Source of the DNA: Cylindrobasidium torrendii FP15055 ss-10
Lineage: Eukaryota > Basidiomycota > Agaricomycetes > Agaricales > Physalacriaceae
Direction of reading: 5' to 3'
Assembly: GCA_000934385.1 (NCBI GenBank)
Contig: KN880472.1
Span: 62,001-126,000, forward strand
DNA: 64,000 nt
This document shows, in pieces, positions 1 through 64,000 of the stretch. The notes beneath the pieces are model-generated. The model did no database searches and was not told the DNA's origin. It saw only the letters and a program-made list of their open reading frames with translations. Positions within the stretch are counted from its first letter, which is position 1; the number at the start of each line of letters is the position of its first letter. Made by a program: the position numbers and the translations under genes.

Positions 1-2200
1 TAACACTCCCCGAGGAAGCTGTTCTTCGGGAATGGTTGCTTGTAATCATCCACCCAGGTCGTCAAGTTCGGGTTCGCATAAGCCTCCGCGTATTCCTCAA
101 TGTAGGCCTTAGTAGGGAAATCCTCGGGGTCGCAGCCAAGGTTGATCGCGTTTTTGGGTTGGTAGACACGCACGTAGTCGACCTTCATGATGGCGGGGAA
201 GACAAGATTGTCCAGGTCGACCTCACCGAAATTCCGCGACATGCCCAAGTTAGCGAGGATGTACTATGAGTGGATGAGTAAACTATGTTGACTGGTATGC
301 GGTCTACGCACCATGGGCTCCTGGGGAACAGGACGCTCGGCAATTTCTACACGGGTGTCGGCCCTCATGCCGCGGGAGCGTACAGTCCAGGCGGCCTTGC
401 CGTCGTTGATCCATGTGATGTACTAAAGACAGTTAATGACGCGATGAGGGGATCAACGACATGACATACACCGGTTTCAAACCCTGCATGAAAGTGGTCA
501 GTCAAAAACCTTAGTCAAATCGTGGGTCGTTACGCACCTGGCTTGTACTCGAACCCATAGATAGCAAAGCAGTCTGTTCCTCCGAATTGGTAGCAGCCCT
601 GGTTTGTCTTCGACACACCAGAAGTGGCCTGCTGGAAAGCACCACCCTTGTACGAGTTGAGCTCTGTCACCGTAGGGTCGGGAATGTCATAAGCATCGGT
701 CTCGTTGAACCAAGTGTATGCATAGTTGAATGGCGCCCACTACGATTGGTTGAGCAACAATATTGCGTGCGTTTAGAACATACGTACCTGTCCGGATTGG
801 GAAACGTGACCTTGACCACCGCCAACCTGGGCTTCGAAAATATCGATTTCAGGAGCAGCGCGGCCGACGTATGTGCCGTCGGAGTGAATGGGGCCAGGAT
901 GCGACTCGCCTGGGCATGTGCACCGAGACAGGCGCTGGCCAGGGAGGTACGAAAGAGCGTTGTTGTTGCCTGGATCGCCATCAACAGTTGCGTCGTGTGG
1001 AACGCCATCGACAGTCTGATTGGCAACAGTCCCAACATCGCAAGCATCGTAAGTGTAAGGCCACTGGACACCTGTCAATAACTGTCGGGAATGCAAATCT
1101 GGTACTCACTGTACCATCCAAACTTGCACCATAACCAGCCCGGCCAAGATTGCCCATAGCCCAAACAGCAGGCCACAGACCAAGTACGTCGGTGCTACCA
1201 GGAAGCTGAACGGACGTCTCGATGAGGCCACCAGTGAAGCAAAACTTGTTCCATGTGGACATCATGCCACCTCGGTAGTCCAGCCCATGCTCGGCGTGGT
1301 CGGTAAGCGAGATGAGAAGGTTTCCTCCTTTGGTAGTGATAGCGGCGGGATCATACCATTCCATGTTGTTCGTTCCCCAGTAGTGCAGGTCAACAGCTTC
1401 CCAGTATGGGTCTTCGCCGGGGTAGAATGTACGGCCATCCTCGTTGAACTCGTCCGAGAATACAAGCTGCCATTCTTCGCCGGTCTCATAAGAAGCCTTT
1501 GTGTATGCATCTGTTGGCGTATCTGTATCTATGAGGCCAAAGTTGCCTATGTCGGGGACCTAGGGGATACAGATCAGCGTACGGCAGGCGTATGGTATGC
1601 GAATACCGTACCTGCCCTGATGCGTTCGTGCCGCCGAGGTTGAAGCCACCCTGTGTGGTCTGGTCGCTTGACGTGAAATGGGAGATGATAGGGTAACCCG
1701 CACTGGAAAGGGATATGAGCCGTCGACCAACTCGACAGACATTAATACGCACAAGAGTGTCATCATCCCCATTGCCAGAACCAGAAGACATCCCAGGTTT
1801 GTTATTCCACGGTATGTAAGGATGGACCCGCCGCCGTCGAACTTGGTGTCTCGCTTAGGGTCCGGATTGTGCAAATAGTCGTCGGGCTCGGCGTGATTCG
1901 GTGAGAGATTCGCACCCCATGAGTTTGGGTCGGGCGACAAGGAGTACTAGAAGATGTGAGTCGGCGCGCTACGGCAGCATGGATCACGTACCTTCTCTGA
2001 TATTGACGCAGCGGAAGATGCACGACCAGGTGCAGTCCCGTAGCGGAGGTCGGCGTCCTGTGTGGGACGTCAATGAGAGCGAAGATGCGGAGTGGACAAC
2101 ATACCAAACTCGTCGACGAGTCGTTCGCCCGTGTGTAGGGATTAGGGAGGAGACTGGAGGAGGAAGTAGCCAGTACAGGCTTCTGATACGGTGCCGCCAT
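1..2200 (-). CDS. KRE6/SKN1-like GH16 protein of beta-1,6-glucan synthesis (3' end off the window)
   Basis: This is a type II membrane protein of the secretory pathway that is needed for beta-1,6-glucan formation in the fungal wall. The start at 2200 opens a short Ser-rich cytoplasmic tail. After two small introns follows SPDPNSWGANLSPNHAEPDD, a block typical of basidiomycete KRE6/SKN1 proteins. Next comes one membrane anchor (NLGCLLVLAMGMMTLFAGYP) and then the lumenal glucanase-like domain. Recognisable lumenal parts are the WYDPAAITTKGGNLLISL block, LGLWPAVWAMGNLGRAGYGA and the EIDIFE motif near 840, which matches the ExDxxE catalytic signature of GH16. At the left edge the protein still reads TWVDDYKQPFPKNSFLGEC, so the C-terminus lies outside. 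There are several introns of about 50-60 nt. The family call is firm; whether it corresponds to KRE6 or SKN1 cannot be told. Confidence 0.93.
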
Positions 2201-2831
2201 GGTCGTAGTCGCGCTCCAAAGGGTGCGTGTTTATGTAAGGGTGTAAAAAGAGAGGACGGGCGTCGGCCACGCGCTGGCGGATTTCGAGCAGGGTAGGAAA
2301 ATGAGGGAAACAAGACAAGAAGGCAGATTCGGCCTCAGGGGGCAATATTTGGCCCTAACGTAAGGCGCCGTGCAAAAATAGCCACCATCAACAATTGTTA
2401 CCGAAATGTGGCACAGGGGGCGGCACAGTAATCCGGGGATGCAAAACAGCTTTACAGCCCCATCGTCGACGTAAGCTGAGAGCTCGCAGAAAATGTCCTC
2501 TCTCGGTGGGAAAAATAACCACAAAAATTTGGGAAACTCAACGACAACGCTCACACATGCCCAAAAGGTTGTAAGGCACCTCTGCTGCTCGCTCGCTACA
2601 CGCATGAACCGGACAGGCCAACTGAAATTTCGGAGACTTCCTGAAATGCATGCCAAGAAACCCTTGGGTGGAGCGCAAAGCGTCGGTTGAAACGCAAGAA
2701 GACGGCGCGTAGGGCGCGTGTCAAAGCGTGAGGGCGCTTGCCACCTTTCTTGAAAACTACATCTCCTGAAGTGCTCAGTGTGGGCTTCGTCACATAGTCA
2801 GTGTATGATGAGAATAGCAAGTAAATAGGCA
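2201..2831. other. Intergenic region, KRE6 promoter side and SNAP43 3' side
   Basis: About 630 bp hold the upstream region of the KRE6-like gene and the downstream region of the SNAP43-like gene. The short open frames here show no family resemblance and overlap each other on both strands. I see no RNA gene or repeat. Confidence 0.5.
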
Positions 2832-3954
2832 TTAGCCCCTCAGCTTGTCACGTCGCTTTGGCTGACTAGCATCCCCTAATCCCGCTCCCTCAGACAGTGA
2901 CAACAGTCCTCCACGATTGACTGACATCTCTATGAACGCTCTTTGCACCCTCTCCAGCCCCGGCCCTCCAGCAGATTCAGGCGCTAGTCTCTCTGCTTGC
3001 TGGAGTCTGGTCACTATCTTCTCGTTCGCTGCATGTAACGCGTCTTTTCCGTGTAGATTGTCCTGCAGGGATTCGAGCAGGGTTTTCTTCCAATTCCCGT
3101 ATTGTATCGCCGTCTGCGAAGGGCTTTCCAACAAGAGGTGATGCGTGAGCTCAGAGTCTGGCTCAGATGTCTTCGGTACACCTGTCTTTTGAAGCCATTG
3201 TTCAAGACTGCTGACCGCGACCTGCGCTTTCGCGGCGCGGTCAGCCTTCGATGGTCGTCCTTTCTTCTTCGGTTGCTCTGCCACGGTCTCCGGAGTCTCT
3301 TGGACAAGGACCTCGCGAGGCAGTGTGATGGGCGCCTGTGCATTTTCAGGCAGAATGTAGAAAGCACCCTCGGCGACAAGCAAGCGCAACACGCTCGTCA
3401 TGGAACCTTTCCAAGGCGCTCCAAATTCACAAGGGAGTGCAATGATAGAACGATACTGGTCTGAAGGATGTTTGGTCAACGATGGGGTGTATACGGAGAA
3501 CAACCTACCGATGGGTATCGGGAGGTGAGTAATGGTATATAGTCGCGGGCTGCCAGCTGGCTGTGTCTTGAAAAAGACGTACAACCCAAAGATAGCGACA
3601 GCTGCTTCCAGAGGCCATCTTGCTTTCAGTGCACGCTCTGACAAAGTTAAGATGTGTCTAACAGTGTCATAAATGCGACCCACCGATGAACAGTCTGCAG
3701 GTAACACGTAGAAACATTTCTCGTGAGCGTGCGTCGAATATCTTGAAATGTAACCATTGCCAGCCCATAGCGCACCAGACAGTTTTGAAAATAGTGAATG
3801 GCTTATCCTTTTCCTTTTCACCGTTGTACTGGCTTTCGTATGTCTTCTCGAGTGCGTCGATGTCATTGCTAATGGCATTTACATAGAGTGTTGAAGTGAA
3901 GTATGCTGGCTGGAGAACAAATTTGCCAGACTGAGACGAAGGAGCAGGCAGCAT
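2832..3954 (-). CDS. SNAPc complex subunit, SNAP43/SNAPC1-like
   Basis: Likely a subunit of the snRNA-activating protein complex, which binds the proximal element of snRNA promoters and recruits RNA polymerase II or III in the nucleus. The N-terminal half has the family layout: a DIDALEKTY helix, then VWCAMGWQWLHF, the SREMFLRVTCRLFI block, a hydrophobic WPLEAAVAIFGLYVFFKTQP helix, and PIPIDQYRSIIALPCEF. Two introns of about 46 nt (near 3690 and 3510) must be removed to join these blocks, and both have good GT/AG ends and phase. The C-terminal half is family-variable. It carries an AT-hook-like KKKGRPSK segment and ends in a coiled-coil-like stretch. The gene is divergent from Ima1 with only 160 bp between start codons. 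The call rests on family pattern alone, with no sequence search. Confidence 0.75.
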
Positions 3955-4113
3955 AGTCGAGAGAAAGAAATTAGCAGACCAGAGCCCAAATTTTCAGATT
4001 TCCCGCAGCAACGACGCGATGGCAGATATGAAGAGCAATCTCGGTGTTGCGGACCGCGCGTCCGCAATATTTGGCAGCGATCACGTGGATGCGTAAAACC
4101 ACTTCCTGCCACC
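3955..4113. promoter_or_regulatory. Shared 159-bp divergent promoter (SNAP43-like / Ima1) with a CACGTG E-box
   Basis: The two start codons lie back to back at 3954 and 4114, so both promoters must sit here. A perfect CACGTG E-box is at 4082-4087, about 30 bp before the Ima1 start, where a bHLH factor could bind. No clear TATA box is visible. Confidence 0.5.
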
Positions 4114-5880
4114 ATGCCAGTTCTCTTCAAACGCCCTGGGCCAGCGCTATGTCACTTCTGCAACAGGACTGTAACAAATACCCGGGACCCCAACAATTTC
4201 CGCTGCCCACACTGCCAGTCTACGAATCGCTATGATGCAAACGGTGTAATTTCTTCGTATGAGCCAGCCATGCGGGACGAGTCGTTGAACAGGCGGTCAT
4301 TCGAGAAAAGAGGTGCGTGGCATACCCTACCAACTCTCACGCGTCTGATGAATTGCAGGCATGCCGAGCATGGATAGAATACATAACCTGTACGGCCATG
4401 GACCATTCTGTCATCAATGTCAAACGAATCAAATGCTAAATCTCAACCTCATGTCCAACTATCTTCCCGATGAAAGCGTGCGCACTACATCCATGTGTCT
4501 CCTCCACGCAGCTCATGCTACATAGTCTCCAGAATACGAGCAACGCCTCGCTCAATTACCAGCGTACCAGGCTAGTATCGACGCTCGATACCCTATCATC
4601 TGTCCGGATTGTCAGCAAGGCGTTGAAGAAAGGTTATTGCAAGCAGACAAGACTGCGCGGTCCACACTATTCGGTGGTGCACTGAAGGAGACGAAAAACA
4701 AGCATCGCTCACAAGTGACCACGGCGTCAGGGACGGCGTCGAGATCGCAATGGAGAGCGCTTGAGCTTCCAGTGTGGTATCTTCGCGGCTCGGTCTGGGC
4801 AATAAACTTTATCGGTGTCCTCTACTGCTATGGTTCATGTGCGTGATGATCGTCGACGTCAGAATGGATGCTCATAATATCACCTAGGCGTGCTCGGTTT
4901 CCCATCACCACAACTGTCCCAAACTCACACCTACATTCTATATGGCATCTGTATTTCTTCAATACTTTGGATCTTCTTTGATCCTCATTGGGCCAAATAC
5001 CAGACGGCGCTTCGGCAAGGACGAAGTCCTCGTCAACCGGGGAAGAAGTCATACATAGTGCGTCCTGGTATATTACCCTATGTCCCATGCTAACTTGACC
5101 TAGACTTTGGCCTTATGCACTTTCACGTTGCGCATCTTTAGTGCCGTCTTGCACACCCGATTTACCTACCTCTGGAGAACACTTCTCGGACGGACTTACG
5201 CTGTGGCTGCGGCAGCATTGGAACTCTACGTGCGTACCCAATCCCTAAGGTGATTCTGTGTCGGCTTATCTGTTGTATAGACCTTCTGGTACGCTATAAG
5301 TGCACTAGCGGTCCATCGACCGCCAGTGGTCAGACTACTAGACACCCACAAATTCCCCGCCTCAAGAGCAGGAACACCCGCCGCACCTAGTCGACCAGCA
5401 GCTACGGCGTCAGAACCAGACTTACTCTCAGCACTATCTTTGGGCGCAAATCCCATCATCGCCAGCCCCAACCCAGTATTCGGCCAGCCCTCCGTTCACG
5501 GACGCCCCCAGACCTCACAGATGGACGTGGAGGACGAAATGCAGATGGACTGGCAATCGACAAATGGGTCTACACCACAAAGGTCGCGCAGCACCGCCGA
5601 CATATACATTCGCCCGCAGGTGTTCTTCCCGCGTGAAGAGCCTACAGGGCTCGAGGACCTTATTGCGAAGACGGTGCTGCAGGACGACGTGACGATGGAC
5701 GATGCACAGCCTGCGCCAGCACCAAAGAGGGAATTGGCACAGCAAGATTGGAGGAGGGGTGCCGCGCTTGTTGCGGCTGGGGCTGTATTTATGGGTATAG
5801 CGATGGGCGGACCGATGCTATGGAAGGATTTCACACGCAAAAGGGAGATGCAGGTAGCTTACGAATTGCATGACCTATAA
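4114..5880 (+). CDS. ima1: Ima1-like inner nuclear membrane protein
   Basis: Integral inner-nuclear-membrane protein of the Ima1/TMEM201 (Samp1) family, which links the nuclear envelope with chromatin and the cytoskeleton. The start at 4114 leads straight into the Ima1 N-terminal zinc-binding domain: CHFCNRTVTNT, FRCPHCQSTNRYD and, after intron 1, FCHQCQTNQML and SNYLPDE. After intron 2 follow SPEYEQRLAQLPAYQA and YPIICPDCQQGVEERL, all in the expected order. The CxxC pairs are intact. Then come several predicted membrane segments (WYLRGSVWAINFIGVLYCY and others), a Ser/Pro-rich loop near 5320-5600, and a last hydrophobic helix (AALVAAGAVFMGIAMGG) before the stop at 5878-5880. Introns are short, with ends fixed by domain continuity. 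Identity is confident for the N-terminal domain; exon borders between 4840 and 5330 are less certain. Confidence 0.88.
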
Positions 5881-6965
5881 TACTATCATTTACCATCTCA
5901 CCACGTTGTTCAATGTCCTCTCCGAGACTCAAACGTCCTTCAACCTCTTCAGAGCTTCTGTTTCCATGACCCCAGAACAAAGTCGGGGATGAGTGGGGCG
6001 CGAAAATGTAACTCTTTCCCCAGTTTCCTCCCTTCCTTCACATCGCACATTCGTTGGTGCCGAAAGAACACCGCGTTCTTCCTGATCTTCTCCGAGGTGC
6101 TCTTTTCGTTGACCATTGGCTCGACGAGCAGTGGTCAGGTCCCTAGTCTTTGTCCCTGGCTGTGCTAACACGAGGCTTACGGAGTAATCAAACCTTTGGG
6201 ACTTGCTTCTTGTTAGCTTGTGGGCTCAGTTATCCCTGGAGCCTGCCTCGACACATTCACATTTCATCCTAGTCCCAAAGGAGCTTTTTGGACACTACGT
6301 ATCTATGGCGCCTATCTGTTCAGAGGGAAAATTCGCTTTGATTATTGTATTCGCTCTCCAGCTTTTTCATAGAAACAACGCGCCTGACTAATATAGATGC
6401 TATCAGCTCTGAGTACCAGGTGAAAAAAGGGTTTAGGCTGCTTTCTTTCCATCGTCTTCACTATCTCGGCATCCTCGAGCCGGAGGGATTGCGCATGACA
6501 CGTGATCGTATACTTGCCTTTCGTAGCCGCGTGTTTGTCCCGGCAAACAGTTACATTGCGGCTTGTCTTTACACCGCCATTATCCATATCTTCTGCCGAT
6601 CTTTCCCACAGACTGCGTCGACCTCCGGCGCCCACTAACTAGTTCTGTTTCTCCTTCCTTTATGCTACCCGTCTACGCGTCCTTGCGTCGCCTAGCGGCG
6701 AAGATCTACGGCCTTTTGTAGCTGGCTGTGCTAGCCATGAGGACAATGAACCCATCCGACCTTCGGACCGCGTTCTCGACGTTGACTCAGGTTAACCTTA
6801 CTGCTGCTTCGAGGTTCCCATCGTCTTATTGGCGCCGGACCCATCTGAGGCGATGCTCTATTCAGTTGCCATCCACTTATAACCTGGGCGACTGCTTTGG
6901 CGTCCTATCATCTGCCTCTCATCGCTTACACTCACCACCACCACCACTACACGCCACTCGCGATA
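5881..6965. promoter_or_regulatory. 1.1-kb region upstream of HMG gene 1, with TATA-like box
   Basis: No convincing gene is present; overlapping open frames on both strands near 6340-6640 look accidental. A TTATAA box at 6877-6882 lies 84 bp before the HMG1 start. The block CTATTCAGTTG..TTATAAC around it recurs before HMG2 at 13613-13639, so the two promoters are homologous. The sequence CACGTGATCG near 6499-6508 faintly resembles the palindrome found upstream of the GlyR genes. Confidence 0.5.
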
Positions 6966-7892
6966 ATGGCCAAGTCGACGACTACCAGCACTTCGACACA
7001 TATCCCACGCCCCCCGAACAAGTGGATCTTGTTCCGGTGTGATTTTACATCCCGTGGGGGGAGCCCGACTGAGGCCCAAGCGGCATGGAAAGCTCTAACG
7101 CACGAGGAGAAATCACACTGGCAACGTCTTGCCGCACTCGAGGCCGACGAACACGCCCAACGACACCCAGGCTATAGGTACTCGCCCAACAAGGAGAGGA
7201 AGAGCACCAAGGCGAAGAAGGAGACAAAGTCCACCAACGTTGTTGACTCTGCTTTGGTGCATTTGGTGCATTTGAATCCAATCACGGAGCGCGATAGGTC
7301 TCGGAGGCGAGACCACAAAGGGCACACATCGGCGTCTGCCCCATACGCTAGGCCTCCGACGCGCTCTCGTGCCAGCACCTCTACATCGTCTCCATCATCC
7401 AGTTTTGACAGCTCGCCACTTCCGAGCATTCCAAGCCTATACATCGACCCCGGGCTCTTGTCTTCGCCATCGTCCAGCTCTTCGGTTGATATCGACTGGA
7501 CACAGTACGCCTCTCAGAGCCAATCTCGTCCAGATTTCTCTGCGAGCCATGGCTATTCTGCTCTATCATTTCCCAGCAGTGTACATTTCGGCGCTGATTT
7601 TGTCTCTGAGTCCTTCGACGCTGCCAACACGGATCCCGTCTCGGCTTTCGACTATAGTCCGTCTGCGTTCACATCCATCCCACTCGATAGCGAACTCTAC
7701 TCTACAGCAGAGCAGCCACTCTATTCCGGCCTCGACAGCGGCTACCCATCGTTCGGTGTCGACTTGAGCTTTGGGATGTATCCATCCTGGTCATACGGCG
7801 ACACCACCTTCGACAACGTTTTGGGCTTAAGTTCCACTTTCCCAAGCCCCGATTCGTGGTCCAACGCCGGCTTCTACGACTTGCCGTTCTGA
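6966..7892 (+). CDS. MATA-type HMG-box protein 1 (array member HMG1)
   Basis: A 308-residue putative DNA-binding protein without introns. I take the start at 6966 (MAKSTTTSTSTHI) because the paralogue HMG2 begins at the matching place (MGKSSTTSTATHI) and because the frame upstream has no ATG. The HMG box covers roughly residues 14-75: IPRPPNKWILFR, then WKALTHEEKSHWQRLAALEA and HPGYRYSP. This is the MATA-HMG subtype seen in fungal mating-type and Ste11-like factors. The middle of the box is about ten residues shorter than usual, and the normal ISK-type helix-2 start is missing. The rest is Ser/Pro/Tyr-rich low complexity with no domain. It faces GlyR1 tail to tail. Role unknown; a nuclear regulator is inferred. 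Confidence 0.82.
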   Translation: MAKSTTTSTSTHIPRPPNKWILFRCDFTSRGGSPTEAQAAWKALTHEEKSHWQRLAALEADEHAQRHPGYRYSPNKERKSTKAKKETKSTNVVDSALVHLVHLNPITERDRSRRRDHKGHTSASAPYARPPTRSRASTSTSSPSSSFDSSPLPSIPSLYIDPGLLSSPSSSSSVDIDWTQYASQSQSRPDFSASHGYSALSFPSSVHFGADFVSESFDAANTDPVSAFDYSPSAFTSIPLDSELYSTAEQPLYSGLDSGYPSFGVDLSFGMYPSWSYGDTTFDNVLGLSSTFPSPDSWSNAGFYDLPF

Positions 7893-8353
7893 AACCCTTA
7901 CTCACACATTAGTTTATAGTTATTTACATGTTAGCTTACATTGGTACTTACTCGCTAGTTTACAGTTACTGATATCGTTACATACATCCCTCCCCCACCC
8001 CACCCCTCCTCACCCGCCCACGCACTGCATGCCCCGTGTTTCCTCGCTCTTGGACTATTCACTCATCAGTATTGGTATCGTTGCCTGCTGTGCCAAATCG
8101 CCAGCTTAGAATTGTTGTCTTGTCTTATCTCTATCCGGTTGCACATAGTTAAATCTTGGTTTTTTCGTAGTCGTCTTTGTACTTGTAGCACGGAGCTCAA
8201 TGAAGTTGTTGTGCATGTTTTCTCTAATTGGTTACTGTGCGCGCGCGCTGGGCAATCACTGAGAGTATGCACGAAATTTGTTCTTGGTAATAAATACAAT
8301 ATTAATGGCATCTGCGATTCAAAGGCAAGACCTATTTAGTATTCTAGGGTGAA
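7893..8353. other. Convergent 3' region between HMG1 and GlyR1
   Basis: A 460-bp spacer that must contain both 3' ends. It is T-rich near 7900-8200 and includes a pyrimidine tract (CCCTCCCCCACCCCACCCC) near 7988. No gene seen. Confidence 0.4.
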
Positions 8354-9627
8354 TTATCCACAGCCGTCGCCTCCGCCTCCGCCACCTCCGCCATCGCCGC
8401 CACCTCCTCCGCCGTAATCTCCCTCACTGTATCCACCGCCTCCACCTCCACTGTCATGACCATGACCATGGCCATGGCCATGGCCGCCCGAGCCTGCTCC
8501 GCATCCTTCACTGCTATAATAGCTAGTAGAGACCGCCAGGATGCCTACGGTGTCCCAGGTATTCTGCCTGGTGGACCAAAACTCGAATTCGCCAGGCGTC
8601 TTCGATGCCCCGAACGCCTTACTCCTCCAAAAGCGGCTCGGGGTCCTGGCTGTTGTTGGAGGGTACCATTCCTTAGGCGGTTGGCGCGGAAGGCCATACA
8701 GGATGGCCGCGTCGAAAAATCGCAGGGTGAATGTCCATGAAAATAGTGAGTGTTCGTATTCCTTCGGAAATCGTCAGACTATGCAACCTGCAGCGGCCAT
8801 GTGAGAATAAGCGTACACCAGTCTGTCGACCAAGTCTGTAGTAAGCGTCGATGTAAGCTTCCTTGAAGGTGTGTTTCCTAGCCCATTTAGCGCCTGGCCA
8901 ACGGGCGGTTGATATCTGTCGCACGACGGTTACAAATCTACAATTCCAAGGATCAATTCTATGATATCGAAGTAATGAGGGGAGAACCGTACGTTTCGAT
9001 GCTGTTCCTCAGCACATTGGCTGGATCCTCACGATGATTTCGTGTCAAGTCCCACGTCTTCCACAGCACCATTGCCCGCACGAGTGCCGTCCATTCTCTC
9101 GGTTCCATCCACTTCTCCCTTGTCAAGTACGTCGAGTCAGGCAGAATACACTTGTCTGGATTTCCTTCCGTGACCTGATGCACCTCAAGCTTGAACTGTT
9201 CGGTGAGGACATCAATGGCATGATTCCAACGCTACCATCATAGTCAGCTAAATGATCATTTTGGCCTTCTTTGTAGCGCCTTACCCAGTAAGAGTGAGAT
9301 AGTCTCAGAAGGCTGGCCTTGTATTCCGTCTCAATCAGAATGTACTTCTCTTCCAATGTCGAAGCCTCGTCAACGCGATGCATTTCTGTTGCAACACTAG
9401 ACATGGACAAAGAAATCAGCCATAGCTAAGACAGACGTACGCGCGACCTGCCTTTGCACAGCCTGCATGAGTCCATCGTCTTCATCGATGCTCTTGCCCC
9501 GGAGAATATGCCTCAATGGGCCATTCGGATGGAGCGCGTAGATGGCGGTGACCCATTGCCGTCTGTCTTCGTTCACTTGCCACGGTGGCTGCGAAATCGC
9601 GCTGAGAGTTTCGATATCTAGCGACAT
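8354..9627 (-). CDS. GlyR1: unrecognised five-exon protein with His/Gly-rich tail
   Basis: I do not recognise this family. Exon 1 reads MSLDIETLSAISQPPWQVNE and RRQWVTAIYALHPNGPLR. Exon 2 ends near YWV. Exon 3 has CILPDSTYLTREKWM, WTALVRAMVLWKTWDLTRNH. Exon 4 has VVRQISTARWPGAKWAR. Exon 5 has DAAILYGLPRQPP, TPSRFW and GEFEFWSTRQNTW. It ends in a tail with GGHGHGHGHGHDSGGGGG and long Gly runs. Intron 1 uses a GC donor (9451-9450); GT alternatives break the frame. The last intron must use the acceptor CCGAAG near 8748, giving a 55-nt intron with a CTGAC branch site, since the nearer AG would lead into a stop. The upstream ATG near 9700 is not in a conserved phase between copies, so I chose MSLD as start. 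About 350 residues, no signal peptide or membrane span evident. Confidence 0.8.
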
Positions 9628-9992
9628 GGTAGTTTGAAGGAAACCAGTATAGCCTCACCAAGGCACTTACAGCCGAAACGCAAACAAGAGTCAAGCAGCT
9701 AGACGCCATCGCCTGCTGTCGCCTCTGAGGCAGTACGCGACTGACAGACCCTCGATCGCCTCAACGGCAGGTTCCGGCTTGAACACGATCACGTTGCTCA
9801 CGAATGAGCGGCACATATCCTAGCGCTGACTCTGATCCAACCTTTGACTTTTTGCCGGCATGGAACTGTCAATTTATCTCATGCGGTTGTGCATATCACA
9901 CATTCTTATCCTGATTTTCTTCCGGTACAGAAAAAACACAATCGCATTTGCTGTTTGCAGGAAAGATTTCTTTGGTGCGCTAATGGGTCCAA
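9628..9992. promoter_or_regulatory. GlyR1 promoter with near-palindrome, joined to an HMG scrap and the GlyR2 3' side
   Basis: The element AACACGATCACGTT at 9782-9795 stands 155 bp before the GlyR1 start. Directly after it, from about 9803, begins a scrap alignable to the coding region of HMG2 (ATGAGCGGCACATAT; HMG2 about 14628). Most of the HMG gene that once lay here has been deleted. A probable 5'-UTR intron (GTAAGTGCC on minus near 9671) precedes the start codon. Confidence 0.6.
9803..9850 (+). pseudogene. HMG scrap A
   Basis: A short remnant of the serine-rich part of an HMG-array gene. It matches HMG2 around 14628-14665 (MSGTYSNAGF region) and the relic at 17409. It has no HMG box and no long frame. 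Confidence 0.55.
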
Positions 9993-11280
9993 TTATCCAC
10001 CGCCATCACACCCGCCGCCGCCGCCATCACAGCCACCGCCGCCGCCGCCACTACCACCACCACCACCATCGCCACCGAGAAATGATATGCCAGTATATCC
10101 TTTGCGTTGTTTGCTTCCACTTCTATTACCATCGTCGTTGTCACGAGCATACACTGCTCTGGGATCCTCGCCGCCATAGAAGTCTGCGGAGACCGCAAAG
10201 ACGCCTCCGCCGGTGGACCATGTATTCTTTCTGGTCCGCCAAAAATCGAATTCGCCCGGCGACTTTGATGCGCCGTACGCCGATCCCATCCAAAACCGAC
10301 TTGGGGTCCGGGTAGCTATCGGCGGAGCGTACCATGCTTTACGGGGCTGGTGAGGAAGGCCATATAAGTTGGCCGCGTCTTCAAAACGCTGGGTGGACAT
10401 CCAAGTTGATTGCGTGTGCTCGAAAGCCTTCAAAAATCGTGAGAACTTGTCTGCCCCAGCTGTATGAGAATGAACATACATCAGTTTCTCGACCTAGCTT
10501 GCGAAAAGCGTCGAGGTAGACTCGCTTATAGGTGCGCAACCTAGCCCATCTAGGGCCCGGCCAAATGGCGGTCGATATCTGTCGCACGACAGAGAAAAAC
10601 CTACGGCTATAAGCAAGGGTCACTTCCATAGGATGAAGAGAAATTCTTTACGTTTCGATGCATTCTCTCAGCGCATTAGCGGCATCCTCGCAATGGTTTC
10701 GCGTCAAGTCCCATGTCTTCCACTGCACCATCGCTCGTACAAACGCAGCCCATTCTCTAGGCTTCATCCACTTCTCCCTGGTCAAGTACGTCGTGTCAGG
10801 CAGGATACACTTATTCGCATCTCGTTCTGTAAGCTTGTGAACCTTGTACTTGAGCTTTCCGGCGAGACCAGCAATGGCAAAATTCCAGCCCTACCATCAT
10901 ATCAGTCAGCTGCAATGTTTTGTCTTTCTTCAAAGCGCCACACCTGACAAGTGCGAACGAGATGGGAAGTGTCGACTTTGTATTCCGTCTCAATTAGGAT
11001 GTACTTATCCTCGACCGTGGGAGCCTCGTCAACGCGCAGCATCGCAGCCGCCACACTACAAAATGGAGTCAGTCGCAGCTAAGACGGACAAACGGGCGCT
11101 CTACCTTTGCACAGCTCGCAGGAGTCCATCATCCTCATCGAGATACTTGCCACGTAGAACGTCTCTCAGTGCGCCATTTGGATGCAGTGCGTGGATGGCG
11201 GTGACCCATTGGCGTCTGTCTTCGTTCACTTGCCATGGTGGTTGCGAAATCGTGCTCAGCGCCTCGATATCTAGTGACAT
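9993..11280 (-). CDS. GlyR2: paralogue of the unrecognised family, Gly/Cys/Asp tail
   Basis: Same five exons as GlyR1: MSLDIEALSTISQPPWQVNE, a second exon with EDKYILIETEYK, then ANKCILPDTTYLTREKWM and WKTWDLTRNHCEDAANALRE. It continues with FFSVVRQISTAIWPGPRWAR and the last exon from RFEDAANLYGLPHQPRKAWY through RTPSRFWMGSAYGASKSPGE to GEFDFWRTRKNTW. Intron 1 has a normal GT donor. The tail differs from GlyR1: it has an acidic, Asn/Arg-rich insert (YARDNDDGNRSG) before a C-terminal run of Gly broken by CDGGGGG repeats. All exons are open and all splice sites present, so I regard it as functional. Role unknown. Confidence 0.8.
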
Positions 11281-11735
11281 GGTGGTTCGAGGGAAAGCCT
11301 TGTATTCACACCAATTCACTCGTAGCATAAGCAGAATCAAGAGCCAGGCGATTAGGCGCCATCGCCAGCTGTTGCCTGAGGCAGCACGCCACTGACAGCC
11401 CCACGTGTGCTTCGCTTGCCGAAACGGCAGGTTCCGGCACAAACGCGATCACGTTGCTCACAATTGAACGGCACTCATCCTATTCCTAGCGCTGGCTCTG
11501 ATCCGAAATTCGACTTGTTGCCAGCTTACGGCCGTAAATTCTTATTTTATTGTGTCAAAGTTGCGGATACAAGGCCTGCATTGTGGACTGTTTGTTATTA
11601 GAAAGCGGCGCGCATGAATTGAGGAATCATTAATTATTAACAAGAAGAATTCGGAGTTGGGTTCCCAATTACAAAAATGTGATACTTTGGTGTACATTTG
11701 CAGGTAATGCTCCTTCGGTACTCTGATGCATCCAA
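11281..11735. promoter_or_regulatory. GlyR2 promoter: palindrome, E-box, then HMG scrap B
   Basis: AACGCGATCACGTT at 11442-11455 lies 162 bp before the GlyR2 start, with a CACGTG E-box at 11402-11407. As in the GlyR1 spacer, HMG-derived sequence starts right after GTTGCTCAC, which points to a shared deletion junction. Confidence 0.6.
11456..11530 (+). pseudogene. HMG scrap B
   Basis: A remnant of an HMG-array gene, close to scrap A and to the relic near 17409 (AACGGCACTCATCC, then GCGCTGGCTCTGATCC and TTCGACTTGTTG). No HMG box remains. Confidence 0.5.
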
Positions 11736-13026
11736 TCAACCACAGCTTCCACCTCCATCAACGCAACCACCGTCGCCGCTGCCGCCGCCGCCATCGCAAT
11801 GCACTCCTCCTCCGCCACCGCCATCACCACCAACGCCGCCGAGGAATTCAGTTGCGTTGATCATAAATTCCACTATTGCACTTCTTCTTCCGTCAACATC
11901 GTCATTGAATCTACGCTCCTTACCGCCATAATGAGTTGCAGAGACCTTTGAGGTAGACCGTGTTTCATTCATTTTCGACCAAGCATCCCAATTGGCCGGT
12001 GGCCTCGATGCGCCGTACTCATCGCTCCTCCGAGGCCGGTTCAAAGTCTGGGCAGCTATGACCGGAGGGCACCATGGTTCGGAAGGTTGCCGAGGAAGGC
12101 CGTAAGAGGCGACCGCGTCTTCAAATCGCAGAGTGGACATCCAAGCGGGTTGCGCGCGATTGAATTCCTTCAGCAGTCGTGAGAATCTGTCTCAGCTGTG
12201 CAAGAATGAACATACATCGGTTTCTCGACCTAGCTTGCGGAAAGCGTCAAGGTAAGCTGCCTTGTGAGTGTGCATCCTAGCCCATGTAGGGCCCGGCCAA
12301 CGGGCTGTAAGTATCTGTCGCACGACAGAGGCATACCTACGGCTAATGAGAGTCACTTCACAGGATGAAGGAAAATTCCATACGCTTCGATGCATTCTCT
12401 CAGCGCATTAGCGGCATCCTGGCAATGATTTCGCGTCAAGTCCCATGTCTTCCACTGCACCATTGCTCGTACGAATGCCCCCCAGTCTCTACGATTCATC
12501 CACTTCTCCCTGGCAAGGTACGTCTTGTCAGGCAGTATACACTTGCTCCCATTTTGTAGTGTAGCCTTGTAAAATGTAGCCATGTCAGCCTTGTACTTGA
12601 GCTTGTCGGTGAGACCAGTAATGGCGAGATTCCAGCCCTACCGTCATATTAGTCAGCCGCATTGTTTCGTCTTTTGTCGAAGCGCCATACCTGATAAGTG
12701 CGAAAGAGATGAAGAGCGCTTGCTTTGTATTCAGTCTCGATTATGATATACTTCTCTTCGATTGTTGGAGCCTCGTTAACGCGCAGCATCACTGCCGCCA
12801 CGCTACAAATGAAGTCAGTCGTAGCTAAGACGGACGTATGCGCGGCCTACCTCTGCACAGCCTGCATGAGTCCATCGTCTTCATCGATACTCTTGCCTTG
12901 CAGAACATGCCTCGATGGGCCATTTGGGTGCAGTGCGTAGATGGCGGTAACCCACTGCCGTCTGTCCTCGTTGACTTGCCATGGTGGCTGCGAAATTGCG
13001 CTAAGAGTTTCGATATCTAGCGACAT
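11736..13026 (-). CDS. GlyR3: paralogue of the unrecognised family, Gly/Asp/Cys tail
   Basis: Five-exon copy with the same splice plan and a GT donor in intron 1. Landmarks are SISQPPWQVNE-type exon 1 with HVLQGKSIDEDDGLMQAVQR, exon 3 with KCILPDKTYLAREKWMNRRD and WKTWDLTRNHCQDAANALRE, and exon 4 with YASVVRQILTARWPGPTWAR. Exon 5 has RFEDAVASYGLPRQPSEPW. Exon 3 carries a few extra residues before the ILPD motif. The tail reads NDDVDGRRSAIVEFM and then Gly runs with VHCDGGGGSGDGG. The stop codon differs from other copies (TGA at 11736-11738 instead of the shared GGA TAA). It is head to head with HMG2. Function unknown. Confidence 0.8.
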
Positions 13027-13718
13027 GGTGGTTCAAGAGAGAGTCATGGATTCCCGCCAACTCACTCAGAAGCAGAAGCAGAATCAAGAGTCAGACGATT
13101 AGGCGCCATCGCTTGGGGCAGCACGCCACTGACAGCAGCCCCACGTGTGCTTCGATCGCCGAACATTCCGGCTTCAACGTGATCGCGTTGCTCTTGCTGA
13201 CCTCATCTTTTTGCTTTCATTTCGTACGCTCATGCAGCTGCCAAATCCATCCAAGAACATGGACTTCGAAACTTTAGCTGGAATTAACTTTTATTCGATG
13301 AGAACAGTGCCTATACCTGTCTCCTCGTCCCGCAAACGTCCTTGCTCGCTCGACCGTCACAACGCCATATTTTCCTTCTGACAATCTTTCCAATGGATTG
13401 CACCGACCTCTGGCATTGACTGACACCGTGCAATCTCTCTCTTTTTGCTATCCTTCTAGTTGCTGGTCTCGGGAGCGCTGTGGTAGCTAGGCAGACAATG
13501 ATTCCCCTCCGACTTGCGGAGCGCATTGTGATCCGGGAATTAATTTCCCGTCAACTCTTTGTTAACGAGTTGGCACCGATGAGGGTCGTTGTCAGACCCG
13601 TCTGTGGCGGTGCCCTATTCAGTTGTTATTCCTTATAACATGGCATCGATTTGGGTTCCTATTATCTGCCCTCCATAGCTCGCGATCACCACAACCAACT
13701 TGAAATCCGCCCACGGCA
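13027..13718. promoter_or_regulatory. Bidirectional region GlyR3 / HMG2 with palindrome, E-box and TATA box
   Basis: For GlyR3: CACGTG at 13142-13147 and AACGTGATCGCGTT at 13176-13189, which is the exact reverse complement of the form in the GlyR2, GlyR4 and GlyR5 promoters. For HMG2: a TTATAA box at 13633-13638, 81 bp before its start, inside a block shared with the HMG1 promoter. Both genes may be controlled from this 690-bp stretch. Confidence 0.6.
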
Positions 13719-15023
13719 ATGGGCAAATCATCTACTACCAGCACTGCGACACACATTCGACGCCCTCCAAACAAATGGATCCTTTTCCGCAAGGATTTTT
13801 TTGCTCGTGGGGGAACCCCCGCTGACGCCCCGAAGGTGTGGAATGCTCTCACGGAGAAGGAGAAGGCTCCATGGACGCTTCTTGCAGCACGTTTGGCCAA
13901 CGAGCATGCCCGCCGGTATCCCGATTTCCAATACAGACCCAAGAAGGAGAAGGACACCTCCGACGAGTCTTGTCTCCATCATGAACCAACGTTTACGGAG
14001 CACAATCTGCCTTTGAATGGTACTCGGGAGCGGGGACGCACCGGACACACATCAGCATCTGCTCCGTATGCTAGGCCACCGACGCGTCCTCGTGCTATCA
14101 CACCATCCTCATCCTCGCCTTTGCCTTCTCCGTACATCCAAAACCTCTCTGTCGGTCCACATCGTCCTCTGCCATCATCCAGCTCTTCGGCTGAACTGAA
14201 CTGGATGCACTACGGCGCTCAGTCCCAAACACCCTCTGGATCTTTTGCGAACGCCTGCCGGTACTATCCCGATTTCAAATACAGGCCCAAGAAGGAGAAG
14301 GACACCTCCGACGAGTCTTTGCTCCATCATGAACCAACATTCAAGGAGCACAGTTTGCCTTTGAATGGTACTCGGGAGCGGGGACGCACTGGACGCACAT
14401 CAGCATCTGCTCCGTACGCTAGGCCACCGACGCGCCCTCGTGCGATCACACCGCCCTCGTCCTCGTCTTTGCCATCTCCTTATGTCCAAGACCTCTCTGT
14501 TGATCAACAGCATCCTCTTCCATCATCGAGCTCTTCGGCCGAATTGAACTGGATGCACTACGGCGCTCAGACCCAAACACCCTCCGGATCTCTTGCGAAC
14601 TATGGCTCCGCTGGTCACTCGCAAATGAGCGGCACATATTCCAACGCTGGCTTTAATCTGGTCTCTGGGTCGTTCGATACCTCCACCAACACGTACAACC
14701 CCTTCTCAGACTTTGACTATAGTTCATCTGGACACACTCAACTCAATGGCGAACCACACTATCCTATGGGCGAGCAGTCGCTTTACTATCCCTGCCTCGA
14801 CAACGGCTATCCACCATCCCAAAGGGACTTGGGTTATGGCTCGCAGCCATCCTCGTCATATGGTGGTGTTTCCAATGACCCTTACGCCTTGAATGCCACA
14901 TTCACAAACCACGCCTCGTTCCCCGACGCATCCTCGTCATATGATGGTACTTTCTATCCTCATGCTGGCTTGAACATCACAACAAATCCCAGCTCGTTGC
15001 CCGACACCAGTCGCTTTGACTGA
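13719..15023 (+). CDS. MATA-type HMG-box protein 2 with internal 116-residue duplication (HMG2)
   Basis: An intronless gene for a 434-residue protein. It starts MGKSSTTSTATHIRRPPNKW. The HMG box (about residues 13-75) has the same shortened middle as HMG1: WILFRKDFFARGGTPADAPK runs almost directly into VWNALTEKEKAPWTLLAARL, then RRYPDFQYRPKKEKD. The stretch beginning PDFQYRPKKEKDTSDES and ending near GAQSQTPSGSFAN is repeated once in frame from 14268 (PDFKYRPKKEKDTSDES), so the tail end of the box occurs twice. The remaining C-terminal part is Ser/Tyr/Asn/Pro-rich, as in many fungal transcription activation regions. It is convergent with GlyR4 and divergent from GlyR3. A nuclear regulator is inferred; targets are unknown. 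Confidence 0.82.
   Translation: MGKSSTTSTATHIRRPPNKWILFRKDFFARGGTPADAPKVWNALTEKEKAPWTLLAARLANEHARRYPDFQYRPKKEKDTSDESCLHHEPTFTEHNLPLNGTRERGRTGHTSASAPYARPPTRPRAITPSSSSPLPSPYIQNLSVGPHRPLPSSSSSAELNWMHYGAQSQTPSGSFANACRYYPDFKYRPKKEKDTSDESLLHHEPTFKEHSLPLNGTRERGRTGRTSASAPYARPPTRPRAITPPSSSSLPSPYVQDLSVDQQHPLPSSSSSAELNWMHYGAQTQTPSGSLANYGSAGHSQMSGTYSNAGFNLVSGSFDTSTNTYNPFSDFDYSSSGHTQLNGEPHYPMGEQSLYYPCLDNGYPPSQRDLGYGSQPSSSYGGVSNDPYALNATFTNHASFPDASSSYDGTFYPHAGLNITTNPSSLPDTSRFD
13920..14615 (+). repeat. Direct in-frame duplication (2 x 348 bp) inside HMG2
   Basis: Two adjacent 348-bp units begin at the PDF codons 13920 and 14268. They keep frame and differ by scattered substitutions, so the duplication is not recent. 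Confidence 0.85.
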
Positions 15024-15340
15024 CGCTTCGCTACCTCGTCTTAAACATTTGACGTATCTGTTCATTGACTGTACTTATCATATGTTTCTTTGCCTTCGAC
15101 GTTTTCACTTGTACCATCAGTATCGGTGCCGCTTTCTGCTGCGCCAAAACACTAGATTATCATACTTGTTTGCTTATTTACATTTGGTTGTACTACACTT
15201 TACGTCTCTAACGCATCAAGCTCAATGAAGATAACGTGCATCTTCTTCTCTCTGGCTACAAGGATGATTCACGTAGAACATCCACGACTTTCATCCTCAG
15301 AATAAATACAGTGGCATTAGGTAAGACTCGTTTGTTATGA
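15024..15340. other. Convergent 3' spacer HMG2 / GlyR4
   Basis: A 317-bp T-rich spacer that must hold both transcript ends. Nothing else seen. Confidence 0.4.
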
Positions 15341-16623
15341 TTATCCACAGCCCCCACCTCCGCCGTCTCCTCCGCCGCCGCCACCTCCTCCACTGTCGCC
15401 GCCACCTCCTCCACTGTCGCCGCCACCACCCCCGCCGCCGTAATCCCCGCCGCTGTATCCTCCACCTCCACCTCCACTGTCATGCCCATGACCCCAACCT
15501 GCTCCGCATCCGTCGCCGCCATAATAACTTGCAGAAATCGCAAAGATGCCTGCGGTGTCCCATGTATTGTTTCTAGTCGACCAGAAGTCAAATTCGCCGG
15601 GCGTACTCGACGCGCCAAACGCTGTGCTCTTCCAGAAGCGGCTCGGAATCCTGGCAGTTCTCGGAGGGTACCATGTTCCAGGCGGATATCTTGGGAGACC
15701 ATGAAGCACAGCCGCGTCGTCGTATCGATAGGTGGATGCCCATAATGCCTTCGTGTACACGAAGTCCTTTAGAAATAATCAGAATGCGACGTGGATGTGG
15801 GAGAAAGAACAGACAGAAGTCTGGTTATCGAGGCTTCGGAGGGTGTTAATGTAGGCTCGCTTGTGGGTGTGATTCCTAGCCCATCTCGAGCTTCGCCAAC
15901 GAGTAGTGCGAATCTGTTGCACGACAGCGGTAAACCTACAATGTTGACGGTCACTTCCACGGTTTCGGAAAAATGAAGGAATAGATACATACGCTTCGAT
16001 GTACTTTCTCAGCGCATTGGCGTCACCCTCACGGTGATTTCGCGTCAATTCCCACGTCTTCCAGTACATCGTCGCTCGGACGAAGGTTGTCCATTCCGAA
16101 GCGGTCATCCACTTCTCCCTGGTCAAGTACGTTGAGTCAGGTAGAATGGACTTGCTCGGATATCCCTGTGTAGCCTCGTGTGCTTCATTCTTGAGCCGGT
16201 CGGTGATGACCTTGACAGCACGATCCCAGTTCTACCATGGTTAGCTGGATTTTCTTTCTCTTTCAGTGTAACACCGTACCAAATACGAGTCGGATAGACG
16301 CAAAGCGCTGGCTTTATACTCCGTCTCAATCAGAATGTACTTCTCTTCAACTGTTGGAGCCTCGCTGATGCGCTGCATAACTGCCGCGACGCTACATACA
16401 TGAGCAAATCAGCCACTGTAGCACAGACAGACGAACGCGCGGCTTACCTCTGCACAGCCTGCCAAATTCCAGCGTCTTCATCGATGCTTTTGCCTTGCAG
16501 AGCGCGCCTCAATGGGCCATTTGGATGCAATGCGTAAATTGCAGTGACCCATTGTCGTCTGTCCGCGTTCACTTGCCACGGTGGTTGCGAAATCCCCTTC
16601 AAATCCTCGATATCTAGCGACAT
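15341..16623 (-). CDS. GlyR4: paralogue of the unrecognised family, longest Gly-rich tail
   Basis: Five exons as in the other copies. Exon 1 reads MSLDIEDLKGISQPPWQVNA; exon 3 has SILPDSTYLTREKWMTASEW and YWKTWELTRNHREGDANALR; exon 4 has VVQQIRTTRWRSSRWARNHT. Exon 5 starts DFVYTKALWASTYRYDDAAV and goes through GLPRYPPGTWYPPRTARIPS and GEFDFWSTRNNTW. The tail is GCGAGWGHGHDSGGGGGGY followed by repeated GGGGGDS units down to the shared GGA TAA end. It is the closest relative of GlyR1 in the tail. Note that the Cys of CILPD is Ser here, so that cysteine is not universal. Splice sites are canonical. Function unknown. Confidence 0.8.
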
Positions 16624-17150
16624 GGTGGTTCAAGACAAAGCAATGAAGCTCCGCCGGGGCACTCACAGTTGAAACGCAATCAAGAGTCAGGCAATTGGAC
16701 GCCATCGCCTGTCGTCTCTGAGGCAGTACGCGACTGACAGCTACACGTGCTCCTCGATCGCCTCAACGGCACATCCCGGCTCGAACGCGATCACGTTGCT
16801 CTTGCTGACGTGACTTCATGTTCTAACTTCGTTCCGAACGCGCACAAGGTTACCCAGTGAGATTCTCGTGGCAGAGCCACTCTTGGCTATTGTATCTTCC
16901 CTATGTTGTGACAGCCACTCGGGCTTTATTGTCTTTGTGGCTACATGTCAGCCGCGCTTTTTCATCTGACCCAGAATACCCAAGGTTTAGCGCGCTAGAA
17001 GTGCCAAACCTGTGTCTCTCGCCACAATTCTCGCACCTGGGTACTCGCTAGGTAGTCCGAAGGCGCGGTATGTTCTCTTCGACTATTTTTGATGCCGGGA
17101 ACAGCTTTGGAGAACCTTACGCTAACCTTTCTGTTGCATTTTGAACGTTA
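16624..17150. promoter_or_regulatory. GlyR4 promoter: E-box and near-palindrome
   Basis: CACGTG at 16744-16749 and AACGCGATCACGTT at 16784-16797, 161 bp before the GlyR4 start. Sequence from about 16800 to 17150 shows weak likeness to the region before HMG3 (for example the CTGTGTCTCTCGCC block near 17010 and 19370), so it is probably an old HMG promoter. Confidence 0.6.
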
Positions 17151-17622
17151 ACGGAGCACCATAGATGTTTCAAATGATACTCGAAGCGGAACAAAAGAGG
17201 AACAACTGCCCCATACGCTCAGCCACCAACGCGGCGCTCTCATACTAGCACCTCATCATCAACCCCGTCTTCTCTGTACGTTTCAAGCCCCTTCATTGGC
17301 CCAGGCTATTCTTCGCCATCATTGAGCCCTTTGGCGGGACTCGACTGAAGGCAAGACGACACTCAATTTCAATCTTTTGGCGAACTGTAGGTTTGCTGGT
17401 CATTTGCAAGTGAGCGGCACATATCGAGTCAGCGCTGGCTCCGATGCAACCTTTGACTTGTTTGTTGACATCAACAATTGGACTTCTGCTCTAAGTCGTC
17501 TGAATTCTACCAATATCATCGTACACAATGGCGAGCCCTCCACCTCCACAACCGCAGTCGCTTTGTCCCGGCCTTGACAGAGGCTACCCCTCATTCGACG
17601 TCGACTTGGCTACGGGTTGGAC
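17151..17622 (+). pseudogene. HMG relic (box lost)
   Basis: Decayed copy of an HMG-array gene. It aligns with HMG2 from the ACGGAGCAC block (TEH codons, HMG2 about 13996) through APYAQPPTR, SSLYVSSP and a NGEPSTSTT segment to a final PSFD-like block. The frame is broken by stop codons and indels, and the HMG box itself is absent. Frame pieces of 60-70 codons that remain open are fragments of the serine-rich region. Confidence 0.8.
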
Positions 17623-17694
17623 CTCAGTTCAAAATACAATGCCATTTACTGTACATTCATAGGCAAAACTTCTTTGGGATTCTGGTGGGTTCAA

Positions 17695-18952
17695 TTATCC
17701 AGCCATACCTATCACTTCTATCACCATCGTCGCCAACTTCTCCGCCACCTCCCAGCCACTAGTCTTAGATCCTCCAACATGGTTGTAGCCTTGAGCATAC
17801 CTACTACTCGAGCGTGCTTTGCACACTTTACCGCCATAATAATTTGCAGGGACCGTTAAAACGCCTTCGGTGTCCCAAGTATTTTGTCTGGTGGACCAGA
17901 AATCAAATTCTCCAGGTCTCCTCGATGCGGCATACGCTATGCCTCTCCAGAACCGGCTCGGAGTCCGTGCAGCTCCCGACGGAGGAGGGTACCATGCTTT
18001 ACACGGTTGGCGGGGAAGGCCATATAAGACGGCCGCGTCTTCAAATCGCAGGGTGGATATCCACGTAGATTGCGTATGCTCGAATTCCTCCAGGAAGCGT
18101 GAGAACTCGTCTGTCCCAACCGTGTGAGAATGGACATACCTCAGACTCTTGACCTAGTTTGCGGAAAGCGTCGAGGTAAGCTCCCTTGTAGGTCTGCATT
18201 CTGGCCCAACTAGGGCCCGGCCAACGAGCGGTCGATATCTGTCGCACGACAGAGACAAACCTACGGCTATAAGCAAGGGTCACTTCCAAAGGATATGAAG
18301 AGAAATTCTTTACGTTTCGATGCATTCTCTTAACGCATTAGCGGAATCCTCGCAATGATTTCGTGTCAAGTCCCATGTCTTCCACTGCACCATCGCTCGT
18401 ACGAATGCCGCCCATTCTCTAGGCTTCATCCACTTCTCCCTGATCAGGTACGTCGAGTCGGGTAGGATACACTTATTCGCGTTTCGCTCAGTAGCCCGGT
18501 GCACTTTATACTTCATGTTGTCGGCGAGGGTAGTAATGGCAAGATTCCAGCTCTACCATCGTATTCGTCAGCCGCATTGTTTTGCCTTTCTTCAAAGGAC
18601 AGACTTACCAGATAAGTGCGAAAAAGATGAAGAGCGCTGGCTTTGTATTCCGTCTCCATCAGGAGGACATACTTGTCTTCGATGGTCGGAGCCTCATTAA
18701 TGCGCTGCATTATTGCTGCGACACTACACAGACAAAGAAGTCAGCCGTAGCTAAGACGGACACACGCGCGGCCTGCCTTTGCACAGCCTGCATAAGGCTA
18801 TCATCTTCATCGAGGCTCTTGCCTCGCAGAACGTGCCTCAATGGGCCATTTGGGTGCAATGCGTATATGGCGGTGACCCATTGTCGCCTGTCCTCGTTGA
18901 CTTGCCACGGTGGCTGGGGAATCGTCCTCAGAGCCTCGAAATCTAGCGACAT
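17695..18952 (-). CDS. GlyR5: paralogue of the unrecognised family with the Gly-rich tail lost
   Basis: Five exons with the usual landmarks: MSLDFEALRTIPQPPWQVNE, exon 2 with EDKYVLLMETEYKASALH, exon 3 with KCILPDSTYLIREKWMKPRE and WKTWDLTRNHCEDSANALRE. Exon 4 has VVRQISTARWPGPSWAR and exon 5 has RFEDAAVLYGLPRQPCKAWY, GEFDFWSTRQNTW. Intron 1 again has a GC donor (18776-18775), forced by the frame. After NYYGGKVCKARSSSRYAQGY the protein ends with a short ordinary tail (SGWEVAEKLATMVIEVIGMA). The neighbouring frame would give Gly/Asp-rich codons, so a one-base shift seems to have replaced the old tail, yet the ancestral GGA TAA end is still used. Function unknown. Head to head with HMG3. Confidence 0.77.
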
Positions 18953-19575
18953 GGTGGCTCGTGGGAAGGTGTTGTATTCCCATCCATTCACTCACAGCCC
19001 CAATACAAGGCAATTAGGCGCCATCCTCTGGTTCTGGGGCAACGGTGGCAGAGTGGCCGGCATGGGAATATTGGCGACTGACGGCCCCACGGTTCGATCG
19101 CCTCAGCGGCAGATTGCGGCTTGAACGCGATCACGTTACTTTTGTGTTCTTGCTCTCATCTCGGATGTACACAAGACTGTGAAGCCGTCGTAGCTTTTCA
19201 GGAATAGACCGCGGGACTCAGCAAGGGAATGCCTTGCTATTTTATTTCGCTGGCCGTCCCGGATTGCGACAGGCCACCCAGATTTTATTGATTTTGTGGC
19301 GACATTGTGGCCACGCTTACTCGTCTAACCCGGAAATTCAAGGCGGTGCGCAAGAAGTGCTAAAGCTGTGTCTCTCGCCCCAACCCTCACCTGGGTACTC
19401 GCTACGAAGCCTTGGGGCGTGGGATGTTCTCTTCGAAGGAATTTTCTGTGCCACTGATACCGGGAACAGCTGTGTAGAGGCTTGCGTTGCCCATCCGAGG
19501 CAGTGCGTTGCCCACAAATAAAAGGGAAACCAGGCGCGTATTCTCCTTCCCACATCTCCTTGTCTTCCCGCTGTC
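18953..19575. promoter_or_regulatory. Bidirectional region GlyR5 / HMG3 with near-palindrome
   Basis: AACGCGATCACGTT at 19124-19137, 172 bp before the GlyR5 start and 439 bp before the HMG3 start. An AATAAAAG box near 19516 could serve as TATA element for HMG3. Confidence 0.55.
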
Positions 19576-20514
19576 ATGACGCCCACTACCAACGCTCGCC
19601 GCAATCCACACAAGACCGCCATGGCTCGCAATAAGCACACAGCTCCCAAGAAAAACTCCCATCGCAAAAAGCGCCCGAGTGGCTACATCACACGCCCCCC
19701 CAATTGTTTTATTCTCTTTCGCCAACATTTCGCGGAAAATCATATAAAACCGCAAGACCCAAAGGCCAAAGCCCCGAGACAGGCAACCATCTCCAAAGAA
19801 GCAAGCGTACGTTGGGGAAACTTATCTTTGGAAGAGAAGTCGGTTTGGCGAGAAAAGCAGGACGAGGTTGCTGCGGCTCACAAACTCGAGTTTCCTAACT
19901 ATAAGTTTACGCCGGCCAAAAAGCGCTCTCGCGTGGACGATGCGGACGATTCTGACTTCGAGGTCGAGACAACTGCACGGCGTACTAGAAAGCGTGCGCG
20001 CTATTCACCCCGGCCCTCGACCTCTGAGCCCACACCGATGGTGTCGTTCTCATCCGAAGGAGGATCCTCATCACCACCATCACAGTGGGCCCCTCCACAG
20101 TTCCCTTCTCCGTCAACCTCGACAGGAAACTTGCCGGAATACGACTCGGACTCTTCGCCTTCAATTTCTGGCCGACATCTCCAACCGACATCGTGTCTTA
20201 CAGATCCCTGCAGCATAATGGGCTTGGGCGACATGGAAGATCATCTTCTTCCGTATCGTCCGCTTCTAACCAACGCCAACTTCGAGTATCTCGACTCGAG
20301 CTCATCATACTCGAATGCGGATGCGCACGACTTCGACAACTTCTTGTCTGTGAATCATGAGCCCCATCCCACGTCCTGTCCGACCTATCTGTCGTCTGAG
20401 CCCTTCGGCCTCTTCGACGGGATGGAGTCATCCCATACCATTACTGACAACTCAGAGGGATGGAACGAGTATGTCCTGCCAGTGCCTGACCTTTTGTACG
20501 ACTTCGAAGTATAG
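19576..20514 (+). CDS. MATA-type HMG-box protein 3, full-length box (HMG3)
   Basis: A 312-residue intronless protein. After a basic N-terminus (HRKKRPSG) comes a complete HMG box at about residues 36-108: YITRPPNCFILFRQHF, then ATISKEASVRWGNLSLEEKS and WREKQDEVAAAHKLEFPNYK. Unlike HMG1 and HMG2 it keeps the ISK helix-2 region, so it best represents the ancestral box. A bipartite basic segment (KKRSRVDD and RRTRKRARYSP) follows and looks like a nuclear localisation signal. The remainder is acidic and Ser/Pro-rich with no further domain. It is divergent from GlyR5. Binding to a WTTGTT-type site would be expected for this box family; the actual target is unknown. Confidence 0.88.
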   Translation: MTPTTNARRNPHKTAMARNKHTAPKKNSHRKKRPSGYITRPPNCFILFRQHFAENHIKPQDPKAKAPRQATISKEASVRWGNLSLEEKSVWREKQDEVAAAHKLEFPNYKFTPAKKRSRVDDADDSDFEVETTARRTRKRARYSPRPSTSEPTPMVSFSSEGGSSSPPSQWAPPQFPSPSTSTGNLPEYDSDSSPSISGRHLQPTSCLTDPCSIMGLGDMEDHLLPYRPLLTNANFEYLDSSSSYSNADAHDFDNFLSVNHEPHPTSCPTYLSSEPFGLFDGMESSHTITDNSEGWNEYVLPVPDLLYDFEV

Positions 20515-20682
20515 AGTTCCGTCTTCTTGTTTCCCTATCTGCATTTTCCCATTCATACTATACCGCCTGCTTTTCGGACTTTAGACATTGGACAATACAT
20601 CGGCTCGTACAATAGTATTCCTGACTTTCGATTTTTCTTGTATTCGTAGTGAATTTGAGGACAGTTTGTGAAGCACTACACT

Positions 20683-21226
20683 TCACGCATTTCCTGCATG
20701 CCTCTCCGCGTACTCGAACAGCTCGTCCGTCACGCCCTTCACAGCCCTATCGCACCAAACCTGTATGCTCGCCTTCGACAACGCCTTCCCCTCTTCGCCC
20801 TGGAGGTATTTTTGATCGATGCTGCCCGTCATGAGAGCGAAGACTGGCGCATGCACATGAGGATCGAGGATGGATTCATAGGTGAGCGACGAGCCGCACG
20901 AGCCACAGAATCCACGCTTGGCTTTGTAGGACGAGATGTACTCCTTGGGTCTGGCTGAGCTGAGCCACTCGATGGCCGTGGGAGGGTTGAGGATAATGAA
21001 GTGCATGAGGAGCGCGCCGCTTTCTTTGCGGCATTGGGTGCAGTGGCAGATGGCTGCCTGTAATGGTCAAGTCAGTATGTAGATGCAATTCGACTTGGGA
21101 TGTGTGCACACGCACCAGGAATGGCTGATTCTGCGGGTCCTCCGGGCTCTTTGTAAACGTGACCTTGTAGCGTATGTCGCCGCAAAGGCAACCGCCTTCG
21201 ATAGCATCGAACGTGGTTGGGGACAT
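20683..21226 (-). CDS. GFA-domain protein 1 (glutathione-dependent formaldehyde-activating-like)
   Basis: A small protein of the GFA/CENP-V zinc-binding fold, in two exons. Exon 1 has EGGCLCGDIRYKVTF; after an intron of about 54 nt follow ICHCTQCRKESGALLMHFII and GFCGSCGSSLTYE. The three cysteine clusters (CLCG, CHCxxC, CGSC) are all present, so both zinc sites should form. The C-terminal part has GSIDQKYLQGEEGKALSKAS and ends ERHAGNA. Family members were named for glutathione adduct formation with formaldehyde, but most fungal members have no proven substrate. A second gene of the same type lies at 25006-25522 with a Zn2Cys6 factor between them. The start at 21226 is the first ATG before the first zinc motif. 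Confidence 0.88.
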
Positions 21227-22287
21227 TAGGAAAGAAGTTGGTGAGGGGAAAAGCTGGAAGGTAGTACGGGGTATTTAACCTTCTGAGATGAGTTCGACGG
21301 CAGAGTCGAGCTCCTCGGATATACATCCGTCATCTGTAAGCTCGATATTCCTATCAACTTGAACTTGCTATCAACGTTCACTTGACGAGATGAGGTTGGT
21401 TGGATAGGATAGGTATCACAGACACACGGAACGCGACACGCAATCGAACGGCATGTACTTAGAATTGACTCTCGGAGCAAACATTGGAGCATTTCGACAA
21501 TACGGCGTCCGAGTCGACGCAAGTGAACTCGAAAGGGAAATTCATCCGATGAGGATGCTTCTGTCTGAGTTCTATAAGTCGTTGGGTGCACTGAGGTGAG
21601 CTATTAACGAGAGGACGCCGTAGGAGAGCGTGCTGGCCCCGGCGGAGGTACCAAAACACGGGCGGCCGGGGAAAATCCCCTACGAAAACTTTTGAACACT
21701 TTTTATGTTGCATACCATCGTCGTTTCTTGTACTCCTGGCGTCCAGGTGGTACTCCGCCAAAGTATCTGTCAATAATGCAGACGTGTGTGTCATCACATG
21801 ATCTGCATGGACGAGTATACGTATTGGATTTGGCCAGGAATCTTCACTCAAAAGAGAGATAACTTATCGCGATAAACTCTTCACTCACGGCGGAATGTGG
21901 TTTGTCGCGTGTTGGCCCGGGAGTCCCTGTATGAACGGTTTGCCTCGGCCTCTGAACGAGTATATAAAGAGGGCTTCATCCCACTTCGACGGTCGATAAT
22001 AACTCTCCCCCCTCGGGGGTACTAGAAACGTGTGATTGCATCAGAATGGCACCTATCAAGCGAACGGAACTTACCCCGTGGTGAGCCGGTGGATGCCCGC
22101 CTCGAGGCCAGGCTATAAAGGCAACCACCAACTCCCATTGTCCTCACTTTCCTCCAAAGGGCCACTTTTGAATTTTTGATATGGTAAGCGCACTTCACGT
22201 GCCTCGACGCGGGCGAGATATGTTTGCCGCCGGCTCTTTCGAAAGATCAATCCGTGATCGCGGAAATATACATTCCTCTTGAACATT
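21227..22287. promoter_or_regulatory. 1.06-kb region between GFA1 and the Zn2Cys6 gene: TATA box and upstream ORF
   Basis: A TATATAAA box at 21961-21968 is the likely core promoter of the Zn2Cys6 gene, about 320 bp before its ATG. A small upstream ORF (22181-22282) lies within the predicted leader. The start of this spacer is the upstream region of GFA1. No further gene seen. Confidence 0.5.
22181..22282 (+). promoter_or_regulatory. 33-codon upstream ORF in the leader of the Zn2Cys6 gene
   Basis: ATG at 22181, TGA at 22280-22282, six bases before the main ATG at 22288. The first codons read ATGGTAAGC, which could instead be a splice donor of a leader intron. Confidence 0.35.
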
Positions 22288-24815
22288 ATGTCGTCGACTC
22301 TGCCCGCGGCCTGTGCTGAGTCAGGGACTTCTGCTGGCTCTTCTTCTCATTCTCCTCCTACGAGCGCAGTGGCTGCTGACGATCCTCCTCCCATTGTTCT
22401 CGCACGCCCGTTTCGGTCGAGAAAGAACAGGCCCTGCGATGGATGTGTATGTCTCCCCTTCCCACTCAGCCCCCTTCGATGACTCAAACGAGGGGCCATT
22501 TTTCAGCGCCGTGCAAAGACACGATGTGCCATTACACAGGTGGGAACACCGTGTGTGGAGTGCCAGTACGTTGCCGCTCCATTCTTCAGCTAATGCCACT
22601 TCTAAGTGTGGTCTCGCAGACACACTCGCAAGAAATGCACATTCGACGAGCTACCAAGGGAGCGCAAGAAGCCGACAAAACGGACGTCTTCACCGCAAGA
22701 TATGGACATAGATACCCTCCCTCAGGCTGCGCCGACAGCGCCGACGTCCCCCACATACCCTGCCAAACGGGCACGCACCACTGAGGATGGCACACCGGGC
22801 ACTACTATCTCTTTAGAGGATATCCTGGGCTACCATGCCCTCACGGCCGTCCTAACAGACGATCTATTGCCAATAGGTGCCCGTACAAGCGGCCGTACGT
22901 CCTTCTGACCCCTTCCCCAAGTCTAACCCATTCGCTCATCACATCACAAAAGCTGGCAGCATCCGCCAGATTTCCGTAGATAGCTCAAAGCCCCAGTATG
23001 TGATTTTCGGAAAACGGGTCGTTCAACGTGCGTCGGCCGTCGACTGTCCGTGCCACTAGCAACAAGTACTGACTGATGTTGGGCGATAGGAGAACGGCAC
23101 CGACCAGAATTGTTCCTCCAGCCTGTGCTGACGGCGCTGAGCCTCCTACGGCCTGCGCCCAACCCTCGAGGGCTTATGGAGATCTACCTCACTGTGAGCA
23201 ACGCCGCGTTTCCTGTTCTCCCGCCGTCGTCCGCACCATCGGCCGGGTCGGCCGAATGTTATCCTGCACCCATATTGGCAAAGGTCTATAGGGCAGGGCT
23301 CAACCATATTCCGGGAGGCCAACAGCGCGCGAGCGCACGCAGTATTGGGCGCCTCTCGGAGGGGTCAGAGATGGAAAATGGCCTGCATCGGTCGAGCTTG
23401 GCGGGACTCAGTGATGCGCTGCTCTGGGTCTCAGCGCGCCCAGCAAACGACTCTGAGGACGCGTACCTCGTTTTGGCCAAGGTCAGTGCTCAACGAATGG
23501 GGCGAGAAAAAAAAAGAAGTGCTTTTGACTGATGGGTTCTTTCTTTGGTTAATAGGCTATAGCCCAGGCGCAGCTCATGGGACTACATATGGACCCGACG
23601 ACGTGGGATATCCCGGCCAGCGAGAAGGACTTCCGTAGAGTGTTGTGGTGGACACTGCGGGTGCATGATGCCTGGTCGTCGTTCCTCTACTCGCGGCCGT
23701 CGCATGTCCAGACGAGCAACCACAATGTGCCATTACCGACGCTCGCCAGTATCCTGACATGTACAATGCATGTCTCGACAAGCGCACCTCTTCAACAGCA
23801 GCGCACAAACGCGACACGGGCAGCGCCGTGGTTCCAAAGCCTCTGTCGGTTGTCGATATTGGCGTCCAGGTTGCAGACCCAGATATGTACGCTTATGACA
23901 CCGAAAGAGGATCGGTTAGATCGAGTAGTGGAGATTGAGAACGAGGTGGAGACGCTGCTGAAGGAAGTGCGGACAAAACAGGTAGACGAGGGGCCTGGTT
24001 ATCGTGAGTCGCTGTTTTCATCCCTTGGTCGGTGCTAACCCACACAGTCTCGTTTATGACCACTCTATTGGGATTCAGGTGTATGCTACGACGAATAGCA
24101 ATAGAGCTGAGTATAGGTCTGGGGGCCCCGTGAGTGGACTTCTGTTACGCACGATGCTCATCCTCATTTGTGCAGGTTTACGCCGGATCCAGATACACTC
24201 GAGAGGTATGCGCAGGCTGTGGAATGGTTTGTATCCATCGATGGCGCTGCATTCGACGGATTCTGGCTTGTCCATGTTGGCCATATCCTCTCGTCCGTGA
24301 CTTCGTCCCTCATCCGGCTCAGTCTCGCTATGACAAACTCGGCTGGAAGCCCTATGGCTCCAGTCTCACCAGAGGACTCCCAAGGCGTGCAAACCGACGC
24401 CTCAAACTCTCCTCCGCACGTGTACCTGAATGTTGACGAGCGGACGAACCCTGTTTTCTTGTTGTGCCACATGCGGTGTGCTTTGCAGAAGGCGAAAGAC
24501 ATGCACTGGGATTTGGCGGAGGCAGCTATTGCGCGCGCAGATAATGTAGCGCTATGTCTAGAGAACATCGGAGAGGCAGAGTACGGTGATGTGGTATTGG
24601 CGCTCCGAGGGATGCTCTTTATGAAGCAGAAACAGAAGAGGCATAATGGCGGGGTGGACTTGACAGGCAGGAATGGCGTCCGATGGAATGTGGACATGAA
24701 CCTGTTCGCGGGAACTGGGATGGACCACTGGCCTGGCTTCGAGGAGATGTCGTTGCATGGGATTGGGTATCAGCCAACTGGGCTGACGCCGCCAGAGATT
24801 TATGGGAGAATGTAG
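22288..24815 (+). CDS. Zn2Cys6 fungal-specific transcription factor
   Basis: Nuclear DNA-binding regulator. The start at 22288 (MSSTLPAACAESG) is the first ATG in frame. The zinc cluster is split by two introns and reads, once joined, CDGCRRAKTRCAITQ, then PCVEC and RKKCTFDE, giving all six cysteines. A basic, Ser/Pro-rich linker follows. The middle shows the fungal-specific factor domain: AIAQAQLMGLHMD, DIPASEKDFRRVLWWTLRVH and DAWSSFLYSRPSHV. The C-terminal part (VEWFVSIDGAAFDGFWLVHV, KAKDMHWDLAEAAIARADNV) is helical. It lies between two GFA genes, which suggests a local target but does not prove it. Exon borders between 22900 and 24170 are approximate. No sign of truncation. Confidence 0.87.
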
Positions 24816-25005
24816 AGCATCAAAAAGTATGCGTCGGATATAACCGACATATAGAACTGTTACCACAGTATATACCACCAAAATTTGTTGTAATTCTGGT
24901 TCGTAGAAACCATTTGTAGCAGAAAAGTCATAGTACAGTTTTCGTGTTCAATTTGTTATTTTTTGACAACTGGAATCCTCAATCCTCTTCGAACCCCTTG
25001 CCCGT

Positions 25006-25522
25006 CTAGCTAGCCGATGTGACCGCGTACTTGAAGAGATCATCTGTAACGCCCTTGATAGCGCTCTGATAATACGCCTGATGTCCCGCCGTCGACAGCA
25101 CCTTCCACTCTTCTCCCTGGAGATATTCTGCATCGATACTTCCCGTCACCACTTCAAAGTATCGAGCCGATTTCCAGTACAACGAGGACCCACATGTGGC
25201 GCAGAATCCGCGAACGGCTTTCTCAGAGGAAGCATACTCCGTTGGCTTGGTGGGAGTCAGCCACTCGATGGTGCTGGGTGGGTAGATGACAACAAAGTGC
25301 AGAAACAGTGCCCCGGACTGTTTGCGGCATTGAGAGCAGTGGCATAAATGCGCCTGGGATAACTCTTTAGTCTGCGGGAGATAATGAACTTGATGAACCA
25401 TTCGCTCATACAGAGTAGGGTTTTGCGCATTCCTCAGTACTGGCAAAGTTGAGTTTGTATCGAATGTCGCCGCAAAGGCAGCCACCTTCGACGGGCTTCA
25501 AAGATTTCGGTGCGCTTGTCAT
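25006..25522 (-). CDS. GFA-domain protein 2
   Basis: Paralogue of the GFA gene at 20683, also in two exons. Exon 1 from 25522 reads MTSAPKSLKPVEGGCLCGDI and RYKLNFAS. After one intron near 25350-25410 follow LCHCSQCRKQSGALFLHFVV, IEWLTPTKPTEYAS, GFCATCGSSLYWK and GSIDAEYLQGEEWKVLSTAG, ending VTSAS. All zinc ligands of the fold are present. The two GFA proteins agree over their whole length but only moderately, so the duplication is old or one was acquired separately. The gene is convergent with the Zn2Cys6 factor, with 190 bp between the stop codons. Substrate unknown. Confidence 0.87.
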
Positions 25523-25740
25523 GTCGATGGTGGTCAATAGCAAGATAAGTAGTAGGGTTCAAAGGGCGCTCTGTGGTCATACGGCCTCCACGGCATCGTC
25601 ACACGGCCGTTCCACCCCCAGGGTAATGCAAAAGTGAGTGTCATTGTATCAAAATTTAGAGGCATTATAATGGTACACAATTCTCGAATAATAGTAGTGA
25701 GAGCCTAAGTACAAGTGTTAAAATATTCAAAAAAGCCTAC

Positions 25741-28509
25741 CTAATCGTCCTCCTCGTTCCGACCGAATCCTCCCACAGGCTCGTACGTCGCCTCCGTTGT
25801 ATCTCTCCTCATGACCCATGTCACACCGAGGAAGAAGAGCACGATGAGGATGATGCCGAGGACACCTACAACCGCTGGCGCGCCATACTGACGCCACGGA
25901 CCTGGATAATACGGCTCAAGAACTTGGTCGATCTGTATCACCCCACCCGTCCCTCCTCCAGTTGTCGACCTCCCCCACGCCATAACAGTCGCCGCATGAG
26001 TCTTCCCATTCGTACCCCTCGCACCCTTGATGCCCACGACATAACTCCCTGGCGCAGACTCAACCTCCTTGAAAACCACATCCCCATAATCCTCTTGAAA
26101 GTCACGCGTCAGCACAGTCGCGTATGTCGCCGAATCATCCATATGCAGCGGCCTGTTGTTGTTCAACGCCTCTGCCACCACCAAAGACGGCGGGACCATC
26201 GGGATAAGATGCTGCACGACCAGACTCTCGAGCCTCCGCGTGTCTTGGTAAAGCTCCGTGAGGTTGTAATCCTTGAACGCGTCGTCTGTGGGACACAACA
26301 GCGTCCAGCCAGCACCCGTCATCCCCGCCTGGTCCCACCGAGATCCCTCAGGCGGCGCCGTTCCATTCAGCACCCACTCAAACCCAGCCTTGGACACCAA
26401 TGTCCCCATCGTACTCCCCTTAGCCGCCTTGACGAGCTTCCCAGCGGTAAGGTCAACCGACCGAGGAATCAGCAAGTCCGATAGTTCGTGTATCACCCCA
26501 GTCTCCGTCAGTGTATTCTTCGGATACAACTCTGTCCTCATCCCTGCCCAGCCCCCACTCGCACTGAGAAACACCGTCCCATTCGCGTCTTTCTCCAGCG
26601 TCAAATCCGAGCCTTCCAGTGTCGAATACGAATGGCTCGAGCCGTTGACAAGCTCCTCGGCGTACTGCACGCTGTCAAGCGAATGATGCAGCAAGACCTT
26701 CTCCAGGTCGGATTTGGACGACGCTGCGAGTAGGTGGGCGCTGACGAGCAGTCCCAGGCGCTGGAAGGCCTCGTTATGAGGAATAAGCAACGACGTTCGA
26801 GGTGTCTTCTTGATCGTCTTTGCTACGGAAGTTGACGAGACAGCCGCAAGGAAGGATGACAGCTCCAAAGACGGCAGCGCAGCCTGCAGAGCATCCGTCG
26901 GTGGAACCAGCGCCTTCGAAATGAAGTAAATCAAGGTGTTGTTGACCTCGACTATACTTCCAGTGAGTCCAACATTCGATTACATATTGCGAATGACATA
27001 CCAGGCTCGCCAATGACACTTGCGCCCGCAAACCGAATCTTCTTCGTGTCAGACTCGACTTCCAGGACTTGACGGCCACCATCCAATCCAGGCTCCTGCA
27101 ATGCAGTCTCCAACAACATCCCATCCTGCAGCTTCTTCGGCGTCCAGCGACCAGGAAGGAAATGATATTGCAGCATCTTCTTCAGCTCCTCACTACCAGG
27201 CTCAGGCAGTGTCGGCTCGTCAAAGAAGGTAAAAATATCATCTTGAGGCGCCAAAATGGTATACTTGGCTTCGGTGTCGTTGACGAGCGAAGTCAAGTTG
27301 GTTGAATGAATGAGGGATACAAAGGATGTGCAGTTCAACGCAAGCAGGTACTTCTCCGGTGTGATTTGCAATGCACCAGGCGGTATCATGAGGGAGTTCA
27401 CGATATGCAGTACACCATTCGACGCGTAAATGTCTGCTTCTACAAGGTCCGCTTGGCCAACCATGGTCTTGTCTGGCGACACAACGATTTCCAAGTTTTG
27501 GCCGTCAATGGTGGTCACTATACATTGTTGAAGAATGGTTTGGGGAAGTGGGCAGGAAACGCACGATTGAGAGCTGGGTGGAACGCGTCTGACCAAGAAA
27601 CTCCTTCAGACACCGCATGCATATTAAGGATCTTGGCGAGGTCATCGCTGGCAAATTCGCTCTCCAGGTAGGTCCGCTCCAACTTGTCCAGTGAATTCCA
27701 CGCCTCGTTTGTTGGCAGGAACAGAGTCAGCGCAGACGTTGAGTTGAGGGCTTTGTGAATGTCGGGAGTGAGCAGAGAGTTGAAGTAGGACAGGGAAGGA
27801 GTTTGCGAGAGAACCGTAGCTGTAAGATTGTCAGCGGTGAAACAGCTTCAACTGCGCGCGCGCACGCACCCAAATCTGGTGGAGGCTCCAGCATCTTGTT
27901 AATCCCGAACAATGCCCCATTGCCTGCGTCAACCTTGCCCTTCGTAACCTGCACACCACCCTTCCCATGCGCATCGACCCCCACATACAGCTTCTCCTTG
28001 TGCGGCACCAGCCTCAACCTCTGCGGCTCCCCGCCCAATGACCCGCCAGGTATGGGAATCCATGGAGGATATGGCGGCGGTTCGTGTGTCGGGCTGTCTA
28101 GCGGAATCCGCGGGAAATGTAATGTCTTGTGGACCTGCAAGTCGCTGGCTTCCTCTGGGAAAGCGTTGACGGTATAATTCAGAAGATGGTAGAACAGCTG
28201 TTGCCGTAGTTGCTCCTGCACGTTGTCTGCCAGAGTTGCCGATCCATCGTCCAGGATACTTCGCCAGAAGGCATGTTGCTCTATGGCTTCATTCGTCGGT
28301 GCGAAGAATGTGCTGCCGTTCAATCGATTGAGTGTGGGGATGAGCCGTGTGCGCTGTAGGAGCCGCAGTAATAGCTCGTAGTCGGGGTCCTTGTTGAGCT
28401 CGCTGACGAGTGTGCTTGCCAACGTCGACGGTCCAGATAATGGGGTTTGCGAGCACAGGATGTTCCCGAATAATAAAGAAGTAGAAACGAGAATGCGCCA
28501 GGGACGCAT
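25741..28509 (-). CDS. Cell-surface fasciclin (FAS1) protein with five FAS1 domains and a C-terminal membrane anchor
   Basis: Start at 28509 (MRPWRILVSTSLLFGNILCS), a clear signal peptide; the longer frame upstream lacks one. Five FAS1-like domains follow in order. Landmarks are TFFAPTNEAIEQH, TLFLPTNEAWNSL, YTILAPQDDIFTFF, SLLIPHNEAFQRLGL and TLLCPTDDAFKDYNL, each followed by the LxxHxL-type second half (for example VLLHHSLDSVQYAEEL). Many NxT/S sites fit an exported glycoprotein. Near the C-terminus is one membrane span (AVVGVLGIILIVLFFLGVTW) and a short cytosolic tail (MRRDTTEATYEPVGG). FAS1 proteins act in adhesion or, in yeasts, vacuolar functions; a vacuolar membrane place is also possible. 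Three or more small introns (near 27840, 27530 and 26970). Confidence 0.87.
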
Positions 28510-28730
28510 GGTGGATGTAGTGATGGCAAGAGGCAGAGGTGCGGTTCCCCTTACGCGCAGCTTGAGCATGCCCTGACGTCAGGCCTGTTAATTGCGGCAA
28601 CGGCCGACGGACTGCGCCACACTGTGGATGCCTACCAACACAAGTAACAACTTTTCCTCAGGTAGTACTTTATACCATCAAATCGAGTGCAAACGAGCAA
28701 GCAGTAAATTGAGCAATAATTTTACAACAT

Positions 28731-29897
28731 TTAGATAAAAGAATCAAGCAGTTTCCTCGAGAATTCGACTCCGACCTGCAAACAGATGAGTTAGGGTAAA
28801 AAGAAAAGCAACAGGTCCAACTCACAAAGGTGGCAGCATTTGCAGGGAAAGCCCTTGCCATCGCAGGTCCGAATCCTCTCCACAGCGCCTTCACTCCGTC
28901 TGCAGCAATCGTCTTCTTCGCACAGTCCAAGAAACCGGAATATGTCCCTTCTGGTGCAGATTGTATACGTGACTTGAGTACGTCTGGCGGGATGGCCAAC
29001 GACCACATCGCAACACCAGCCATACCACCAGCAACAATAATGCTTCCAAGGTCGAGGTCAGACGGCGACTTGCCCGCAGGCGTCAACGCCTTCTTCGTGA
29101 CTTCGTATGCCGCAAAGTACGCGGCGCTACCTGGTCCATCGCGCAGGATGGTTGCAAACGAACCCCGGAAAATGCTCTTGAGGCCGCCTTCCTTGTAGAG
29201 ATGGCCAATCACGTCTATCACGCCCTTGTATTGCTTCTCGCCGGCAACGCCCTGGCCTTGGACCTGTAGCAGCACCTTGGCGCGTTCCACAGGAGCGGTC
29301 ACGAGTGTTGTGGGCACAGCCGACATGAACCCAGCGGTGGCAAGTTCGCCAATCGAAAGCGTTTCGCTCTTCCGGTTCGGCGTCGCCGCAAAGATCAGGA
29401 GTTTGGATGTATCGTATGCCTGTGTTGTTCTCCTCTTCAGCCACAATGAACAGCACGGGGGACAACGGAGGCCCGTACCCAGAACGAAATCGCAAAAATG
29501 GGGGTGACACCGAGCAGGGGCGGTACAACACCGCGGAACATGCTTGCATGGTGTCAGTCAAAATGGCTCTCGATGAGGCGAATAGGCAGCGCACCCAGTC
29601 AAGCCATCCTTGGCCACAGTCCGCTTGACCACATCCAGGCCGCCAGTGTAGGTGCCAGGTGCTGCTGTCTGCAGACGCGTCTTTGTCAAGTCAAATGGAT
29701 GGCCTAGATGCCAAGTTGAGCAAATCGCCTATTGTCGTGTCCGATGGACGCACCGACAAGCACCGCGCAGACACCTCCAAATCCTCCAGCAACAAACGAC
29801 TTGACAGACTCTGCGGTCGCAGAGCCAACGTCCTCGGCAGCTTCCTTGCTCTTCGCGATGGTCAGCGATGAAAAAAGCCAGCTATATGCGCTACCAT
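28731..29897 (-). CDS. Mitochondrial carnitine/acylcarnitine carrier
   Basis: Inner mitochondrial membrane carrier that exchanges acylcarnitine for carnitine, feeding beta-oxidation and acetyl-unit transfer. Three carrier repeats are visible: GHPFDLTKTRLQTAAPG, TAPVERAKVLLQVQGQ and IPPDVLKSRIQSAPEGTY, each a PX[DE]XX[KR]X[KR]-type signature. VERAKVLLQ in repeat 2 is typical of the carnitine carrier subgroup, as is MFRGVVPPLLGVTPIFAISF. The frame is carried by several introns of 45-60 nt. The start codon at 29897 appears to be alone in exon 1: ATG is followed at once by a GT donor, and an intron of 44 or 50 nt leads in frame to SKEAAEDV or EAAEDV. The last exon reads VGVEFSRKLLDSFI. A TATA-like element lies near 29988 on the minus strand. 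Confidence 0.88.
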
Positions 29898-30146
29898 TTT
29901 CTAGTGGGTATGTGGTGGTGGAACGAAAAGGAGAGACGATGTTGAATCCTCCGCGGCGGATGCGAAACGGAATATCACAAGGTCGGCTATATAATGGCTA
30001 TATTGCCTCCGGCCCCCGGCTCCCCACACTTCGATCGGAACCAAATCGCAAAGGCTCGAATTTGACTTGAAATGGCACGCGTCTTTCAGCCAACCTTCAT
30101 CGAATTACACCATTATATACACCTATTCCTATTTGACCGATAATTT

Positions 30147-33100
30147 CTATACACCCTCCGGCGGTCCCTTATCCAATAATTCCTGCAACTTCCCCAATGT
30201 CCTCGATAACGACAGAATCCCACCCGACGTCAAACTGGGCACCGCAGGCTCTTCTCCGCAGAAAGTTGGCGGCAAGACCAGCTTCGAGGTATCCTCATGG
30301 TCCTTCTCCTTCCTGCTCTTTTCCACCAGCGCTTTCGCATCGGACAGCACCTTTCTTAGCTTCTCCTCCTTCCAATAGATGTGCTTAATTTCTCTCGCAA
30401 CATCACCCAACGGAATCTCCAACGCCCTCCGCACAAATCCGCGGGACAAAACGTACGCCTTCTCACTGTACAAGCGGCTAGAGTGGGAGACGTGAGTAAC
30501 CCTGCACACGAACATTCGGGAAAACGCACCTATTCACAATCCCCTCCTCTGTCCCCCTCAACTTCTCATACGCCGGCTCACAAAACCACGGCTCCTTCAC
30601 CAACACCAGCCCTTGTATACTCACAAAGGCCTGCAACAACGACGACCGCGCCGCACTCCATGTCTCCGTTGTATCACCCGCCCAGGTCCCCAGAATCGAC
30701 AAGCACACCTTGCCCTCCTCGTACAAATTTGGATTCACACGCCCGTTCCCATTCGTCCAACTCAAGAAATGCGCCTTTGGTGGTGAGTTGGGGAAATCCG
30801 AGTCAAGCATCCAGTCGATAACAAACGGCGCGTCCTCATACGGCGTATTCTCCGGCCCAATAATCAGTGAACGTAACAAGTCAGACCGGTCCTCATACGT
30901 CCGCACAATGATGTTTTCTACAGCACTCGTCAGCAAGCAAGGCTTAGAACCTCTGCAATAAGACACACCTGGAAGACTGTTTCTCAAAATCCCATACTCC
31001 TTGTTCAAGCGAGCATGGAACTGCCGATTTGGTTGCGCTACTGGGCTCCCGTACCACTTATGGTCTGCCGGTGCCTCCTCTAGGATCTCAAATCTCTTCC
31101 AAGGCCGGTTGTATTCTCCCACTTCCTCGTTAACCTGCCTGGACGGACCCGCTTCGCTGCTATCACCGTTCTTATCGACCACATCGTCCTCGTCCATATC
31201 CTCCCTGTCTCTTTGTGCAGCAGCAATCAATTGACGCACGTCCTCGATGGGAAAGGGATTCTCAACCTCCATATCCTGTGATAGCGCCATGGCTGTCTCC
31301 GGTGTATACGGCTGCGCAAGGGGCGGTGAGCTCGATCTTGAGTCCACCTCGTCCATCTCGGAATCACTGTCTGCATTTGAGGCAAGCGACGTCGATTGTG
31401 GGTCTTGGTCCATATCTTCATCCACCCAAAGATGGTCACCGTCCACTCCATGAGGATCGGCAGACCATCCTTCCTCGTCGTCCCAATACTCAAGGTCATC
31501 GTGGTGGTGTTCGTGTGAGTGCATAGCGTCCCAAGTCGCCTCTTCCAGGTGCTCCATGGCGTCCATCAACCGGCTCAGACGTTCGAGTGGATATGTCGCC
31601 TTGCTGCCGTCCGGATGTCGCACAAGCACAGTGCCATCTGGCCCAAGCTGGGTTCTCTGTAAGTCCAACTTCTTCAATAAGTGAGTCGAGTATACCTTTA
31701 CAACATCCCCACACCAATCAATCGGCGTCGTACTGTCGCAGGATGTCTGCATGTAGGCATGATCCCATTTTGGATCCGTCCCCCGGTGCTTGAGCACGTC
31801 GTTGCCGATATCCCATAATGTGCCCCTCCAGCCAGTGTATGAATCAAGCGCTGCCGGAATTTCGCGTACCCACTCCTCCATTTCTCCAATCCGCGGAATA
31901 TGCGGCGGCGTGTACCCGTTCGTCGTCCCTTCCGGATGAATGAAAACGTAGTCGCCAATTCTTACACCAAGTCCATCGTGACCGGTGTCCTCAGCGTCGG
32001 GGTCGGTACCCTGTGTATCAAGCTCAAGAACTGATACAGTTTCGGTCTTCTTGTCTTTGAGAAGGTATAGTGATGCTACTCGCTGTCGGGCGTCTACGGT
32101 TTGAACGACACCACTCTCTTTGAAGTCTTCTCCACGCCAAATAACAGTATCGCCTGGCCTTCGCACAGAGTAAGTATGGAATTCAAAAACAGCAGATGCG
32201 CACTTACCAGCAGTCATACTCATCCGTATTCAAGTAAGGAATGAGGTCCACCGACCGACACATCTCCTCTGTACCGTCTTGCCACAGCACTCGCACACTC
32301 GTCTCCGTTTGCTTCACAATCAGAGCGTTGACATGAACGTACTCTCCAGAGTTCACGCCTGGTCCGTGAGTCGTGCTGGGCACCTCTTCACCAGTAACGA
32401 GATTGACCCGGTCGCCAATGCGGGGCTGGTATGCTTTCTCTTCGCGCACCACAGTAAGTTTGGCTAGCTCTGCACCATACCAGAACTGAGGGGGTCGAAC
32501 ACGTTCGGAAGCTTCGGCTGGGGGAAGCTTAACTGAGATTTAGTGACGCGTAATGGCGTGGACCAAGGGTGCCCACCTTTTGGTTGATTGCTAACCAGGC
32601 AATAGCATAGACCGAATGGGATACTTGAATTACGGTGTCCTCCTGAGTAGCGTTTCGATTGAGAAGGAAGTTGAAGAAGGGCGGTATAGTGTGGTTATGG
32701 GGGATAATATCCTGTCGCGAATTAGCTTGAGTGCCAGCGGAATTAAGGTAGCCCAACGCACCGTACCCTTCTCCCCTACCGCCCAGCGCGCTCCGAATTC
32801 TGGCATGCGCAGGATATGGCCATTGGACACCTCCACAATGTTTTCATCACAAAGCTATATCCCTGCATTAATGAATCATGATTGGGGAAGCAGTTATGGA
32901 TGACGAGATACCTCGATGATCTGTACTTCATGTCAGCCCTCGTCCAACAGATACAGGCAGGTGCACGCACTTGTCCTATCCAGTCATTGTATATCACAAA
33001 ATCTCCCGTCTCTGCCTCAAAACATGACTGGACCTCCGTGGGCTCTTTCCATCCCTCGATGGGTATGTGATTTATGGCATGCTCGAGTTTACTGCGGACA

Positions 33101-33436
33101 TGGAGGTCCAGGACGACGCCGGATTGCACGTCTTCAATACTGCGCTTCACGAAATCTCCGGGTTGCATGGTTCGGTCAACGAGGATGAGATCAGTTTCGG
33201 GCAAGATTTGGCGTTGCCCGTTGACGCCAATGGGAGCGATGCCGACCTCGCCGCGCTGCAACGGGCGCATCAAGGGGTCCTCATCGGAAATGGGGAAATC
33301 TTCTGGGTCGTACCAGCATCTCTACTAGGCAGTGAGTTAAGCGTCGACGCGAAATGAATGCACTCACCAGGACAAGCGCGAGTGCATTATTGGGATCCGA
33401 TGCTAACCGGACAACATCTTGTTGATAAAACTGCAT
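30147..33436 (-). CDS. UBE2O-like E2/E3 hybrid ubiquitin-conjugating enzyme
   Basis: Large ubiquitin-conjugating enzyme of the UBE2O family, which both carries and transfers ubiquitin, for example to misassembled basic proteins. The start at 33436 reads MQFYQQDVVRLASDPNNALA. The N-terminal two thirds contain SH3/tudor-like repeats rich in Asp/Glu and Val (GDTVIWRGEDFKESGVVQTV, YVHVNALIVKQTETSVRVLW). A long acidic stretch follows around 31170-31500. The UBC domain is near 30560-31010 on the map: FHARLNKEYGILRNSLP, GPENTPYEDAPFVIDWMLDS and EEGKVCLSILGTWAG, where the Cys is the active site. A C-terminal helix with coiled-coil features (KHIYWKEEKLRKVLSDAKAL) ends the protein. Introns near 32200, 32500, 32870 and 33340 are supported by frame. 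Family call is firm. Confidence 0.9.
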
Positions 33437-34759
33437 TGTTCGTAAGGATGATTTGGACCAATCCCGGACGTCATTTGACTGGCCTTTGTCGCCGGAGCAG
33501 CGCGCGCTATGCTGCTCATGATGGAGAAAGGGGAAGATTGATCGGGGCAGCGGCCCGTTGGGCTAGGACAGAAAAAGTTCGAAAGGCTTCTAGCATTTCC
33601 GGATTAGTTTGGTTCCTTTGCCATCTCATTCCCTCTTCATCGTGCTGAGAGTGACCCCGGGCATTCATTTGGGTGCACTGGGCGTCTATGTACTTGCATC
33701 ATTCCAGGTTCAAACCTTCATCTCGACTTCAAGAAACGGCCTATAAGGTGTGGCCGGTAAGTTATTATCATAGGCTCGAGAATCATGACGCGTCCAGATT
33801 GATTCTCGTTCTTCAGCACTACGGTATTGCTGTGAACGAAAGAAACACACATCATAGCACAGCCGCCACCGAGATGCAAACTTGCTTAACCTAAATTGGA
33901 TGAAAAGACCTCCCGCATTAAACATTCCATCAATTCTGTAATTTCGCGCGCGTCATACTAAGTCATGGCAAGTCGCTAACTCAACCCCGCCATCTGTTCT
34001 CTGGACCTCAAGTACTTCAATGAGCTACGGCCCGGTCTTATGCCGCTCTAAACACCACCAACGTATGTACTATAGCTCGTATTGAGACCGCGACGAACCG
34101 TCTCACGACAAGCCTTGTAAAATAGGCCGTTTTGTGAAGGCATCTCTACAAGAGTATCCAAGCCGTGCCCATATGTAACGGTACCACAATATCCACTTTC
34201 GATTCTTCGCTTGTTCAGCGGTACCAACACAAAGCGGCAACGCCCTAATGATCGCACACTCGGGATTGATCTAAACATCACACGAGTTCGATTCACAATA
34301 TGCACCGATCGCTGGCGTGTTGGACGCCGTTAGTGGCATACCGTGGAGTCTGCGTAACCCTGGGTGCTCACTCATTTCACGGTTAGGAGAGGACAATTTG
34401 AAAGAATTGCCGGCGGTCGCGGTTGAGGCCCCGACCGTCACTACGTTACACTGTCTCGGAGTAATGTCGTAGAGTAAACTAGTTCTTCTTTTGTAATTTT
34501 TTTTACGTCTTCATGAATGGAAACCTGTGGTGGAAGATGCAGTGAAAGCTGGGAAACTTGTTCTCCCCGGTCATCCGGAGTACCTCGCTCATTCGCGTCA
34601 CCTTCGACTCCTTGATAGCATTCTGACATACGCAGCACGGTATCTGATGCCAGACATAACGCCTTCCGCTAACGGGCTCAATAATCCGGTAAGACTAAAT
34701 TCAAGACTTGGGATATTCGAGATCCCATGTATGGGTATAATACAACGCAGTCGGTCAAC
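33437..34759. other. 1.3-kb intergenic region between UBE2O-like and GH43 genes
   Basis: Contains the UBE2O-like promoter on its left and the GH43 3' end on its right. Open frames are short and overlapping on both strands, without family motifs. No RNA gene, repeat or transposon end was recognised. Confidence 0.45.
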
Positions 34760-36347
34760 TCAAGCAAGTTCAAGATCGAACGAGGGTACAAGAACAGAAC
34801 CTCCCAGCGCCACCGTTGCAAAGTTAAATATCCCAAACCGATATCCCATAAAGTATTCCCACTCCGTGGTCATAGTAGACTCACCAATCTGCGTAAAGTC
34901 CTCCCCATTTGTGGAATATGCGAACTGCCCCAAGTGCGTGCCGTTCGGCGCAATATCTGCAGTGAGACGCAGCTGGACAGAATCTCCAGAGAGATCTGCT
35001 GCAGCTTGTTGCGTGCCCTTGTTGATAGTGGCCCAGGAGTTGTCTGAATCCTGCTCTAGCCCGTCGACGTACACGACCTGGAAAGTCTGCCCGGTCCGCT
35101 TGACACCAACGTACGCCGCCTTGTCACGGAAGAGCGACAGACCCGCGATATCCCCATCCGCCATCGAGCCATAACGCAGTTCGATGGTCCCGCTGGATTT
35201 GGGCCCAAGAATGCGGTGGGTAAGCGTGTTACGAGCAGCGAACAAGTCGTCCGTGATCGTTGCGGCCTGCAGCGTCAGACCTGCGTCCACAGTGAACTTG
35301 CTCGTGTCGGGGTTGTGGTTCCACTCCCATTTTGGCCCGAGGTCAGGACCATCGAAAGCGTCTACACCAACAGTGTCGGAATTGCCGAGAGCTGTGCCCG
35401 TGGGGTAGTCGTAGGAAGTTTGCCATTCGGTGGTGTCGAGGGCTGGCCAGCCGTCGGCGTCGAAAGTGATGGGCGCAAGGACGGGAATGCGACCACCAGG
35501 ATAGGCGTCCGAGAACCCCATGTAGTACCACTTTCCCTCGGGTGTAGAGACGAGACCACCCTGGTGTGGTGAACCACCTCCGCCTACAGGGCTGACCAGA
35601 GAATCGACGAGCGAGCGTTCTTCGTACGGGCCAAAAGGTCCGCTTGTGGATTTGAGAATGCGCTCTGCGTTTGCTGGTCGAGTCACGGCGATGTAGTAGG
35701 TTCCGTTGATTTTGTACATCCGAGAGCCCTCGATGTATTCAGCTGCCGTACTTTTGAGTGTGAGATATAGAGAAAAGACGGGGCTCACTGCCGTTGTAAA
35801 CTGTCTGGCTAGAGACCTCAGAAAGGCCGTCTTCAGACAGCTGCGCGACTTGGATGTTGGTCGACCCATAGGCCACATACAGCGTGTCGGTGTCTTCATC
35901 GACAAGTAATCCGGCGTCATAGTAGCATTTGTCGATGACCGAGGCCTGGGTGTAGGGACCGGCGGCGTCGGCAGCCGTGTAAATGTATGTCTTGCTGAAG
36001 TCGATGCACCCGCCCCAAATAAATGTACCAGTTGAGAGACGATAATTCAGAAAAGAGGCCCAAATGCCGTTCACATAAGCGTGCTCGCCATTAAGCAGAT
36101 TGTACGCGTCGTCACGTCCAAAGTCAAGCGAAGGCACGGAATGGCCGATGTACTCCCAATTGACGAGATCGTGCGACCTGAGGACGGGTGCGCCGGGAGA
36201 GTAGTGCATGGTTGAGGCTGAGTAGTAATAGGTGTCCTCGACGCGGAAAACATCGAGGTCGGCCAAATCATTCCAAAGGACGGGATTGGTGAAGGTGTCT
36301 GCAAGGACGACACTAGCAGCAACAAGGAGCGGGAAGGAGAATTTCAT
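34760..36347 (-). CDS. Secreted GH43 glycoside hydrolase (beta-xylosidase / arabinofuranosidase type)
   Basis: Secreted hydrolase acting on xylan or arabinan side chains. It starts MKFSFPLLVAASVVLADTFT with a signal peptide cut near Ala16. The five-blade GH43 domain comes first. NDLADLDVFRVEDTYYY holds the catalytic-base Asp, CYYDAGLLVDEDTDTLYVAY holds the middle Asp, and EYIEGSRMYKINGTYYI holds the general-acid Glu. After GKWYYMGFSDAYPGGRIPVL comes a C-terminal concanavalin-like beta-sandwich (GPKSSGTIELRYGSMADGDI, GQFAYSTNGEDF) of the GH43_C2 kind, ending FDLELA. One intron near 35750 joins the two open frames. The gene is divergent from the ThrE-like gene, with a TATATAAA box on minus at 36392-36385. 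Exact substrate cannot be told from sequence. Confidence 0.9.
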
Positions 36348-36697
36348 GGCGACGATGACTTGTTATGCCAAGATAGGCGAGGGTTTATATATGCAGACGA
36401 GTGTTCATCGGACGTCCGATGTTTCGCGCTGTTCGAAGCTGCAGAACGCCGGACCGTGGAGGATTTGGGAACAAGGACCGGGCCCGCGCCTCACTATCTG
36501 ACTGGCCGGTGCCCAGTTCGTACCAGATGACGGCGAAGACGGGGAAATTCGCGGCAGAATCCAAATCATCTTTGAATTCTTTCCGATGACTTGGAAGATG
36601 GTGGTCTGGTTTCAAGTGACATCGGTCACAGCGCGATCGGTTCGAATTCTTGCTCTCAACTGCCATCTTCTCTATCTGAGTCTCGCCATCGCCCACA
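36348..36697. promoter_or_regulatory. 350-bp divergent promoter between GH43 and ThrE-like genes
   Basis: A TATATAAA box on minus at 36385-36392, about 40 bp before the GH43 ATG, implies a very short leader there. No TATA box was seen for the plus-strand gene, whose leader is CT-rich near 36650-36690. Confidence 0.55.
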
Positions 36698-38947
36698 ATG
36701 ACACCGGGCGAGAATCAAGAATCGCAGTCTCCAGGCAGCTATTTCCCCGCGCAGGCGCCAATGTACCAGCGGTCTGCCAGTGCTGCTGAAGATGGGCTCC
36801 CCGTCAACGCATCCCCTCCAGCTCCAAGCGAATTGCACGACTCGGCCAACTTCATGCCCGCCTTTATGAAGCCGCAGGATGAACAACCCGCCACAGAAGA
36901 ACTCGAGCGTCCGAAATCCAAGTCACGCCGGCCATCGCTCATTTCCAAACGAGTGTCGACCGCCCTCATGACACCACTCAAGCCAGTAGTCAAGCCGGTC
37001 GCCAAAGTCACAGGCGCCGTTGCTGGTACCGTCGCCGATGCCACTATAGCTGGTGTCCAGGGCTTTACCAGCGTGGTTCTCCAGCGTTCCAAACAGCGTA
37101 TCAGTATCACAGCAAATGTTCAACGTACGTCGCAAGAAGCTTGTTTCCTTCTTCATGTTACTGATTTTGTTTGCAGATATCGAATTTCGCCGCAAGTTCC
37201 TTCTAAAACTCTCCAAAGCTCTTATGTCCTACGGCGCCCCTTCGCATCGTATTGGGTCTATGCTCAAGTCAGCCTCGGATATTCTGGGTGCTCAAGCAGG
37301 TCGGTCTCAACTGCTTCTCTCATCAAAAGTCTGATTATCCGCTAGACTTCGTTCATCTCCCAAATATCATCATTGTCTCTATTCGTGATAGCGAGAACTC
37401 ACGCACTCGAACTTACTTCGTCCGTGCAAGCGGAAAGATTGCACTCACGAAACTTCACCAGGTTCACGGCATCTACCGCGACGTTCTTCACGACAAGATG
37501 ACTGCAGAGGCTGGCACAGATGCGCTTCGGAAAATTCTCCGCTCTCCGCCGACCTACCCGCTCTCTTTTCGCTGTGGGCTGGCGTTCTTTTCTTCGTCTC
37601 TCATCTGTGTCATCGCGTTCGGTGGTTCTATCGTCGATATGTGGCTTGCTGGGCTCTGTGCTTCTGTCCTCCAGTATCTTGGTCTCAGTGCCGCGAATAA
37701 GAGTGCGATGTACGCCAACGTCTACGAGTATGTCTTCATTCTTTATCGCATCACCAAGCTCATGGAACTGCAGGATCTCTGTCTCCATCATTGTTGCATT
37801 CGTCGCCCGAGGCTTGAGCAATGCTCCTGGAAACATCTTCTGCTACTCTGCAATCTCTTCTGGTGGTGTGGTGTCGATTCTACCTGGCTTCACTGTCTGT
37901 CAGGCGCTTGGAACCTCTTGTTGCTACTGGGTCTCAGTCTTTTACAGTGATCAGCGCACTCGAGCTCATGTCTCGCAACATTTTCTGTGGCTCTGTGAGG
38001 ATCGTCTACGCCATCATATACACACTCTTTCTGGTGGGTGCGTCATGTATAAGCCGTTGCATTTATACTCATAACGATCATTAGGGCTTTGGCTTGACTA
38101 TTGGGTCGGACTTCTATCTTGTCGTCGACCGACATGCACGCAAAGCGTATCTCGACGCTGGTAAACCCAGCAGCTACACCTACGCTCATGGCACATTCCG
38201 GATGACCAACAGCACCATCCCCTTTCTCCCCATTAATGGAGTTCTGGCCACAGGCGAACCTTCGTACCAGCAAAGCCATCTTGTCAAAGGTAAAATACAT
38301 ACGTGATCGGCGTTGCTCATGAGTGACTGATAGCTTAGGTTGTTTCCGTGACCCGGATTGGCAATGGTGGCTGCAACCATTCCCATGGTGGACGCTTTTG
38401 TTCCTCGTTCCCATCTACACAACCTGCACGTCGCTCTCGAACCTACAGTACTATCGCAGCGTTCAGCTTCCCGTCATGATTTTCTTCGCCTGTTGCTCGT
38501 ACGCTGCGAACAGAGGTGTCGGCGTGGTCCTGCCCACTCGAATGGACGTTGTTTCTGCTGCCGGTGCTTTTGTCATTGGCATGCTAGGGAATGTCTACTC
38601 CCGTGTCATTGGAGGTACCGCGTTCACGTCTATGGTGACTGGTGTCGTCTTCTTGGTCCCGGTGCGAACTTTCTCGCTAGTTTGCTTTTCTTTTGCTTAT
38701 GGCATGACAGTCCGGTATAGCACAGGGCGGAGGGTTGACCCAGAACTTCCGTTCGTCAGCTGAGCAGTACACCACTGGCTTTGCATTGGCACTGAGGATG
38801 ATCGCGGTCGCTTCTGGTGTCACCATCGGACTCTTCCTGAGTCAAGTCATTGGTACGTCCGACCTTCTTTTGGACGGGATCGTACTAAGTCGTCTCGTAG
38901 TTTACCTCGTTGGAAGAAGGAAAAACGCTGCCCATTTTGCATTCTGA
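36698..38947 (+). CDS. ThrE/Prm10-like multi-pass membrane protein (DUF1212)
   Basis: Membrane protein of the family that joins bacterial threonine exporter ThrE with the fungal Prm10-like proteins. A long hydrophilic N-terminus (MTPGENQESQSPGSYFPAQA) with a basic patch (KSKSRRPSLISKR) comes first. The first domain then follows: EFRRKFLLKLSKALMSYGAP and SHRIGSMLKSASDIL, the usual N-terminal signature. FVHLPNIIIVSIRD is next. Then come about ten membrane segments, among them FRCGLAFFSSSLICVIAFGG, PWWTLLFLVPIYTTCTSL, GNVYSRVIGGTAFTSMVTG and ALALRMIAVASGVTIGLF. It ends FTYLVGRRK-like at YLVGRRKNAAHFAF. There are about eight introns. Substrate in fungi is unknown; amino-acid export is only inferred from the bacterial relatives. 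The stop is 41 bp from the stop of convergent LYS9. Confidence 0.85.
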
Positions 38948-38988
38948 ACTGTCTACTCTCTGCATATGTGTAACCTCTTCATCCTTAT

Positions 38989-40530
38989 TTAGGTCCTCAC
39001 CCTCCTTTCCGTGAATGTAATACTATCATCTTTGTCAAGAACCTCCCGGATAGGGTCGACGATTTCGCTCTTGTATGGGGCTTGAATCCCGCGTATGTGG
39101 TCGAACACTCCATCCAAGACAAGCTGTGTGGCGATGCCACAAGTCCGGCCAACTGTGATTGCCATTGCGGAGTCCCCCTCTGTTTCGCCATACATTTCCA
39201 TCGTTTGCGTGATGGTTTCCTGTGCCGTGCTATGAAGATGCAGCGAATGACCTGGACGAAGGAACTCACGGTCGAGCCATCTTGCCACTCAACAACGTAC
39301 TTGTGGACCATGACGACAAGGTCGCGCTGGCCGTCCTCAAGCTTCATGAGGACCTCTAGGTTGGCACAAAGGGTGTCGAGGAGGTTGCCAGCACGGAAGG
39401 TGACCTTGGTGAAAGAGAAGAGGCCAAGCCAATGCAGGCATGAGAGGACGCGGTCTGCGTCGGAATCTGAACCGAAGCTGCAAACTGAGCGGATGCTGGC
39501 CTTCAGTGAGCTTGGGTCACGATGAGCGTTGTGAATCCCACTGGAAAGAGATATGCGTACTCTTCAGAAGCATTTGGTGCACCGATAGCATGTTGAGTCG
39601 CCTCAGCCCAGGTTGTTTCGGGACTGAGCCACTCCTTCGGTGTCGTATCCATCCATCCCATGTCAATAAGCGCGACAATGACCTCGCAGAACCCGTTATA
39701 CCTCAGCGTCGCACGCAGAATGACCTCTGCCTCAGGAATGTCATACCATACCCGAAAAGAAACACTGTCGCGGTTTGGATAAGCGACGAATTCCAAACCC
39801 GACTTGGATGCTGCGTCCCAGCCTGGAATATCGATGGGCGTGGCACCGCGCAGGAGGTTCTTTCCTTCGACTTTGACGACTTTGTTGGCGGAGATGTATT
39901 GTGCGGCGTTCATGAGCGCGAGGAGGCTGCCGCGGGGTGACCAGGCGAAGCCGTGGTGCAGTGGGTTCCGGGCAGCGACGCCGGGTTCGGGGAGGGAGCC
40001 GCAGTACAAGTGGTATTCACGAACATTGCCTCCGTTGGCGTGGATGGAGGCGATAGCTCGGGTGGCGTAGAGGTGATCGATTCCTGGGTCGAGTCCGACT
40101 TCGTTGAGGACGAGGATGCCGGCGGTGCGGGCGGCGGCGTCGAGGGCGCGCATGGCGGGAGATACGTAGCTTGTTGTTATCATGTGCGTTTTGGTGGCGA
40201 TTGCGGCGCGGAGGACGGTTGGGTGGTATGTGTAGGGTAAGAGGGAGATGACGAGGTCGTAGGACTCGAGGGCGATGGTGAGTTTTGCTTCGTCGTTGGC
40301 GTCAAGGGTGATTGCCTGAGTGTTAGGGAGACCAGTTATGAGAAGCTTTGCGCGCTCGAGAGAGCGCGAGGCGACTGTGATAGTGTTGTTGGGGTTGCGC
40401 GAGAGATATTCGACACATGGTTTTGCGACAAAACCACTGCCTAGGACAAGGATCTTCCTCGATGCTAGTGTGGCATTAAAATGAGTGCAAGATGATATTT
40501 TATTATGAGATACTTACCACTGGACATCAT
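38989..40530 (-). CDS. LYS9: Saccharopine dehydrogenase, NADP+, L-glutamate-forming (saccharopine reductase)
   Basis: Cytosolic enzyme of the fungal alpha-aminoadipate route to lysine. It makes saccharopine from aminoadipate semialdehyde and glutamate with NADPH. Exon 1 codes only MMSS; after an intron the Rossmann motif KILVLGSGFVAKPCVEYL opens the enzyme. Other landmarks are VISLLPYTYHPTVLRAAIAT, VLNEVGLDPGIDHLYATRAI, YHLYCGSLPEPGVAARNPLH and YRFSWSPRG-like FAWSPRGSLLAL. The C-terminal part has TAQETITQTMEMYGETEGD and ends FTERRVRT. A TATAAAAG box on minus at 40610-40603, 75 bp before the ATG, argues that this is the true 5' end. In some basidiomycetes this enzyme is known as a fusion with spermidine synthase; no such partner is seen upstream here. 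Confidence 0.9.
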
Positions 40531-44452
<3,922 letters not shown>

Positions 44453-45167
44453 TCGCCCCACCTCATCCCCTCCCTATCCCGACCTCACCTCACATATTCA
44501 CTGAGACCCGAACAATGGACTGTTTCCTAGTAAACCTTATTGCATCCACTCGTTTTCTGTGTACACATCGCGGGGCCTATCGTTGATTGAAAATGGACTA
44601 TACCTAGTTCGTGTAATGGTTATTGCCACTATCATTTGAGCACGGACTATACATTGTATATGCAGTCGTCTTAATTTCTTCTTTGCTTGATTGCTGGTGT
44701 GTTGTTTTGAGGTGTTGTTTTGAGGAGTGCTAGACTCTAGTGAGGCGATGGCAAACGCTGGGGCGCTACTTGTTCGTCCGAGTTGTTGTCTGCAAACGGC
44801 TATATGCTCAATTTCGTGAAAACGAAGACAATGGGATCAAGCTCAAGTTCGATGAATCATGAATGGCATCATGCGTAGTGGTCAAATGAAAGTTCAATCG
44901 AGCTGAAGGTCTGAGCTAAACCACTGTGAAGCATACCTTATATACAAGCTTGTACATATGCACCATGATTTCACCAGAAAACACGCCCGTTTTTTGTAGT
45001 AACTTCAGTCCCTCTTCATCATATTCGACATGAATAAATCGTGAAAACTCATGAACATATTTCCTGCTACAAGTAAACATCCTCTACGACATGATTGCCC
45101 AACTGGACAAGACCCAAATAATACACCCTACATATACCCAAGACTTTTTATATTTGACTAGGCAGAT
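44453..45167. other. Convergent 3' region, GMC and siderophore transporter
   Basis: A 715-bp A/T-rich spacer that must hold two 3' ends. It includes the direct repeat GTTGTTTTGAGG at 44701-44720. No gene seen. Confidence 0.4.
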
Positions 45168-47552
45168 TTACTGCTTTTCTGCGACCTTTGCCTCAGCTGC
45201 GGCCAACTTAGCCTTAATGGCTTCCTCCGTCGTCTCCTCTGCATTACGCATCTTGATCTCCTTGTTCTCCATTGCGTTATGCTGCTCGCCGAGGTAGAAG
45301 TTGGTCGTCATCATTCCAGCGACTAGGGGAACGCAAGAGGTGATGAGTGCAGCAAGGAAGAGCGGGCGCATCGCGTCGGTGTATGCTATACAATTCCAAG
45401 TCAGCGTTTGCCCTACACTTGATAAATATGAGGGGAAATGCACCTTTGTTAATGAGGTTGTGCGGCTCAGCAGTCTTGGCGACGACGATGGAGCCAAAGA
45501 TGTCCGCGCGCTCGGTAGCGTTGAAGGTGTCGCCGACGTACTTCTCCAGGTGCTTGGGGACGAGGTCGTTCCACACAGCAGCAGAAATGGCGGAGCCGAT
45601 CGATCCACCGATGGACGTCCACAATGAGAGGATAGCCATAGCGATAGCCATATCCTGATGAGGAACGGACGCCTGGGTGGCGACTTGAGAACCGACGACG
45701 GAGAAAGAGCCTCCCATGCAGCTAATGAATTTGTGCATGACGAGAACGGCCGTGCTTGGGTTGGATAGAGAGTAGTATTGGAGTCCCTGGCCGCTATAAG
45801 CTATGTGAGTGTCTTGGACGCCTTTGGAAATGATTGAAAACGTACATGATGCGGATTGCGAGACCGGAGAGCTGGAGGTATTTGTAACGGTGGGTGTAGC
45901 GCTGGATTAACCCCGCGACAATACCAAACGAGCAGAGCACAAGCGTGTCTACGTATGTGTAGTAAGTGTAGGTGGAGAGCTGTAAAATTTGTCAATAAGC
46001 AAGAAACTGGAATAAGCTTATAAGTGTTACTCACCGACCAGTCGTTACGGATGATGTAGACCCAAGAGCTGTAGTATGTGCCCGACAGGTATCCAGAGAG
46101 GTAGTAGAAGAAGTCGATGACAACCGAGCAAATGAGCGAACGGTTGAGAACACGGCGCGGCATAATAGGGTGAGCCGTGACTTTCCATTCCCACAGCACG
46201 GTCGCGATCATAAGAACACCAGCGACGACGAACATGGCAATGATGGAGGCTACGCAAAGGTGAGAACAGCTCGTAAAAAGGGAACAAAAAACGTACGGTT
46301 CTTGAAGCCATGGTCTGCCTCAGTGTAGAGGGTGAAGGGGATGAGAAGGGTCGCGAAGACACCTCCGATGAGCAAAAGGCCCATGGCATCGATCTTCTTG
46401 AGGGTGTCCCACCAGACCTGGGCCTTAGAGCTGACCTCCTCGTCGGGACGGAGTTGCTTGCGGACGTTGTAACCAGATGCCGCAAGGGAGAGGGCTAAGA
46501 GTGTGTTAAATTCGGGAAGCTAGCCTGCTGTATTCACACGTACCACCAAGCTTCTTCGCCCTCCGGTCACCCCAGAAGAGAATGAACAAGACCGGGGCAA
46601 TGCAAACCGGGACCATGATAGCAAACATACCGAACTAGAGGCATATGCATCAGCAGACAACTCAGCCGGATGAACGGAAGGGACGTACGCCCCATCGCCA
46701 GCCGTCGGTTGTGTTGGCGGAGATTCCAGTGGTGATATATGTCGATATCCAGACGTTCAAAATCCAAGGCATCGAGCTAACAAAGCTGACGACGAAGGCC
46801 CTCCACTGCAGGGAGGTGATATCGGCCATGAGAACGCTCGTGAGGAAGTCGAGACCTGTGCTGCCGGGCGTGTAGATAATCTCGCCAGCAGCGACGGCGT
46901 TGACGCTCTTCGACGCAGCAATGATAATGTACCCAATTGTGAAGAGACCGACGGAGACTGACAGCGCCATTGGCCGGGACGATAAGTCGGCAAGCTGCAT
47001 GCGTATGTTAGGTGTGTTGGAGCGGGGACACAAGGACTGGCGAACCTTGGCGAGGAATGGTTTGGAAACACCAGTAATGATGGCAGTGGCAACCGAAATC
47101 GTTCCCAAGAATGTGTGCTCTGAGTACGCCGAAGTCGCGTACTGCAGATAGGTGTATGTTGTGCCAGACGAAAGGGTGTAGACGTAGTTGATAAGACCCA
47201 TGGATCTTCATGCCAGCGTTAGCGTACAGCGCCAAAGTGGACAAAGAAGTGGACTCACATCCAGAGCATCCACAATTTCCATCCTTTACCAAAGACGAGA
47301 TCTGCGAGTGGCGTTAGCAAGATCGGGATAAGAAGGATGGACGGCAGACGTACAGAGAGCCTCGATCTTCGTAACACCTTCGTCCTGCTCGCGAGCCGTA
47401 TCTACGACCGCGGGGTCCTTATCCCTGTTGAGCTCGGGGACAAGGGCAGCATCCTTTTCAGCGTCGGACGCATCCTTGCTGTCCTGGCTGGAACGCTGAA
47501 CTGCGCTCTCAGCTGGAGATTTGCCCACTGGCTTGCGACTGAAAAAACCCAT
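45168..47552 (-). CDS. MFS siderophore-iron transporter (ARN/Sit1-like)
   Basis: Plasma-membrane importer that takes up ferric siderophores by proton symport. The cytosolic N-terminus starts MGFFSRKPVGKSPAESAVQR and is acidic. About 14 membrane segments follow, with the family's landmarks: LINYVYTLSSGTTYTYLQYA, HTFLGTISVATAIITGVSKP, LADLSSRPMALSVSVGLF and YIIIAASKSVNAVAAGEIIY. Next are GSTGLDFLTSVLMADITSLQ, YITTGISANTTDGWRWGFGM, PIMPRRVLNRSLICSVVIDF, YYLSGYLSGTYYSSWVYI and AMAILSLWTSIGGSIGSAIS. The tail is Glu/Ala-rich (EEAIKAKLAAAEAKVAEKQ). Ten or so short introns are required, and each join keeps the frame. The promoter has a GATA-type iron element at 47633-47643, which agrees with the predicted role. 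Confidence 0.9.
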
Positions 47553-48619
47553 TTTTGACCGCGAACTTTGGACAGGTCCGGTTGAGTGTGCGTGAGCGCG
47601 TTGGCGAGGAAGGGGGATGGGCAGCTGAATCTTTATCAGATAACTTCCATGCTTTTATCTCCCACTTCAAACACTTTCGGGGCTTGTGCGGTGCCTGGAT
47701 CAAACTTGGCTAAACAGAGCACGAGAGCACTATAAATGTGGCGTAACCCTCGCGGTCTTCCCACAGATGCCTTTCAGGCCCCACGCAGGCCAATAAATCC
47801 GTGTTAAATTCGGACATCTAAGCTTTCGGGTTGGCTGCTCCAGAAAGCGCGAGTCGGCGCAAACAGTGTGCCTTGAAAAGTTCTGGACCTTGACCGACGC
47901 GCCGAACTGGCACAGAGAAATCAGGGCAAAAAAATTGTGCTTTTTCTCCACTTTAGCCTTGCACAGCTGCATTGCGGGCTGCTAGCCTCGAGTTTCGAGG
48001 AGGCCGGAGGGGGCCTAGGCGCATGTTAGTCACCCAGAACAATGGGAATCTCCCCTACGCAGTGAACCCACAGCACCGGCGCCGTCTATACCGCACTTTT
48101 CGCCAATGTGCCACACCGATTCTACGCCCGCTGAAAGTCGGAGCACCTGCGTCTCTTCGACAGAGGGAATGCACGAACCTTTACCGCAACGATGAAGGTC
48201 AGTGGAGTGGTAGCACGTCTACTTTGACTTGGGATTTCTGACAACTTTGAAAATCAATCGAAAATCACTCCAACCACTATAGATTGATCTACACCCTTTC
48301 ATTGGAAGGAGATACTGTATACTGAGTACTCAGCGTTGTATTTTGAAAGGCACTCTGCATAATTTACGCGCCAGTACAGTCGGCTGCAACAAGAAAAGTA
48401 CAACGAAGAGAAGCGCGAAGGGGCAGAAAAAAAAAACTACTCTAACATACAAGGGGTCCAAATTACGTGCAAGAACAAACGATCATATATACAGGCGAAT
48501 ATACGGGAGTGAGTAGGCTAGGTATAAATGAAGGTCTCGAAAGGCGAATAAGTCATGGAAGAAAAGACCGTCGACAAAAGAGCAAAATGCATGAAATGGA
48601 GAGACGAAGAAAAACGATA
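47553..48619. other. 1.07-kb region between siderophore transporter and SNF2 gene
   Basis: Its left part is the transporter promoter with the GATA sites; its right part is the 3' side of the SNF2 gene and is purine-rich near 48370-48600. Open frames are short and unlike any family. Confidence 0.45.
47633..47660. promoter_or_regulatory. Iron-responsive GATA-type (ATCWGATAA) sites upstream of the siderophore transporter
   Basis: TTATCAGATAA at 47633-47643 is a perfect palindrome apart from its central base and contains ATCAGATAA, the known site of the iron-repressor GATA factors (Urbs1, SreA, Fep1). A second AGATAA (minus) is at 47660-47655. They lie 80-110 bp before the start codon. Confidence 0.65.
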
Positions 48620-51600
48620 TTATCCGAACAGTTGGTTGAGCTCCTCCATCCGCCTTGCCATGAGCGCCTGTTTGCTGAAATTCTGACCTAACGTCATGTT
48701 TGCCAGCTCTGTCTTCTGCTTTTGAACTTCGAGCAGTCGCGCCTCTATCGTGTTCTCGATGATAAGCTTCACCGTGGTCACGGGCCGCGTTTGCCCAAGT
48801 CGGTGAATACGGTCCACAGCTTGATTTTCGACAGCGGGATTCCTATTGTGAATTAGCGCGGTACGAAAGAGGAGTTGTACGCCAACATACCAGTACGGAT
48901 CCATGAGGTACACGCGTTGCGCAGCAGTAAGATTGAGACCGACACCTCCTGCCTTCAGACTGACGAGTAGTACTTCACAACTCTTATCGTGTTTAAGCGC
49001 ATCCATCGCGCGAATACGGTCGTCGCGCTTCATCGTCCCATCCAAACGGTCGTACTTGATCCCAGATGCCTCTAACGCATCCTCAATCTTGTCCAACATC
49101 GTCGTCCACTGCGAGCTAAAAATATGGTGAGCGGTGCTGCATGGCTAAAACACCAAGCTACGCACAACACAACAGTCTTCACAACTCCGTCCTCCATGCT
49201 CACGCCATTCGCATCCACCATCTCCACCTCCACCGAGGAGGGATCATAATTCGACGAATGTGGGTTCGACCTTGAGAAGACAACCAAGTCTCCGAGCAGT
49301 GCCCGCACTTTTGTGCTCGCTTGGAAGTCTATCCCAACCACCGCGCCCTTCTGCTTCTTGACCCTCTTCACAGGCTTCTTCCCTTTCCCGACCGACGCCG
49401 TCTCCAGATACTCTGGCTTTATCTCAATCGCATCGGGCGCCGTCAAGGCTCCCTGGCACGCCGAGCACGAGCGGATCTGATCCTGAGGGGTGTGCGGCCA
49501 GTTTGGCAGGACCATGTTGCGGAAACACAAAATACAGAACAGATGTTGACACCGTGTCATGACAGGCGAAGGCGTCGAAGGACTGCTCGCGCGCGTAGGG
49601 GCCTTGGACGAAGTCTTCGCCTTCTTCGTTTTCTTCCCCGTTGGCGCATCTTCCTCCTCCGACCCAGCATCGGATGAAAAGGCCAGCTCGCATCCACACT
49701 CAACGCACTGTGTTGTGGCCGCCTCCCTCAAGATGGACCAGATCCCGACAGCATGTGGGACGTTGAACCCTTCCTTGTCTATCGCCTGCGCCATATCCTC
49801 TGACGACATCGTCTCCTGCCCCGGCACCTTGCCTTGGACCAGCTCGTAATGATCGCAAATCTGCCGTAACCGAAGAATCTTCTGCAAGATGCCGACATAG
49901 TTCTTCATGACTTCGTTCTTGTTGGACATCTCAGTGAACTCGGCCTTGGATTCATCGAAGAAGCGATCGTATATCCGCTGCTCGTGGGGGTCGAACCGAA
50001 GCAGCCGCACCTCGTCGCGGCGCGGAGGAAGCGAAAGTATCCGCTTTCCGTCCTCGGTCTTGGACTCCTTTGTTCGCCGTAATGTAATGGTCGACATGAG
50101 CGTCTGCAGCCGCGCGACACCAAGCGTCTGGCCAAACTTGACTGGGGCGCCAATGTACTCTGTCCACTGATTCTTGTCGTCGAGTGGCGATATACGGAGA
50201 AACTTGACCAAAGCGAAAACATCGTCGAGCTTGTTCTGCACAGGCGTACCGGTCAGACAAAGGCGTCGGTCGGCCACGAGATCACAGGACGCTCTACTGC
50301 CAACAGTGCCGGTTTCCTTAATACAGCTTTCGCCACAATAAGCATGCGAATGAAAGAATGTGAGAGTGAGAAATCACTTACTGGGCCTCGTCGAGTACGA
50401 CACGGAACCAGTGTACGCTTTGCAGCGCACTCGAGGCCTCCGGCTGAGTTGTGCACTTCTTCCTCTTCGACCCCGCCTTCTTTGCCTTCGCCGATGGGAT
50501 GATAATAAGGTTCCCGTTCATATCCACCTCGTTACATCCGCTATCATCACTGCACTCATCCTCTTCCTCGCACGCCAGACTTTTATTCTGCTTCGAGAAC
50601 TCGCTGGCGAGGGTCGCATAGGTCGTGATGACAGCGTCAAAGTCGGCAAGGTAGTTCGGGTCGGGGCGGCGCGCATTCCCATGGTAGATGTAGACGCGCA
50701 GCGGTCGGCCATATCGTGGGCGTGTGCTGGCAGCAGTGTTGGCGCCGCCACCAACCACAGAGACTTCGCCGCTCCAATGTTCCCGAAACTGGTCCTCCCA
50801 ATTCGATACGGTGGAAAGTGGGCATATGATGAGCGTCGCTCGGCTCTTCACCTTGAGGCGGGAGGCTCTGAGCTGCACCGACTCGTACTTATCCTGCTCC
50901 CGCGCGGCTTTGGTTTTCTGTCGTTCACTGAGATGGCTAGTCGCGGGCATGCCGTAAGCTGCCCCAGCAAAATGCGATGGATGTGGATCATTTCGCGAAG
51001 GACCAGCTACGGGAGGCTGAGGAAGTTCATCGAGACCAGATTGAGCAAACACGTCGGCAGATTGAATCGTGGCTGCCAAGAGCGATACGCAGGTGATGGT
51101 CTTGCCGAGACCCATATCATCCGCCAGGATAGCGCCTTTGGATTCCTGGGGCTCGGTGAACACCTCTTTCTGAGTAACAGTGTTGATCCAAGACTGTGTC
51201 GCGCCGATGTATCGTTTCTGCCACAAAGATGAGAACGTCGCGCCGGCTGGCTTCTCGCGTTCACGGTCAAGCAAGAACGTGACCGCCTTCTTCTGATGTG
51301 GGTATAACTTTGTCGCGACTTCGGGGGCTGGATTAAAGTTAGCGCGTGTGCACAGCATGCCTTCGAGTCAGCGTACCAGCCTCAGTCTCCCGTAACGCCT
51401 CACCGGTCTTGAGATTCTTGAACAGTTCATCGACCTGGCTGCGCTGAACCTCGACACTCTTGACAGGAGTCTGCGGTGAATGCCATCGGCTGGCGGCGCT
51501 GGGGTAAAGATTGCCTCCGCCGTTGCGTACGAGATGCGAGCGAACATGCCCTCCCGGTGGAGGATTGTGTGGGTTGATGTACGGTGTCCGAGAAGAGAGA

Positions 51601-52508
51601 ATCTCTTGAAAGTTGAACGGAGCAGAGGGGTGATCCAACAAAAGATTGCACTGTTGGAGGTAGCGCCCCACGACTGGGACATTCCCTTTGGGTGTGAACA
51701 CTACCGCATACATAGGAAGCATAGGGAGCTAGCGTAATGTCAGCAGCAGAATTCTTGGCTGAATAAGACGCACATTTGGTGGGCCTTTCCGTATCTTTGC
51801 CTCTAGCCGTATAAGCCCTTTACCGAGCATATGACCAATGTGGTCTGCGACCTTCTGCTCAATAACTGCGAATGGTTCCCCCTCTGGAGTCTTGATATGA
51901 ACGGTGTGCGGACTGGGTCCGCCAACTTTGTTTTCATACTGAAGCTTCGCAGCGACATATTCGGGGGGCGCGCCTGTATTCATTTGAACTATATGCGGGA
52001 CGGGATAGAGCACCAGCGCAGTGCACGTCAGTTGGCCGATACACACAGGTGTCTTGGGAGGGAGATCATCCGGACGCGGCTGTGGTGGCGGAGAGGGTGC
52101 AGTTGTTAGGTCTATGACCTGGCTGTTCTGCGGTGGTGGTGGAGGTAGAGGTTGAGGCGGACGCGGGGATATGTTCTTTGGTGCAGCATAAGCAGGCCGA
52201 TATGGCGCAACCAAGTCGGGCGTCGATGCTTGCGACGCAGTTGGTGGAAGAGGTTGGTTTACGAACATGCTTGGCGCCATTGCGGTGGGCATCGCCATCG
52301 CGGGCCGTTGATTGTTCGATGTGAAGGATGACATTGCCGGTAACGATGGCGGCGTCGGGCCCGGTGTCCGACTAGCAGTGTTGCCAATACGCATGCGCTG
52401 TAATTGTTGCGGATAGTCGCATGCATCGTCGTCCCCGGTGAGGTCGATGGTTTCCGAACCGTTAGATAGCATATTATTCCTGAAAGCGGCTGTCGGAGAG
52501 GCTGCCAT
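48620..52508 (-). CDS. SNF2-family translocase with inserted RING finger (Rad5/Rad16/Uls1 type)
   Basis: ATP-dependent DNA translocase and probable ubiquitin ligase of the nucleus, of the group that includes Rad5/HLTF, Rad16 and Uls1. Start at 52508 (MAASPTAAFRNNML). The N-terminus has two likely SUMO-interacting motifs, ETIDLTGDDD and QVIDLTTAPS, plus Pro-rich linkers. Helicase motifs are KGAILADDMGLGKTITCVSL (Walker A, I), LIICPLSTVSNWEDQF (Ia), a DEAQ box in VVLDEAQ (II), and RLCLTGTPVQNKLDD (III). The RING lies between the lobes: CVECG, then RCQHLFCILCFRN and CSACQG. Lobe 2 has LVSLKAGGVGLNLTAAQRVY and DRIHRLGQTRPVTTVKL (VI). It ends ELNQLFG. No HIRAN domain was recognised, and SIMs plus RING favour a Uls1-like role in SUMO-dependent DNA repair, but this is inference. 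At least five introns. Confidence 0.9.
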
Positions 52509-54760
52509 CAAGCCTGCGTGCTAGCGGTGGTCCAAGATGATGGTGGGAGATAGGAAGAATCAACAGCGATAGCCGCCGTGGTCGAATTGGTCGTCGCCGT
52601 ATTGTTCAGAGATGCATGAACTTGGCCGTCAAAATTACAGCCTGCGCCACGTGAGACCCGGCGCCAGTTCGGCCAGGTCATATGACGTCAAGTCGAATGA
52701 CTAAGTTTGAGTTCCCTTCGAGGTGACTGGCGCAGACTTGCTCAGCACAACCACCTTTGCTCTCCGGCCGTCGCCTTATTCACCTAAGTTTTCTCGGAAT
52801 GGTGTTCTCAGCGACTCTAAATAACGTTGAAATCCATCTCTTCAAACCGCCGCCCGTCACCGGCCGAATTCTTCAGAACGTACAGCTACCAATAGCCAGC
52901 TTATCCTGGTCACGAAGCGTCATTTTCCTTCCCGCTAACCAGGCCACACCTCTGCGGAAGTTTTTCCAAGAAAATCTTTTCCTCGACTTTCTCTCGTGTT
53001 CGAAAGGACGGCCTCTGCTCTGTGTGCCATATTTCGCGACCGTCCATGGCACACTAGCGGCAGGAGCTTAACGGAAACTACAGCAGAGTGCTTGAACCCG
53101 TATGTCGCAAGTCCGCTCAAGACCGCAAAGCCAAGTGTTCCCCATTACCGATTCATGTGCTGACTGTAGCTACTCTCATGTTCGCGGTTTTCCCGCCGGC
53201 CTCGGTATAAGGATGTACTCCTCACAAGAAGGTGGGAACTTACTCATCCTCAAGCTTGTGCGGCAATCTCAGAACCGAGGCACAACGAGGTATTCGTCAG
53301 CCTCAAACCATGCCTTTGAAATATTCCGCGGGTAGACTTCGCATTCCGTATCATTGCAAATTGAAGGTATTCGTTGGTGTGTTATGTAGCTCAGACCTGC
53401 TGTTCTCAACACTGTATAAGCCTTTTGTTTGTACATTTTGGCCGTGTTTTGTTCTGCTTATCGGCCACCTTTGGTTGGCGTCACACAATACACCCAATCT
53501 CCTTTGACACGCTCTTATACGGGAATGGAATATCTTCATAGCGTTGCATGAATCAAACAGCATTAACAATTGGACAACAATCGTCTCCCTCTGGGACCTT
53601 CTTGTCAACTCAAACGGCCATTTAGCCACATTTCTGGACCATGCTCGGAAACAAGAGCTATCATACCCTCTCACACCGACGGAGGATTTCAAGTGCCTGG
53701 TTCCTATACCTCATTGGGCTCTGAGATTGATATCAGCCCTCGCCAGCTGCTCGCCAGCATCCCGACTTGACGAGGGTGAATGGCTGACAAAGGCTGAGGT
53801 TGGGATGCCGAAAACGGGTGATCCGTTTCCGATCATGAACAATGCTTCCGTCGTTGATGCGAATGTTTTGCTCGAGGGGACAACAACTACCTTCCATTTT
53901 TTGTGGTTTATTTGCTGAAAAACATATATGAAAAGTTTCTTGTATGAACATAATCGAAATCTGTGGACGAGTCGTGCGTGCCGTCCAATGCACCGCAATG
54001 CACTCAACGTCTCGTCAACACACAGCATCAGTGAAGCATTGAAGCAATATGCTTACTTACCCAAAGTTAAATCAATGCCTAGGTCCTCAATATCCCATCT
54101 TATCCGCCGGTGAAGAGTTTTTAATGCCAGTAGACGCTGTGCCACAGCGCTTATTGTGGCTCAACGTCGGCGCCAGCTCTTCATTTCCATCTCATTCTGG
54201 TGTGCAGCCCGTTGATAGCGGTGAATGACTGTTCAACATGAAGACACTATTCTGAGGGTGCCTCGAGCCAATTCAATACATGACATTCCCACAAATGGCC
54301 ACACAAGCCACACAGAAGGTTCGGCACATACGATCTGTCAACAAGAGTCCTTTGTAGATATCCTCTGCAGTAGATATCACTATCGCCGTCATTCTCGGCG
54401 CTTGTGCGCTTGACTGACATGAGAAATAGAGTGTCAACTGAATTGACTTGCGCCTGGAGGTTTGCGGCCTCGAGTCCGCTTATCTCCAAGACGACCTAGA
54501 GACTTGACAGTCACATCCAAGATATTCGCAAGCTTCTACCCATCCCAGATGCATCGCCCAGCCTGTGAGAATGTTCCCCTCGCTCGGAAGATTATGTACA
54601 GATTGTTCGCCGAAAATGCTTAGTCATTCAACCCGGGTCTGCGCAAGAATGGTGACTTGAGCATGACTTGGACTCCTACCGTGCAGAAAAACGCCGGCCA
54701 CTTGTAACTCGAGTGTTTTCGTTTTTCTCCATCGCAGATCCCTTCTTCTTTATCTCAAAA
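52509..54760. other. 2.25-kb intergenic region, no supported gene
   Basis: The longest gap in the window. A 90-codon frame starting with ATG at 52801 (MVFSATLNNVEIHLFKPPPV) and frames near 53544-53918 (plus) and 53711-54028 (minus) are open, but I find no family motif, no convincing splice pattern and no paralogue in the window. They may be chance frames, remains of a degraded gene or a fast-evolving orphan. The left end is the SNF2 promoter. Confidence 0.4.
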
Positions 54761-56165
54761 ATGGACACCAACCAAAAGAAACGAGCCAGAAGTCCTGTCC
54801 CGCTCCCTCAGATCAACGTGGACCACACCCTCCAGGTCTTCACGCACAAGTCGCTTCGAGATCCCGACGATCCAAACAACGACAATGAGCGTCTAGGGCA
54901 GCTCGGAGAGGTGATCTTTGAGTTGGCGGTACTGGATGCGTTAATGGGCGAAAAGCCTCATTCGTCAGTGGACAAACTTGAGGTGCGTAACAAGTCATAA
55001 CTCTTTATGGCTGCATCACTTATTGTCTCTTCTCTAAGACACGGCTGAGGGACATCGTAGACGGCGACCAGGTTCCGGAATGGATTGACCAGTACAGGAT
55101 GTTGAACAAGGTCCGGTGCGTGCCCGACGTGCGCAAGGCACTGTCCAAGCCAGCGGTGCGTTTCTCCCCGGCGCATTATTGGCATCTGGCGCCTAACACG
55201 ACGCTTAGGAAGCACGTGTTGTATTTATGGCCTACGTTGCTGCGGTATTCATGGAGAAGGGCATTGCAGCAGTCAAGGAGTGGATGGAATCGCTACTAGG
55301 CCTGGAATCCACTTCAACCCGAAAGCTCAAGTCCATTCCCTCGGTACCACTACAGGCTAGACAGCAGCAACAACATGCTCAACAGCAGCTGCATTCGGCC
55401 AAGGGGCATTCGTTGTCACCGTCCCCATCCCCCATGCAAGGTGTTATGTCAACTTCCCCACATATGTTCAGGCCTGGTGTTCCAGGAACTTCATCGACAA
55501 ACTGGTCGCAAGCTCCGTCGTTACCACCCGCCCGCCCACTCCCTCAGCCTATGTCAATGCCTGGTACCTCTGGTGCCAGACCTTCGCCAGCTCAGTGGTC
55601 ACAGGCTCCGTCATTGCCTAAGCCTATGCCGATGGCCGGCGGCTCTGGTGCCAGACCCGCGCCATTCCAATGGCCACAAGCTTCATCATCTACACCGCCT
55701 CGTCCGTCCTCAAACGTGACGCCTTACCTGACCGTCCAGCAACCAGCGACGCCAGCACCGCAGACTCAGCCTGTCGGGCCGGCAACCGCAGGTACCTCTG
55801 AGAAACAGTCAATGGATACGACTCCTGATCCACACACACTACCGCCTCCGCCTTACATAGCCAGGCCTACTGCTCCGAACCCGATTACGCCAGCCCAGCC
55901 CGGTCTCGCTTTCCTCCCGTTGTTCAATCAGACCGCCGCCCAGCGCAAGGTCAAGGTCGAGTACAATGCCACCTTCTCTGGTCCTGCCCACGCCGGAAAG
56001 TGGTATGTTACCTGTATCGGTGTGTTTTGTTCTTTTCTCGTGAGTGCGCTGGCTAACATCGCATCAGTCAACGGCCTCTCGAAGGGCAGCGGATCTGGTG
56101 GGAACAAACAGATAGCGAAAGAAGAAGCGGCCCGTTCAGCCTATTATGCGATGGGGTGGTCATAG
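54761..56165 (+). CDS. RNase III-like (apparently inactive) domain plus dsRNA-binding domain protein
   Basis: The start at 54761 (MDTNQKKRARSPVPLPQINV) leads into an RNase III fold: LQVFTHKSL, then NERLGQLGEVIFELAVLDAL, and after two introns EARVVFMAYVAAVFMEKG and VKEWMESLLG. In active enzymes the first signature is NERLEFLGD; here the second Glu is Gly and the Asp is Glu. The second signature (DxxEAxxGA type) has Met where the catalytic Glu belongs. A long Pro/Gln/Ser-rich linker with repeated SGARPxPxQW units follows. The C-terminal dsRBD has KVKVEYNATFSGPAHAGKWY, then VNGLSKGSGSGG and KQIAKEEAARSAYYAMGW. So it should bind but not cut dsRNA. Two large hairpins lie right behind the stop. Mitochondrial ribosomal L44-like proteins share this plan, but no targeting signal is obvious. 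Confidence 0.8.
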
Positions 56166-56225
56166 ATGGGCCAATGCATGCGTGCGCCCTCTTCCCCGTC
56201 GCGTTTCGTGAAACGAAGACCTGTA

Positions 56226-56316
56226 CAATCGCGTTCAGAAGTTGTTATCGTTTCCAGCGAATCGTTTTTCGCGAATTACTTTCGCAGGAAACGATAACGG
56301 CTTCTGAACGCGATTG
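56226..56316. repeat. Inverted repeat 1: 36-bp stem, 19-nt loop
   Basis: Arms 56226-56261 and 56281-56316. In RNA of the plus strand 33 Watson-Crick pairs and two U-G pairs form, leaving one A-A mismatch. Arm ends are CAATCGCGTTCAGAAG and its complement. It begins 60 nt after the stop of the dsRBD gene, so it is probably in that gene's 3' UTR. Size and shape resemble a small-RNA precursor. Confidence 0.8.
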
Positions 56317-56516
56317 CATGGACAATGCTCTTGCGTGGCCTGCGAGCTCGTTGCAGCCCCGACAGTAGGCGAGGCTGCTTGGAGACCCGCAGCACTCGGA
56401 GCTCGTCTACGGCGATCGTTTCTGAACCCGACCGGGAAGGGGGCGTACGCATGTATTGGCTTGTCTATGACTGCCCCGACTAATCATCTCTGAAAGTGAT
56501 TGTCAAATTTCAGAAT

Positions 56517-56586
56517 CCAGAATGAGAGCCGCGGTGAAGCGGCCGAACACACAAGAGAGGCCGCTTCACCGAGGCTCTCATTCTGG
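56517..56586. repeat. Inverted repeat 2: 28-bp stem, 14-nt loop
   Basis: Arms 56517-56544 and 56559-56586 with a single mismatch (G opposite A) and the loop GAACACACAAGAGA. Arm start is CCAGAATGAGAGCC. It lies 200 bp after repeat 1 and is unrelated to it in sequence. It could be a terminator-like structure, a small-RNA precursor or a short non-autonomous element. Confidence 0.78.
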
Positions 56587-57127
56587 GTTTTCTCTCGACG
56601 TTTTCATTTCCGTACATACACGACCTGTTATAGCCTCTCTACGAATTCCTGTATACACAATCCTATATGATCACATGGCGTACTAACCCTCTTTATTGGC
56701 TGTCGACAAGGACTGCAGAACTTCTTTCATCCCATGGTATTGCACGATATCGTGCCATACAAGGGTTATCCTGCGCTTGTAGCTTTTGCTAAAACCCGGA
56801 GACATGTCGAATGGATCCATGCTTGTGGTTTCCGCCGACACATGTGTTCTTTCGACCTTTTCGACAGAGCTCGTCTGCTGTGAGTGGGCAACCCGGCGAT
56901 CCTGCAGCAAAGGGGAGTAACGTGCGCGTGATGGTGTAGAGCACACGTGTGTTCGACACCACACGAGCTCGCGGGCTTCGACCTGGCGATAAACTCAAGT
57001 GTGACACTTTGGGCGAAGGAAGTGGCCGTTGGCAGGTAGTAATGATAATAATTTGGGTATATATAAAGCTTGTTTGCTGCAATCAGGAAGCAGATTCCTG
57101 CCTTTCCCTTCTCTCTCGCCTGGTACC

Positions 57128-58397
57128 ATGGCGTCTCGCGCTGTGTTTGCGTCGACCGTTCTCGTGTCCCTCTTTTCCTGCGTCGCTCATGGAACGTCTC
57201 TGCCTCTGCAGAAGCGCGACGCTATACCCGACTACGCGCTCACTTACGCGCCGCAGACGTACCTTTACTCTGGCGAGGAGTATTTTCCCTCTGACATCGT
57301 CGAGCATCTCGCCCACACCGTCCCAAAGGTGCGACGGATCGCCTGCGCAGCCGAGGATGATGTTACTGAACCACTCGCAGGTCAATTTTTCGGCCGTCGG
57401 TGATGCGGCGACTCTGCAGACGCTCAACGCTGTCTCGACCGACGCTTTCCTGACCAGTCTCGACGACCCCGACGCTGACCCCCGCGCGGATTGGATGACC
57501 TCTGTCGCCAACAAGCCTGATGGCGACGGCCTTTCTCCTGCTCCCGCCACTATCATCGCAGTGAACAAAGCCGACGGCTTCGTTGACGTCTTTTACTTCT
57601 ACTTCTACTCCTTTGATCTCGGTGCGTTTTTTTGTTCCTAACCCGCACTTCTCTGGTCGAGACTGATGGTGGTGCCCCAGGAAACAAGGTGCTCGGGGTA
57701 CGCTTCGGGAACCACATCGGCGACTGGGAGCACTCGATGATTCGCTTCAAGGATAGCAAGCCGGCGTATGTCTATCTTTCTGCGCACTCGTCTGGGACGT
57801 CCTTTACCTACGACGCATACCCTGCAAAGACCGACGACGGCCGACCCAAAGTCTATGTTGGCACTGGCACACACGCCAACTATGCGTATACGGGCGAGCA
57901 GGACTATGTGCTGCCATTTGGGCTTTTGCATGATACCACGGACGAGGGCACGCTGTGGGATGTGGCCAAGAACTTCAGAGGTTACTGGTATGATGGCTCG
58001 GCGTTTACGAGTGCCGGTGGTGTGGGAGCAGGTGGTCAGACGCAGGATGCGGAGGGTTTGGATTGGTTGAACTGGCTGGGACGATGGGGAGATGAGCAGT
58101 ACCCCGACGACGACGACAGGCAGTACGGGATCTTTGGGCAGTACCATTATGTCTCTGGCCCTACTGGTAAGGAGAAGATACGTATCTCGAGAGCATGGCT
58201 GACTTTTATCAGGCCCTGTCGACAAGAAGCTGACTCGCACTGATGTCTGCCCATCGACTGACGGATGTGATATCGAAGGCGCACGCGTTGCGTCCAGACG
58301 CGAAGCAGGAGACGGAGAGGTCTACGACGAGTATCGACCCGAGTTTGACGAATTCAAGCAAGGCTTGGACGACAATGATGTTCCTTACAGCCATTAA
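57128..58397 (+). CDS. Vps62-like secreted protein
   Basis: Protein of the Vps62 family, first linked to vacuolar protein sorting in yeast, with many secreted members in fungi. The start at 57128 gives a signal peptide (MASRAVFASTVLVSLFSCVA) and then a possible KR processing site (LQKRD). The core runs through YALTYAPQTYLYSGEEYFPS, IIAVNKADGFVDVFYFYFYS, VLGVRFGNHIGDWEHSMIRF, VYLSAHSSG and VYVGTGTHANYAYTG. These include the conserved GDWEH and GTHAxY motifs. Three introns (about 57328-57380, 57625-57680 and 58165-58213) keep frame. The C-terminal part is acidic and has a CPSTDGCDIEGARV loop with two Cys. A TATATATAAA box at 57058-57067 precedes it. Biochemical role unknown. Confidence 0.87.
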
Positions 58398-58599
58398 GGA
58401 GTAACTTATCTTGTTACATATGCACGAATTGTATGATTGTATATACCCAAAGGTTTTGCGATGGAGTGCATCCATTTCTTCCTCCTTGCAAAAGGCATTT
58501 TATGATGGCTTAAGAAGAAGGAATGCATTCCTTGTATCCAATTCTGAGATCCCGCGCGGCAACTGCCGATCTCGCGTTGATCATTGACCACCACCTCTC

Positions 58600-61500
58600 A
58601 TGGCGGACGTAAAGTCGCGCATAATCGACTCCGTATTCTCAAGGCGCAGCGCCGGTGGAAACTTGGCGGAAACATACGTTTCGCACGTCAAAATCTACGA
58701 AGAAACAGACGGGGGCTCGCGGAAAGCGCGGTACATTCTACTGTCCAGTGCGTGGACTGAACCTACCGTACACGCTATCTGACCATCCGAAGGATCGGAG
58801 AGCGGGTCAGGGTTTATTCATAAATCGAAGGCAAACAGCAATGGGACGTTCTCGGTGGGAAAGACATGGCGGTTGCAGGAGTTGAAGGGTATACAGGTGG
58901 TTAATGTGCGTGGTTTGCGCCCCAGCTTTCTCTGTTCTAATCGACTGCAGTCCATCTGCTTCAACATCAGCCTATCCAGGACATACAAATGGGATACAGA
59001 CAGTGCAGAAGAGCAGAAGGTCTTCATACATGCTATGATCCAACTGTTCCGCCAAATAAGCAACGATCCACTTCAACTTGACGGTGTCGAAGGCTATGAA
59101 CGTTAGTGCCCGCAGGCAAATGCTTTGTGTGTTGATGACAATTATGACGGGCAGATGGTCGACAGCGTATCCAACAACCGCAACCGCAACCAGCCGCCCA
59201 TCCTGCATTACTACGTCCCCGTGGCCCTGGACCTACAAGAACTCCCTCCCCGACTAGTAATGGACAAGCGCCAGCGGCGGTCACGCCTTCTCGCGCATCC
59301 CCTCATCCCTCAAGACACCCACGAAACCGGGACGATGCACAGTCGGCAATGTCATCTCGTGCACCGTCCCCAGCCCAATCTCAGGCCAGTCGCACTCGAA
59401 TGCGAGAGCCATCCGTCCCACGACGCCCAGCATCTCCCGCTCGCTCTCAAGCCAGCTCTGCAGCACCCTCACGGCTACGCTCAGGCTCCATTGGATCTTC
59501 TACCATGCGAGGCTCCGTTGCATCGTCCTCTACAACCACTTTACCTCCGCCACCTTCTGCTCCCCCATCAGTATATGCGCCATCCCCAGCACCTCCGCCA
59601 TCCAGAGGTGCACCATCACCCGTGCCGTCTTCCGTACGCAGCAGCCCGAATATTCCTCGGACACTGCCTTCGAATTTATCCTCAACGTCTTTGGAGAGTC
59701 GAGCACAACCACAGTCGCAACCACAGCCGATGTCGCCTCAGCCTGAGTATGAAGCACCCCAGCCCCCGGTTCAGTCGAATGCTCGGTCACGCAAGCAACC
59801 TACACGCGGGGCGACCATGTTTGAGACTGCGAAAGGGCCAGACAAGAACGCTCGGATATCGTTCTACGATACTGCGAACCAGGCAGATATCGACAGGCTG
59901 GTTGGGACGACGAATGATGTGGAGGGGGATGCGGAAGAGGAGAATACCCAGGCTACGATGGCGAGTGTCGAGGAGATGATGGAGGGGTATGAATGGGCGA
60001 GTGGAGATGTTATTGGGCGGAAGACGGGGCGTGGGGCGGCTGAGCTTATTGAGGCGCGGTTGCTGGACGAACTTATGGCGCTGGAGAAAGCGAATATACA
60101 TTCCTTCTTGGAGTCGGATGATAGGATAGGTGTTGTGCTCAAGTTTATTGACGATGCGATGGCGGATTTGGATGGGATGGGAAGCTTGGTGTCGACGTAC
60201 AAGATTCATCTCAATGTAGGTTCTCCTTTTTCGACCTGTGTGCTTTGTTTGACTGACTCGATGCTAGGCTGTGGGGGATGATATTTCGTATATCCAGTCG
60301 CAGAATCGGGGTTTGCAGGTCCAGACGCAGAACCAGAAGGCGCTCATAGCTGAGATTGAGAACTTACTGGTGAGGACAAATCAAGGTTATTTCTACGTCT
60401 GCTTTGCTCACCGTTTATTAGAACACTGTCCAAGTTGACCAGGAGGCGCTGATGACTTTGAACAATGCTCAATCCCTCGACAAGGATTTGACTATCCAGC
60501 GCCTGGAAGAAGCCGGTGCCGAGCTATACAAGGCCCTCATCGCAGGCCGTGATTCAGGTATGTGCAGTCAGTTTCCTCGCTCACTCAAATCAAACTAATC
60601 GGTGGCTAGACATGGGCGCCATGATGGAGCGCTTACAGGAGTACCTCACTCACAACGCCCAGTTCTGCAAGCGTATATTCGACTTCTTGTCCATCATGTT
60701 CACTGCCCAAGCCAAGATGCTCCTCGGCGACACCGAGGGTTTGTCATTGAAGGAGAAGCGACGACCAACTATGGTTTCCCACCGCGAGATGGAGGCATAC
60801 CTTGGAAGATATTCTGGATTGCTGCTATACCTCAAGGAGATGGAGGAGAATGTCTACTCCAAGTTGTGCGCTGTATGTAATCTGCGTTCTACTTGATTGA
60901 CTTGGCTGACCAAATGCAGACCTACTTCTCTGCGGCAAATGAGCTGAACGGGGCGCAAATCCGCGCCTTGATGAACGTCTACGCCAAGTATGTGAAATCC
61001 GGGGATGAAGAGCAGGATGGTAGCTTTGGACCCAATGGACAAACGGCTCGGCCATCGGGGCTGAAGCGAGCGGGTACCCTCATCAACCGGAAGGAGAAGA
61101 ATGAGAAGAGCGATGGGAACCTGCGTGTTGCAGAGGTTAGCTCCATCTCCCTTCCTCTTCAGGCTCGTTGCTAACGAGCGTAGGTTCTGGAAATGATTTT
61201 GGGCCAAATTGCGCCTATGATTGTGCATGAGAACGACTTCATCGCGGACTTCCTGGCTATCAGCGACTCGACGATTACTTTTGCAGACTACATGAATTTG
61301 GATACGTACTTCCGACGACAGGCTGCGCGAGGTGCTGGTCTCAGCCAAGGGACGCTCAAGCTTGTGCGCGGGGCGCTGGATCTGATTTTCAGTTTCTTGC
61401 CGCAGGAGCTCAAAGCTTGGATTGATACGGCGCTGGCGAAGGACCGTATGCAGATCTTTGGTGTTGTAGCATGCATTGAGCGGTTTATTGGCGATGCGGA

Positions 61501-62537
61501 TGAGCGCGGGAACCATTTCTTCATTGAGCTGCTGAGCAAGCAGCATTCGCGGTTGAAGGGGTTGCTGGATCGACATATCGTCCGTCTTTTGCTTCGTTCT
61601 CGTGTGTTGTAAGATGACTGATCCTTTGCTTTGAAGGGCGAACAAATCAGCAGTGTTGAGCAAACGAAGGTCACGAGCAAGAAGCGTGGGGGCATCGTTC
61701 CGTTTGTGAAGCATTTCCCAGTGTACATCGCCTCCGTCGAGGAGCAACTCATCGGATATGATGACCTGGATATTCGCGCGTATGTGGGCACGGCATATGA
61801 AAATATCGTGCAGGCTATGTTCGAGAGTCTCAAGCAGATGGCCAAGTTGGGGCATGATGGAGATGGTGAGGATAAGGGCCAGTTGAACTACCATGTTATT
61901 CTCGTCGGTGAGTGCAGCGCATTCTGTTTATGGTAACCTGCGGCTGATGAGGAGTTGTGCAGAAAACATGCATCACTTTGTATCAGAGACGTCGCGCATG
62001 GAGGTCGGAACCCAGTCGACTTTCCTGCAGAATGCGGAAGCCATCTATGACGAGAACCTCAATGCCTATGTCAAGATTGTCCTACGGCGGCCTTTCGCAA
62101 GGATCATCGTGCGTGCTCTTGTCTTCACTGCACTCATCAAAGATGCTGAAATCCTTTAGGACTACTTTGAAGGCGTTGAGCGCATGCTCAAGACCACTTC
62201 ACCTAATGAAGTGGCGACGAACAGCAGCTACAACCGCCACCAGCTCAAGAAAGTCGTCCGAGAATACAACTCAAAGGACATCAAGAAGAACGTCGACGCG
62301 CTGTTCAAGCGTGTTGAGAAACATTTCACGGAAGAGAAGGCGTCGGATGAGAGCCGTGGGATTGTTGCTGGAACGGTGATGGTGGGTGTGTGGAAGGCGT
62401 GTGAGGAGGAGCTGTTGAGGATTACGGAGCTCTTTGCGAAGCGCATTGTGCAGTGCTATCCGGATTCGGGTGTGGGGTTGGAGTATACGCCCGCAGATGT
62501 GGAGGCTGCGTTCAAGCGACATCGGGGCAGCGGATAG
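58600..62537 (+). CDS. SEC3: Exocyst complex component Sec3
   Basis: Subunit of the exocyst, which tethers secretory vesicles to the growing plasma membrane at hyphal tips. The start at 58600 (MADVKSRIIDSVFSRRSAGG) opens the N-terminal PIP2-binding PH-like domain. After introns this reads GTFSVGKTWRLQELKGIQVV and FNISLSRTYKWDTDSAEEQK, as in Sec3. A Ser/Pro-rich disordered region (59350-59770) follows. The helical Sec3 body comes next: SVEEMMEGYEWASGDVIG, ELIEARLLDELMALEKANIH, NRGLQVQTQNQKALIAEIEN, TYFSAANELNGAQIRALMNV and YDDLDIRAYVGTAYENIVQA. It ends with KRIVQCYPDSG-like RIVQCYPDSGVGLEYTPADV and FKRHRGSG. About a dozen introns. The region near 59105-59350, between PH domain and linker, is the least certain exon path. 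Confidence 0.9.
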
Positions 62538-62917
62538 CTTTGAGTATGGAATGTAAAGTAGGATTGCTATACTGTGGACGCTGGTTTTTTATTTAATGCC
62601 TTGCCTGCTGGTTTAGGCATTGGGAGCTCTCATGGCATCGCATGTCAAAATGCAAGACCACTACGGGACGGCTGGTCAGACCGTAGTTTGCAAGGCTCAA
62701 TACAGGTACTTTTCACACAAGAAGGATGGCCTCCAGCATTACGAACAAGAGCACATAGATTCTGATGAAGCATAACAAGCAGTGTATACAGACTAAGAGC
62801 GGATTGAGTGTACATTGAGTATCGCGGCGGGTTGAAGGAAGTATGTAGGGAGAGAGGGGGGTTTCGCATGGGAGTCAAGAAAATATAACGAGGGGGATGG
62901 TGGAGAGGCGCATGAAC
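62538..62917. other. Convergent 3' spacer behind SEC3
   Basis: A 380-bp spacer holding two 3' ends. No gene or repeat seen. Confidence 0.4.
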
Positions 62918-64000
62918 CTATCGTTTCACGCGCGGCTTCCTGTCAATGTTCGTATCCTGAGGGAACAACGGAATGCCGACACCCATGATGGATGACGCTT
63001 TGTTCCTATCATCGACTTCGATGGTCCCGGTTCGCTTCCAGCGCGTGTACTGTCCCTTGTTCTCAACGACAGATGTGCGGAGGCCTTCGATGCCATTGAC
63101 CACGGCATCTTTGAAGCCATTGCACGTCCAGTGGTCGATGTTACTGACGAGGAAGTTGACATGCAGGATGTCCGCTGGCTTGTGGAGCTTCCACTTCTGG
63201 GCATCCTGGGTTTTCCTGTTCGGGAACTTGGCGGTATAAACCAACACCTGTGGGGCATGTTTATGAGCAGGATATGATTGCGCGGAGCGGTACGTACGGA
63301 TCTCTTGCCCTTCTTGGAGGCTGTATGCTCCCACCAGTCGACATGAGCCTGAACAGTCCCATTTGCCCAAACGAGTCCGTAGATGGGTGCATTAATGCCT
63401 AGCGATTCCAAGTGGCGAACCGCTGCAATAGTTGCCATTCTGTTCTGGTTGAATGCACTTTGCACGCTGGTTTGCACAGGCTTCTTGTCTTCCCAGCAGC
63501 TGCTTGCAATCTCAAATCCTGGTTTTTCTGGGAGCTTGTCGCGCACGGTGGCCTGGAATGAAAATGACGAGCCTTTCTCCGGACGGCCAGCAAGCTTGAC
63601 TTTTGGATGCTTCCGGAGGACTTGGAACGCAGAGCCCTTGGGGTCGGACAAGTCGGCAATCAGAAGGCGGGGGATGAATATCACCATGTCAGGCTTGGCG
63701 GTCTTCACGCTGAGAATACGGACACCATTGGGGTGCAGACCACGCAAGTCCAGGGGGTGTGAAAGAGAAATGCTGGACTGCGCTCTGAGGAGAAGCATAA
63801 GATTCTGCATTATTATGACCCGTCCTGAGTGCGCGCACCTTGGGCGGCTCAGAGTCATGGCAGATATACGGAAACTATCACAGCTAGACATCTTTATGAG
63901 ACATGTAGGCGCATGAATGAGTGGAAACGTACGCGGTGGCAAAATCCGCCTCAGAATATGTCTGCGCAGAATTCTTCATCTTGGTGAAGGACACCCAAGC
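62918..64000 (-). CDS. Unrecognised fungal protein (5' end beyond the right edge)
   Basis: I do not recognise a family. The visible part starts at the edge with KMKNSAQTYSEADFATA. Two short introns then join CDSFRISAMTLSRPR and AQSSISLSHPLDLRGLHPNG. After that come VRILSVKTAKPDMVIFIPRL, GSSFSFQATVRDKLPEKPGF, VQSAFNQNRMATIAAVRHLE and APIYGLVWANGTVQAHVDWW. Past another intron near 63250-63300 follow VLVYTAKFPNRKTQDAQKWK, LHKPADILHVNFLVSNIDHW and the end DTNIDRKPRVKR. The layout (NQNRMATIAA helix, then alternating beta strands with an AHVDWW core) looks like a compact alpha/beta domain. Orphan proteins of this style are common in Agaricomycetes, often in many copies, but this is from general impression only. 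Confidence 0.65.

Follow-up and report, generated by a model that had tools for sequence, protein, structure and literature searches.

Judged from its sequence, a 64,000-nucleotide stretch of the Cylindrobasidium torrendii genome carries a real, orderly and constrained tandem array built around an orphan gene family, and the mechanism by which this array grew is most likely an ordinary one. The stretch, hereafter the window, comprises bases 62001-126000 of contig C42, in a genome assembly of 29,298,553 bases and 494 contigs. Between positions 6966 and 20514 the gene order is H1> <G1 r1 <G2 r2 <G3 H2> <G4 r4 <G5 H3> (Table 1), where G denotes the family called GlyR in the first-pass annotation of this DNA, H the HMG-derived genes and r the pieces of H genes. 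The strict alternation described in that annotation is borne out: the five G genes, all of them minus-strand, are interleaved one by one with plus-strand HMG genes or HMG-like pieces, six in all. We give a probability of about 0.65 to the reading as a whole, namely that a tail-to-tail unit (H> <G) was multiplied in tandem by unequal crossing-over and gene conversion, that H was lost in one branch of the units, and that H3 is a separate gene.

Table 1. Genes and gene pieces of the array, in window coordinates.
Feature	Position	Strand	Description
H1	6966..7892	+	Intact and without introns; the 308-aa product has its shortened HMG box close to the N-terminus and a C-terminal part rich in Ser/Tyr
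G1	8354..9627	-	351 aa in five exons, tail of Gly and His-Gly; GC-AG in the modelled intron 1
r1	about 9797..9853	+	Piece of an H gene, ~57 bp, fused to the G1 upstream region
G2	9993..11280	-	360 aa in five exons, Cys in the Gly tail
r2	about 11457..11519	+	Piece of an H gene, ~63 bp, fusion point as in r1
G3	11736..13026	-	364 aa in five exons; exon 5 under weak constraint
H2	13719..15023	+	Intact and HMG-derived; 434 aa, with the HMG box shortened and an internal duplication in frame
G4	15341..16623	-	357 aa in five exons; the Gly tail is long
r4	17203..17608	+	Remnant of a broken H gene that lacks the HMG box part; each of the three plus-strand frames contains stops
G5	17695..18952	-	347 aa in five exons, without the Gly tail, which was lost; GC-AG in the modelled intron 1
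H3	19576..20514	+	312 aa, full-length HMG box, other subfamily; adjoins the array on the right

A single five-exon model suits all five G copies, with introns 1-4 of 47-57 bases and an exon 5 that begins in phase 0, and once spliced all five frames are open, as had been claimed. The model uses a GC donor for intron 1 of G1 and G5, where an alternative GT donor is possible 11 bases downstream, and a GT donor in G2, G3 and G4. The ~300 N-terminal residues align throughout, the bodies of the other four copies being 58-66% identical to that of G4. The tails consist of Gly and His-Gly repeats in G1, Gly with a short His-Gly stretch in G4, and Gly with Cys in G2 and G3; the Gly-rich tail attributed to the whole family is thus present in G1-G4, but G5 ends without one. 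At the gene's other end, an upstream ATG (ATGGCG) lies ~85 bp before the G start and is kept in the alignment of all five upstream regions; it may be a feature of the 5' leader or part of a promoter block.

The degree of divergence also bears on whether the array exists at all. Beyond the fragmentation of the assembly into 494 contigs, we see nothing in favour of an assembly artefact or a set of chance neighbours, and we regard either as extremely improbable. A collapse or a false join would yield near-identical copies, whereas each G copy stands at the above distance from G4 and has its own spacers and remnants. Moreover, at least 22 matches to G were found in the C. torrendii genome at E <= 1, of which 21 lie in the array and one elsewhere (C21, E 0.77); taken with the 58-66% identity, this shows that the layout is not due to chance.

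Pfam returned no family at E <= 5 for any of the five members or for full-length G4, no weighty match was found in NCBIfam (best E 0.17) or among PDB sequences (best E 0.31), and no match was confirmed in the bacterial and viral collections; judged by these collections, G is an undescribed family. A bacterial or viral origin was rejected in a narrow test, in which 16 and 33 stretches fitted one of two peptide patterns and none was confirmed. We also rejected a relationship with GRDP-like proteins (PF07173), in which, as in G, a globular body is followed by a tail rich in Gly and in part containing Cys; G1-G4, though not G5, share the Gly-rich tail, but the body has no match in any of the five members, and a G profile misses both GRDP-like frames of contig C73 in the same genome. 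These two frames (C73:46500-56400) lie in opposite orientation, with Gly-Cys-rich frames nearby.

All ten pairwise comparisons of G (297-301 codons) give dN/dS values of 0.21-0.46, with upper bootstrap limits of 0.29-0.74. The G genes are under purifying selection, which supports the earlier interpretation in this respect. When exons were compared separately, with the G1 sequence ended at 8358 and so without its last two residues, exon 5 gave 0.52-0.82 in the four pairs with G3 and 0.18-0.31 in the other six. A structure prediction for G exon 5, made from five sequences, had a mean pLDDT of 41.2, too poor for a structure search. We propose that G is an intracellular-looking protein with a constrained 300-residue body and a variable Gly-rich tail; from composition alone, we would guess at a dosage-tolerant cytoplasmic or nuclear protein, and, as a further guess, the tail is probably a flexible interaction region.

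Which unit, then, was duplicated? The first-pass annotation had paired the genes head to head, as G1/r1, G2/r2, G3/H2, G4/r4 and G5/H3, an arrangement that leaves H1 over. Tail to tail, the pairs are H1/G1, r1/G2, r2/G3, H2/G4 and r4/G5, and the gene left over is H3, which is also the odd one by sequence. The unrooted G tree separates {G2,G3,G5} from {G1,G4} with support of 99.4/100 and joins G2 to G3 with 95.7/96, and intact H genes stand tail to tail with G1 and G4, dead ones with G2, G3 and G5. Because partner state coincides in this way with the split in the G tree, a single change is enough, and the dead H can be one loss that was copied with G; by chance, such agreement is expected in 1 of 10 placements of the two intact labels. 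The tail-to-tail unit (H> <G) thus fits both the G tree and the H3 sequence better than head-to-head pairs do.

The spacers and the ages of the copies are consistent with this. The H1-G1 and H2-G4 units match each other from the H gene across the 3' spacer into the G gene, with H1 and H2 74.5% identical over the 106 bp before the start and 70% over 114 bp of 3' spacer, and the r1-G2, r2-G3 and r4-G5 spacers partly align among themselves. The dS values are similar, at 0.87 for G1-G4 and at 1.09 (172 codons) and 1.21 (225 codons) for H1-H2. The claimed co-duplication of two kinds of gene therefore stands for at least one event (H1-G1, H2-G4), but does not extend to H3, which is not a co-duplicated copy. 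Against a simple tail-to-tail history, the G4-r4 spacer has a 228-bp block (16906-17121 versus 19264-19486, 72% identity) in common with the G5-H3 spacer; head-side sequence and the H3-side promoter were therefore also moved in one exchange or more.

The H pieces tell of a loss that need not have been repeated. The match of r4 to H extends over about 400 bp, and the three plus-strand frames of 17203-17660 hold 2, 4 and 4 stops; sequences matching r1 and r2 are found inside r4 (82.7% and 74.6%). By sequence and alignment, r1 and r2 join a G upstream region at one common point, which is what a crossover between two G copies would leave behind if it duplicated a single H that had been broken before. 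With the dead H genes confined to one side of the G tree, this common fusion point makes a single loss followed by copying the simpler account. That half of the HMG copies are broken was a fair description insofar as r1, r2 and r4 are dead pieces; repeated losses are not required.

H3 stands apart. It exceeds the cut-off (25.4) of the Pfam HMG_box profile (PF00505) with 42.6 bits over profile positions 2-69 of 69, resembles H1 and H2 in the HMG box alone (44.7 and 43.1 bits) and groups apart from them. It is absent from the ten best listed matches of H1 other than H1 itself and H2, and comes last among the twelve matches listed for H2. Since the likeness is confined to the box and its rank among the listed matches is low, we take H3 to be a neighbour rather than a member of the array, and reject it as a co-duplicated copy.

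Tandem arrays enlarged by unequal crossing-over and gene conversion are a known class, and the C. torrendii locus shares with them its mosaic identity, its common breakpoints and its mixture of live and dead members, but differs in that each unit holds two unrelated genes. G1 and G3, for instance, are 86-90% identical in the first three 100-column windows of their alignment, 61-81% in most of the windows that follow and 52-63% at the far end, and intron 3 of G2 (10601-10651) is 98% identical to that of G5 (18261-18313) over 51 bp, with flanks that are less alike, which is likely to mark a gene-conversion tract. Unequal crossing-over together with gene conversion would explain both the mosaic identity and the common fusion point. 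We posit, from this one genome, that unequal crossing-over between G copies enlarged the array and that gene conversion partly homogenised them; H would have been broken in one branch of units, perhaps once, and the broken gene copied along with G to give r1-G2, r2-G3 and r4-G5. An H-type gene would thus have been carried along in an array of orphan genes, with H3 a separate gene at its right edge. Three further points count against this account: the agreement of partner state with the G tree would arise by chance in one case out of 10, gene conversion blurs the tree, and upstream identity within {G2,G3,G5} departs from it (G2-G5 70.5% and G3-G5 71.4%, versus 83.4% and 81.6% for the introns).

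The intact H genes are themselves unusual. H1 and H2 are related over their whole length (141 bits) and group together at 99% in the box tree, and H2 contains an in-frame duplication (13908-14252 versus 14253-14600, 89% identical). Both fall below the Pfam cut-off, with 19.7 and 21.4 bits, and cover the second half of the profile only (37-69 and 37-68); H2 exceeds the cut-off (27.4) only when the matches in its frame are summed. From the 34 HMG matches of the genome we extracted 26 frames and dropped four with incomplete boxes. Compared with the remaining 22 aligned boxes, those of H1 and H2 lack 7 residues or more in the helix-2 region, with 16 residues from the FR motif to the helix-2 Trp versus 23-37 in the 22, H3 included. 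Nevertheless, over stretches of 73-82 residues H1 matches further HMG proteins encoded in the genome at 41% identity (E about 1e-13), which points to common descent of H1/H2 and HMG-box genes. The HMG-box identity first given to the array genes accordingly holds for H3, with its full box, and for H1 and H2 by descent, though not by the Pfam cut-off. The structure predicted for H1 residues 1-100 from the single sequence had low confidence, with a mean pLDDT of 56.6, and was too poor for a structure search. The shortened box suggests that the H protein has probably lost the DNA binding of a standard HMG factor.

This bears on whether H and G work together. Between H1 and H2, dN/dS is 0.29 for the 84 codons of the box (upper bootstrap limit 0.52), 0.31 for the first 172 codons aligned (0.47) and 0.43 for the 225 C-terminal codons (0.61), and the low values in G and H imply that both were functional through much of their history. 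Could H regulate the adjacent G through a two-way promoter, the head-to-head pair being kept by selection? The strict alternation and the purifying selection on H1/H2 and all G genes would suit such an arrangement, as would the upstream sequences, whose 180 bp are more alike than the introns in 7/7 pairs with G1 or G4 (those between the two sides of the tree, and G1-G4). Within G2/G3/G5, however, this is so in 1/3 pairs, with upstream identity below intron identity in the other two, and the means (73.4% upstream, 70.0% in introns) and mixed pattern led us to reject a strongly conserved common promoter; the pattern may reflect conserved blocks or a mosaic history. Enrichment of HMG sites was likewise rejected, as five 230-bp regions upstream of G hold 3 HMG-like sites versus about 3.8 expected from the window. 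Moreover, G1, G2 and G4 are constrained without an intact H1-type gene at their head, G5 faces H3, of the other subfamily, and the H1/H2 boxes are shortened. We therefore consider such regulation quite unlikely. The regulator and effector pair of the first-pass annotation fares no better, given the shortened box, the lack of a site excess and the conservation of G2, G3 and G5 beside dead H genes; joint function of H and G is unsupported.

The remaining H copies could still act in trans on G. One might imagine a true two-gene module, in which H lacks normal HMG binding and is a partner or antagonist of G, for example in self-recognition between mates, the intact H genes serving all five G in trans; this we hold to be slightly more doubtful again. 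Conversely, selection might act on G alone, for copy number or diversity (perhaps in recognition or defence within the fungus), with H a passive, decaying neighbour. The five open G copies outnumber the two intact H genes of one type, and the tails are strongly unlike in composition on constrained bodies, which speak for this idea; yet H1 and H2 are still constrained, which is not expected from mere decay, and pairwise dN/dS reveals no hint that G is under positive selection, making it unlikely in our view.

If array growth by unequal crossing-over and gene conversion is the right reading, this one locus shows a two-gene unit still multiplying after one of its genes had died in part of the copies. 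In either case a protein family new to the collections searched, constrained and with a Gly-rich tail, is documented. A shortened HMG box that proved functional would be a form of the HMG fold that deserves testing; if it is not functional, the locus warns that genes duplicated together need not work together. No such pairing of HMG and G genes was found in the open-licence literature searched. PMC7490403 reports five HMG-box genes in a tandem row in Rhizophagus irregularis, and PMC4256170 treats HMG-box genes in general terms. The likeness to R. irregularis and fungal MATA-HMG families lies in mating-type-like HMG-box genes that are multiplied in the genome and set in a tandem row, whereas the C. 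torrendii row has copies of an unrelated orphan gene set between its HMG genes and pieces, and a shortened box in H1/H2; a mating role for the array is a candidate only. Elsewhere in the genome, C130:34000-42000 holds two HMG boxes ~3.3 kb apart on one strand, another possible HMG tandem. Within the window itself, two adjoining fasciclin-domain frames (25744-26979 and 27730-28578, minus strand) are perhaps one gene or a tandem pair.
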